Source: Owenia fusiformis (Eukaryota; Annelida; Polychaeta; Sabellida; Oweniidae). From it: a stretch of 64,000 nt of DNA. The stretch lies in contig CAIIXF020000009.1 of NCBI GenBank assembly GCA_903813345.2, forward strand, positions 5,946,030 through 6,010,029, given 5' to 3'. Position 1 is the first letter of the stretch, and each line of letters opens with the position of its first letter. A program made the translations under genes and the position numbers. This document shows, piece by piece, positions 1 to 64,000 of the stretch. The notes beneath the pieces are model-generated. The model was given only the letters and a program-made list of their open reading frames with translations. It searched no databases and had not been told where the DNA came from.

Positions 1-786
1 TCACGCCATTTAAAATACATACAATTATAAAACAATAATATTAAAATCGTCTGGCCCGGCCTGTGTCGACCTTAAAATATTTCCTGTCCACTTTTAGGTT
101 GTGAAAAGCATTGCAAGCTTAAACTCAGTATTGTTGCAAATCATCCCCTGTCAGATATGAGTGTATCGTATGATTGTATCTATGTCTATCAATAGTTTAG
201 GTTGTAATGTTATATACCATTTTGTATGTAATTTATTTTTCTGACAAATATCGGAACTTCGTTCTTTGCAATGATCATATCTTACAAAGGAGTTTACATA
301 TTATACGACAATCATCTATTATTTGTTCTCATGCAGAATATGCCAAATCAAGGTGCGCACTATTGAAAAATATACTCAATCCAACCTCAAATGATTATAG
401 AGGTTCTGATTTATGAACACATCTACATTTACATAAGTGGGGCTTTCTTGTATTACACAATTTGAAGGAAAGTTTAGCATCATGTTCTTGGAAATTACTT
501 TTTATCTTTATCTTGATTTATTGTCTCGTTGACTTTGACTGAGCTATTTTCTTTTCAAAATGTGGCCATACTTTGAAGCCTACTTTGTGTGGATCCCATC
601 TTGCATTTTATACTGAGTTTCAAAGCTATCTAAAGTTATGAACAAATGAAATCGTTGATCGAGAAAGGTCCTATTAGAATTCTACATGTTATTTTACCAT
701 GCGAACCTATTTGCCAGGGTAAAATTAACATGTAATTATTAAACCTAACTAATTGAAGTAAACATGTCATTTCAATTACTTCAAAG
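1..786. other. Intron of the upstream astacin paralog
   Basis: No exon, RNA gene or element is recognisable here. The stretch precedes the terminal exon at 787 and is taken as that gene's last intron, ending in a TTCAAAG acceptor. The catalytic exons of that gene must lie to the left of the window. Confidence 0.5.
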
Positions 787-1070
787 GCACTGGAAGTGGT
801 ATTCCTGCAGACTCATCATCAACTTCATCAAGGACATTTGCTTCAAGAACGTCAAGTAACCCGAGAACAACCTCAACTGGCTCAAGAACAGCCTCGACTG
901 GCTCGAGAACAGCCTCGACTGGCTCGAGAACAGCCTCAACTGGCTCAAGAACAGCCTCAACTGGCTCGAGAACAGCCTCGACTGGCTCGAGAACTTATTC
1001 CCGAACGCCTGTGACAGTAACTAGGCCAAGGTATCCGCCCACAAGGTCTAGAACATATGGAAGACGATAA
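787..1070 (+). CDS. Terminal exon of an upstream astacin paralog (Ser/Arg/Gly-rich tail)
   Basis: Entered in phase 1 after an AG at 785-786, this exon reads 93 codons to TAA at 1068-1070. It begins (G)TGSGIPADS, which matches AGSGIAKDS at the start of the last exon of the complete astacin gene at 16464, in the same phase. I therefore call it the last exon of a tandem paralog. The tail contains five TGSRTAS heptads plus one TGSRTYS variant, coded by a 21-bp tandem repeat at about 876-1001. It ends in a Thr/Arg/Pro/Tyr segment and RR. It has no Cys and no acidic residue except one Asp, so it is strongly basic and probably disordered. The role of the tail is unknown; binding to matrix or acidic polymers is only a guess. 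A possible AATAAA polyadenylation signal lies at 1405-1410. Confidence 0.7.
876..1001 (+). repeat. 21-bp coding tandem repeat (TGSRTAS)n
   Basis: Six in-frame 21-bp units (ACT GGC TCR AGA ACA GCC TCR) differ mainly at the third base of Ser codons (TCA/TCG). The +1 frame is also open across the array, giving a misleading Gln/Arg-rich ORF. Confidence 0.85.
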
Positions 1071-1982
1071 AATGACATCCTTATGTATGGATGCATGGAG
1101 TCAACCCCACATGACCCTCTAACAATATTGATATTTATACAATATCATACACTTAATACTCTGTACACTGTAAAATATTTACTCACTCGTGATCTTATTA
1201 GGAGACTGGTTATAAGAAGTTCAGAGTGGAAACGATAAGTTATTTTACAGTGTGCAATAATGCTAATAATTAAATTATTACTATCGTAATTGAATGCCCA
1301 AATCCCACACGATGTTGGATAATGAGCACCGATTCACATTTTCACAAGGAATACAAACCTTCCATTGTACATATGTCAGGCAAAGTGTGTTACGAGTAAG
1401 AAACAATAAATATTTGAACAATTTTAAACATGTCTTATCTGAGCATCTCACAATCTGAACACTTCTTTTGTCCTAACTTCTTTATCTTCCATTGATTCTC
1501 ATATTTAAAAAAACTGAAATGCGAACACCTGTTAGGCTGTTATTGTGGAACGGGGTCACGCTGTACATAGAATAACGAGAGCAAAATAAAGTGACCCAAC
1601 TCTAAACTTGTCTCTATATCTTTTAGTCAAGATCTCCATCTTTAAATTCACCAAAACAACAGCATGTGATAAAGTAAACAAACCAGTGATCTCCCCATGT
1701 CACTTTTACCGGGGGCTCCCCCTACTTGAAACCAAAGGCCCCCCAGTTGGCACCCAGTTGGCATCTGCATTTCAACCTCTGATTTGAAAAATGGGTGAAG
1801 TAAGCACCTACACGGAGATATTGTGAGCGTAGCTAGTGCTGATTTTTTCAGACTTGAAATCTTGCACCCAGTTGAAAATTTTTTTTGGGGAGAACACTGC
1901 AAACAATACAAATAGGTAAACAAATAACACACTTTTCTTCATGATTTGACAATTGTAAGAAGAAGAATGAATGTAATATAAT
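1071..1982. other. Intergenic region downstream of the paralog
   Basis: No supported gene. A short open frame at about 1648-1932 on the minus strand has no recognisable motif and is considered chance. Confidence 0.4.
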
Positions 1983-2715
1983 AAAGGAGTTGTACTAGTA
2001 TCGATATGATGAACTTTTTGAACACGCGTTTCTCTTAAATCACTCATCAAAAAATTCTGAAAATTTTACACATCGTCAATTTAATGGTCATCTTTTGGAT
2101 GGTAACATTATAATTTGAAATAAAATTGTATCATTTTCTCTATATTGTTATAGAAAACACATCATACAATTATTTTGTTCTTGGTAACATATAATGAAAT
2201 GAAACATCTATCCGAACCTCATTGGAACAAAACGACATAAACACAATGTGTTTAGATCTCTCAATATTGTAATTGTACAAAGGAAAGTTTGGTTGATTTT
2301 AAAAAAGTATCTTGTTAATGAAATAAAAGGTTTATCTTAATTTTTATCTATTTTGGGTTTTTTTATTTTAAGTTTTTGCATACTTTTTGTTAAATCAACC
2401 AACATTTCCTTTGTGTAACTGTAACATTGAGAGGTCTTAGAAAATGTTGTATATGCTGTTTTGTTCCAACGAGGTTTGGAAAGACATTTTATTTCATTCT
2501 CAAGAATTTGTAGAAATGAACTAAAACCAATTGGACTAAAAACAAAAATGTTAACAAAAACACTTGTATAAAATATATAAATAATTTTTGCATTAAATTG
2601 TTGCCAATCAGTCAACATTATAAAAAGGATCGTGTTTTTTACAGAATGTTTTCAATAATTGGTTTAAGAGAAAAACATTGTTCAATTCAGTTCACCATAT
2701 CGATAACTATCCTTT
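1983..2715. repeat. AAAGGAGTGG-family inverted-repeat element, copy 1
   Basis: A MITE-like element whose ends carry AAAGGAGT...TATCGATATG and the TTTCTCTTAAA motif in inverted orientation. It runs opposite to copy 2 (2862-3595) and matches the copies at 20766 and 58949. No coding capacity is seen. Confidence 0.7.
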
Positions 2716-2861
2716 GACATCATATTGTCAGCCTTAAAGGCCCCATATACACTTTTGCTTATATTAAAGTCTTACCGAATGTTATAAAAATGTGATATGT
2801 GAAACTTTGTTTTTAAATTTCAAAAATTGATTTTTGAAGGCCCTTTAGTTCGAAAAATCGT

Positions 2862-3595
2862 AAAGGAGTGGTATCGATAAGGAGAACTGAATTCAACAAT
2901 ATTTTTCTCTTAAACCAATCACTGAAAACATTCTGTAAAAAACGGTATTTTATGTAATGTTTACTAATTGACAACAATTTAATGCGGAAATTATTTAGAA
3001 ATATTTTATATAACTGTTTTTGTTAACATTTTTTGTTTTTTAGTCCAATTGTTTTTGCATCTTTCTACCAATTCTTGAGAATGAAATAAAATGTCTTTCC
3101 GAACCTTGTTGGAACAAAATAGCATATACAACATGTTTACACCTCTCAATATTATAGTTATACAAAGGAATTTTTGGTTGATTTTAAAAAAGTATTCACA
3201 AAAGTAAAACAAAATCCCCAAAAATAGATAAAAATCAAGATAAACCTTTTATTTCATGAACAAGATACTTTTTTAAAATCAACCAAAATTTGCTTTGTAC
3301 AATTACAATATTGAGAGACCTAAACATGTTGTGTTTATGTCGTTTTGTTCCAATGAGGTTAGGAAAGATGTTTCATTTCACTCTGGAAACATGCTACCAA
3401 GAACAAAACAAGTGTTTTCTAAAACAATATAGATGAAAGTATATATAGACTATATATATATATATATTTCAAATTATATTGTTACCATTCAAAAGATGAC
3501 CATTAAATTGACGATGTGTTAAATTTTTAGATTTTTATGACTGGTTTAAGAGAAACGTGTGTTAAAAAAGTTCTCCATAACGATACCACTTCTTT
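2862..3595. repeat. AAAGGAGTGG-family inverted-repeat element, copy 2
   Basis: Starts AAAGGAGTGGTATCGATA and ends in the imperfect inverse CGATACCACTTCTTT. Subterminal motifs are TTTCTCTTAAACCA and its complement. The interior contains a TA microsatellite near 3453-3468. Lies about 150 bp from copy 1 in opposite orientation. Confidence 0.75.
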
Positions 3596-5570
3596 ATTTA
3601 AAACTAAATTTAGAGCCCACAAATATGTTTTAATAACCCATTTTTCACACCAATGTGTAGAACTTATCCTCACGTGTAGAAGAAATGAACCCATCTATGC
3701 ATAGAAGTGGTTCAAAGAAAAATGCATTTCAAAATTTTAGTTCTCATAGAAATCAATGGTAGGACAATATCTAAAACATAATAAATTCTTCCTTTCAATC
3801 TAGATATGCAATCAATATTGGTTTATTTTGAAAGTTTAGCGTATTTAGAATTTTTTTTTAAAAAATTGATCTTTGCACCCTAATCACGATGTCATTAAGG
3901 GGGCACAAGTTTTTTAATATGCTGATCCATTTAAATGGCACATTAGGTATGACATTTTACTATTCAAATAGTACATCCTTTGACAACTTTTTCCCCTTGA
4001 AATTTTTATTTCAAAAATCTCTAAAATAACTTTATAGTCATGAAAAATAGTAAATGAATGTTAAGAACATATTTTGCAACTTTAGATGGAGCCTTTAGAT
4101 TGTATTTGTATATGCTTGAAAGAGAGTTTTTCAAGTAGACGTGCTTTTATATATTTCTTTCAACGGTATCGTCTCCCGTGACGTAATTATCCTGTCCTTT
4201 AATAATTTCTTGATGTATTGCATCTATCTTTGCCCATAAGTATATTTAAAGTTGCATGACTCCAACTCTTAATTCCTTTAAGATTCATCTTCCACCCCAT
4301 CCTTTCACCTTGAAACAGTTTTCAATAGAAACCTTATCGCTTTCACTGAAAGGCATCGTTAATCCTTCCAAATTGAAATTTTGGACAGAACTGATTTTGG
4401 ATACAGGGAACAATAGAACAAAACAATAGACCTGAGACACAGATAAGATATTTAGAGATCAAAACTGATCTCATTGCGTAGCTCTGTTATTAGATTTTTA
4501 GACATGCATCTTTGAATTTTTCAATACTAACATAATATAGAACTGATCTATTTTTAGGGCTTACTAATGATACCATTAGCAAAACCGCGTTTTGTTTTGA
4601 ATAATTAAATCGGGAATCTTTTATCGTATGATTAAAGTTAAAACTCTTTCTAAGACTTAGAGAATTGTGTTGAGGTTACACCGAAATCGTATATATTTCC
4701 TTCTGATTTTATTGAAACAGTACAAAAAAAGTAATGGTGAAAAAGGCCAAAGAATTAACCATAATGAGATATCCGACTTTGAACGAGTCCAGACCTTTAT
4801 TACAACATGGGTATTTAACAAGGATTTCCGAGTACAGAGAATTCATTACCTTGTATAGATTCATTGAGTGATGTCAGCTCTCAAAGAGGGGTTCGTCATT
4901 TAAGAAAAACTATTGATGATTTCCATGGGTTTTCTACATTCAATGGAAGCAGCTTCCACACATTCTGGTTATCAGAGTCTTTATCTTTATCTTTTAAAGT
5001 ATTGTAGAGACTATGTATCCCACAATGGCATCCACAAGGCATTTCCCGAAATGCAATTCAACGGTAGCGACCTCTATATGTCAGGCTCTGATCATTACAA
5101 TATTGAATATGAACTGTAGCAAACTGTTTTGAAAAAATAGAAGTTTACAGATGAGATTTTTAGATTATCAGGATGAGGATCATAAATTCTTAAAACTGAA
5201 TGTTGAAGTATTAATTCCATACAACTGATTTGGATGCTAAATTGTTATTTGTATCGACACAGTATCATATACTCCATCAATGCGGTATATTACAATGACA
5301 AACAATCGAACAATATGCAATACGAATGTCTTTAATTAATTTGACAATAGATTAATTAAATTACTTTTGTTATATAATCCTCTATTTATCAATTTATTAA
5401 TAGCTGTTTGTTTCAGATTATTGTACAGCATGCTGCGGATATTCCCAGGCCCTCACCATGTATTGTTTTAGGATAGATAATCTCGCTATGTTACCGTTCC
5501 GCTTCCACGCTACTGAATCCCGCGACATGCCAAACTAGCCTACTCGCCTTAAATAGGAATTAACGGTTGT
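3596..5570. other. Intergenic, no supported gene
   Basis: AT-rich sequence. Open frames at 4667-4858 and 4913-5119 are short, lack motifs and have no splice context. Confidence 0.4.
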
Positions 5571-5577
5571 TATATAA
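5571..5577 (+). promoter_or_regulatory. Possible TATA box of the astacin gene
   Basis: TATATAA lies 77 bp upstream of the start codon at 5654, predicting transcription start near 5600. The first ATG downstream of that point is the signal-peptide ATG. Confidence 0.35.
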
Positions 5578-5653
5578 CAGGTATTGAATAAACAGAAAAA
5601 CACAGGGACCAAATAGTGATTTTAATCGCCAGAGAGTCTGTGAGGATTTCAAT

Positions 5654-5870
5654 ATGAATCCTAGATTTCTACTTAGCGCATTTGGACTAGTGTTTCTTTT
5701 AGCGACTTACGGGGTTCAAACATCAGAAGATGTGTTCGAAGACACACTCAGGGACCTGGAATCTAGAGTAGAAATAATTGAAAATCATTTGGAACTGGAC
5801 AACAAAGTAGACACGCAGAAATCAGATGAGAAAAAAGAAGTGAAATCAGGAGAGGGGGGAACTAGTGCGA
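5654..5870 (+). CDS. Astacin gene exon 1: signal peptide and propeptide start
   Basis: Begins MNPRFLLSAFGLVFLLATYG, a classic hydrophobic signal peptide. Ends in phase 1 at a GTGAGT donor (5871). Confidence 0.8.
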
Positions 5871-8800
5871 GTGAGTATATTAATTTAACTACTACTTCTG
5901 ATAAAATGTAAAAAAAAGTATTCAACTTTTATAACTGTTGATTCTGTTTTTCCAGTTTTATTGAGATATACAAGTAATTAAGTGATTTATTTTTTATGAA
6001 GATCTTCTATTTTTGCATCTATTGTGTCTATTGCAATAGGTATAGCTCTATATGACAGGTATGAAGGTGATTTTGGAACACAAGTGACAAATAAAATCAA
6101 CATTCGCAAGTTGAAACCACCAACTGATCCTTGCGAGAAAATATATTTAGCAGAAACTAACTTTCAATCAAAATTAAATTGTATTTTTATAATATCAAAA
6201 ATGACCAAGAAAGGATTGCCCAACCATTAAATTTAAGAGATGAAGCACTAAGCTCAGAGCGCAAGTGAGGCATATACATGTATATCATGATGGTCTGATA
6301 ATTTTACTATTGAAAAAATGGAATTATGTCTTGAATTCAAATATCGTATTCATAAAATGGTATGTATTTTGGAAGTCTTGGCATTTTTGCTAAACATCCC
6401 ATGATAAAAATGGATATGCAACTATTAGAGAAAACATTTTATATTTTAAGCCCAATATTAAAAATAGCTTTTCTTTGTCTCACCTACATGTACATTGTCA
6501 GATTAAGGTGTGTTTTCCATAAAATGGTATTACTAATGCTTTAGTAATTTACATGGTTACCATTTACACTCTGCTCAATTACATGAATAGCTTTGTTCAG
6601 ATATTTTTCACATAGGCGGGACAACAGATATATTACAAAATTGTTAAGATAATATATTTGAACATTTTCTATTGAATAATGCATACAATGTAAATCTGAT
6701 CGTGAAAACAATAATCAAACAAACAGATGTTTAAGTGCAAACAAAGTAAATATGTGTGTAAATTGTAAATAATGTTTTTATACTTCATGTCATAATGGCA
6801 GAAAATATTCACATATGTGGAAGAAATACACTGAACTTAGCTGAAATACTGGAAAATAGTGCAATCATATATATCGAGCCACGGTATTACTTATGACTGA
6901 GGAATACATTGGTTTAACAGTACTTAAGCAGTAACAGTACTTAGATTTTATAAAAATAGCTGGGCATTATCTTTCATATTTGTATATTCATGCAAAATTG
7001 TAAATGTTTCTCAAAACCTTCATTTCTTGTATACACATAGATTATCCTATATGAGGTCTAGGATATCGAGATTATCCCGAGGTCAATGTACTTTCTTCCC
7101 GCTAAGCCGGATATGAATTATCTCTTATACTAGATAAGAACTTTTATGTCCTACGTTTTGTTTAGCTGAATATATTAATTTTGATTGACACATCCAAGAA
7201 GGTGGCAAATCATTTCAATACACTTATTTATCAGATATTCTTATTTATCAGAGTCTCTTTTTATCTGAAGCTTGTAAGACTCTCCTCTAAGGGATTTAGA
7301 GACTGTGGATCCCACAGCGAGTTTGCAATAACAGCTTCCCACTCTGACCAGAGATCAAACAGAAAAGTATAATACATAAAACATTGAACCACAGTTTTAT
7401 TGTTATAACAAACCAAATCAACCACGATGAAGGCAATAATGATTTTCATAATATTTTTCCATCTTTAATTTGAGATTGAAAACATCGTTCTTACTTGGCA
7501 TGTTTAATACAACTATTTTTGCTACAAATTTTGTAAATTAAAGAAGTTGATTCAGCACTTCCAATCCCTTCAACCATTCACGTTTCATTTTATATGTATT
7601 GATCCTGTCCCTAGCTCCGATTTCGTTACTCGGATTGGCATCATTTTGTTCCAGACACTCTTTAGAATAAATTCATCTTCGGTGGAATAAAAATGTGTGG
7701 TAAACGAATTCGCTATGGGCAGTTAAAGAGGCGCCATCTATTCATTTTCAAACAGGGGGTAGGGGTTTAAAATAATTTTTTAACACATTTTAATAGTAAA
7801 ATGACGTTGAAATACTAATAGAATCTTATCAAAAACATTTATTTACAATTGGTTTGAATTTTCTTGTGTGTATTAGGGGGGTGAAAAAAGGACTTCACTA
7901 AGTGTTTTACCAAGAGCAACGCATATCATTTTCGATAAATAAGAGACTATGGTGGCATATATATCTTATAAAATTTTAACAGACACTCGGCAAAATATTT
8001 CAACTTGACAATAATACCTGTATGTTGTTGTAAACCAATATGCACATATGGGTTTTTTAAACGTTTGATTCGACATCATGTTCTGCATTCAAGGTATACC
8101 ACACACGCTTGTATTTCCTACTGTAATCGTTACTTTATCGTTACTTTATCTTGTATCTATTTCTGTGTTATTTCTGTCCTCTCCCAAAGTTTTGCATAAT
8201 GCCTTCTGGTCATTTCACAATTGTCAGGCATGTTTTTCTATGTATTGACTATGTATTGACTGAAGTGACAAACAAATATTTAAAAACTGTTTTCCATGTC
8301 AAGAGCGCTTTGTAATTGTAAAATAAATTCTCCAACAATCTACAAGTTTTGTAATTGTAAGGATAACATGTCCATGCCCAATAGGCTTTGGATTGTGATT
8401 TTTTATTTATTTATTGGATACTGGGGATTCGTTAGCCATTTGACTGGTTGTGCTCTTAAGTTGCTCTCTTTCATCCGTATTTTCTAATACTCGTTGATCT
8501 CTCTTTCATTCTTTGGGCACTTCCAGTTTGATATCTGAAGGTGGGCGGATAACTTCATTCGGAACCATTTTTGCACTGTGTCCCATTTAACCTCAATCTC
8601 AAGCCTCAAATCATACCCTTTTTAAATTCACGGTGTTATTGAGAAAAAATCTTCTACATTGTAGGTGAGGAGGAGGGCGAGGATGAAGGTGCGGCAGAGT
8701 ATGGAGGTAAATATATACAGGAGTTATCATCGGAAATTAAATATAGGGTATCACTAGGGAAATATTGATATCAATTGAGGGAACGCAGTGACTAAGGGAA

Positions 8801-11800
8801 GATATCAATACGTTCCCATTTCTCCTATATCTATCTCGAGCCTGACCGAGTGAATAACGAATGTATACCTTATCCGCATTTGAAAGTTGTATAAATACTC
8901 AGTTTAGTACATTTACTGCAACTATATGTATTTTCCAATATCATAACTCCGTGTTGATATCTTGATATCACCTATATATATTTTCTGTTACTTTAAAAAT
9001 AATGTATTGATGTTCATCCGAATCAGAAATTCTCTTAAAGGTATCTTGTCTTTGGTAATTAATTCGTTGTCTTAGTGGATCACAATTATATGCATAATTC
9101 TTACTAACATTTTAACAAATACACACGTACATCACATGGCATTTTAGATAAGGCAGATGGCGATATAGCCGAAGATGAGACTACTTTTAGAGCTGGCGTC
9201 GTAGCCATACAGTTTTGGCCAGAAGGGAAGGTTCAATATGACATCGATGAAACTACTTTAAGTAAGTTGAAGTTTGAATTAATGCTTTCATTAACAAATT
9301 GAAAAATATAATTCAACGAGAATTAACGTTTATCACATGATTGTGTTATTATTTGAGAAATACTACACATATAGTATATTATGTGAAGTGGGATATCTGC
9401 ATATATATTTGTTCTGTCTTTAGGACATATAAATATAAATATAATAGTATAAAATAAATATAAATATAATATTTTTGTGAAACCGATGCATTCTTTAGCA
9501 CAAAGTATAGAAGCGGGAAAGGAATGGCTTATTGACTGAACCATCCTTCAACCAGTACTGAACTGCTTTTTTCATTTTACATGTATACCTACATATGTGT
9601 GAGACGTTTAAAAGAACAGGTGTAAACTCAATTATATTTCGTAAGACGTCTTGAAAATGGTGGTGTAAACTCAACATACTTTTTCTCAAACGTTTTAGCC
9701 AAGACGTCTTGGAATGTCGCGTGTAGTATAAATAGGGCTATTGAGAATAAGTGGACGGGTATGCTGCAATCTTATTGAGGGATTCTTATATTTGGATATG
9801 ATATCCATCATAACATTAACCGTTTATTGTGTTAACAGCTCGCGGCTGCATGGTCAACATAACAAAGGCCTTGAAGGAAATTGAGATGAAAACTGCGGTA
9901 GGGGGTGCAAAGTGTATCCAGTTTATTAAGAAAACAAGTTTCATGACTTCGAACTTTGTCCATTTCACGAGGAAGGATGGGTACGTATACAAAAAAACAA
10001 GTTAGAAAATAGTTATGACTGTTTTTTTCCAATACCATACCTGTTATCTATCTCTTATACACAAATCTGCGATTCTTATTTACGTATATGAATTTCAAAT
10101 TTTATTTTTTATCATTCACATTCTTGAATCATTATGCAGGGCTAAATAATTCCAGATGCTGGTCTAAGGTTGGGTGTAAGTCGGGGAAGCAGGAGCTGTC
10201 AGTAGGGTTTGGTTGCTGCTCTGTAGGAACTATAATGCACGAGGCTCTACACGCCCTCGGATTTTTCCATGAGCAGGCTAGATCAGATCGTGACAAGAAC
10301 ATTGATATAGTATGGAGCAACATCAAACCAGGTAAAAGGATACTGTAGTTTGGCAAATGAGATTCAAAAGAATGCCGTTATTTGTCCGAGGGTTTTGATA
10401 TACCGTTTAAAAGGGAAAGGGTCAGGAATAAGGATAGATATCATACTAACATACTAGACAGGTTCCAATTCAAATAATTCAAGTTTTTGAGGCATTTTTT
10501 AGAAAAAGCAACAGACCTATTTTTACTAGATCAGTTTTTCATGCTGATAAAGATATTAAAAGATGACAGCTCAACGGGGTGGTCACGACACTAAATTTTG
10601 GCATTTTTACCCCCCTAGGAAAATATTCTAGGGGGTACTATGAAACTAGTTCATAACTCAAAGGATATATGAGCTATTGTTCTGAGTTGTACACCATACA
10701 TTGCTAGTACAAATATGAATACTATCCTAAAGTTATAGGTTGATACCCTTATTGGTCTCAGAAAAATACAAAAAACAGGAAAAAGATACGCAATTTTTGT
10801 CTTGCCAATTTTATATTTGTAGCTTCAAGCACAATATGACAGCTTTAACAGCTCATAGTAGTATTCTAGAAACATTTCCAAGCTATGTGTGGTATTGTAA
10901 TACAACTATTTTAGTTATGAAGTACTATTTTGTAATTTTATTATGACTTTATAGTGCCCTACCCCTGGAAAATTGAAGAAAGTGGATGTGGTGAATTTTA
11001 TCATTTTGCAGCATTAAGTTAGAAACATGTATTGATAGACACCAAATCAATAAATTCATACCATCATCAAATGTTAGGTGACATTCTAATTCATGTATTA
11101 CTAGAATATAGGACTTAAGATATTTCATATGTAAGTTTTCAATTTTGTACATGTATCATAATGAAATCTAGTGTAATCACATACTACAGAGGTTGGCATA
11201 CAGTCTGGACATTGACATAAAGTCTTAACATTATAATCATCAACTGATCTCATTTGAGCAACTAGACTATGGTGGTCATCATGCACAAGTAATGTAGAGT
11301 AGAACCTGCTAAGTGGAACACCTCTGTAAGTGGAACACCTCCCAAGTGGAACGCCTTTTCAAAGTCCCGTTTTAAAAACCCATTGACTTAATGTTAATTG
11401 AACATTTGCAAGTGGAACACCTCCAAACTTGAACAGTGAACACCCTATATTGAAAAATTAACCTGCTAAGTGGAACAGACAATTTCCATAGATTTCAATA
11501 TTGAAATATGTAAACAGAATTAATCTCCTTCAATGATATCTGGGTATGAAAACAGGGAATACTGTGATAATTGGCAAATTAGGACTTTAATGGATTTTAA
11601 TGGATTAACCTCTTGTAGAGGTCAACATGTGATGCAACCAATAATTAATTTGATAATCAGCAAATTAGGATTTCATAAGATTATCATTCAGAAAATTGGA
11701 TTAACCTCCTGTAGAACTGGACATGTGATGCTACCACTAATTAATATCCCTTGCTGTTTGTTTCAAACTTAATAAGTAAGATTAAAAATGTCATTTAAAA

Positions 11801-14800
11801 ACAATTGAATTATTAGCAGTAGGAACAAGTCTTAAAAAAATTAATTGCCTAATCTTTGTACCCAAGACTGGCACAATTAGGAGGATTAAGAATGTCAGAA
11901 AACATTTTTGGCAGAATGAGGAGGATTAAGAATGTCAGATACCTTTTTGAGTAAAATAAATGGATTATTAATGGTATATACCTGCCCTGTAATGAAGGGA
12001 GAATCATATTTCCAATGATACATATAAATCCTATATTTGATCTTGTATGTTCCCTGCGAACCCAAAACCTCCATAAGTGGAACACCTTCTAAGTGGAACG
12101 CTTTGTGGCAGAACGGAGAGTGTTCCACTTACACAGGTTCTACTGTATTTACATAATAATGTTATAAAGGAGCATGTAGGTTATCGCAAACAACTTCAGA
12201 CAATTCTAACTTGAATTATGAATATTTTCTGACCATGAACATGGGTATATCTTTTAGATCTATGCATTATCTTCAAGAAAAGTAAATATAATGATTGAAA
12301 TCAGACCTAAGTGATATTAAAGGGAATGGCCCAATCAACATACTTTTTACTTAAAATGTTGACCTAATTTTTATTAAAGATGCAACCTTTAATTATATTG
12401 TTGAATGCATAATTAGAATATGCTTTGAGACATGTTCTATTTCCTAAGAGGAAAGTGGATTGCTCCAGGGACTTTAAAGACACCGAATTGTTAACATTGT
12501 TAAAATGATGGCATTTTGGTGAAAATGAGGTCAACAACTTTGAAAAAATATATTGATGGGTTGATTGCTAGTGAAATATCCCTGAGTCCTATTGACTTTA
12601 CTATCCCTGTATACCTGTCTTCATGGTCAGAAAATAGTCATAATCAAAGATATAACTGTCTGAAATTGTTTGTGATTACTTACCTGAACCTTTCCAGGTC
12701 AAATCAGGAGTGACAAAATTATTTCCACCAAATTTTTGACATGTCTTCAAATACGATAATATTTTCTTCATAAGATAGAGTGTCACTTGTGAAATTTATT
12801 GATTGACCTGAGATCGTACCACATCTTTATGACATAGAAGCGAAATAGCCATATTGAACTTTAATGATGTTTGTTTAATTGTTGTTTGCCACTTTTCGAC
12901 AATTGTCAAAATTTGGGGGTTTTGGGGAGGGGTACAATTAGGTTAAAAAATTCACCTGATTCAGACTATCCTTAAATGAGCACTGATTCACCCGAGAGCA
13001 TAACTTTTTCAAAACATGTAAGTGTTATTTTTGGACCACTCACATTAATGTTTCGTCTAATTTTCCCTCAGAGTTCATCATCATTGTCCAAATCTTAGGC
13101 CATATTTGTTGAGATATATGAATGTTCATTATTAAAATCTTGCCTTCCTTTGCAGTTGGAAAAGATTCGGCATTAGGTGTTATTAAGTCCCAGAGCACGA
13201 TAAATAAATAAAAATAACAACAAAATGACATAGAACTGATAGAGTTTTCTCTTGTGCATGTCAGCCATGGTCTACCAAATTGCTATTCAGTAGGAAGAAA
13301 CTCATTTTTCAGTTTCCATTTTAATTTCCTGACAAATAGAGCGATCATCTCAGGATTTTTTCTATGATCTATGTGTCGCCCTAGCAACTTCTGTTTTAGA
13401 GAACAATAGAAAAGATTACTTTACCATAATTTTAATCATCCCACATTGTAGACATATTTAGAATTAAAAATATGAAGAGAATGACAAAACCTCTTAAAAC
13501 ACATTTCTTAGGAAACAAATAGGGTCGTATTCTTGTTACTATGGCAAAAGAGCTTTTTCTTTTTGTCATTTTTGTCATACAGATTACCTATCATACCAGG
13601 AACAAATCCTGAAAATTTGAATTCAGTATCTTCATTAGTATCTTAGATATATAGGTTTCTTATAGTATCCCCTGCAGATTTTATCGGAGTATAAGGAAAA
13701 TCCTCTGAAGAGGGTTGCCCAAGGATGCCACTTAACAGTATTTTTGAGGTCCCAACCCTCTATTCATGGGAATAGTAAACCATTGTAAAGCTTCTCATGG
13801 TTAACTGACAGAATTGATTGTATCTTCAACTAAGAAGACAATAAAATGTTATAAAACCAGAAGAAAACCACACCAACTTTCTTCTATTTACCAGGGGTAG
13901 GGCACTGTAAAGTCATATTAAAATTACAAAATAGTACTTCATCACTATAAGAGATGTATTACAATATCACACATAGCTTGGGAAGGTTGTTAGAATACTA
14001 CTTTGAGCTGTTTAAGTTATCATATTTTGCTTGAAGCTACAAATATAAAATAAGCAAGAAAAAAATGACAAAAATTGCATATTTTTTTCTAATTAATTGT
14101 ATTTTTCCGAAACCAACAAAGATATCAACCTATAACTTTAGGGTAGTATTCATATCTGTACTAACAATGTATGCTGTAGAACTCAGAACAATAGTTTATA
14201 TATCCTTTGAGTTATGAACTAGTTTCATAGTACCCCCTAGAATATTTTCCTAGGGGGGTAAAAACGCTAAAATTCAGTGTCATGACCACCCCGTTGAGCT
14301 GTCATCTTTTAATATCTTTATCAGCATGAAAAACTGATCCAGAAGAAATAGGTCTGTTGCTTTTTCTAAAAAATGCCTCAAAAACCCTTTCCCTTGAGAT
14401 ATTCTGAAATTGGAACCTGTCTATACTAACGTCTGCAAATTATTAAGCTGATTAGTTGAGTGTATTCATAAACAGAGACATTTCTGACATTTTTCTCAGA
14501 CCATAATTATTTAATAGGGAAAAATTGGGAAAAGGGTTTTACTCATTGTTGTTGTTATACTTTAATGTCCCTTCCGGTTTTTTCCACGGTTCTTTTCTGC
14601 CATGAATTCTTTTGTAGCTATAGCTTCAGATAAGGCCACGTGAGTTAGGATGGTGGGAACTTGGGTTTATATTTCGGAAATTGCTTAAAAATCACACCAT
14701 CTCTATGCTTTCATAGAATAAAAATATAAGCCAATACTCAACCAAGGCCCAAGATTTTTAAACTGTATCATAGCCAGAGGTATCGTCTATGATGTTCATT

Positions 14801-16621
14801 TTGCAAAATTAACACCTGCATATCATCATTCACCATGGAGATATATACAAAATCCTCATTATTTCAGAAGAACTCAAGTTTATCTTAATAAATCAATGAT
14901 GTAGCGTTACATTTTAGGTTGGGATTCAAATTTTTTGAAGCAGCCACCTGGTGGTACTGAGGTGTATAAGGATGTTTATGATCTTAAAAGTATAATGCAT
15001 TACGGAGAACATGCATATACAAAAGGAGATAAATATAAAACGATATTGATTAAAAAGCCAAGTAATGTTGTACTTGGACAACGGAAAATGCTGAGCGAAC
15101 AGGACATCAAAGGGCTCCGAAAAATGTACGATTGTACAGGTATGACACTTAAATTCAAAAATTCCTGCTTGTAAATTAAAACAATATTGTATTAACGAAC
15201 AGAATCCTTTGCTATTCAAAAGAATGTATACTGATACATGACCAAAATATTTTACGATACTTCTCCTTATGCACACAACTCAAAGGGAGAACCAGACCCA
15301 TGGGGAGTGACAAAATGCAGCAACATGTACAGTTGACCTACCAATATATTCCTTCTTAGATATAATATCTCCCAAAAGATCCACGATATCAGGCTGGATA
15401 TGTTATGAAATGGTAAAGTTATTGAGGATTAAAAGTGCCAAACTGGGGAAAAATTGTTTAAATTCTCCCAAAATAATAAAAATGGTAACCATAAAATAGA
15501 AAAAGGAATGCATTTTTGAAAAAATATTTAGTTTTCTTCAAATATATTGTACATTTTTAGTATTTCTTAGAAAATAGACATGTCAAGGAATGATATGAGC
15601 TATGAGCCCAACATATTCTAAAATCGAAACAATTGTTGTCAGAATTATCAATATATTGCTAGATCTGATTCTGTCTTTAAGCAAAGTTTGAGTCAATGTT
15701 ATGTAAAATGATTACTAAATTGAAATTGCTACACTGCCCTACTTCAACTTCAACATACTTGAACATTACAGGTATCAAATACATTCTTAGATATCATGTA
15801 CGCATGATCATAAATTAGGAAATTAAACATTGAGAATGTGTATGTGAATAGTTTGGACTCATCATTCCTTGTCATGCCTATTTTCTAAAAATACCCATTT
15901 AAACCTTATTTGAGGAAATCTAAATCTTAAATAACTTCATCAATTAACAACAAATCGCGGATCTTTTGGAAGATATTATATACACTGTTCCGTAACGTCC
16001 GTGACATAATGATGGTGTACGTCAGTTGGAGTCATTCTAAGTGAAGCCGTTTTCTTTAAAATTCGTTGCGGGTGTTTGGGCATTCATTTGTGGTTGAAGA
16101 CAACCGTAGTTTTATTAATTTGCATGGCGAAACTTTTGGAATCAAGATTCAACTTAGTTTAGCTGAAATCGGAGGTTCATCGAAAACGAAAGAATCAGTG
16201 CAACCATCTTGAATGAACTGCAGTTAGAGTCATCCATCTGTGGAACAGTGATATTTGAGATTGGATTGTAAGGAATAGATTGGCAGGTCACATATTGCTT
16301 GCAATTTAATTGTCACATTTTATATCCGATCTGCATTTAAAAACCATTTTTAAATCTAAAATATGTGTAACAATAAATAAAATAGTCTATAGGGTGGTTG
16401 TGCAACTCCAATGAAGAAAATATTTGTACATACTACGCTTACATTTTATTTTTACTATTTAAGCCGCTGGGTCAGGAATCGCTAAAGATTCATGTGGCGC
16501 GTCGTCGTCGTCGTATAGTGGACGAACGTTCCCGACAAGATCGAGCTTTCGCGCGACGTCTGGCAGTAGACCAACGTACACTGGCAGAACAAGGCCCACA
16601 TATTCAAAATCTGGTAGATAG
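5654..16621 (+). CDS. Secreted astacin-family zinc metalloprotease with Ser/Arg-rich tail (7 exons, 356 aa)
   Basis: CDS = join(5654..5870, 8665..8706, 9148..9261, 9839..9980, 10156..10331, 14918..15139, 16464..16621), 1071 nt. Residues 1-23 are a signal peptide and 30-50 a charged, heptad-like helix. Residues 60-99 are acidic and include GDI (Asp92), a candidate aspartate switch keeping the enzyme latent. Maturation probably follows Arg101, before AGVVAIQFWP. The zinc site is HEALHALGFFHE (His200, Glu201, His204, His210) and the Met-turn is SIMHY (255-259). Cys173 with Cys192 or Cys193, and the Cys in KCIQF with Cys302, correspond to the two canonical disulfides; Cys128 and Cys179 are extra. 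After the catalytic domain there is no EGF, CUB, MAM or ShKT domain, only a 50-residue Ser/Arg/Gly/Thr tail. All catalytic residues are present, so an active secreted endopeptidase is likely. Substrate unknown. A possible AATAAA lies at 17058. Confidence 0.85.
5871..8664. other. Intron 1 of the astacin gene
   Basis: AT-rich with no recognisable exon or complete transposon. Open frames at 6024, 6362, 7181 and 8005 are short and without motifs. Confidence 0.5.
8665..8706 (+). CDS. Astacin gene exon 2: 42-bp acidic microexon
   Basis: Encodes (S)EEEGEDEGAAEYG, phase 1 to phase 1, between TTGTAG and GTAAAT splice sites. Being symmetric it can be skipped without a frame change. Confidence 0.65.
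9148..9261 (+). CDS. Astacin gene exon 3: end of propeptide and mature N-terminus
   Basis: Encodes ADGDIAEDETTFR then AGVVAIQFWPEGKVQYDID, the typical astacin N-terminal strand. Phase 1 to 1, donor GTAAGT. Confidence 0.8.
9839..9980 (+). CDS. Astacin gene exon 4: N-terminal catalytic subdomain
   Basis: Encodes the KALKEIEMKT helix, KCIQF and NFVHFTRKDG. It ends in phase 2 at GTACGT. The matching exon of the minus-strand paralog ends in the same RKDG and the same phase. Confidence 0.85.
10156..10331 (+). CDS. Astacin gene exon 5: zinc-binding exon (176 bp)
   Basis: Begins at acceptor TTCCAG (10150-10155), giving G-CWSKVG in frame; the nearer CAG at 10137-10139 would break the frame. Contains HEALHALGFFHEQARSDRD. 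Ends in phase 1. Exactly 176 bp, as in the minus-strand paralog. Confidence 0.9.
11297..12145. mobile_element. pogo/Tigger-like non-autonomous element
   Basis: Ends are (C/G)AGTAGAACCTG...AAGTGGAACAC and the inverse GTTCCACTTACACAGGTTCTACTG, flanked by TA (11295-11296 and 12146-12147). TIRs built on CAGTRGAACCT with TA duplication are typical of the pogo/Tigger group. The interior has more AAGTGGAAC motifs and no transposase. It lies between the arms of the large inverted repeat. Confidence 0.7.
12146..13890. other. Spacer of the inverted-repeat pair, no gene seen
   Basis: AT-rich intronic sequence. Short open frames (12516-12713, 13040-13231) have no motif. Confidence 0.4.
14918..15139 (+). 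CDS. Astacin gene exon 6: Met-turn exon (222 bp)
   Basis: Encodes W-DSNF...VYDLKSIMHYGEHAY...GQRKMLSEQDIKGLRKMYDCT, the C-terminal astacin subdomain with the Met-turn and last disulfide Cys. Phase 1 to 1, donor GTATGA. Exactly 222 bp, as in the minus-strand paralog. Confidence 0.9.
15355..15990. repeat. Foldback element in astacin intron 6
   Basis: The outer arms (about 15359-15385 and 15957-15985) carry GATCTTTTGG(G/A)AGATATTATAT and its complement. A second inverted pair, AGAAAATAGACATGTCAAGG, lies at about 15555-15600 and 15850-15895. A related fragment occurs near 52100-52290. Confidence 0.65.
16012..16262. repeat. Dispersed repeat related to the 27.2-27.6 kb palindrome
   Basis: Runs from GGAGTCATTCTAAGTGAAG to CTGCAGTTAGAGTCAT. 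The same sequence occurs inverted at about 27215-27450 and forward at about 27479-27645. The ends TTAGAGTCATTCTAAGTG / CACTTAGAATGACTCTAA form its TIR. Confidence 0.7.
16464..16621 (+). CDS. Astacin gene exon 7: Ser/Arg-rich C-terminal tail
   Basis: Entered in phase 1, it reads AGSGIAKDSCGASSSSSYSG, then alternating Arg, Thr, Ser, Gly and Tyr, to TAG at 16619-16621. Homologous to the last exon of the upstream paralog at 787. The overlapping open frame at 16398-16706, with runs of Arg, is a shadow. Confidence 0.75.
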
Positions 16622-17874
16622 GATGCAACTCGTTACATGGATTTCTGGCAAGAGACTACATGGATTGGTGACATTTCTGATGGATGCACTACAAACTACA
16701 AATTAATCACCCCTCATTCGTGATTTATATTGGTTCGGAAAACATGTTTATTGTACGTGTTACAGTTTATTGTACGTGTTACAATAATAGATAGACTAAT
16801 ATTTTATTGTCAAAATACGAATGAAGCAAAATTATAATCATTTTGCAACTATATGCTATATTGGAATTCGCACAATTATTGTCAAGGTCGTACATGCAAG
16901 GATTCAACTCACATTAAAAGACAGTTTATGTCAGATTATGACGTCATTTAAGACACACTTTCTCAATAATTTCTCAATATTTTCGAATGAATCTTCTACC
17001 ATTACATCATAACCTTGTACTTTGTATGTAAAAAGTGATGGAAAATCTTTTGATGTTAATAAAAAGCCATGGGAATTTTTGTTCTTAATTTTAATATCTG
17101 TAGCGTTGACAACAGTTTTAGACTATATTTGACAGTTCTTCTTTTAAGCCATCATTTTGATTTATATTATTTAAAGATTTTCAACGTGTTAAGCAGATTC
17201 AGTATATGTTTATTTAGATATTTATAAAGAAAGGCAATCCTTCATCGGGTAAATATGATTTTTAGGGTTATTAACAGATTCTTCATAAAGTCAATATTTC
17301 CTTAATCCTTCATCCTCCTAAGCAGGTGTTCAGAATCCACCAGGGGGAAAGAGAAAGAAGATATTCTTGATCTTGAAGCCCTGTAATAGGAGGATGTTAA
17401 TCCTTATCGTGGTTATAATCAGGTCGTAAAATGATAATAATGGACTTGAGAGATTCTTCACTTTTCGAAGTTTCAGTTTCTGTAAATTACCCATTAATTA
17501 TACATCAGTGTGTCAATATTTTGTTATGTTATTGGTAAAATACTGTACATATGACAAAATGTGCTGTAACATTTCCCCGAATTATTGGCAAAGCACTTCA
17601 TTCTTGATGAAAATAAAAACCACCTATTTCAAACAGTAATATATGTTTTGTTATTCGTGTAAATACATCTACAGCCAAGTTTCTTTTTTTATTCTTCATA
17701 TTTTTTCATTGATTTTTCATATAAAACAGGAGAATGTACTTTAATTGCATGAAGGATATATTTGTGTCACTCTCCATGATAGTTGTGTGACTTTTCATCT
17801 CTCCTTTTTATATGAGTGCGGGGTGGTATGTGAAAAATATGGTTTCAGAATGCCTATATGGACCATTATGTCTC
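16622..17874. other. 3' flank of the astacin gene
   Basis: Probable 3' UTR up to the AATAAA at 17058-17063, then AT-rich sequence with no supported gene. Confidence 0.4.
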
Positions 17875-18935
17875 AGAAACTATTCATTGGAATCACATTG
17901 GAGTCAATACATATTTTCAATGGTTGAATTAGGTGGAGCAGCGTTTTTAATAAAAAATGTGCTAAGATGCAGTTTTGGAAATTTCTAACACTTAACCCTA
18001 GAAGCCCTAAGGTAAAAATAGTCACACAAACACCTAAGGGGGGGGGGTCAAAAGGGCACCCCCCTTGTAAAAATTTTATTAGTAGAGCTAGGATGCTCAA
18101 ACTTTTTCCACATACACTTCATTCAATTATCTACAACTTTGTATAAAAGTTTTAACAACTACGATGATGTGAGATTGCGTAATTTTATTTTTAAGACAAC
18201 ACGTATGGTAGAATTAGTGCTCGCTTTTTTTCTGATTTTGTCTATAGGAGCTGATGATTACATCATAATAGATTAATAACAAATTAGTAAAGCTAGGATG
18301 TTCAAACTTTTACCAAAATATACTTCATTCAATTATCTACAACTTGGTGTAATAACTTTAACAACTATGATGATGGAAGATTGTGTAATCTTATTTGAAA
18401 GATAACATGTATGGTAGAAATAGAGCTAGCTTTTTCCGATTTTGTCTATTGCAGCTGATGATTACATCATAATAAATCAGTAACCCTATGTACAATTCTG
18501 CTGGATTTTTCAGAAAACATGTCTTATATCTGAAGCTTCAGCTACTGAAAATTTGAAGACCCTACCAGATGCCAATAAAAAGTTATTGGGAAAAAACTTA
18601 ACAGGGGGGTCATTTTGACCCCCCCTTAGGGCTTCTAGGGTTAAGTCGTGTCATCTGTCAACAGATTGTAGTTTAATCATGTTTAATTTGTTTTTCGTCT
18701 AATATTCATTCTCATTCAAAATATTCAACCCCAGTTGCAATGCACTTCCTATATCTGTCCACTCGATCCAAAAACACATGTTTAAGGCCTTCTTATGAGA
18801 GGTTTGAAACGATGTGGGTAAATTTCGAGAACCACAACTCAGCAGATAATTTATATATAATGCTGCTCCACCTAACTTTGTCATTGAAAACATCAATTGA
18901 CTCTGTGTCACTACCAATAAACCAATTTATATGAA
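17875..18935. repeat. Inverted-repeat element interrupted by a piggyBac MITE
   Basis: About 70 bp at 17875-17945 (GAGTCAATACATATTTTCAA...TTAGGTGGAGCAGC) recurs inverted at about 18862-18935. The piggyBac-type MITE lies inside, at 17996. Confidence 0.6.
17996..18640. mobile_element. piggyBac-type MITE with TTAA duplications
   Basis: Perfect 17-bp TIRs CCCTAGAAGCCCTAAGG / CCTTAGGGCTTCTAGGG are flanked on both sides by TTAA (17992-17995, 18641-18644). The CCCTAGAA terminus and TTAA target are signatures of the piggyBac superfamily. The interior is a tandem duplication of about 200 bp (about 18080-18280 and 18285-18482), starting at AGTARAGCTAGGATG. There is no transposase. Confidence 0.85.
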
Positions 18936-20765
18936 ACTCGTACAGTTTCAAGCAAACTAACTATCCTGTCTTATGTTAAAGTTTGAGCTTCCAACTTTCT
19001 GATCGGCCCTTGTATGAGTAAATAGACGTGACAATAGAGGTCAACGGTCAAATATTTAGCTTGATGGATTCCACTTAACCTTGATATGTAGTTAATTGCT
19101 CATACCCCTTCTTTAGATTGTGTGTGATGCTCCTTTGGAACTATTTATATCATTCATAAGTAAACTCATATGGGTATATTCAAAAATATAATATTAGGAC
19201 AAAGGGATACGATAATACCCAATGTTAAGTCAAAGGTGTATATTGTTAATAAGTCAATACACTTTTGCTGCAATTTTGATATATACATTCCAAAATAACC
19301 AAAGTACAAATTATAGATGTTAATATTATTTTCAAATATCAAATCTCATTTCTTCTGAAAACAAAAATTCTGACGCATTTTGTATTATTATGGGGTCACT
19401 GCACTCAATGACCCCTATCTCAGCCTATCTGTATTCAAACTTTTAAATGATTTGATATTGAATTAATTATTATAAATCTAAAAATAATCCATATTGGCCA
19501 TAGGGGTATATGTCATTTCGAAATTGATGTTCATAAAATTAATAAATGACCCTTGGGGATGAAAGGGTTTATATTTAGTTTTGCATTCACTAAAATTCAA
19601 ATGGAGGTCAGATACTTTAAAGCTGACCCTTTCAGCAATCCAACGGTCTATTGGAACCTAAGTGCAGATGTGGTCATTTACATCACACTGCTAGTTTGCT
19701 CTATTAAATGGTCAAACATAGAAAACAATGGATTACACTACTTATTGCTCAGAGAATTGAATCTCTGTGACGTCAAATTTTCACCTATGAAGAATATAGT
19801 GAAAATTGATGAAACGAATTTCGGACATCAAGTGGAAATTAGCTATTTTCCCATAGAGACTTCGCTATATGAGAAACGAATTGATGTTTAGCAATTATCA
19901 ATGAAATATACATTACCCAGTTTTCACCTTTTATAAGTTTGGCAATCGGGAGTCTTCAGCGTCTCGAGTTCTTTTTATATAGTTTGTTCATTCATTTCAC
20001 GTATTTTCAAAATTCAAGACTATGATCGTTTTTTAAATCGCCAAATAAAACAGGCTTTGAGAAGCGATCCGTGCGGGGACTTCTATTCCCTAACTTATGG
20101 AGTGGGTGTGTCACAGTTTCCCCAGTGTGGATTTGGATTATCGTGCAATTAGCTCCTAGATTCTCACCGGTTCAGTTTGTTAGATATAACAATTTCTTTC
20201 CAGGTTTTTATTGCAAAATTGATATATAAGAATATATCAATAGAATATAACAGAATATAATGATTTAACCTCTTTGAAAGGCTGTCTCTGATCTAGATTC
20301 AGAATCGTGACGGCCGGAAGTGAAGAACTGAAATCAGCTGCTTACTTTTTATTTATCCTACATTAAGTCTACTAAATGTAGGGCTGTATGGAGAGGGGAT
20401 TCAGAGGGTTCGTGCGAACCCCCTCCCCCCAAAAATCTTGCCTAATTAATAATAAATTTATTGCCAAATTATGCGATCCCCAAATTTTAGTTAACTTTTT
20501 GCAGTCTATATCTGATAATGTCCTTGAGCTATTTATTTTGGACTTAGTTTTCTGACCTATCCAGAAAGTGGTTAAAACGTAGAATTTAAAGGGATCTTAA
20601 TAGACCTTTGTTGAAAAAAGTTCTAGATTTTTGCCCTAAATATTCCAAATTAACGAAATTGGTCAAAAATTGGGATATTTCACTTTTGATTTTGCTCTTG
20701 CAATTGTTTGGCAAATGTAAAACTTTTAAATTCCAGCAAACTGGCAAAAAATAATAAAATGGATC
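18936..20765. other. Intergenic, no supported gene
   Basis: A 112-codon open frame at 19553-19891 (+) has no recognisable motif and no splice or promoter context. A GGGGTCA/TGACCCC inverted pair lies at about 19391-19414. Confidence 0.4.
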
Positions 20766-21453
20766 AAAGGATAGGTATCGATATGGTGAACTGAATTCAA
20801 CAATGTCTTTTTCTTAAACTAAATATTGAAAACATTCTGTAAAACAATACGGTCCTTTGTGTAATGTTGACTGATTGACAACAATTTAATGCGAAATTAT
20901 TTATATACCTGTATATGTTTTTGTTAACATTTTTCGTTTTTCTACCAATTCTTGAGAATGAAATAAAATGTCTTTCCGAAGCTTGTTGGAACAAAATAGC
21001 ATACACAACATTTTCTTAGACCTCTCAATATTATAGTTAATTTTGGTTGATTTAATAAAAAGTATCCAAAAAATTAAGACAACCCCCCCCCCAAATAGAT
21101 AATAAAATTAAGATAAACCCTTTATTTCATTAACAAGATACTTTTTAAAAAATCAACCAGTTTCCTTTGAACAACTACAATATTGAAAGACTTAAACACA
21201 ATTGTGTTTATGTCGTTTTGTTCCAATGGGGTTCGGATAGATGTTTCATTTTCATTCCGATCATATGATACCAATAACAAAATTGTCTGATGTGTTATCT
21301 AAAACAATATTGAGAAAAGTATATATATTTTTTCAAATAATATTGTTACCATTCAAAAGATGACCATTGAATGGACGATGTGTAAAAACTTTTGATGACT
21401 GGTTTAAGAGAAACCTGTGTTCAAAAAGTTCACCATATCGATACCAATCCTTT
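20766..21453. repeat. AAAGGAGTGG-family inverted-repeat element, copy 3
   Basis: Ends AAAGGATAGGTATCGATATGG and ATCGATACCAATCCTTT. The interior matches copies at 1983, 2862 and 58949, including the ATTCTTGAGAATGAAATAAA motif. Confidence 0.7.
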
Positions 21454-22524
21454 GGTGCAAATAAACAGTTTACGCTTAATTCACCGTTAGGTGACTCAAA
21501 AATGTGCCGAAAATATTCGAACCCCTCCAGTCAAATCCTGGCTACGCCACTGAAATGTATAACAACAAAAAATGAATTTGATATTTATTGGCAAAATGAA
21601 TAACCGGAGGATATCACCACCATATAATCCGGAAAACCAAAATGCGGATGCTATTATAACGATATACCCTGCTTGTTGATTTCCAAAAATTTATTTTTCA
21701 ACGATATTGAGGAAAATAATAACTATGCTTTTCTCTTATGAAATCTCAGAATGTTTCATCATCGTCCTCCGTTTGCGAAGTCTGTAAGTTATCAGCTGCG
21801 TCTATGCGATCAGGCCCTCTTTTTATTCGTCGAGTGGATACTTTCTACCAAGAATAACGTACATGTATCGTCCAGATCCAACGTTATAAATAAAAAAAAA
21901 TTCATAACCCTGCTAGGAACGTTAAGTACCCAGTCACCCGGTTTTTACACAAACCCTAAAATCCCCGCTATACAGGACGACAATAATAGCCTGAATGTTA
22001 CCCTATATATTTGAAATGACTTTTAATTTTCCTTGAACCTTCATGTCTTCTTGTTCAATGCGTTAAATAAGTTTTCCATCTTGACATGTTGTCATGTAAC
22101 CGCCAATAGAACATCCAATTGCAACTTTATGAAGGAGGTGGTAAACAAGCAACAGAGAGGGCCCCAACTGTAGTGTGATAGAAACCTTTTAAAATCGGAA
22201 TGAAAAAAATCAAAAAATGCGTCGGTATATTTTGTGTAGTATGAATATGAATTTTAGAAAAATGTGTTACGATGCTGGAGAAATATTTAGATATGTTGCA
22301 CCCCTCTTGATGAATCCTTTACTAAGCTTTGCATGAATGGTTTTGATTCGTCTGTGCAGAAGTAACGTTCACAATCTCAGAAGATCTCTGTTGATTTCAG
22401 CTGGAAATTCAACATATTGACGTCTTTGTAACGTTTCCTTAACTCACAAATATTTTGAAACCATTTTCACAATGTTGAAATTCAACCATCCATCGACGTT
22501 TTGCTGAATATTTAAATAACGTCC
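21454..22524. other. Intergenic, no supported gene
   Basis: Contains a short CCTGGCTACG remnant near 21537-21547 of the GTAGCC MITE family. Open frame 21751-22014 lacks motifs. Confidence 0.35.
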
Positions 22525-22740
22525 CAGGCCCGTAGCCAGGGGGGGTTCGCAGGGTTCGGGCGAACCCCCCCCCCCCCCCTGGCCAAAAATTCTTTCAAAA
22601 TCATGCAGTTTTTGACCATTTTGAGCACTTCTCAAGTGATTTTAGCCTAATTTGGGCCAAAATTGTCAAATGTGAACCCCCCCCTGGAAATTTTTGAAAA
22701 TCGAACCCCCCCCCCTTGGCAAATCCTGGCTACGGGCCTG
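22525..22740. mobile_element. CAGGCCCGTAGCC MITE
   Basis: 216-bp element with TIR CAGGCCCGTAGCCAGG / CCTGGCTACGGGCCTG and long G and C runs around GGTTCGGGCGAACCCC. No clear target duplication and no coding capacity. Related copies or fragments occur at 25955, 33553 and 34523. Confidence 0.75.
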
Positions 22741-23062
22741 AGATCAATACATCAATACGGTCCATGAACGTCATTATTGACGTCACGTTTTGAGGTTATT
22801 TCAAATCGAAAAAACGTTTCGACAACGTTAAATTTTAACGTTAACAATACGTCGGAAATAAATTAACTTAGTGAGAACACAAAGTTTTTGTCATGTTATT
22901 TTCCACCAACAAATATTTTGATATTAAAAGCCTGTTTTGACAACGTTGAATTTTAACGTTTGAGTTACGTCACATATGGACCAATGTAGTAAACAATCCT
23001 GCCTTTGTGTTTTGCATACTTATAACTGCTACATAATATTTCAGAATTGTTCAATTGCTATT

Positions 23063-23755
23063 TCATTTCTTCTTTGGACCTAACTTCGCATGTCCAGAAT
23101 CAAATGAGTTAGCGATCAGAGCTGATGAGCAGGCAATGTCTAAAGCCAATGTGTAACCAGCTATCACTTCTGCCAATCTCTTAACCCCACCATCTCCATG
23201 GCAACCTATGATGCTCAAACAATCACTCTGTGAGGGAAGGCCTGTGCCGCCACCTATGGTGCCAATAAGTAACGAAGGTAAATGCAAGGATAAATCTACA
23301 GCATTTCTTTCTGGTGTTTTGGTGGCTTTAATTATGCATGTTGCAGATTCATGCAAACTGGCAACGTCCTGCCCAGTAGCGATGAACATCGATGCCAACA
23401 CGTTTGCTGCGTTGATACTGAAGCCCACAGCTCCAACCCTGGTACTCGCACAATGGAAATGAGTAAATGCACGAATTGTATCTTCGGCATTGGTTCCCAT
23501 AACTGCCCGAAGAACGTCATCTTCCAAAGTACATTTAGCAATGACATTAACGCCTCTCTTGCCAAGCATACTGTACATACTGGCCTTCTTATCTCCGTCA
23601 ACCCCATGTGTCAGTGAGAACTCTTTAACGTAAACCTCCGGTAATTCTAAAGGAAGCTTCTTCATAATCCAACCAACTATTTCTGCAGTTGCAAATGTTG
23701 TCATATTTTGGCCTGCTGCATCTCCTGTCTCGTATTCAAATACCATATGGAGAGT
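23063..23755 (-). CDS. HMG-CoA reductase exon 4 (cofactor domain and catalytic Lys, Asp, His)
   Basis: Entered in phase 0 after GTTTTAG. Encodes TLHMVFEYETGDAAGQNM through GVDGDKKAS, ATGQDVASLHES, GTIGGGTGLPSQSDCLSIIG and SGHAKLGPKKK, then TGA. Antisense open frames within this exon are shadows. Confidence 0.92.
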   Translation of the reverse strand, partial: TLHMVFEYETGDAAGQNMTTFATAEIVGWIMKKLPLELPEVYVKEFSLTHGVDGDKKASMYSMLGKRGVNVIAKCTLEDDVLRAVMGTNAEDTIRAFTHFHCASTRVGAVGFSINAANVLASMFIATGQDVASLHESATCIIKATKTPERNAVDLSLHLPSLLIGTIGGGTGLPSQSDCLSIIGCHGDGGVKRLAEVIAGYTLALDIACSSALIANSFDSGHAKLGPKKK

Positions 23756-26700
23756 CTAAAACATAAAAACATAAAATATAACTGCTACACCCCCATCAAA
23801 AATGTTGGCAAATATAACTGCTACACCCTCTTCGAAATGTTGGTAACTTCAATGCCATATGGAGCGTCTAGAACATAAAAACATAAAATATAACTGCCAC
23901 ACCCCCTTCAGAAATTCTCAAATACCATGTATGAAGCGTCTAAAACATAAAATATAACTGCTACACCACCATCAAAGGTTCGGCAAATATATCTGCTACA
24001 CCCTCTTCAAAAGTGTGACATTTCATAAAATAAATCAGCTCAAATAGCATATGAGACGTCTAAAAAATAAAAACACAAGATATACACAAGATGCATTCCC
24101 TTCAAAATTCTGGCAATTCAAATACCATATGAAGTGGTATATAAAATGTAACTGCTAAACCACCATCAAAAGTTCTGCAAATATATCTGCTACACCCTCT
24201 TCAAAAGTGTGACATTTCATAAAATAAATCAAAGCAGCTCAAATAGCATATAAAAACATAAGATATAATTGATGCATCCCTTCAAAATTCTTGCAGTTTA
24301 AATACCATATGAAGTGGTATATAAAATGTAACTGCTACACCACCATCAAAAGTTCGGCAAATATATCTGCTACACCCTCTTCAAAAGTGTGACATTTCAT
24401 AAAATGAATTAAAGGAGCTCAAATAGAATATGAGACGTCTAAAAATAAAAACATAAGATATAATTAATGCATCCTTTCAAAATTCTTGCAGTTCAAATAC
24501 CATATGAAGTGGTATATAAAATGTAACTGCTACACCACCATCAAAAGTTCGGCAAATATATCTGCTACACCCTCTTCAAAAGTGTGACATTTCATAAAAT
24601 AAATTAAAGGAGCTCAAATAGAATATGAGACGTCTAAAAATAAAAACATAAGATATAATTAATGCATCCTTTCAAAATTCTTGCAGTTTAAATACCATAT
24701 GAAGTGGTATATAAAATGTAACTGCTACACCACCATCAAAAGTTCGGCAAATATATCTGCTACACCCTCTTCAAAAGTGTGACATTTCATAAAATGAATT
24801 AAAGGAGCTCAAACAGAATATGAGACGTCTAAAAATAAAAACATAAGATATAATTGATGCATTCCCTTCAAAATTCTTGCAGCTCAGATACCATGCATAT
24901 GAAGTGTCTAAAAACAAAAAAACAGAAAAAATAATATAACTGCTGCTGCATCAAAAGGTTGACAAATATATCTGCTACACCCTCTCTTCAAAAGGTTGGC
25001 AAATATATCTGCTACACCCTCCCTTCAAAAGGTTGTGAAATATATCTGCTACACCCTCTCTTCAAAAGGTTGTGAAATATATCTGCTACACCCTCTCTTC
25101 AAAAGGTTGTGAAATATATCTGCTACACCCTCTCTTCAAAAGGTTGTGAAATATATCTGCTACACCCACTTCAAGGGTTTGCTAATGTAACTGCTTCATC
25201 CCCTACATCATTGAGCTCGTGGTGATTTTAGGGGGAATTAAGATTCATTATTTTGCACGTTAGGTTTCCTTTTTCAGTACATTTTTATTTAAATAAAAAA
25301 TGTATATCTCAAACATAGTTAACTAGGGGTCACTTATATACCCGGGGTTGCAACCTTAAAACTAAAATGAAAATTCTCTACAACTTAGGACTCTTATAAT
25401 TCCACGCAGTCGCATGAAATAATTCCACGCAGTCGCATGAAATAATCTATCAATGTTTCTCAATTGAAATTCAATTAACAACGTATGTGCCCTTTCTTAA
25501 ATATAGTGAAAAATTGATCTTTAAAAAACGTTTCATACAACACCACCAGTCTATAAAACGATTTGCTTATTGTTAAAAAAACGAAGTTAATTGTTTAGAA
25601 TTTTATGAGTGCTTCTGTCAAAACCAGGTAATCATGGTAAGATTAAATAAATTAAACTCACATCATGTGTTATGACATCTGTAAACCCTGTAAGGATTGT
25701 GTGACGCGACCTCTTTTTGATTATATCCTGAAAAATACTCTGTTTGGTTTTAATCCACTCTGCAAGTAGCACAGCTTGTCTCGGATCTTCCATTGTGAAT
25801 GACGGCGATCGCATCATCGTTTTACCAATGACATACGTTTTCACACCTCCTGCTTTGTTCAATAGTTTAACACCCTTTTCCACTGCTGCCACTAAGGTTC
25901 CTTCTGTCGTAGCCAAAGGTCCGAGTATGTTTCCTGAAGTCATATTACATTTGTACAGGCCCGTAGCCGGGGGGGGGTTCGATGGGCATATAACTGTCAA
26001 CAGTGTGCTCTGATTAACTGGAATTTAATATGTTAAATACTAGATACATGTAGTCTGTATGGTAACTAACCTTGGGCGTTTTCCCCATTGAACATGAGAG
26101 GACCTGCAATTCCAATGGGGATTTTCGCCAACCCAATAGGATTTTCAATGTGACCTTTCAATGATTCTGTTGTGGCATCACTACTTTTGCCCCACCAGTC
26201 CCGGATGTGGTACAGAGGGCGCTGTATGTAAGCTTCTACCCATTTTCTCCTTTCGTTACAGCCGTCTGTCGAGTAGTCATTTCTTGGTGGACGTATTGCA
26301 CACATGGTTTTCGAAAGAGGGGCGGTCGACATGCTTTTTGTATTCTTTGGATCTTGATTTGAGGCTACTACCTTGTTCTCCTTATCAGTACCTGCATGTT
26401 AAATACATACAACACGTTAAGGCAATGCAGTGGCGACACCCTTCCCACACAGCCATAAAATGGGCCCAGAACAAAAAAAATTGACCCCAAAAAATGTTTT
26501 TAGGGACCCAATTGCTGGGCCTTTAGAGCATTACTGGGCCTTTTGAAATGGGTTTCAATTTTGGATTTTAGGGGCCCAGATTTACCCCCCCCCTCCTTGT
26601 TACTTCTCAGATCAGTACAGTGGTACAGTCGTCGGACGGGCATCTCGAAATCATCTGTTGTACGCGTTTCCAGGCGAATCATTTCGGGTTTTATGAATAT

Positions 26701-28118
26701 TTTACATTTTCTAATGAGAGAAGCCGACGTAAACATTGTGATTAAAGATTATAGTTTACATCGATTGAAATATCACATCGACGTACGGTATTTAGGAACT
26801 AGATCATCTAGATCATCTTTAGGAACTAGGTCATCTCTAAGAGCTTGTGGTTTCCCTCCGCAGGTTTAAAATCAAGTATTTCGAATAAAATATATTTGTG
26901 AAATTGCAGAACCATGTGTTACTTATAGTCTATTGCATATGAATTTGCGATCTTGTCTCTATTCAGAAAACACCAAAGGTGCACCTGCATTGGTCGACTC
27001 AAAGTTAATCTGACATATGTGTGTACTTTTAGTTTTTATATAACGCATAATTTATGCAGCATGACCCACAGCGTGATTTAAGTGGTAAAACAATATGATT
27101 CAACCGACGACATTATTTAAGTGGTAAACAATATAATTCGACCTGCGGCGTTATTTAAGTGGTAAAACAATATAATTCAAACCACAGCATTATTTAAGCG
27201 GTAAAACAATCACTGTTCCAAAGGTGGTGACTCTAACTGCAGTAAGCTTCATTCAAGATGGTTGCCGAAATTCTTTCGTTTTCGATAAACCTCTGATTTC
27301 AGCTAAACTAAGTTGAATCTGGATTCCAAATGTTTCGCCATGCAAATTAATCAAGCTACGATGGTAAATAACCACAAATAAATGCTCAAACAACCGCGAT
27401 ATTGGATAATTTTAAAGAAAATGACTTCACTTAGAATGACTCTAACTAAAGTTGATGATGACGTAATGATGACGAAGATCATCAACTTCAGTTAGAGTCA
27501 TTCTAAGTGAAGTCGTTTTCTTTAAAATTCTCTAATTATTGCGGGTGTTCGGGCGTTCCTTTGTGGTTGAATACAATCGTAGTTTTATTAATTTGCATGT
27601 CGAAAATTTTGAAATCAAGATTCAACTTAATTTAGCTGAAATCGGAGGTTTAATTTAATTTAACCCACAGCGGGTTACATTTATAATTCAACTCGCAGCG
27701 TTATTCAAGTGGTCACCGTAAAACAATATAATTTCATCCCATCCCTCTTAGTTACTGTCATTTCTATCGCGCCATTGTGCAAATATTTGTCGTTCAACAT
27801 TTAAAATGCAAATCAAATTATGATGAATAAAATAACCCTTGTGGAAAATACGCATTTTATTAGGACCATATCAAGAATGCATTACATATTCTTACATAAC
27901 ATATTTAGAACCAGCTCTTAAAAATTGAAAAGTTGATTTAATTCTGAAAAATACAGTATGTAAATTCTACAAGTTACCATATCCCTACCATTGTCTGTGG
28001 ATGCATAAGTGTTATGCTTTGAAAGGGCACTCTGAAGAACACGCCATCCAAGACTCCTTGTCCTCTTTTGTAATACCCCACCAGAACCTAGCATTCTGAG
28101 GAATCTCATTTTATGCAA
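23063..28118 (-). CDS. Class I-like HMG-CoA reductase, short soluble form with presequence-like N-terminus (4 exons, 471 aa)
   Basis: CDS on the minus strand = 28118..27989, 26391..26071, 25933..25662, 23755..23063, 1416 nt. The product should reduce HMG-CoA to mevalonate with NAD(P)H. ENPIGLAKIPIGIAGPL and PLATTEGTLVAA (Glu161) match the substrate-binding region; TGDAAGQNM (251-259) and GTIGGGTGLPSQ (about 409-420) match the cofactor and dimer region. The catalytic set appears complete: Glu161, Lys in DKK (296-298), Asp371 in ATGQD and His463 in SGHAKLG. There is no transmembrane or sterol-sensing domain, unlike the ER enzyme of animals (about 890 aa). Residues 1-41 hold eight Lys/Arg and no acidic residue, as in mitochondrial presequences. 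DAAGQNM replaces the usual DAMGMNM and TEGTLVAA the usual TEGCLVAS, so this is a divergent branch. Exon phases (1, 1, 0) all agree. Catalytic exons are firm; exon 1 is inferred from phase and position. Confidence 0.85.
23756..25200. repeat. Intronic tandem array containing decoy copies of the exon 4 splice acceptor
   Basis: HMG-CoA reductase intron 3. Units of about 180-195 bp start at about 24120, 24300, 24495 and 24690 (AAATACCATATGAAGTGGTAT...CTGCTACACC...TTCAAAAGTGTGACATTTC). A 37-bp array follows at about 24965-25170 (TCTTCAAAAGGTTGTGAAAT + ATATCTGCTACACCCTC). The units include derivatives of the genuine intron/exon boundary at 23740-23770, so sequences resembling ...TTTTAG|A-CTCCATATGGTATTTGA recur through the intron, clearest near 23850-23880 and 23920-23950. 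Confidence 0.85.
25201..25661. other. HMG-CoA reductase intron 3, exon-3-proximal part
   Basis: AT-rich, with a short direct duplication ATAATTCCACGCAGTCGCAT at about 25397-25440. Nothing else recognised. Confidence 0.5.
25662..25933 (-). CDS. HMG-CoA reductase exon 3 (catalytic Glu)
   Basis: Entered in phase 1 after ACTTCAG. Encodes GNILGPLATTEGTLVAAVEK...KTMMRSPSF...DVITHD and ends in phase 0 at GTGAGT. Immediately upstream, in the intron, is a CAGGCCCGTAGCC MITE remnant (about 25955-25985) that remains open in the same frame and would extend the ORF artificially. Confidence 0.9.
26071..26391 (-). CDS. HMG-CoA reductase exon 2
   Basis: Entered in phase 1 after CATGCAG. Encodes a Lys/Asn/Ser-rich linker, then ...HIENPIGLAKIPIGIAGPL and MFNGENAQ. 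Donor GTTAGT, phase 1. Confidence 0.85.
26392..27063. other. HMG-CoA reductase intron 1, exon-2-proximal part
   Basis: Contains a low-complexity stretch with repeated GGGCC(C/T) motifs at 26470-26580. Overlapping open frames on both strands have no recognisable domain. Confidence 0.4.
27064..27725. repeat. 39-bp tandem repeat split by a palindrome (HMG-CoA reductase intron 1)
   Basis: About four units of 38-39 bp (ATTTAAGTGGTAAAACAATA, at 27076, 27114, 27153 and 27192) are followed by a palindrome. Its arms are about 27215-27450 and 27479-27645, around a spacer containing GATGATGACGTAATGATGACG. Further degenerate units of the same repeat follow at about 27664-27725, so the palindrome seems to have inserted into the array. 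Confidence 0.7.
27989..28118 (-). CDS. HMG-CoA reductase exon 1 (presequence-like)
   Basis: Begins MHKMRFLRMLGSGGVLQKRT; a second ATG at codon 4 could also serve. Ends ...STDN in phase 1 at a GTAGGG donor, which fits the phase-1 acceptor of exon 2. It is positively charged and amphipathic. No homology was recognised, so assignment rests on position, phase and an open start. Confidence 0.6.
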
Positions 28119-28487
28119 AAAATCTTAATATATCCTCTTACTCCTGATTATTAGACCACGTCCCGTTTGAAGCCCGACTTATTTAGAATTGAACCATAAA
28201 TCATGTCATTGATTCTCTAAGCATTTTTGTGTACCATCTGACAAAAATTTAGTTAACCAATATAAACAATCGCATTTCTTTGAATAAGCACAAGTTGTCC
28301 AATCGTAATACTTTTTACATCTGTACAGGGACTACATATATGTCGTAAAAGTGACGAATAAAATAATCTCTGGTTCTGATAACCAATGTTCATAAATAGC
28401 ATATTAATTTACCGCACTATGTATAATATGTTAGTCAAATGACTAACATGACTATGTTTCATTTTTAGTTCAGTTTTTATTATTACA

Positions 28488-28561
28488 GTTGAGAAAGGAT
28501 CCAGATATAAAGACAGATGTGATCCGAAACGTCCTGTAAAGGTTGTGAAAAGAGGAAAATA
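28488..28561 (+). other. Possible orphan plus-strand terminal exon
   Basis: A strong acceptor (TTTTTATTATTACAG) is followed by an open stretch reading, in phase 1, (V)EKGSRYKDRCDPKRPVKVVK then RGK and TAG. In phase it could follow exon 6 of the astacin gene as an alternative basic tail, 12 kb downstream. It is only 74 bp, so chance is quite possible. Confidence 0.2.
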
Positions 28562-29013
28562 GTTTTGTGACAGCCTTAGAGTTTAAAAATATTTACTACC
28601 TAGATATTGCAAGGTTTTTCGTCAAAAATTTAAATCATCTGTGTGATATTTGACAAAGATCATATTTGTAAGATAGCAATCTCCGCTCGTACACATTTGG
28701 AATTCAACTGATCTAGTTGATAGATCATGTTAGTTGATTCAACGATTCAACGTTTTATGAAACATCTATCGTATATCGAATTTGGGGTAGTGACACTTTA
28801 AGCCCTCTTTTGATATTTGGCTCGGGTAATCCAAAGGGCTATGCCAGTATTTCTAGCTAGAATCTAAATATTCTTGAAACATAATGCAAAACATGGAATA
28901 AATGTCACGAGTACTTTGGTCAATTTGAAATTGTTTGATACGAAATGAAAGATGAAATAAGGGCGATGTGGATAAGCCTAATTAGATGTTGCCGAAGCTT
29001 CTGAAGCCATTAT

Positions 29014-30682
29014 CACGGGGGATAAGCAAAACGAGGGCGAAGCCACGGACTGCGACTTGCGTAATTCAAAACGAGGTTACAACGCATTATAACTGAACAA
29101 TGGCGGTAAGTCCAAACTTAATTTGGACGGCATGTTAGGATTTGGGGTAGATTATTGGTTTGGATATTCTACAGAATAGCTAGTATGTTCCAGTCGGTGA
29201 TCAACATATTCATACTCCACCTGCAATGGCATTCTTGGTGCTCGGCTGTCCAATAGTTTAGCATGAACACAAATGAATTCGAAATCTGCCACAAAAAATG
29301 TAATTTTGTCAATATTTGTCCCTAATATACCGATTTAAACAAAGGAATCAGAAATGACATCGAATTAATATAATTATTCATGTTCTGTTGTTACAATTAC
29401 ATCTTCGTGTGATATTTGGTAAGCGGAAAACGTACAATTACATAGAAAATTGGAATTTATAATAGTCGCAGTCCATCCATCTGCCCAACGCAGTCCGCGA
29501 CTCAGTGTTGCTTTATATCTGGAGCTGAACGCAATCACAGCCAAAGGTAGATAGCACAATGTGTGTACAGGTGTGGCCGAAATGGAGCAACTTTGGACAA
29601 AATTGAATATAAAGGGCTATTTTAATAGACCTACGTACATCGTGTCTCAATCCATTCTGCAAATATATACAAGCTGTCAAATACAGCTGAAATCATGAAT
29701 TTATGGTAGCTAGCAATATTGATGGACTGTTGGAAAGATCATCCAAAATTACATTAACTCACCAACTCTCCAATTATTTGATATTTTCCTGATATCTTAA
29801 ATACTAGTTAATGTACCCTTCCCCAACAGCTTTTATTGCATCATCAAAAAGTTAATTGTTTCGCATTTCTACTTCTTATAAAAAGTCTCACCACTATCCA
29901 ATTATCTATATATTTAACCCTATCCACAAATTGGTTTGTAATAAACATATTACGTTGTCATCTTGCGCTCGACTGTTCTGCCAAATACGCTATTGAATTG
30001 CCATATTTCTAGGTCTTAAACGATACAATATAGTAATTTGGGACATTGATTCAGGTAATAGATATATGTTAATCAACGTAACTTTGAATGATAATCTGGA
30101 TGCTGACTTTCTTTTCCTGAAACAATAATAGCGTAGGAATATAGTTTACACTATCTTATTTATTTCGTGTTCGCGGCTGGACTGCGTTGCTTAGAATATC
30201 AATGGAGGCTGTGTTGCGTTGTTGAAATAGCTTTGTTTACTGGACTGCGTCCACTATGAATGCGCAGTTTGAATCTAATTTTCTCCTCATGAACACATTC
30301 TATTATCAAATCATTTTCACGAATTATACTCGGAGCCTCAACTAACCTTTAGATATCAGAAACGTGTTCAAACTCCTTTCAAATGTATAGTAAATTAAAT
30401 AATATGCACATATTTTACAGGTAAAATCAGAACTTTGCTACTGTTTTAGCTTGATCTGGACAACTGCTTATTTTCTTATCTACAGACCAACAGTAGATAC
30501 AGAGTAATATTTTGGTCACCGATTAGACACTACGATAGCATTTAAAATACCTGGATTTCTCTATTTTGTCGGAAGAAGCAGAAGGCACTGCCGGATGTCC
30601 CTCCATTTTGTCGCTGGACTGCGGTGTAAAGTTACGCGAGTCGCAGTCCGTGGCTTCGCCCTCGTTTTGATTATCCCCCGTG
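29014..30682. mobile_element. CACTA-like non-autonomous DNA element
   Basis: The TIRs share at least 50 bp, starting CACGGGGGATAA(G/T)CAAAACG and continuing through GAGGGCGAAGCCACGGACTG. Both sides are flanked by ATTAT (29009-29013 and 30683-30687). GGACTGCG/CGCAGTCC motifs recur inside, near 29465-29505, 30178, 30242 and 30605-30645. Terminal CAC plus many short subterminal repeats fit the CACTA/Chapaev type of organisation. The 5-bp duplication and GGGGG extension are unusual for it. No transposase recognised. Confidence 0.75.
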
Positions 30683-31635
30683 ATTATGTAAATCTATATA
30701 AATAGTTTTTAATAGAATTCTGACTCTATTAGGATCACACAAAAACTGAAATGACGTCATGTGACCACAGACCTTAGTTACCTAAAACGTGTTTAGATAC
30801 TAACAACAGAATGACCTCGATGTTTTTGAAATAAACATTGTATGAAATTATATTGTCACTCGCCTATTGATATCAAACAATATCATAAGGCTTCATCTGG
30901 TATTCGTATTTTTTAATTCCTGTTATTTTTCTAGGCGAACCTATCCTAATGCAAATTCAAAGACTTGGGTTAGGGGTTATTAAAAGATATACGATTCAAT
31001 TTATTCATGATGTTTTCAACAGTTTTGCAGTCAAATTTGAACAAAAATAAGATACACACTCAAAGTCACTTGAAAATTCTTCAGATTAAAAAAGTTGAAA
31101 TATTATTTACTTTCTCTGTTTGAACTTAAGATGAATTGCAATATTTGTTTGTTCAGATTTAACTTCAGAAATTTGGATGAATAGAACGGTTTTGGCAAAT
31201 AATAAATATTATAAGGTCAGTGAGAGATGAAAAACAAATTAGAAAACGCGTGTTTTCAAACATGGTAAATGATTGAAAAGGGTGTAAATGGGGACTCTAA
31301 CTTGTCTAAAGCCCTTTCAGAAAAATAACACATCCTAGGCAAACATAACAAGTCTCTTCTAGTTGTGGGAAAATAACATTGCACTGTAACAATGTAAAAG
31401 ACAATATAGGGTATCGTATAAAGATAAACATGCCATTTGTTTAAGAATTTCTTCTACCATTCAAAAGTTTTGTATCCGTGTGAATCTTAAGCTGAATATA
31501 TAAAATAGGTGTACGAGCGTGACGCCAACCTTTGGAGATAACTGTTAAGTAACTCTTGACAATACACTTCAGTCCCATTTCAATCGAAAGGTAAATTACA
31601 ATAGAGAATAGAATTTCAATGTTTTGCTCAGACTA

Positions 31636-32255
31636 CAGGGTGGGCCAAAAAACGCCACTTTTTTCAAGACACTATAACTTTTTTATGTTCCAACCTACAT
31701 ACCCAAAATTTTGCAGTTATATAGTCCCAAGGGTTCTTAGTAATAATATAATGTAACAAGTCCTTCAACTGGGATTATATTTGATCTAAAAAGAGGAGTT
31801 CAATTGGTCCGCCACCCTATTTGATGATAGGTTTTAGTTTTAGTCGCCTTGCTGATATAGCAGTATCAATGACATGTTAGCTATATTTTTTTCAACGTGT
31901 CTTAATTGCCAGCTTTAGTTAAGCAATTTTTTAGATCGGGTGCCTTCATACCATCTCCTGGAGACCTCCCCATACCCTATACTCACTTGGGTTTGAATTA
32001 GGGCTATTAGCTTGCGGTCATCAAGGCGTATCAGTTTAGGAACATTATGCAAATTATGCTTATTTCTCATGGCACACCACATGTTTAAGTGAGACGCTGG
32101 TGACATATTTTATTCAAGTAAAAGTGTATAATTCATGATCAATGGCTAGATAACAACCTCAAGTTTCATTTGGTATGTAAATTATGATTTTGTATAAAAA
32201 TTTAAAAAGTTATAGAATTTTCAAAAAAAAAGTGGCGTTTTTTTGGCCCACCCTG
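31636..32255. mobile_element. mariner-type MITE (CAGGGTGGGCC ends)
   Basis: TIRs CAGGGTGGGCCAAAAAACGC (left) and the inverse (right) with TA duplications at 31634-31635 and 32256-32257, 620 bp long. A 63-codon minus-strand frame inside has no transposase motif. Confidence 0.85.
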
Positions 32256-32728
32256 TATATTCGGTCTGTTTATTAAATCCAAGCTTATTTTTTGTACCAA
32301 GAAGAATTGACTCACAGGGTCCCAACTCGATATTCTGCCATAAATGGAGATGTCGTAATTACAAATTTCGAATTGAAACAGCCGCCATTTTGTTCGCTTC
32401 AGGATTTCAATCGCGAGTTTTCAAACAAATTTCAAACACATGAATTTATAGTCCGTTATAATGTCAGAAAATAACGCCATTCTGACATATTCATTGTTGG
32501 AAAATATCGAGTTGCTTCCCTGGGAGCCAATCCTTCTTGGGTTTGCACATGAGTTGCACCAAATGTAAAACTGTATCTGTTATTTTTTTCTGGTTGAACT
32601 ATGTGAGAAAGACAAGTCACCAATTGTCTAAAGAATATATTATATTCTCATTACTTAAAGATACACTTAAAGTAAGAAGATAACCACTAGGCACCATAAC
32701 TCTGGTATTATATACACCTGAGTGTGAT

Positions 32729-32812
32729 CTAGCAACTTCCTTTGGTGATGCATATATCGTCAAGGGCGATGTCACTTTTGTAGCCAATCCCTACTTTTGC
32801 CTCAAAGACAAT
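32729..32812 (-). CDS. Astacin-MAM gene last exon: end of MAM domain
   Basis: Entered in phase 0 after ACTTTTAG. Reads IVFEAKVGIGYKSDIALDDI then CITKGSC and TAG (32731-32729). The GDIALDD-type motif and terminal Cys are diagnostic of MAM. Confidence 0.9.
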   Translation of the reverse strand: MVFEAKVGIGYKSDIALDDICITKGSC

Positions 32813-35800
32813 CTAAAAGTAAAGTAACATAAGTAAAATTAGGTAAAAAGCTCAGATGTCCGTGTATAAATGATAGATGGCATGTCAAACAACTACCTAA
32901 CGTTTTTGTGTTTAGAAGTTGTTGCAACTATTTTTCTTCCAATCATTTACTCAAAGCACCTTGTCTGGGTAACTTAACCAGAAGACCAGAGGATTGAGTA
33001 CCTCATAGCCGGCTTTAAGAAGAACAAATCGACCATACTAAGTACACATGTATAATCGTGTGTTCAGCTTTGAAGACTGAACAATTTTGACTTTATCCCA
33101 AGGTATCAATTTAGTTGTAGCGTACCTTTTGTTGTTTTCCAACCCTTACTTCGACTTCAGTTTCTTTCCATGAGGTGCCGAGATTTCCCGATTTTTTCCA
33201 ATGCTGCCCAACTTCATCGCCCCTTGAATTGACTGTTATCACTCTAAGATCCCCGATCATACTCCCATACATATTACAGGCAAACCTCACACAATATGTT
33301 CCCTCGGATTGTTTTCTAGTCTCTAATCGAGCTTTTTTATTTGTGTGTCCACTAGCTTCGATAAACGCAAATTTGCATTCTTTGGAAGAAAGCCCTGTAG
33401 GACAAATGAACATCTTTTTAAACAGTCGTTGGATTAGACGAGCGATAATATCTGTCATTTCCAAAATGTGATTCAGAACTAAAACCAAGACATGAGGCAA
33501 GTGTAAAAATATGTGAGATTAATTATTAGAGAGATTTCGAAACTCACTTTTGGTCAGCATAGCCGTAGGGACCGGGGGTTCGATGGGTTCGGACGGTCCC
33601 CCGGTCAGGGTTTCCCTCAAAAGATATTTGTGGCAAACCAGAAACATTAAATTCAATTTATATGACCAGTAAATAAAAATATAATAAAGTTGTACACTTC
33701 TCTCCAAAAGTTTGGAAGACCCCGGATCATCATGACATTATGCAAAGAAATAATAATTTCGCACAATGTGTTTTTCGAACTTAAATGCTGCTTCATATCC
33801 GGTGAAATCAATCAACTGTCATAATCCTAACAAATTGATTTAGTTTTGCAATATCTCGATTTATTCTTTAAATCTTTTTCAAGCAACTGAAAATTGTTCC
33901 TATAGTTATAAATAAATTTGTTCAATCAATTTAACACAAAATTTGTTATTTTTTTATTTTAACATAAAAACAACTACTTATTGTCTCTATACTGATGAAA
34001 ACACATTTTCTTTCAAATCTATGCGCCTTTGTTTTGTTTCATTTCAAACAAAAATTTCTCACCCGGAGCTGATTAGTCCCCAAGAGCAAATATCAAATAA
34101 TAGAAACATTTTGAAATGAGTTATTAAAAAGCACATATGTATTTATCATTTATAAACACAAGCATTTGAATGGGTACTAGTATATAGCATTTATTATCCA
34201 TCACTTCGATTTCTTTTATATAAATAATTTGATGGAATTAAAATGCGAAATTATATTAAAAGATATTATACGATTACAGTTTAGACAAACGCAAGCTTCA
34301 GTGTCTACAATCAGCCTCTACGGAACATTCCGATGTGACTGCTACACTCAGGCCGTAGCCAAGATTTCTCAAAGGAATTCTACTTTTGCTAAATTTCAAT
34401 GGACATTTGTAACGCGCGGCTTTTTGTACCCCAGTAACTTAATGATATTAAGTTACTCCAGGGGTAATTTCTTTTTCCAAATAACACGCACATTTTTGTT
34501 TGAAGTCTTTCTTTATATTATTCAGGCCCTTAGCCAGGATGTGTACGTGTGGAGGGAGATTGGCGGCTCGTGCGATCTTGAACGATATATTCCTTCTATT
34601 TGACCTTCAAGAGGTGATTTTTTCAACTTGCTTCAAATTGACCAATTTTTTTATCAGATTTTCAAATCTGACTTTAGATTTGAGATTCGACTTTCATTGA
34701 CCTTCTCAAGGTCAAAAAGGTATTTTTCAACTTGTTTCAAATTGACCAATTCTTTTTTTCAAAATTATCTAGAAGTTCTCAAAAGTTCAAATCTGACTAC
34801 AGATTTGACCTTCAATGACATTCTCAAGGTCCAAAAAATATTTGATCTTCTCAAGGTCAAAAAGGTCTTTTTCCAACTTGCTTCAAATTGATCAATTCCT
34901 TTTTTCAAAATCATCTACAAGTTCTCAGTAGTTCAAATCTGACTTTAGATTTGAGATCTGAGATCAAAAAAGGTATTTTTTCAACTTGCTTCATATTGAC
35001 CAATTTTTTTTAAAATCATCTACAAGTTCTACCCCCTACCCCCCCCCCCCTCTCTACTAAAAGCTGGCTACGGGCATGTTGCTCATATTGCATGTGAAGT
35101 ATTAAAGATTGCAATTGATGCAATCATTTTCATTGGAATCGATATAAAAGTATTCTGGCACTTACAATGACCAAGACGTGCAAGCAACATTATCATTTCG
35201 GGTAAAGGCCAAATAAACATTTATCAAAGGGCAATCAAAATATGTCATGAAAAAACACACAGCGTGGGCAATGAGGGGATGAGAAACATCATTCAAAGTT
35301 GTATGGTTATGTGTCGGCCATGGAAATAAAAAAGAAAGCATAGCATGTTGAATAGAAATGTAAAGGTTACATGCATCGCTATTCCCACAAAGTTATAACA
35401 TGATCACATGTGAAACTGTAAGTGAAATATATTGTTTCTTGGTTTGGCAATGACTCATTCTTTGCTGTAATTTAAATATAAACATAAAAATATGCATACA
35501 ACTAACTTTTGATTGTAAGTTTATATTTCACATAATTTTAAAGTCATTTTGTATCCTCCAACACATGCTTAATAAAGTTTTACAAAGACAATTCAAATAA
35601 TTCAAAAATTAAATAATGATGATCTAAACACGTTTATTCAGTACTTTCATTTCTCAAAATAATAATCTAAAAATATTTTTTCCCAAAGATGATATTTTAA
35701 TGTTTGGAGGATACAAAATATTGGACAGCCTCAACTAGACAACTTGAATTCACGACAGAAATACCTAAACTCAATCATATATCTCCATTGTCTGCAATCG

Positions 35801-38800
35801 AAGATATGTCATTAAAATGTACCTTGTGGCATAGCTTTCACCAAAATAATGCATCAGTAGTGTATATTAATATGGCCGATGTGTTGGAGGATACAAATAT
35901 TTGACAAATCGTATACATATCGTAAAACATACTTAATTATGTGACTAAGACATATTAAACATCCGCTTTCAAGAGTTGGCCAAGAGTTGGTGACACATAC
36001 ATTTTATTAACATGCTCAAAAATATCATCGCAAATTCTACACTTTGACTTAAATATTTGCATTTAGCAACATACATTTCAATACATTTTGTGTAATACTT
36101 GAAAGGCAATGCTATAATGAATTACAAAATGGAATAATCTCGGGGAATTTGCGTCGAAAATTTTTCCATGACATCTCTGAAGTTGATGACCCAATTTTTA
36201 GGTCATTTTGGCCAGTTTTAGAGACTCAGCCCTCGCCCATTTCCCAAAATATGGCTAGATTTTGTAGAAAACATGCCGAAAGTTTGAAAAAGCAGCTGTT
36301 TTTGGGCATGAAATAACGTAATTGTTTGAAAAATGCCAAATAAGCAAAAATTATCATAGTCAAATTTCCCCGTTTTGGATATTATAGTAAGAATATTTAT
36401 CATTTCCGTATAACCTATGCAACGTCAACGCCAATGTCATCTTTTTTTGTTCAGCACTATACTGTGTATCCACGTTAAGAGAATAATAAGTGAGTTGCGA
36501 AATCTCACTTGTAATATCATTATTACTTATTAGCAACCGCCTTCCATCACTCACCTGCTTGTTTGTTCTTACACGTTTTGTCCCCTTTTAGTGGTCCAGT
36601 GTATGCACTGGGTGTTTCCAGTCCAAAGCTCCAGTCAAAATCATCATTATCCCCATCTTCTAATCTACATCCTTCTAGGTCCTTTTTGAAATTACATTCA
36701 ACCACACCGCATATTTCATCCGAATCTTCTCTGCTGTTTGCAATGGACTCTTTGCTTACCTTTGAAACTTTAGTAGCTTTGCTTGCTTTAGCAGTTTTTA
36801 CTTGAGCTTTAGATTTGTTTCTATCCTTTTTTTCATTAGAGGATGGAACCTCTTCCTTAGAATCAATACTTGATAGTTTTCTATCCTTTTTTTCATTAGA
36901 GGATGGAACCTCTTCCTTAGAATCAATACTTGATAGTTTTACCTTGCTAGCTCTACCTGCAATGATATGCATAATGTCAATACCATCTTTCGTGAAAATT
37001 ATAGTGCATTTCCTCTTGTCACGATTTCCATGGTTACAAGAATTAGTCTTAGAGTAGGAAGAGGGAAACCCGAGGGCTTAGAGATGACCTCATAATTACC
37101 TCTTTCGCTTACTAAGCCTTACGTTTGTCCAAATTTCCATCATCTAGTTTCTAAATACCACATGTCGATGTGATGTTTTAATAGATGTAAGCATATTCCT
37201 TACATCTCTCTTTATCTTGACGTTAAGGTGCTATGGCAGTTAACAGGAAATGACAAAACAGGAAGTGACAATTTTTTTGCATTTTTAGACATTTTTTGAA
37301 CAAACATAACAGAGTTCTGTTTTGACCTCCAGTCAATTCAACTAGTTCCAAATACCATTTACAGGTCCAGGATCACGATGTTCATGGTCAGAATGACCCT
37401 AAACATGATGAAATAATCTTTTCAGCCCTATGAAAATGTGAAGGTAGGAAAGGTCAGTGAACAGAATCTTTTGAATTTTTCAGAAAATGTGCCCAATATA
37501 TTGCTCTAAATGATACAATCTTTGAAAATTTGATTTCATTCATAGAAAAAGAAAAAAAAATGAAAAAACTGATTTGAAAAGTGATCTATTTTCCTTTTTA
37601 TGACCGCCATTTTTGTTTCAGACAATTTTCTAAAATTTCAAAGATTGTATCAGTTAGAGCATTATATTGGGCATATTTTCTGAAAAATTCAAAAGATTCT
37701 GTTAAGTGACCTTCCCCAGCTCCTACTTTTAGCTTTTTTTCAGTCACACTTTCAAAGGGCTAAAAAGGTTATTTCATCATGTTTAGGGTCATTCTGACAA
37801 TGCACATTGTGATCCTGGTCATGTAAATGATATGTGGAAATAGTTAAATTGACTGGAGGTCAAACCAGAACTCTGTTATTTTTGTTAAAAAATGTCTAAA
37901 AATGCTAAAAGCTTAAACGTCGGTATATACCATATGATTGAAATTTGAATCATATTTATTCAAAGCGTTTTTACAAAATTTTGAATCCGCCATTTTGTTT
38001 TGTCGGTGATTATGGTCATCTCTATTGATGTAAGAAGGCTCGATTGTACTGATCTGAAGAAATGCTAGCAGACTGATTAACGTCCATTGAAAATATTGTC
38101 ACCTCTGAACCCTTGCCCTTCTCTCTCTTTTTAAGAGTCGTGAATTACGAAAGTCGATAGCAACGAAGCAAACTGACTGTGTTCCATATTAGTCCATGGT
38201 ATGACTTCCGAATATGAAGGATCCGTAGCACACAATAGGGCAGCAACATTTGAAGCAATATTTATACAGGTGCATATGTCTTGATTCTTTTAAAATACCA
38301 TTTGCTGAAAAAACTTCCGGCTTTCAGGTCGAAAAATGTATTTCATCACAAGGGGTCAAAAAACGTAAATATTTTGATTCGAACTTTTATATGTTTTATT
38401 AGAGACAGACCGTTATTCTAAGCATACGAACAAAAATTAGATTATGATAATGTGCAAATATACTATAATTTTACTGTAGATGTCCGTGTTTAATTAGTGC
38501 AATTACGCAAGTGTGTTTTTCAGATTTTGTTTGATTTTTCAAATATGAGCCAAGCAGATTCAACAAAGTGTGAAATATTTAGGTAATTTATACTTGGGAA
38601 CATATTAGTTTTCTTACCATTTAAAACATTTTATTATCAGAAATTTTCCATATGATCGGAAAGGGTCAAACAACAAATTATTGTTCATGTTTTATAAAAC
38701 ATAATACAATAACAAATAGGTAAGATTTATATCTTATTAAATGTTACAGAGGTATTGGAATGTTCATATATTCCAAGGGCATGTCTAATAATCAATTAGA

Positions 38801-41800
38801 GTCATATGCAATCGAACGCCTTACAATTCTTCCTCGACGTACAGGGTGTTCCATATGTTTCAGGAATGATGCTGTATTCTATTGGTTTTCTTTTCAATCT
38901 AGCTGATCTTTTGACAAAATGTGTCCAAATATGTTGTGAATAAGTTGGAAAAGTTTCATATCATAAAACTCAGTAGACTGAATAATATGGTTGCTATAGT
39001 GACCTAGGGGTAGGGTAGGTGGAGCAGGTGTAACAACACGCAAAACATGACATTTTTGTAAAAATAGTAGTTTTTGTATAAAGTGTTCAAAGGAAAGACG
39101 ACAACACAGGTGTTAGGGCCAGCAACCCGAAGCACCTTAACTTTAAAGCTACAAGTAGGAATAAAAGAGAATGCCCCCAAGCAGACCGAAAGGCGGGGGA
39201 GGATGATCTGCACACGACGGATGAGAATGATAATGACCAAAGCAACGACATATGGATTACGAATAGGACTCAAAATGATGACATCGACGCAATAGAGATG
39301 AGAAGACGTTGTGGGAGTTGCGGAGGCACTTTTAAGAATGAAAAAGGAGTAAAGATCCACCAAGGAAAGACTCAGTGCAAGGAGAAGCTAAAACAGCGTA
39401 AGGCAGTGGGAACAGATCAGGCGATAGCCAGAGATGTGAATACTGCTCATAATTCGAAGAAGGTCTGCAGCCAGGAGGCACACCACAGAGCTACTAACCT
39501 TCTAGTTGAAGCCAATCCTACCACAGAGGGAGCGTTAGATCAAAGTAAGGACCTCATTCAGGAAAGAAAGCCAAGACTCAACCTACCAGCAGCAACAGAC
39601 AAGCGATGAACAGAACTTGACAGCGAACTTGAGACTATCCTAAATAACTCCCTGAGAGGAAACTCAAAGAGGAAACTCGAAGCCATGACCAGTATCATAT
39701 ATGAGGTATGCGAGGAAAAGTTCGGGTCAAAGGGTGCAGGAGTGAAACAACAACAACCTGCTGGGCCAAGTAGACGTCAGAAAGAGATAGCTTCTCTTAG
39801 ACAGGAAAATCGGAACCTTCAGCGACAATTGAAGGCTACGTCACTAGCCAGCGAGAGAGATGGCATCAGTCATCTCCAGCATATTCTCCACCAAAGGCTG
39901 GTGCAATTGAGGAAAGCCGAGAATATCAGGAAGAGAAGACGAGACAAACAAAAGACAAGAAAGGCCTTCTTTGACAATCCCTAGAAGTTTACTTCAGATT
40001 TGTTGGGGAAGCCGAAGAGCGGTCGCCTTGAGTGTCCTCAAGAGGAAGTCGAAACATCAATCCACACAGCTCATAGCGATCCTGATCGAGAGTTACCCTT
40101 GGGAGATCCCCCCATTGATGTTTCAGTCGAGAACCCAACCATCCCCTTTGACTTATCAGACATCAAGCTGGAGGAGATCACTGCAATTGTCAAGAAAGCC
40201 AGAGCAGGGTCAGCTCCAGGTCCATCAGGACTGACATACAGGGTATATAAGAACTGCCCAAAATTGCTCAGACGTCTGTGGCAATTGATGAGAGGTATAT
40301 GGAAGAACAAGGACCTACCAAGGAATTGGGCATTGGCTGAGGGCTGCTTTATCCCAAAGGAACTCAATTCCAAGGGAATGGACCAATTCAGGGAGATCTC
40401 TTTACTTGATGTGGAAGGAAAGATTTTCTGGAGCGTTGTGGCTAAGCGCTTGACATCTTTCCTTTTGGCCAACCAGTATATCGACCCAAGTGTTCAGAAA
40501 GATGGGATCCCTGGACATTCAGGCTGCTTGGAGCACACAGCTGCAATAAGCCAACTGGTAAAGGAAGCCAAGAAAGGGAACAAGTCCCTCTCAGTAGTAT
40601 GGTTGGACCTTGCTAAGGCTTACCCCAGTGTACCGCACCAACTGATACTGGAAGCATTAGTCCATTACCATGTTCCAACAAAGATAGTAAACCTGACTAT
40701 GGGACATCTAAACTCCCTGAGAATGCGCTTCACAGTCAGCAATTACACCACCAATTGGCAGAGATTAGGAAAAGGTATCATGGCCGGCTGTACTGTTTCA
40801 GTAGTTTTGTTTGTCACAGCAATGAACCTCCTACTAAAGGCAGGTGAAATACAGTGCAAGGGCCCTACAGCAGATGACGGCACAAAACATCCGCCATGTC
40901 GCGCCTTCGTGGATGATATTACAGTGATGACCAGCTCTGTAATAGGCACCAGATGGGTTCTTTCTGGTTTGGAAAGAATGGCAAATTGGGCACGGATGCA
41001 CTTTAAGCCTGCCAAGTCAAGGAGCCTGGTTCTTGTAAAAGGCAGACTTTCTTCAACCTCATTCAAGATCCAGGGTGAGAAGATCCCAACATTACAAGAC
41101 CAGAGGATTAAGTGCCTGGGGAAATACTACGACAGTACCCTAAGGGATGTTAACAACGGAGCTGAAGTTTCAAGCGTACTTGACAAATGGCTGAAGGCCA
41201 TAGACTCAAGCCATCTCTTAGGACGTTTCAAAACCTGGTGTTTTCAGTATGGCATCATCCCAAGGCTGCAGTGGCCTTTCCTGATGTATGACATTCCTCT
41301 TTCTACTGCTCAAGCTATGGAGAGAGTTTGTAGCAAACTTCTGAGGAAATGGTTAGGTCTACCTCCATCCTTTAGCACAGTCAATCTTTACATTACAACA
41401 TCTAAACTCTCCCTACCAGTGACATCCGTGGTTGAGGAGTATAAGACCACCAAAGTAAGAACTGTAATTACTTTGGAACAGTCCAAAGACCCAAAGGCCA
41501 ACAAGACAGGTGACAGCCTTTCTTGTGGAAGGAAATGGAAGGCGCAGGAGGCTGTAGCCACAGCTAACGAACGCTTAAGGCACCAGCATATTGTTGGGAC
41601 TGTGTGCAAAGGAAGGTTGGGACTAGGCCACTACGGTCCTCAACAACTTACGGAAAAGACAAAAAGGGCGAAGATCACCAGAGAAATTCGGAACCAGGAA
41701 GAAGAAGACCGACTGGTGAAGGCAGTGGGCTTAGCCAAGCAAGGAGACTGGACCAACTAGGAACCAGCTCTAAAACGATCCTTAAAGTGGAAGGATCTTT

Positions 41801-44800
41801 GGCCCACGGACCAAGAAAGACTCAGTTTCTTGCTGAGAGCTTTTTCGGACCTCCTACCAACTCCATCCAACCTCAAAGTATGGGGCAAGGAGGAAACAGC
41901 TAATTGTACTCTGTGTGACAATAATAACTGTACACTAAACCACATACTAAGTGGGTGCCCAAAAGCTCTTGCAGAAGGACGTTACAGGTGGCGCCATGAC
42001 AAGGTTCTCCAAGAAATAGCAAAATGGACGGACCAGCAGAGACTTGCCATGAACACAAACAAGCCCAGCGAAAGACCAAGACTGGCAAAGTTTGTCAAGG
42101 AAGGAAAAAGTGTTCAACACAAACCGGCACAGCCCTCCTTCCAATCGAACATTCTTTCAAAAGCCAACGATTGGACTCTGAAAGTGGATCTGTTCCAGAG
42201 ACTTATCTTCCCGCAAGAGATAGTTGTCACCAATCTCCGCCCTGATATGTTACTGACCTCAGCCACCAGCAAGACACTTATCATCATAGAGCTAACTGTC
42301 CCATGGGAAGACCGCCTTGACATCTCCCATCAGTTGAAAGAGGCAAAGTATCAAGATCTAGTGGACGAAGCCAAGGCCAGAGGTTGGCACACTGTCCAGT
42401 ACCCCATAGAAGTAGGCTGTAGAGGTTTTCCAGCTTCCTCTCTTCGCTATTTCCTTTCTCAAATAGGATTGCCACCAACGCAGCTTAAGTCAGCAATCAA
42501 AGCAGTTGGTATGGTAGCAGAGTCCAGCTCAAGGTGGATTTGGCTGAAGAGGAAAGACAGGTGGTGTCCTTCAACGAGTGATGGTTAAGATTAGCCATCA
42601 CTGCCCCACTCAGTGGAAGCATACAGGCTAAGGGGCGAAATGCTGTTGAAACTGAAATACCTGCTGATGACGCAGTGAAGGACTCCCACTTGTTTCTCTT
42701 AGACATTAACCACCGTTTTGCGTATCCCTGTTCAAATTGTAGCGATGCATCATAGATGTTTATAAGAAAGAAAAAAATGTCATAGTCGCATCATACTTGT
42801 TGGAAATTAAAAAGAATAAAGGTGGATTCCTGGAAATTAAAAATGTAATCACACCCTTTATTAGCCATAATCATTATTTCAGCATCCATCCCCTCCACAT
42901 TAGTTAGCGCTCTCACTTTTCTCGGATGTCCACATTTTGGATTATCGGTCTCAGTTCCCCTTTCAGATTTGAACCGCTTGTGCCATTCGTATACTCTAGA
43001 GGTTACCATCATTGAGTCCCCATGTGCATTCGTTAGGAGTTTAATTTTGTCTGCTGCAGAAAACTGTTATTCACACATGTCTTGTCACAGATTGTAGTGT
43101 GTTTCCTAAGTCGAAGGTTTCCTTTGCTAATGACTTTTTCACTTTTCAAGATGGCCGCTCGTCCAAAATGACCTGTGTTTATTCTCCTTTGTGACTCATG
43201 ACATGACAGGTGTTTATATTGTGATGTTATCAAAAGTGATGACATTCTTTTACTTTCTTGGAATCCACCTTCATTTTTGTTTAATTACTGACAAGTTTGA
43301 TCCAACTCTGACAACCCAATACTTAATCACGCTTCGTACAAAAAAAACTATTTTTACAAATATTTCATATATTTTGTGTGTTGTTACACCTGCTCCACCT
43401 ACCCTACCCCTGGGTTACTAGAGCAACCATATTATTAAGACTACTGAACTTCACGATATGAAACTTTACCAACTTATTCAAAACATGTTTGGAAACATTG
43501 TGTCAAAAATTCAGTTAGATTGAAAAGAAAACCAATAAAACACAGCATCATTCCTGAAACATATGGAACACCCTGTAACTGCTGGCTATCATCAAGTTTT
43601 ATTAGACTCCAGATGTAAATCTGGAGTCTATTGTTTTCGTCAGTATTCTTCTTTATTATTTTTCTTTATTTTTATTATTCTTTTCCAGTTTTCCCGTTAA
43701 CTAGAATATATTGATCATAAAGGTCATAAAGATATGACATTAGATTTTTGATTACGCTTACCGATTTTGAAATATGTAGGTCAAAATGTAGGTCAAAATA
43801 ACGAGTTCTCCAAATTTAACATCTGAGTTATGAATTAAGAATTTACTCAGGAATCCGAATCTGCAAACCAAATTTCGATCCGACTTCCGGTTCGAAAGTT
43901 ATGGTGTTTTGAAATTTCGAGAAAAATCGTTCTAATGATATCCTTATAGAAAGTCAAGAGTAGCGAAGAAAATATAGAAAAAATCATCCATCCTTCCTTC
44001 CTATCCTGTCTGATCATATCCTTCCTATCTATCCTTCCTTCCTATCCTTTCCTTCCTATCCTATCCTTCCTTCCTATTCTATATCCTATCCTATCCTAGA
44101 ACTGGGTCAAATCTTACATGACACCAAAATGCCTAGGTCAAAATCTAGGTCAAATTCAAAGGTTTTCTTTATTTTTGCGTTTCTGACACTACACTTCAAT
44201 TATATTCTTCGAAATTGTGTATACATGTAGCCAAGAGTGTGCTAATAGTGTTAGCCTTTTGCCGTCAGAAAGTATTTTGACCCACTTTTGAGATATGGTG
44301 TCCGAAAAGTAGGTCAAAATAAAAAAAATCTCCAACAAATGAGTTATGAATTAGGTGTAGAATTTTGTCAGGAATCCGAATCTGCAAACCAAATTTGGAT
44401 CTGACTGCCGGTTTGGAAGTTATGGCGTTTTGAAATCGATCTGATGGTATCCTGATAGAAAGTCAAGAGTAGAGAAGAAAATATTGAAAAATTCATCCAT
44501 CCTTCCTATCTGATCCTATCCTATCCTTCATATGTATCCTTCCTTCGTATCCTTTCCTTCCTATCCTATCCTATCATATCCTTTCTTCTTATTCTATCCT
44601 ATCCTTCTTTCTTATTCTATCCTATCGTTCCTTCTTATTCTATCCTATCCTACCTTCCTATTTTATTCATCCATCTTTTTTTGGATGACTCAGCTTATTC
44701 TGGATGACTCGGCTTATTCTGGATGACTCGGCTAAAAAAAGGTCTTAATCTGGAGTCTGAAATTGAACTTGTTCAATTTCCAAAGTCTAGTTATGGTTGG

Positions 44801-47800
44801 TTCTTCTTTGACCTTACCGCTGGATATTATCAAGTTTTAGGAAGATAATGACAACGATTTTTTTCAAATATTCATGAATTCGACCAAGTCTTATTGGTTG
44901 ATTTATAAGCAACTGAGCTATATCTAACTACGAGAAATAGAATTTTAGCGTAGTCCCAATTAGTCAAGGAAGAGCAATAGACACTCCTTTATTGATCATG
45001 TTCACCGCGGAATAAGAGTCCATATCTCAAAACGTATTGAGACACATTTTGTGAAAAACTAGCATAATTTAAGCATTTGTCATTCTAATATAAAAGTGAT
45101 TCATTTGTTGCATTTATCTTATTAATACCTGAGAAACAATACAAAAGGTCGATACACTGATTACATAATTTTTTGGTATTGATAAGAAAAATAACCTCAA
45201 ACTTCTAGCTTGGAAAACTAAATCATATATGTTAAATCATTTTGTATTATTTTCTGTTGCGTTGTGTACTCCAAATTGTGAAAAAATGTGATTTTATTAT
45301 TTGGTAACTTTTTGACCTCTGTTAATGGCAGGCATAATTCAGCCTAAAAGCCGGAAGTATATGAAACGGTAATAATAAAAATTATGTCAAATTAGGTCAA
45401 ATATCGCTGCGCTATAGTGTGCTACCAGCTCCTTTATTAGACGTCCTAGAGATTTCATACCATGGACTATATTCGTGAAGAAAAGACTAAAACATAGAGG
45501 TCAATACTCGATTTTATCGTATGATCCGTAAAATGAAGCCCTCTGATTGGTCAGTTCTTGTGCTGTACCAATCTGTATTGCTACTGAGATTGTCCCCGTT
45601 GATCATCTCCGTCGCAATACAGAAAATATTGGTACGGACACTGTGGCTAGTGTCCCAATAGATCAATGGAGACAAAGAAAATCTTGCCAGTTGTCCAACT
45701 GTAAATAAATCATTATGATAAAAGCATAATTTATTATAGCATCCATTTGTTACCGTTCTGAATCCAAATGATACATAGTGGCATCCATTTTATACATATA
45801 TGTTGACGTTTACGAAATGTTGTTCAAATATCTTCCCTATAACAGGAATATGGTAGCTGAAACTTTCACACATTGTCATACTATGTATATTGAATGTGTA
45901 TGCAAGATTTCAAGTCACAATGTTAAGTAGAAACTCTGAGATCACTGTCCTCGATTTGCTGTCATATTTTTGCAATGACCCCATTCCCTATATTACACGC
46001 GAGCACCCACGATACATTGCATATAAATGACTGCATCCGCATAGATCGACTAGCCACAGTGACGGAGGGGACAATCTCAGTAGCAATACAGAGGATCACA
46101 CGATAAAAACGTTATTGAATGATTTGAAGTGTAATCCAGGATATATTCTGTCTCGATATTCTGTATTGACACTCGACTTCATCTCGTTCCAATACAGAAT
46201 TTCTCGAGCAGAATATATTCTGTATTGCACTTCGAATCATTCAATAACTTATAGTGCGGTAGTACAAGCGTTGTTATAGGAATTACAAAAGGTAGAAAGA
46301 AATCTATTACACTGACAACTTTTTGACAACTTGTGTCTGATGTGTTAATTACAGTTGGTGGGACACATTTCGGTATTTAAAACATGAACCAATGGGGCAA
46401 AGTTTTAACTACCCCTAAAGAAACGAGGCCTTAGTTTTGACCTACTGGGATTCATCTGTTAAAAATAATATTTTGGACTCTAGGTTTATAAATGTTGAAA
46501 AGAATTCTTACTATAACAGTTGTATAAAACCCGTATTTCCTCAATATCGTTCGGACTTAAGTGAGTTCTTTGTCCAAAGTACAATTTCGGATTAGTCTTT
46601 GCTTGTAGTGTCTTCAATCCTCGAACTTTTGCAAAAGCATATGGTCCATAGTGCATTATACTGCCGAAATCATACGGTTTACCAAGTGTTGAGGCGTATG
46701 CCAGATTGTACTTATCAAAGTTATTGGTATATCCTAGAAAATAACAAATATATCATTTAAAGACATGATTCAAAGTTTAGCGTTGTATGTGATGTGTTTT
46801 CAAATATTGTGTCCAGGTCCAGGATATACTTAGCAGTCATTGGTAAAATAGACTAGATGCGAGTAGAAATAATCTTGATTTACGTCATTAGATATTCAGA
46901 ATTCAGTCAAAATGATGTCATATTTGAAATCTACATGTAAAAGTACTTCTAGAAATATGATTTCGAAAATTGTTTATCAACTTTGAAAATTTCGTATTTT
47001 TGAAATTTGACTTCTAGTTCGGGGAAATTCCCCATAGACCCCATGTTACAAAATCACAAAAAGTGAAATATTTATTCTTGTATTGGATAGATAACATTTT
47101 CTTTAACTAACTAAACATATTCTAATTTGCATAACTATGAGATACATAAGATGCACACAGTAGTCCTTTAATAATGTGTGAAAATATTTTATGAATTCTA
47201 TTTTACCTGAGGCGATATTTGTCCATTTGATATCAAGGTATTTATCTCGATCAATTCTGCTTTGTTCATGATAAAAACCCAAGGCATGTAACATTTCATG
47301 CATAATTGTACCAACTCTCGTACATCCTATACCTATTGAAACGTCTTGTGCACCTCCTCGTTTTGCAACTCTTGACCAACACCTTTAAATGAAATAAGAT
47401 AATGTTTTAGATCATCGACCTTCTCCGTAAGGTTTCCAACTTCATCTTTGTGACTCGCTTTTAATGGTTCGGGTATATGACTTGATGAATGTTACGCTCG
47501 CCAGAAACGCAAAGGTTTGAACAAGTGATCCAAAGTGGACTTCATCCCTTTTGGAGATAAGTGTAGATAAAGTATATGTGTAGTTTGTGGAACTGTAAGA
47601 TTCAATCCCTAAAGAATGGAAATACTTTCAATATTTATCAATCATTTATATGTAAAGAATTTCATTTTTCCATATTTTCATGATAAGTAAAACAATTAAG
47701 GCATTACAAACCCATCTTTTCTAGTAAAAAGTAGATAATCTTTCTCTGTTTTTCGAGGTCTGAACTCTATACACTTCGTGTTTTTAATTTTTGTTGCGTC

Positions 47801-50800
47801 TTCAATTTTTTTCAAAGCTTCTTCCACTTGTTTTTTGGAAAAGTCAGCTGAAAATGAGAATTGAATAATTTTAAATTCTCATATTTTCCAGTTATTGGAC
47901 GACATTCAAAATAAAGAAAATTATGGTATTTTTACGGACTGTGAGCTATCATTGCATGTAAAGGTAGACATCTTCTTTCGTAGATTTCCTCATTTTAGCT
48001 AGAAAATCTGTTTTTAATGAATAGTGACTTCACGATCTGAAGTTGTCATATACAGTATATAATCATATGATATAACGTATAAACCATGCCACGTATTATA
48101 TATCATTTTAAAAATAGATCATTTCCTAACAATATGACACCATCTGATTGAAACCGTTGTTTTCTTGTGGAGTTAGAGCATAAAATTGACACCAGGGGTG
48201 TCATGAACTTTGGCACCTTCAAAAGAGGTACATTTGTGTTACTTCGCTATACCTGCTAGTTGCATAAATAATTTACAAAAGATAATAGATTTATGTTGGC
48301 AAGAATATTATATGGCCATTTATTTCATTATAATATATTACATAGCAAGTTGGGCATTATAAACTGAAGGGTGGTGGAGGGGAATGGGTGGCAAGTTTAA
48401 ATTTCAATATTTATACGTATACATAAAGTGAGTTCGTATTCTCTCACTGTAATTGTAAGACTGCTTGATACTTGTGTTGGAATGGAATACTGACCAAGCA
48501 GTCCCCTCCTTCTCATTGGATAACCCTGTGTTACTATGGAAACGCTCAGACCACAAAACTCCTTATTGGCATAAGTGTAGAATTTGTGTTACTTCGCTAT
48601 ACCTGCTAGTTGCATAAATAATTTACAAAAGATAATAGATTTATGTTGGCAAGAATAATATTATATGGCCATTTATTTCATTATAAAATATTACATAGCA
48701 AGTTGGGCATTATAAACTGGCCACACTAATCCATGTAATGGATTAGTTTTGTTTTATACAAGTATAGTGCAAAATTCAGCAATAATGCTTATATATTTTT
48801 TAATTGATTATCAATTCTGTATCACTCCTAAATGGATATATGATGATTCAGTCGAGCATATTGAGTGCAGCTTTGACTGCAATATGGAGGGAAAATTGGG
48901 AAATTTCATCTTTTGATTTTTGGTCGCTCACGGCACCACTGGTGTCAATTTTAGTCTGGAACTCCACGAGAAAACAAAGGTTTTTCAATTTGATGGTGTC
49001 ATTTTGTTAGGAAATGATTTATCTTTAAAATGATATATAATACATGGCATGGTTTAACATATATCATATGAAGCATTCATCTTTAAACTTGTGTATTGTT
49101 TTATGGCCCATCCTGTAGATAAGTGAGATCTGAACACATCTCGTTAAATCTGAATAAATTTCCAATCTTATGATATTTTACAAAAGGTTATTCATGAAAA
49201 ATTTAACATTTCCAAGAATGTTGCAGTGTTCCATTTTTTCCCTACTCTTTACTTATTCAGTTAGTGGATGACATCATTCAACATATGTATAATATTATGC
49301 CTTTCAATTCTTTGACTATTCTTCACACATTATTTATTAATTTTAGCCACACTAATTATTATATATAAACCATCTAGACTGCCCATTTACTGTTCATTGT
49401 AAGCCAATTACGACACTAATTGGTGAACAACTGCATTGTTCAAATATATGATACAGTTTAATGCCTGGTTTTATGCAGGGATTCATACATTTATGTAAGC
49501 AGACTACAATATATGTCAACATGGTTTGGATTTTACATGGGTCCTGTAAATACAAATGAATAGCTATGCAAGAATGCATCCCTCTCATTATCAGCAGACC
49601 ATGCCAGAAAAAGTGCGTTTGAATTTTTAAACACTTACAATGCCTTTAATCGTTTGTTTAATCTTTCACGCATGTTATAATTTTCAATCAATGTGTACCA
49701 TAAATGTCATGATAAATTAAGTCAAACGCTTTTCTAAAGTCTACAAATATTTTATAATATTTGAAACTAAACTTAAAAAATTGTAGGGGGTTAAATTACA
49801 GCATTTTTGAAAAAGAGACGTTTTTGGCCCATCCTATATATATCTGTTGAGTAACTAGAGAAGGTATGATTTGAATATTTAATACATCATGAGAGCTATA
49901 GTAAGCTACTTACTTAATGGTCGAAGCCGATCAAATGAATAAGGTATTACTCCATAAGGCCAGAGAAACGTCCGCATAAAAGCCATTCCTATGGCATTTC
50001 TGGCCTGAAAATAAAAGTAAAATAAAGTTTGTCTTGAATCTATGTATCCTTGTACGTGTTATCAGTAACTGGCAAAATTGAAAATATGCATATTTTTTAC
50101 CCACCTAGTCACTTTTACGCATATGACATATTCCAATGAAACTCACATTTCAACTTACACATTTTTGATAAAATGTACTTTTCCAAGCAATATACGACAA
50201 TATGTCATGCTAAAAATATGGTAGATAACATATCAATATTATAGTCTTGCTTCAAGACCTTGGACTATCTACTCTAACAACTTGTGCCACAAGGGGCTTG
50301 TAGCTAGACTACAATATTGTAGTTGACGTCTAAACCCTTGGATTGTTTTTATCACAGGCCTGTCAATACCTTGGGACTCTTCTCTGTCAGAAAATCTTCA
50401 GGTCTATCTGCAATATCACCTTCTGCCTTATCTACAATAGCATATAGTTCCCTGGTTATATATTTTGTATTAGTCTCCTTTCCTTTTAAATTGATCTTCA
50501 AAATGTATTGTTGTGATTAAAGTATGAATGAAATGCCTCGTGGGGTTGTGGTTTGGGATAATGGTGACTGGATGATGGTGGGGGGGGGGGTATCAAACAA
50601 TTTGTATTTGTGTACATTAATTAATATGTACATATAGGGTGCCTCAAAAAATTACCCCAAAATTAACAGCTCAGATAAACCGATCAATATTTTAAGATTT
50701 TTTTTGCATACTAGCCAAACCATGTAAGTTTTCTCCCCAAAACACAGTAGTTCAGTCTTGCATTTGTAATGCTTTAACCCTTTTTACATCACATGATCAA

Positions 50801-51986
50801 TTTCACCTCTTTGTATTTCAATGGCATCCTGCATCCTTCTTGCTACATTGTTCATCACATTTGACAATATTTTCTGACTGAATTTCTCTTTGGATATTGG
50901 CCTTAAGTTGTTGAGTTGGCTTGGCTTTGGATTAGCATAAACATGGTCCTTCAAATAACCTCAGAGAAAAATGTCTGGTCCGTCAAATTTTGTGAATAGG
51001 GAGGCCCTCACAACGTTTTTTATACATAGAAATCGGACATCCAAGAAACTGCATTTATGGGAATTCCTGTGTGACCCCGGCTGTGTGTCAGGGGCTCAAT
51101 CCTTTTGAAACCACTGTGTTCTCATTCGGATATCATTTGGACTCTAAGCTAGCCTGTGTACCTCTGTAAGGTAGAACTCTAGTTCTGCCGTCTTCATCCT
51201 TGACCTTTTTTCTCTGGGGCTATTTGAAGGAGCATTTTAATGCTAGTCCCAAGCCAAAAGACCCAGAACCACTCAAGGCCAACATCCTAAGAGATATCCA
51301 AAATATTCCATTTGAAACATTATCAAATGTGATGGAACAATGTCGTAGAATACATGCCTTAATGGAAATATGAGGTTGCATCGACCATGTGATATAAAAG
51401 GAAAAGGGTCAAGGCATCAAAAGGGCAAGACTGGACTAAAAACTTTATATTGGGGGAAATAAATTAGGACAATATTGATTGGATTATTTGTGCTGATGAT
51501 ATACTTTTTGGTACATTTTTTGAGACACCCTGGGGTACCATGGCTTATTGCCCAGCTTAACTTATTTTTTTATTTTAATGATTATTTTATCTTGGTTGTG
51601 ATATCTAGAAAATACACTTTGACTCACCACCGTATTCATCTACATTATTTAGCCCTGTAAAGAAATCATAAATTGTATAATAAATTTAGACATATAGGCT
51701 TTAGTCATAACATGTATTTATAATTCGACTATTGCATGTTTAATATTATTTTATATCGATAAAAATGGAGAATAACAGTAATTATTGTATTTCACTGCTA
51801 TTCACTTTCTTCTTCTGGAGAAGATGGTCCTTCGCCTTCACCATCTTCAATTTCCCACCCTTGCCTAGCATCATTGGTAGATGGTTTTTCGTCTTCACCA
51901 TCTTCTATTTCACTTTCTTCCGATCCCTCTTCATTCTCTTCATTACTGCTTGTATCAGAGTTTTCTTCCCTAATATTATGGTTAGC
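32729..51986 (-). CDS. Meprin-like secreted astacin with charged linker and terminal MAM domain (5' end incomplete)
   Basis: Minus-strand exons: 51986..51806 (tentative), 50004..49914, 47847..47712, 47382..47207, 46733..46512, 36956..36555, 33394..33126, 32812..32729. The mature N-terminus is ARNAIGMAF...FLWPYGVIPY. The zinc site is HEMLHALGFYHEQSRIDRD and the Met-turn SIMHY. The catalytic domain ends at YNCY. A Lys/Ser/Glu linker with a duplicated 20-residue block follows, then one MAM domain: VECNFKKDLEGC, DDFDWSFG, PSAYTGP, FAFIEASG, CVRFACNMYGSMIGDL, GYKSDIALDDI, and the last conserved Cys directly before TAG. Vertebrate meprins continue into MATH/TRAF, EGF and a membrane anchor; this protein stops at MAM, so it is predicted to be secreted. 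MAM domains mediate oligomerisation in meprins. The signal-peptide exon, and probably one small exon between 51806 and 50004, were not found. Confidence 0.85.
33126..33394 (-). CDS. Astacin-MAM gene exon: central MAM domain
   Basis: Entered in phase 1 after GTCCTACAG. Encodes KFAFIEASGHTNKKARLET, CVRFACNMYGSMIGDLRV and the GTSWKETEVEVRVGKQQK strand. Donor GTACGC, phase 0. Confidence 0.9.
33395..34522. other. Intron between MAM exons, no gene seen
   Basis: Holds a GTAGCC-family remnant at about 33553-33612 (CCGTAGGGACCGGGGGTTCG). The open frame 34229-34603 runs into the MITE at 34523 and lacks motifs. Confidence 0.45.
34523..35078. mobile_element. CAGGCCC(G/T)TAGCC MITE with internal repeats
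   Basis: Starts CAGGCCCTTAGCCAGG and ends CTGGCTACGGGCATG, the same TIR as the element at 22525. The interior has about four degenerate units of roughly 100-120 bp built on CAACTTGCTTCAAATTGACC and CTTCTCAAGGTCAAAAAGG (about 34612-35015). The right end has a C run. Confidence 0.7.
35079..36554. other. MAM intron, remaining part
   Basis: AT-rich. The motif TGGAGGATACAAA occurs near 35704 and 35885, and inverted near 35550. No gene recognised. Confidence 0.4.
36555..36956 (-). CDS. Astacin-MAM gene exon: charged linker and start of MAM domain
   Basis: Entered in phase 1 after CATTGCAG, it continues YNCYS-RASKVKL. The first part is a Lys/Ser/Glu linker with two identical 20-residue blocks (KLSSIDSKEE + VPSSNEKKDR), then Lys/Ala/Ser/Val repeats. 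The MAM domain starts VVECNFKKDLEGC. Donor GTGAGT, phase 1. Antisense open frames here are shadows. Confidence 0.88.
36821..36940 (-). repeat. Perfect 60-bp coding tandem duplication
   Basis: Two head-to-tail 60-bp units with no mismatch in the shared core. Each codes the same 20 residues of the astacin-MAM linker. Confidence 0.9.
37278..37908. repeat. Foldback element of about 630 bp
   Basis: The left arm (about 37278-37531: ACATTTTTTGAACAAACATA, CTCCAGTCAATT, TGACCCTAAACATGATGAAA) recurs inverted at about 37637-37908 around a spacer of about 100 bp. No coding capacity. In the 9.5-kb intron of the astacin-MAM gene. Confidence 0.8.
39090..42780 (+). mobile_element. R2-like non-LTR retrotransposon with restriction-like endonuclease
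   Basis: A full protein architecture lies in one frame between the two mariner halves. It has an N-terminal CX2CX12HX5C zinc finger (39310-39380), a reverse transcriptase domain with AFVDD (about 40902-40917), a CX2CX7HX4C-type knuckle (about 41905-41965) and a restriction-like endonuclease (RPD at about 42238, ELTVPWE at about 42289). RT plus C-terminal RLE defines the R2/NeSL-type lineage. Boundaries are approximate. A short A-rich stretch at about 42767-42778 may be the 3' end. Confidence 0.75.
39298..42588 (+). pseudogene. Retrotransposon polyprotein (zinc finger-RT-RLE) with three in-frame stops
   Basis: Four open segments (39298-39609, 39685-39984, 40000-41760, 41830-42588) share one frame. 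The intervening codons are open and protein-like, so the only breaks are stops at 39607 (TGA), 39982 (TAG) and 41758 (TAG). The largest segment carries the RT: VVWLDLAKAYPSVPH, a QRLGKGIMAGCTVS turn and AFVDDITVM. The last carries the zinc knuckle CTLCDNNNCTLNHILSGC and the endonuclease PD...E core. With no frameshift and only single-base stops, the copy looks recently dead. Stop recoding is possible but unlikely. Confidence 0.8.
42791..43060 (-). pseudogene. mariner transposase N-terminal fragment
   Basis: Reads KLLTNAHGDSMMVTSRVYEW then HKRFKSERGTETDNPKCGHP, the second helix-turn-helix and linker of mariner transposases (family pattern VYEWHKRFKEGRE..DDPRSGRP). It has lost the downstream DDE catalytic part, where the retrotransposon now begins. 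Confidence 0.8.
43603..44755. repeat. Hairpin, ~520-bp direct repeats and CCTTCC/CCTATCC microsatellites
   Basis: Begins with a perfect hairpin TAGACTCCAGAT-GTAA-ATCTGGAGTCTA (43603-43630). Two direct repeats follow, aligned at GAATCCGAATCTGCAAACC (43851 and 44372). Each ends in a pyrimidine microsatellite (43985-44100, 44500-44670). The right side has three TTCTGGATGACTCGGCT-type units (44690-44735) and ATCTGGAGTCT at about 44746. It resembles bivalve 'pearl'/Helentron-associated elements in layout, but the class is not established. Confidence 0.65.
44756..45512. other. Intronic, no feature seen
   Basis: Part of the long astacin-MAM intron. AT-rich and without recognisable motifs. Confidence 0.4.
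45513..46249. repeat. Nested foldback region
   Basis: CTGTATTGCTACTGAGATTG (45573-45596) recurs inverted at 46068-46091. Next to it is a second palindrome, with arms of about 42 bp (GTTATTGAATGATTTGAAGT) at 46111-46155 and 46208-46249. Confidence 0.65.
46512..46733 (-). CDS. Astacin-MAM gene exon: Met-turn exon (222 bp)
   Basis: Entered in phase 1 after TTTCTAG. Encodes GYTNNFDKYN...KPYDFGSIMHYGPYAFA...YFGQRTHLSPNDIEEI...LYNCY. Donor GTAAGA, phase 1. Confidence 0.92.
47207..47382 (-). CDS. Astacin-MAM gene exon: zinc-binding exon (176 bp)
   Basis: Encodes G-CWSRVAKRGGAQDVSIGIGC and HEMLHALGFYHEQSRIDRD. Acceptor TTTAAAG, donor GTAAAA, entering in phase 2 and leaving in phase 1. Confidence 0.93.
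47712..47847 (-). CDS. Astacin-MAM gene exon: N-terminal catalytic subdomain
   Basis: Encodes FSKKQVEEALKKIEDATK, KCIEFRPRKTEKDYLLFTRK and DG. 136 bp, phase 1 to 2, in-frame six bases shorter than the plus-strand paralog. Confidence 0.9.
48064..49071. mobile_element. Long-TIR element of about 1 kb with internal duplication
   Basis: TIRs of about 138 bp (48064-48201 and 48934-49071) share ATATATCATTTTAAA, CATTTCCTAACA and AAAATTGACACCA. Inside, about 135 bp starting TTACTTCGCTATACCTGCTA (48238) is directly repeated at about 48590-48722. No transposase seen. In the astacin-MAM gene, between the exons at 47847 and 49914. Confidence 0.75.
49072..49913. other. Intronic, with two TGGCCCATCCT half-TIRs
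   Basis: TTATGGCCCATCCTGTA (near 49100) and TTTGGCCCATCCTATA (near 49820) look like right ends of CAGGATGGGCC-type mariner MITEs. Matching left ends were not found. Confidence 0.45.
49914..50004 (-). CDS. Astacin-MAM gene exon: mature N-terminus
   Basis: Acceptor TTTTCAG, phase 0. Encodes ARNAIGMAFMRTFLWPYGVI then PYSFDRLRPL. Donor GTAAGT, phase 1. This matches the RxAI...LWPxGxIPY start of mature astacins. Confidence 0.85.
50636..51532. mobile_element. Foldback mariner-like element with two opposed transposase ends
   Basis: Ends GGGTGCCTCAAAAAATTACC and the near-inverse GGTACATTTTTTGAGACACC. The left half encodes on the minus strand FLRGYLKDHVYANPKPSQLN, and the right half on the plus strand FLWGYLKEHFNASPKPKDPE. 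Both are the C-terminal FLWGYLK region of mariner/IS630-type transposases. The element is thus two terminal parts joined in opposite directions. Both are broken. Confidence 0.75.
51806..51986 (-). CDS. Tentative acidic propeptide exon of the astacin-MAM gene
   Basis: Follows a good acceptor (TTTTTCAG) and reads ANHNIREENSDTSSNEENEE then GSEESEIEDGEDEKPS... for 60 codons, ending in phase 1 at GTGAAT just before an in-frame TAG. The composition matches the acidic propeptide of the plus-strand gene. Its donor phase (1) does not fit the next exon (phase 0), so either a small exon between 50005 and 51805 is missing or the assignment is wrong. Confidence 0.45.
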
Positions 51987-52309
51987 CTGAAAAACATTGT
52001 TAAATTAGTTGCCTCGAATGAGTGGAGAAAGCTGATTTTAATGTCTTTAAAGATAGTACCAGATCTACCGAGAAACCTTAACAAAAAATATCTTAATACC
52101 TCATTCCTTGTCATGTCTATTTTCTAAGAATTCCCATAATGTACATACTTTAGTTGAGGAAAAATAAAGATGTTTTACCATTACGTGTTCATGTTTCTAA
52201 ATTGAGAACTTACACATTTGTGGCAACCTGAGCACTCTAAATATTAAATAACTTGATCTAAATTGATAGCGCGAATCCTTTGGGAGCTATTATGTTTTTA
52301 AAATGGCCA
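51987..52309. other. Upstream region with a foldback remnant
   Basis: CATTCCTTGTCATGTCTATTTTCTA (about 52101) and GAATCCTTTGGGAGCTATTAT (about 52274) match the element at 15355. The first exon of the astacin-MAM gene was not found. Confidence 0.4.
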
Positions 52310-52590
52310 GTTTTAGAAAAGAAAATAGGTGGCACTGAACAGAATCCATTTGAAATAAATTGTCAAATTTGCAATAAGGATGAGGTAGAGGATGAAAAAC
52401 ATGTTCTTCTTTATGTGACGGCTAGAACGAATGCACATTCGATTTTTTATTGACTCATTAGGAATATGTCGAATGTAGAAAAATGTAAATTTTTAATATG
52501 GATCCTGGTAATTATGAAATTGTAAACAAATTGATAGATTTAATTAACAAACTTTTTAATCAACGTCGGGGGCTATTTGAAGGTGTGTAA
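52310..52590 (+). pseudogene. Fragment of a non-LTR retrotransposon C-terminus
   Basis: Reads NPFEINCQICNKDEVEDEKH then VLLYVTAR: the Cys-containing 'VEDExHxLL' segment found after the RT domain of many non-LTR retrotransposons. It is interrupted by a stop soon after. Too short to classify. Confidence 0.55.
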
Positions 52591-53580
52591 AGTACATTTG
52601 TTAAATCATAATATGACAGAGTGTGGCGTGCATTTTTAGTATCATCGTGTTAGTGTAACCTATCTTCAGTATCTTGGTAAACATGTTATTTATTGAGTTG
52701 TTAATAGCTGTGATTTATTAAATACACGGATGCTGTCTTGGCATTTTCTAGAAACATATTATTCATATTTTATATCTTAAAGATCTAAGGACCTGTGAGT
52801 TAATATAATTTCCAACTATTTTTAACAATTTCCTGGGATAGCAGCTAAAGAAATAACATTGATATAGCCGCTATAGTAGATTCAGCACTTTTAATAATGC
52901 AATTTCATGCATACTTGTGATACCAATAACAGGTTATACATTTATTGGTAGGCTCTATATGTGGGTGTCAGTATTAGAAAGAGTGGCCACTAATTCCCGT
53001 GGCATATAGCTAAGGTAATGTTTAGGCATTTACGAAAATTTTACGAAACTACAGATGTCCATGGTTCCAATTAGTACTATCTGAGACTAGCATAATTTTT
53101 ATTTCATTTCAGGTACTATTGTATTTTTTATATCTAGGTACCCTAATTCTGAACACAAGAAACTATGTGATTTACATGTACATATCCTTGTAATATCCTA
53201 TATACGTATCTTTTATGAGGTTATGAGGTTAAAACTAAGTTAACCAGAGCCTTTGGTAAGCAACTTTCTGTTCGGGCCTCGTATATCACAAGTTGTGATG
53301 GTCAGGATATGTATAGTGTATTTATTGCATCAATATTCGTAACATTGATATCTTCGGTTTTTACCCCATGGAGTAAGTTAAACCGAACATAAACAAAACC
53401 AGTTACAACAAATGGTACCTACTATCCCACATATAATTGACTGTCTTACACAACAAATATGTAAGATGCTTCAAAAGTGTATTCGACCCGATCAAATATA
53501 AATTTGATAAGTATTTTAAATATGTGCGATGCCAAGTACCATTCGTATTGGGTAAATATATTCATTTGTGCTAAACATAT
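52591..53580. other. Intergenic, no supported gene
   Basis: AT-rich sequence with no motif recognised on either strand. Confidence 0.4.
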
Positions 53581-53586
53581 TCATTT

Positions 53587-54013
53587 GTGGGGTAAGTCAC
53601 GTGACTTACCGAATGAATTTATATAAACCATTGTTCACTGTTTTGATGTGGGGTAAGTCACGTGACTTCGACCATGTGACTTGCGCCACCTATATATTCA
53701 AAGAGCTCTGGTGTGATTCTCCAATCAAAAAACATATCTTCTATTAAGAAAGGATCGCTTATGTAGCCTCATGCCTGTTGTAATGATCTAATAACTTCTC
53801 AATTTCCTCTCTGAATTGTGAATATGAATCGTATTCAAATTATTTTTCCTCGCTTGTTTCATCCATTTTGAAATTTCTACGTCACTGGTCACTTGATTTA
53901 CCGAATGGTTTTATGCTACATGCAGCATGTGTCATTTATGTGGGGTAAGTCACGTGACTTACCCCACATCATTTTATGCGAATCATGTCATTAATTATGT
54001 GGGGTAAGTCACT
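53587..54013. promoter_or_regulatory. Cluster of GGGGTAAGTCACGTGACTTAC palindromes
   Basis: Four copies start (GGGGTAAG) at 53589, 53650, 53942 and 54001. The third lies in a perfect 32-bp palindrome (53938-53969; half-site ATGTGGGGTAAGTCAC). GTCACGTGAC is a high-affinity E-box of the kind bound by USF/MITF/TFEB-type bHLH-ZIP factors. The copies come as two pairs about 60 bp apart. They may be regulatory or simply part of a repeat. Confidence 0.5.
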
Positions 54014-54593
54014 ATATGTCCGTGCTATTTTGTACTCTATGCTTGTTCGGTAAATGAACATTGTTTGGTTCTAAAGTGTATTTGTATTTGATGCGTGTTC
54101 TAAATATATGTGTCAACTGTCTTTGTTCGTGTGTGTACATGGACTTAAATATGTGATATTTTACCAAACACTGAATAACATAAACCGCATATACAAGTGC
54201 ATTTACCGCATATATAGGTACATAAATCAAATATAAATGTGCAAAAACAAACAAATTTATTACGTGTTTCGAATCATTTTAATAGAGTGGAATATCGAAT
54301 GGTTGTAATCAAATGCAAAAGTGTGAAAATCGAATAAAGATGCAGAAAAAATTCCATAGATATGTTCGTACTTGTATAGTTTATTCCCTCATACATTTAG
54401 ACGTGTGAAGGTCAAAAAGTATAATTGGAAAACTAGATGCCATAAATAATGTATCACTGGTAATTAATTGATTAATACACAAGCTTCAAAGGTCAAGACG
54501 ATACTGTTATTGCAACAGAAATTGAAACGGACACTAGACATAATTAAAGGCCCCATATAACGTTTAAACCACTTTTGCATATACTGTGCGAGG
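54014..54593. other. Intergenic, no supported gene
   Basis: The minus-strand open frame 54012-54254 is low-complexity and hydrophobic, without a recognisable domain. Confidence 0.4.
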
Positions 54594-55345
54594 GTTGATT
54601 CAAAAGTTCTGCACCATTTGCTCTAAAAATCTCAATATTTTATGAATATTGTTCATATTTGGACTCATGTTGTGCAGAAATAAGCAATACAGTAACAAAA
54701 GTGTCTGGTTACCATAGTAACATGACAACAGGGTATGTGGAGCTTTCAATTTGACCATATTTTAATGTTAGTTCTTTATTTGATTTCGCAAAATATTCTC
54801 CTTTCCCCCATATGTACTTGGTATGTTTGCGGACCCACTGATCAAACAAATCCTTCAATTCTCGATTATCCGTCTCAGGAAGCCACTCTAGAACAGCAAG
54901 ACAGCCTTCATTTTAACATTCAAAAACATGCCCTGTCCTCGCAATTTGTCCTTCTGTTTACCATAAAGATAAAAGTCAGATCAGGCATGCACATATTTTC
55001 ATTGTCGTTTAGGTAAGTATTGTTGAGGAATGGAATGGCATGTTGTCAAAATGGACTGGATGTTATGCTTATTGGGCTGCTTTTGGCGCAAGGCATTCTT
55101 CTGGTCAATGACAACACAGTTGCCAACTATAGCATGTATGATATCGCATCACACATATAGCATTAGTCTAATGAAAAAAATTATTAATTTACAGGCATGA
55201 CTGACACCTTTGAAATAAATTTGGAACCCTGTAACACTCTTTAAGTGTCAATCTTTCCAACTCTTCAATGTGTTGTGCTCTTACTCCACATACCATGTTC
55301 TCGTGTTGCTATGGTAACCGGATACCTATGTTACTGGTCAAATGT
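54594..55345 (-). mobile_element. Decayed mariner element with transposase C-terminus
   Basis: The left end GAGGGTTGATTCAAAAGTTC is a mariner-type terminus. An inner inverted repeat (GGTTACCATAGTAACATGAC near 54707; inverse near 55312) marks the other side, whose outer tip is lost. The minus strand reads LKDLFDQWVRKHTKYIWGKG then EYFAK, the last part of mariner transposase. Internally deleted. Confidence 0.65.
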
Positions 55346-57715
55346 ATTGCTTATTTTTACAGTATTATAGTTTTACCCAATTGATTTTGAAGGATATGCA
55401 GTTGGAATAATTGTCAATTTATTCTAAATAAAATTTTAGCTGCCACGCACAGACATTAGTTCAGCAATGATTTACACCAACGCATAGTTTACATCTTGAA
55501 CTGTGTTATTTTTAAATATTTAAAAAATGGTTGAAAAATAAGCAAGAAATAAAGCACAAAAGGGGGTTCAAAAAGAAACCATTCTAAAATCATGTCCAAT
55601 GGTACATTAATATTTAAAACATGATAAAACTTATGTTTTAACCTAAATTGGTCCACAATATTGCTTTGTATTTTGAAAGTTTAGCATATTTAGAAAATAT
55701 TTATACGAGAACAAGATTTTGAAAAATATCATGTCACCTGAATGGCATCACAACGTATCCTCGTGACATCACACATTTTTAGAAATGCTCTGAAAGTTTA
55801 AATCATAGACTAAATTGTGAATTGATGTTGACCCTTTGAAACGCCTATGGACTTGGAGACTGGATTGTATCTATCCCACATCATTTGAGACTGAATGCTC
55901 TATCTTGTATGAGTACTTGTATCTACAACTATTTTTGAGGTTATGAATATTGGTTATCAATTTATAATATTTTCTTCGACATGTATTGTAATGACTTCAG
56001 TATAAATGAAATGTCCCTTGGTCTTCTGGTCTTGCATTGTGATATTGGTTCTTGAATGGTGGGGGAAAGGGGGTATTAGACATTGTTTCTTTTCACGTCA
56101 GATCATGGTTTTGGGCTATATGGGGTTTGTTTTTCTTGACTGGTATGCACTTAGAGTTTGCTTTTTCTTGCTAAGTTTCATTACAATTTTTGGTCCTTTC
56201 CCTTTGGCACTTGTGCTTATATATTGAGATAATATAGCTTTTGCCTTGTTTATTTGATGGTGTAGAGAAAATGATGTTTGCAGTGTTTCAATAGTCACAT
56301 TTTCAGAAAATCCCTCGTAGATCTAGTAGATTTTCAAGTCATGATTCGCATTGTTAATCATTAAAGACCAACATTTTCTTCTATTTGATGGCATAATTGG
56401 ATTCTGGTTGAAATTCTTTCAAAACAACTTTGAATTGGATCAAGTTATTTACTTTAATTCAAATTTTTTAATTCAAAGTTTTTGAAGTTCTCTGAAAAAG
56501 GTCAGGCTAAATTCCCATTGACACAATGTTGAAAAACCTTTAAAAGTTCATTTACTCTTTTAAAAATCACAATTTTAATGTTAAATCACAATCCATATGT
56601 TAATAAGCTCATATAGATACATTACAATGGTGTCTTAAGCTGATCAAAATGGAGCTACTTGTCAGATCAAAAAATTAAGTGACTCGTGTAATATGTTTCC
56701 ATGTATTCTTCCTGACCCTACCAACACTCATGCTGATGATGCTGCCATCTATTTTTCCATTTATACAGAAAATGGTCAGTTGCAAAGTTTTCACAAGTGG
56801 TTCCTTTATCTGTTAAAACCCTTTATCTTAAAAACATATTCTACCTTTATGTCAATTTATCTTGTTAAATGTTTAACATTTTAATTATCTTTGCAGTCAG
56901 TAGGATACCCGGAGATCGATAGCAAATCCACCTTATAGTCTATTGATTGAAATATCTGTTATATCACATTTGGTGTTAAGTAGTATTAATTAATACTTAT
57001 TGGATGTTTCACATAATGTAATTATTGCAAACTGTCATCGATGATACATGTTTACCTATGTTTTAGTGTATTATATTGTCCAAATAAATTGATTATGGAC
57101 AATTATGTACAATAAATCGGTGTCAAGATTGTGTATAAAATTTATAGTGTTGTTGATGCCATAATGAATATGTGTTCGAATCCTTTGATTCTATTCCACA
57201 GTTTCGCATACGTTGCACCCATACATTTCATTCGATGAACCTGACACCGATTTATTGTACACATTTGTCTCTAGCCAATGTGTTTGATGTAACTTATTTA
57301 TCACAGTATTGTATTATCTTTGAAGAACAAATGACAGATGATAGAAACTACATACGATGCCCCTCCGAAGTGAACATGGCATTACGAAGGTTATCTAAAC
57401 TACTTTCCTGTTTGAAGCGTCAAACACTAAATCGAAACTGTATTCGTCCTGTTGTTTGGATATAATAAATATAGCCATCTTTTAGGAACAAAATAGTACA
57501 AGAAATTCATACACATTAAGTGGCACATTACTGATGTAAGTAAGGATACTTTGTTAACATCATACGTACAATGTATATCTTTCTGATAAACGATTTTAAG
57601 AACATTTCAAAAATATTACAAATCAGGAAAACAATTCGCATCCAGGAAGTTCATCCATTTTGTTACATGACGTTCCGTCAAAGTAACTAGTTGTGGAACA
57701 GTGATGATTGAGGAC
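55346..57715. other. Intergenic, no supported gene
   Basis: Open frames at 56006-56227 and 57172-57465 have no motif or splice context. Confidence 0.4.
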
Positions 57716-58948
57716 TGAGTACAGTGTGGGCCAAAAAAAACCGCCCATATTTTGAAAATGCAGTGATAACGCTAAACCTTTTACAGGGAATGCAGAAACT
57801 ACTTTTGCAATAGTGCCTGAAATGGCATAAATATATCTTCAGTGGTTTTCGAATAATAAAGGTTTATACAGTATACAGATTCCAGATTGATATTCTGAAT
57901 TGAAAGCTTCAATTTTACAGTGATATTAGACATGCCTCAAAATTTGATGGACTCCGGTCATATTATCAGAATATCTGAATGCTGTGAATGTGGGATAGTG
58001 TGCCTTATTGACAATGAATGTACAATAATGATCATTCATAGTGTCGTTGACTCGTTGCGTAGTATTGATGAACCATTAGTCATGGGTGATCTAGTCAAGG
58101 GTTATTACTAGTAATTACAACAAATGAAGCATACACTATTAGGCCTTATTCTCAATATTTCTACAGGGCATTCTATGTCTTGCAACGCAATATGCTCAGA
58201 TTTGATGAGACTACTTTTCCCAGGCCACTTGGTGTGAATTTATTTTAAATAGTGATAGTTATATAAGAATAATACCTAGAAAACAGCAACTCCGCGATTA
58301 GCAAATCCCACTGAACAAAACATGATTTATAAATCCTTGGTCATTGTGTTCATCACATGATAGAATTAATCGTAGAGTAGTTTTGTCTCATTTTAGCAAA
58401 ATTCACACCCATGATGTGACGTGATGTCATACACAAGTTGTAAATGAATTATTTTTGAGCAGAGGCTTATGACTATGAGGCATTAGCATTATAAAAGTTG
58501 GACCAAATCTGATAACTGGTATTTGTGTTATTAGAAAAATTCATAATTTTCCAGAGAAAATGCATTCCTTTTGAATTCAATATTTCTTCCTTACAATAGT
58601 CATATGCCACCATTTGCATATAAACTTTGGACCAAATTTGACATTTGATATTTGTGTATTTGAAACTTATTCGTCAACTTGTATATATTTGATTGTATTT
58701 TTTTACGAAAACTGGGAGCCTGAATTGAATTGAATTGAGCGTCCATCTTGAATAATCCTTCGTGAACAAAGGTTCCATGACCCATAGACATAAGCGTATA
58801 AAATTTGAACCAAATAGATCATTGAATCTGAATCTTTGATATAAAACATAATTTCTTTCGAAAAATGGTGGCCATTTTGAAATTCAGCAACCATCTTGCA
58901 AATTTCTTTTTGAGCAGAGTTTCTATGTCCCTTGGACATTTTCGTTTT
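57716..58948. other. Intergenic with one mariner half-TIR
   Basis: CAGTGTGGGCCAAAAAAAACC at about 57722 is a left-end TIR related to the element at 31636; no right end was found. No gene supported. Confidence 0.4.
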
Positions 58949-59610
58949 AAAGGAGTGGTATCGATATGGAGAACTGAATTCAACAATGTTTTTCTCTTAA
59001 ACCAATCATTGAAAACGTTCTGTAAAAATGTTTTCCCGAACCTTGTTGGAACAAAATAGCATATACAACATGCTTTTAGACCTCTCAACATTATAGTTAT
59101 GCAAAGGAATTTTTGGTTAATTTTCAAAAAGTATTCAAAAAATTAAAACAAAATCCCCCCAAAATAGATAAAAATCAAGATAAACCTTTTATTTCATTAA
59201 CAATATACTTTTTTTAAATCAACCAAAATTTCCTTTGTACAATTACAATATTGAGAGACATAAACATGTTGTATTTATGTCGTTTTGTTCCAATGAGGTT
59301 CGGAAAGATGTTTCATTTCACTCTGGAAACATGATAGCAAGAACAAAAGAAGTGTTTGATGTGTTTTCTAAAACAATATAGATGAAAGTATATATAGTAC
59401 CCCGGACATGTTAGAATAAATCTTGAAAATTTCAATAAGAATGGTTGTTCTATTGCAAATATAGAGTAAAAAACGACTGCATCATACAACCTGTCCGGGG
59501 TACTATGTATTATATACCATTCAAAAGATGACCATTAAATTGCCGATGTGTGAAATTTTTAGATTTTTAGAAACATGTGTTCAAAAAGTCGATATCGATA
59601 CCACTCCTTT
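58949..59610. repeat. AAAGGAGTGG-family inverted-repeat element, copy 4
   Basis: Starts AAAGGAGTGGTATCGATATG and ends ATATCGATACCACTCCTTT, the best-preserved ends of the family. It is interrupted by a 111-bp MITE at 59395. Confidence 0.8.
59395..59505. mobile_element. 111-bp nested MITE (TAGTACCCCGGACA ends)
   Basis: Perfect 14-bp TIRs, TAGTACCCCGGACA / TGTCCGGGGTACTA, with an interior far too short to code. It is absent from the sister copies at 2862 and 20766 at the equivalent AT-rich position, so it inserted into copy 4. Confidence 0.75.
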
Positions 59611-59759
59611 GAACCGAATCTGTAATCTGGTATTTGAGTTATCACCAGGCTACAAGAACGAACGGATGGGCGATTTCTTTATATTCATAAAAAGTTCGTT
59701 CTGTGGGATAATTATTGCGTTTTATCACATAATGTCCATATATTACATCGCCATCCTAT

Positions 59760-60540
59760 CATATTCTATTGATTCTATTAATAGATATATACTTCTAAGC
59801 ACTTACTTGACAACTGTTCGAAAATGAAAATTTATAATGCTCTTATTCATTCAGGGCTTGATTACTGTAATATAATTTGGGGTAATGCTGATAAAAATCT
59901 CCTCAAGCCTCTGCATATACTCCAGAAGAAATTTGCCAGGTTAATAACAAATTCTAGTAAGTTAGCTCATGCTGCCCCTTTATTGAAAGATCTTAGAATC
60001 TTAAATATTTATGACATATTTAACTTGAATGTTGCCAACTTTGCATACCAAAATATGAATAAACCTGACAAGTTCCCATATCACCTTTTTAATCAATTCT
60101 ATTCCACAAATGCTGATACACATGACCATGAAACTAGAAATAAAGACCGTATACGTTCATATATGTTTAAAAACAAATTTGGTGAAAAGTCAATAAAAGT
60201 AGAACTATCAAGAGTTTGGAATGGAGTAAATGGAAACATCATTATGTCTTCTACTTTATCTTTGTTTAAATCGTCTTTGAAATCACTTCTCCTCTCCACC
60301 TACATCTAATATCAAATATCATGTCATGGTTCATTTTGTTCATGTTTCATTGCTAACCTAGTGATCCTTATCATCAAAGAATGTACTCTTGCTATATATA
60401 CACTACAATGTAATATGTAATGTGGTGTAAACTGCACAGTATACGCCCAGCGTCTTGTGCAAACCCTGTTATTCAAATTGTAATAATTATAATATGAAAA
60501 TAAATATAACATAACATAACATAACATAACATAACATACA
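59760..60540 (+). mobile_element. 5'-truncated CR1/L2-like non-LTR retrotransposon with (TAACA)n tail
   Basis: The frame 59824-60309 encodes the post-RT region of a non-LTR polyprotein: ALIHSGLDYCNIIWGN, LHILQKKFARLITNS, HDHETRNKD, FKSSLKSLLLSTYI. About 190 bp of 3' UTR follows, then a TAACA tandem tail (about 60508-60538). A short-tandem 3' tail instead of poly(A) is typical of CR1/L2/Rex groups. The reading frame is intact to its stop. Confidence 0.8.
59824..60309 (+). pseudogene. Partial reverse-transcriptase polyprotein (161 aa, C-terminal part)
   Basis: The C-terminal 161 residues after the RT catalytic core; the endonuclease and most of the RT domain are missing, so it is a dead-on-arrival copy. 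No stop or shift within the surviving part implies a fairly young insertion. Confidence 0.75.
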
Positions 60541-61156
60541 TATCTTGTCAGTCATTTAAATGTATATTGTCTCGGCATCTATTTCGTTGACCCCCCCCCC
60601 CAAAAAAGGATTTACACAAGCCTAGATGTACTAATACGCTATAGTAGAAAATGGGCCAGTGCTTGAACATCCGAGTAGATCATACCGAAAAAACAAACAA
60701 ATCATTTATAAATATGATAAAAATATATCACCTTATTTCTTAATGTAAAGTGAATAAAACCTAGGGCAGACAACCTCGGCGCTAAGCTATAAAATGGCCA
60801 TAAATTATTGTAAACACGGAGTCTTGGCAGTATTATGAGATTATGAAACCCTCAATAAAATGTTTTTCATGTCGCGTGCTCCTGGTGTGCTTCTTAACCC
60901 ATATATGTTTCTGCTTAACCTTAGTAACTCAGGCATGACAACCATTCATAAATAAACAGACAGATTTTTTTTAAATGACCATTTTACATCCTCAGTCCAG
61001 AAAATGAAGTGCTTTAACCTGTATCTTGTTTTTGGGGAAAATAACGATGTTTTTAAGGGATTCGAATATTATAAAGATAAGCAGAAACTGGCATCAATAT
61101 ATCCAGGGTTGTCATATCAATAAATCACTACTTGATTTGTTAAATTGCTCAAAGTA
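60541..61156. other. Intergenic, no supported gene
   Basis: A C run at about 60591-60600 and AT-rich sequence; nothing else seen. Confidence 0.4.
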
Positions 61157-62038
61157 CAGGGTGTACCAAAGAAACATCACCCACCTAACAATGGATATCT
61201 CTTTAACCAATAGTGTTTGATAAAACATAGTTTCCATAATTCAAGTTAGATCAATGTTCTTTAAGTTGACAAAGTTGTTCCACTATAGCGAATGTATGAC
61301 CCATTTTCTGGCCATTCAAATGCTGTGCTTCAAATGCGACACCACTTTTCTGAAGACAGACTTGCAATGACGTTTGATTTAGCGATGAAGCGCATTTTCA
61401 GTTGAATGGTTACGTTAATGGCAAGAACTATGTTTTTGTGGTGACCATGCTCCTGCTGAAGTGGCTCAGAAACCACTTCACTCTACCAGATCTACTGTAT
61501 GGTGTTCTTTGAGTAAACATGGAATCACTGGGCCAAACCTCATTGAAAATGAGGAATGGCAAAGTGTAACCATAAACAAAGAACGTTCAACTGTTGTGCT
61601 TAAAAAGTTTTTAGGGTTCTACAAAGAAAATATGGTGGTGATAGGCCATCCCAATGGTTTCAAGATGGAGCTACGCCACACAGATCCGACATCACTTTGG
61701 AGTGGCTTCAGAAACATTTTGAAGATCGATTTATCAGTAGATAACTGGGTAACCCTCCCCCAGACCTGAACCACCAGTATTTTTTTTATCTGTGGGGTCA
61801 ATGTGGGGAAAATGTATATACCATCAATTCTCAAACTATTGCAGAGCTGAAACAAGATATAACACAAAAATAAGAGCCATATCCAGGGATGAATGCACAC
61901 GTGTTGTCAACAGCCTTGCCCGGCATTTGAATGACCATACACTCTGTCTACTTTAATTGTGTAAACTTTCTTTTATCAAACTCTATTTGTTAAAGAGATT
62001 TTCATTGTTAGGTGGGCAAAGTATGTTGGTACACCCTG
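61157..62038 (+). mobile_element. mariner/IS630-type element with broken transposase
   Basis: Ends CAGGGTGTACCAAAGAAAC and the inverse GTTGGTACACCCTG, TA on both sides (61155-61156, 62039-62040), 882 bp. The plus-strand frame 61461-61769 reads STVWCSLSKHGITGPNLIEN, matching the VWCAISxxGIIGP segment of IS630/Tc1-mariner transposases. The DDE region after it is scrambled and stops are frequent. Confidence 0.85.
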
Positions 62039-62350
62039 TATATAACTAAACTACATAAGTTCTGAATTGTTGACCAAATTAGATCAAAAATCGTTTTATC
62101 TATTATTCCAATTTTAATTATCTAAATGAAAAGTTGCATAGAACAATCACAAAAATAAAAAGACATAAAGTATTTTAAAGATAATATTGAACTAGGGACA
62201 CTGCGAGGGTGTTATAATCCAGAGATTATCTATAACATCCAGAAACTCACATAAATAATTTAGAATTGTACGGATTGACATTTAAAATTAATCTTCTACA
62301 TAACTCAATGATTTAGATACCATTTACATTTTATATTAATCCTCTAAGTA
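62039..62350. other. Intergenic, no feature seen
   Basis: About 310 bp between two mariner-type elements. Confidence 0.4.
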
Positions 62351-62886
62351 CAGGGTGGTCAAATAAAACGACAACCCTGTCGCTATTTTTCTCATATCTT
62401 TGTAATTCACCAGCACACAATATGTCATGAGCATCAGATAGATAGTTACAATGTTACATCACTTTAAACAACATGCTCCAGGGGCCAATATTGCGCTGTG
62501 GGCAAACCTGCACCCGTCGTCCAAAATGTTCATACCCGACTTCTACCTTTGGGATATGCCAAAGATAAAGTGTACAAAAATGATCTCAGGACAATTACAG
62601 ACCTCAAAAGGGAGATAATAGTTGTCATTCAGGGCATACCTACTGAGGATTGCAGTTAGGTCAGAGACAACTTGTGCAGGTTTGCCAAAGCGTGATGATG
62701 GACACACCCGGGGCATATTGTTTAAAGTTGCATTGTGACTATCAGTCTGATGGTCATAAAATATGGTAGGCTGATAGTAAATTGATTGATGTACATTGTA
62801 CAAGTGTGTAAAATATCAGGAAGTATTTCCCTAAAATGACAAAAATATGAGGAAAATATAGGGTTGCCGATTTTTTCACCACCCTG
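62351..62886 (+). mobile_element. mariner-type element, internally deleted
   Basis: Ends CAGGGTGGTCAAATAAAACG and the near-inverse CCACCCTG, TA on both sides (62349-62350, 62887-62888), 536 bp. The plus strand retains PDFYLWDMPK and, one frame over, VYKNDLRTITDLKREI, the C-terminal block of IS630-type transposases. Confidence 0.8.
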
Positions 62887-62888
62887 TA

Positions 62889-64000
62889 GATATTTTCCAA
62901 ATACTGCGTACGGCAGTCGTCGCTTCACAAAATAAATGCAGAAAATCTAAATTGTAATAAGTAAATATTTCATTCGATTTCTTGCAATTTTATAATAATT
63001 CTGCTCATCTCTATATTTTGTGTTGCATATTTCTCCCGATTTAGGAAGCTACGGCCGCTGTACGGTTACCGTAGATCAAATGTGACTGGGGCATTTGTAC
63101 ATGTACTTCATATCAGTACACAATAGAACGATTCCATTTGTGTCATTTCAACCTGAGACATAGTTAATTGTGTTTCATCAATAAATTGTAGTTTTCAATA
63201 TACGTTATGTACTTTTTACGAAATTAAATAGTATCGATGATATCACGACTTCCTATCTGAAATCTTAAAGGAGGCAGCTATTATTATCGTTCATCTTAAT
63301 ATGAATTAAATATTATTTGTATAAAATGAATGTATTTGATGATTGCTGATTGCTGATATCTAAGTTATATTTTTTGACCCAACACAAAGGTTAGAATATG
63401 AACGATACCTTATCTGCTACTACTCGGTGTGTGATTTAACTTATATTATAAAAGTGTAGACTTGACTGTATTAAGCGATACACTATTTTGTATTACTATA
63501 GTGCTTTGTGTTAAACATGTTTGAAGCATTTAATTTGGAGAAATGATTTTAGACATCATACTTATACAAATGAATACCTAATTATTAGTTATTCAATCTT
63601 GAATATTTACTTACTAAGAACATTTTAAATTGTGATTCAGTTAAAAACCTATATTTTTCAATATAACTTATAGGCTACAGAGTGAGTATTCATAAAATGC
63701 ATTCATTGATATAAAATTCATAAATCAATGCCTTGTAACTAATATGGTCATCTCAAATATCAGAAATAATCAAGTGTCTTCAACTGAACTCATACATTCA
63801 CAATTGTGTACTGGGGATTAGTTAAACATTTATTGATTCATCAAGATGATTTCAACAACTTAATCCCCATCATGTATTAAACCACATAATTCTATTCCTC
63901 CTCAAATTAACATGCCACAAAGATTAATTCTTATTAGATATAAATTTGTGTTAACAAAAGTTCAGTGTCTTTTATATGAGCATCGAAATGTGATGTTAAC
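62889..64000. other. Intergenic, no supported gene
   Basis: AT-rich sequence to the window edge with no recognisable gene or element. Confidence 0.4.

Follow-up and report, generated by a model that had tools for sequence, protein, structure and literature searches.

Background

The genome of the annelid Owenia fusiformis contains a gene that raises the question of what a short HMG-CoA reductase (HMGR) homologue without a membrane domain might be in an animal. A sequence-only reading of 64,000 nucleotides of contig CAIIXF020000009.1 (the window, the whole stretch analysed here) took the gene for an HMG-CoA reductase and offered two origins: a second, soluble and possibly organellar paralogue of the animal enzyme (HMGCR), or a gene acquired by transfer that later gained introns and a targeting exon. 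By description only, two proteins can be set beside it. The mitochondrial HMGR of trypanosomatids is likewise short and lacks the membrane domain. Li et al. are said to have described, in 2004, a soluble HMGR in the lobster mandibular organ, reportedly a form of the ordinary animal HMGCR, which would likewise be a soluble animal protein of the same superfamily.

The class-I HMGR homologues include a well-supported clade, FcrA (Grossi et al. 2025, PMC11948995). According to the available part of that paper, the FcrA of Ca. Promineifilum breve produces fatty alcohol from fatty acyl-CoA in E. coli and uses NADPH, does not reduce HMG-CoA, and is unaffected by 10 uM simvastatin. The same text names as changed in FcrA the residues Ser684 (Glu in N. 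pharaonis), Lys795 and Leu862, the last replaced by a bulky residue; by the paper's own numbering offset we read the printed Lys795 as Lys735. An N-terminal Lad domain is present in certain FcrA only and is not defining, and 12 of 59 putative FcrA, mainly eukaryotic ones, may accept smaller molecules, so that, as far as this text goes, eukaryotic members are known to exist (PMC11948995). No animal FcrA appeared in titles or abstract openings of the open-access literature among the matches listed, and the available parts of PMC13370337 and PMC6832408 hold nothing further on animal FcrA. Is the Owenia gene a second HMGCR? Or does it belong with FcrA, and was it acquired from bacteria?

Results

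Gene structure

The gene is predicted to comprise four exons on the minus strand (28109-23063), with GT-AG borders and joined phases 1, 1 and 0.

27989-28109, minus strand: putative exon 1 (prediction only), residues 1-40 and the first base of codon 41
26392-27988, minus strand: intron 1, which holds only if exon 1 is correct
26071-26391, minus strand: exon 2, through residue 147, with alternative starts Met60 and Met69; bacterial homology mostly from about residue 74
25934-26070, minus strand: intron 2
25662-25933, minus strand: exon 3, TTEG motif including catalytic Glu158
23756-25661, minus strand: intron 3, largely tandem repeats
23063-23755, minus strand: exon 4, GDAAGQNM motif, Lys294, Asp368, His460 and stop codon

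This exon structure upholds the four phase-compatible exons of the sequence-only reading, with GT-AG borders at 28109-27989, 26391-26071, 25933-25662 and 23755-23063. The start that it placed at 28118 and its length of 471 residues have to be corrected. Position 28118 is a TTG three codons 5' of an ATG and is followed three codons further up by an in-frame stop, which lies 18 bases upstream of the exon 1 ATG; from this ATG at 28109 the protein has 468 residues. The spliced frame of 468 codons is fully open, for which the chance by base composition is about 1e-13, and judged from its sequence the gene is real. The tandem repeats of intron 3, at 23774-25167, have units of 195/390 and 36-37 bp.

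The Pfam model HMG-CoA_red matches residues 86-464 with 305 bits. The model for HMG-CoA reductase (NADPH), TIGR00533, scores 234.1 bits, below its curated cut-off of 441.8. All four catalytic positions are present as had been described, Glu158, Lys294, Asp368 and His460 corresponding to human Glu559, Lys691, Asp767 and His866. The reported lack of a hydrophobic segment is also borne out: there is no clear membrane helix, and the highest 19-residue Kyte-Doolittle mean, 1.74, lies within the catalytic domain.

Genomic context

Beyond the reductase gene, 18 frames of the window and one more (26504-26866, opposite intron 1) were scanned with Pfam. The features around the gene are as follows.

10019-10345, plus strand: astacin metalloprotease exon (Pfam)
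33114-33518, minus strand: MAM-domain exon upstream of the reductase gene (Pfam)
39082-42585, plus strand: non-LTR-type retrotransposon, a run of neighbouring open frames that include RVT_1 and zf-RVT, with reverse transcriptase at 40.0-41.8 kb
47106-47384, minus strand: astacin metalloprotease exon (Pfam)

The astacin and MAM exons perhaps belong to meprin-like genes. With astacin, MAM and reverse transcriptase frames in the window, the host looks animal. Rfam and tRNA scans of the 64 kb gave no matches.

Bacterial and structural relatives

Relatives were sought in one genome per species across 84,980 prokaryote species with six peptide patterns, a scan by which relatives could be missed. The best 80 of the 519 relatives are all bacterial by title, share 36-40% identity with the Owenia protein and mostly begin to match near residue 74; overall identity to bacterial proteins is 36-41%, mostly from residue 74 on. 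In the Owenia protein 73 residues precede the homologous part; for many bacterial stop-to-stop frames the figure is about 130 or higher. Five phylum samples contained genomes matching at E ≤0.001, some of them weakly (10 of 296, 17 of 299, 39 of 247, 26 of 149 and 25 of 235), as did one family sample (11 of 151). No close donor was found in these six samples, into which some genomes were drawn twice: identity over more than 350 residues was at most 42%. The best long matches reached 41-42%, and one shorter match 45% over 126 residues. Sequence scores against PDB entries were 206 bits for 6hr7, which we take to be archaeal, 142 for 8ecg and 141 for 7uli, both presumably plant enzymes, and 130 for human chains. 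A viral origin was also considered and rejected, the exact peptide patterns having no match in viral_contigs.

Phylogenetic position

Trees were built from 60, 41, 45 and 38 rows selected from a pool of 158, later 163, loci. As an anchor for FcrA we used locus L077, which is contig PMJK01000076.1, named in the available text of PMC11948995 as bearing FcrA beside a wax ester synthase. With three class-II rows as root, the 38-row tree unites the Owenia protein, L077 and another 26 bacterial rows in a single clade (support 100/98), from which the human, plant and archaeal rows and four bacteria with the motif GDAMGMNM are excluded. The unrooted 41-row tree splits the Owenia side at 99/99 from human, plant and archaeon together with five GDAMGMNM-type and three GDASGHNM-type bacterial rows. 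The placement in this branch agrees with the tests of constrained trees. The best tree grouping Owenia with human and plant is 47 log units worse and is rejected (p-AU 0.001), and a grouping of Owenia with seven GDAMGMNM-type rows is rejected at p 0.0275 only.

The sequence-only reading had proposed a phylogeny as a check; in the trees built here the protein groups with bacteria, outside human and plant HMGCR (p-AU 0.001). To the extent that eukaryotic HMGCR is represented by a single human and a single plant sequence, this rejects an origin of the gene as a soluble paralogue of the animal enzyme. The other suggested origin, transfer followed by a gain of introns and perhaps of a targeting exon, is the better-fitting of the two, given the grouping with bacteria.

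Within the branch, a 12-row subclade with support of 100/99 (45-row tree) and 100/100 (38-row rooted tree) unites the Owenia protein with nine loci that have stop-to-stop frames of 818-1061 residues and two stand-alone loci from Nocardia. The anchor L077 sits in the main FcrA group, apart from this subclade, which is itself a deep branch. Nesting of the Owenia protein inside the subclade is weak (93/84 and 90/88, both in the rooted tree), and a clade of the 11 bacterial rows without Owenia is not rejected (p-AU test, p 0.37). The Owenia branch is the longest in every tree (1.7-3.0), and therefore support was sought in single positions.

Residue-level comparison

The alignment, in human HMGCR numbering, has 124 rows: Owenia, seven HMGR-type rows, the 11 rows of the nearest clade and 105 other bacterial rows, not all of which are proven FcrA. 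In the 112 rows outside Owenia and its nearest clade, 71 columns are at least 95% conserved, and Owenia deviates at 15 of them; by leave-one-out on the same columns the human row also deviates at 15, and two rows do so at 18 and 20. Four of these highly conserved residues are changed in both Owenia and the subclade. Lys704 is lost in all 11 subclade rows and is Val in Owenia, and Gly849 is Leu in all 11 and in Owenia; His752 becomes Asn in 9/11 and in Owenia, and Asn697 becomes Ser in 7/11 and in Owenia.

The substrate pocket is changed as well. Lys735, present in all seven HMGR-type rows, is His in Owenia (His337). At 862 the seven HMGR-type rows have Leu, 104 of the 105 other rows Trp or Phe, and all 11 subclade rows Phe, as does Owenia (Phe456). 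Position 684 is Glu in 76/105 other rows, with Ser kept in 12/105, and Glu or Asp in every subclade row; the Owenia residue, Thr287, is of neither the FcrA nor the HMGR type. Across the three positions that separate FcrA from HMGR (684, 735 and 862), the protein is FcrA-like at two and of neither type at the third.

Arg590, Asp690, Lys692 and Asn755 are kept. Private to Owenia are Ser565 to Ala and Arg568 to Lys, at two positions that do not vary in the remaining 123 rows; further changes comprise its own deviations Glu709 to Lys and Ser852 to Ala and a Gly for Asn686. Because of Ser565Ala, Arg568Lys and the Gly at Asn686, the activity of the enzyme could be altered or lost through its own changes. 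The motif variants once read as marks of a divergent branch are not private to the protein: GDA[A/S/T]GQNM is found in nearly all bacterial relatives examined, and Gln at human position 657 occurs in 100/105 other rows and in 11/11 of the nearest clade.

Gene neighbourhoods and kinase fusions

Among the 80 top loci, 8 have WS/DGAT-like sequence in the flanks that were retrieved, confirmed by Pfam for L033. At the anchor L077 the match is at 5897-7135, with one ABC1-kinase frame in between. A gene matching PF00368 with the motif DAMGAN, which we take to be the class-II HMGR motif, accompanies the FcrA-type gene in 3/5 genomes searched, so the FcrA-type gene is not the sole HMGR-family gene there. 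In two of these three, the DAMGAN gene adjoins a frame that by eye resembles GHMP kinase (L134) or HMG-CoA synthase (L136). According to the available part of PMC10152446, neither an HMG-CoA reductase nor a phosphomevalonate kinase is evident in Nannocystis pusilla.

The nearest relatives of the Owenia protein are an FcrA-like domain fused to a C-terminal kinase-like domain (nine loci) and the stand-alone Nocardia form (two loci). The fusions, of about 820-1060 residues, include L003 (2680-5391), L160 (6907-9654), L137, L138, L139, L141, L142, L144 and L152. Pfam APH scores above cut-off in seven of the nine, and sub-threshold kinase matches are seen in L139 and L152/L159. In L142 the fusion also begins with a sub-threshold match to PilZ. 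Nowhere does the available main text of PMC11948995 use the word kinase.

In L160 a DUF3419 gene (5783-6910) overlaps the start of the fusion, which follows directly after it; we presume that DUF3419 is related to betaine-lipid synthesis. The neighbour of the fusion in L159 is an AMP-binding enzyme, and these two neighbours would suit acyl or lipid metabolism. Around one fusion (L163), the WS/DGAT-like match is weak (54 residues, E 1e-5) and distant. The fusions might produce and phosphorylate an alcohol. The Owenia protein has no kinase domain, and in the 64-kb window tblastn with bacterial full-length proteins, fusions included, gave only matches of E ≥0.4 outside the reductase exons.

Exon 1 and targeting

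The N-terminus had been described as acid-free with eight Lys/Arg. It is acid-free up to Asp39, but the first 38 residues contain seven Lys/Arg. The two strands together contain 286 ATG frames with 38 codons or more, among which only four ATGs (three frames) are acid-free with at least seven Lys/Arg in 38 residues, by a threshold chosen after exon 1 was known and hence fitted to it. Among the four, a phase-1 donor fitting the patterns used comes after exon 1 alone. On the minus strand at 26.4-32.7 kb no other frame has both an ATG and a donor of this kind together with 20 open codons. The hydrophobic moment of exon 1 is not above that of shuffled sequences, 1159 of 2000 being as high, and with a start at Met60 or Met69 the protein would have 400-409 residues and no presequence. 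The C-terminus is GPKKK, presumably not an SKL-type peroxisomal signal.

It is plausible, from its composition, that exon 1 carries a basic presequence, and mitochondrial targeting is a plausible guess; more tentatively, exon 1 would supply the mitochondrial presequence. One may speculate that an animal took up a bacterial FcrA-type enzyme, that its gene gained introns and a presequence for mitochondria, and that the enzyme now serves there as a statin-insensitive acyl-CoA reductase yielding fatty or smaller alcohols, a scenario that we consider unlikely in its entirety. To our knowledge such an alcohol route inside mitochondria has not been described in animals, and the usual animal fatty acyl-CoA reductases belong to a different family.

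Discussion

The gene is probably derived from a microbe. We consider it likely that it is a soluble animal member of the FcrA or putative-FcrA branch, which is mainly bacterial, and that the animal lineage or an ancestor obtained it from bacteria before it gained its introns. By its sequence the gene looks like a working one. It shares with FcrA the branch, the catalytic tetrad, a GDAAGQNM-type motif, the loss of Lys735 and an aromatic residue at 862. It differs in having an animal host and introns, apparently no N-terminal Lad domain, Thr rather than Glu at 684, and Phe rather than the usual Trp at 862. The kinase-fusion and Nocardia forms are its nearest subclade, with common changes at 697, 704, 752, 849 and 862, although the fusions carry the kinase domain that it lacks. 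Human HMGCR (PDB 1dq8) has the same fold family and catalytic residues, but differs in substrate-pocket residues (the HMG-binding Lys735 and Ser684 are absent in Owenia), in its membrane domain and in tree position.

The label of HMG-CoA reductase is probably wrong, the branch being that of FcrA, in which, in the available text of PMC11948995, one assayed member reduces fatty acyl-CoA and not HMG-CoA. That assayed FcrA is a bacterial relative, and the subclade of the Owenia protein contains no assayed member as far as seen. Because the tetrad is conserved and a bacterial relative has been assayed, the enzyme would be expected to work by the HMGR mechanism, with two hydride transfers from NADPH, and CoA would leave as the thiol. 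The substrate would be an acyl-CoA other than HMG-CoA and the product an alcohol, perhaps a fatty one for wax esters or ether lipids. The enzyme probably does not make mevalonate.

Could the gene instead go back to an ancient FcrA-like paralogue of eukaryotes that some lineages kept by vertical descent and many others lost, with no transfer into animals? The long branch and the absent close donor would suit such an age, as would the placing of small-pocket putative FcrA mainly in eukaryotes by the available text of PMC11948995. However, in trees of bacterial rows with human, plant and archaeon, the nearest relatives found are bacterial and Owenia is nested among them, though weakly (a sister position has p 0.37). 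Transfer is the likelier origin, and descent from an old paralogue is somewhat unlikely, though deserving of serious attention. More doubtful is the reading that the gene came from bacteria but encodes a genuine HMG-CoA reductase, possibly in mitochondria, that yields mevalonate. HMG-CoA is made in animal mitochondria, the tetrad and Arg590, Asp690, Lys692 and Asn755 are kept, and Thr at 684 could stand in partly for Ser. Against this, Lys735, His752 and Leu862 are altered, TIGR00533 reaches 234 bits of the required 441.8, and HMG-CoA is not reduced by the assayed FcrA, according to the available part of PMC11948995.

Contamination or a decaying copy, with no working gene, would accord with the long branch and the several altered conserved residues, yet it is highly improbable, since the gene has three introns and a fully open frame, with astacin and MAM exons of animal type on its flanks. 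Least credible, to the point of being nearly dismissed, is a piece of the standard membrane-bound HMGCR whose upstream membrane exons were missed. Exon 1 is a prediction only and the search upstream covered ten minus-strand frames at 28-33 kb, but none of these frames, most of which rank with the more hydrophobic ones, has a match to a sterol-sensing or HMGCR membrane family; the catalytic domain falls outside the human and plant grouping, and the same strand carries a MAM-domain exon upstream, at 33.1-33.5 kb.

Pfam or similar models will label genes like that of Owenia as HMG-CoA reductase and so misplace them in the sterol pathway. The kind is already known, in that eukaryotic putative FcrA are mentioned in the available text of PMC11948995. 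If the FcrA reading is true, an animal enzyme of the HMGR fold probably converts acyl-CoA to alcohols and should be resistant to statins. The Owenia gene offers a concrete test of the function of the unexplored eukaryotic FcrA members and of the location of the animal form.
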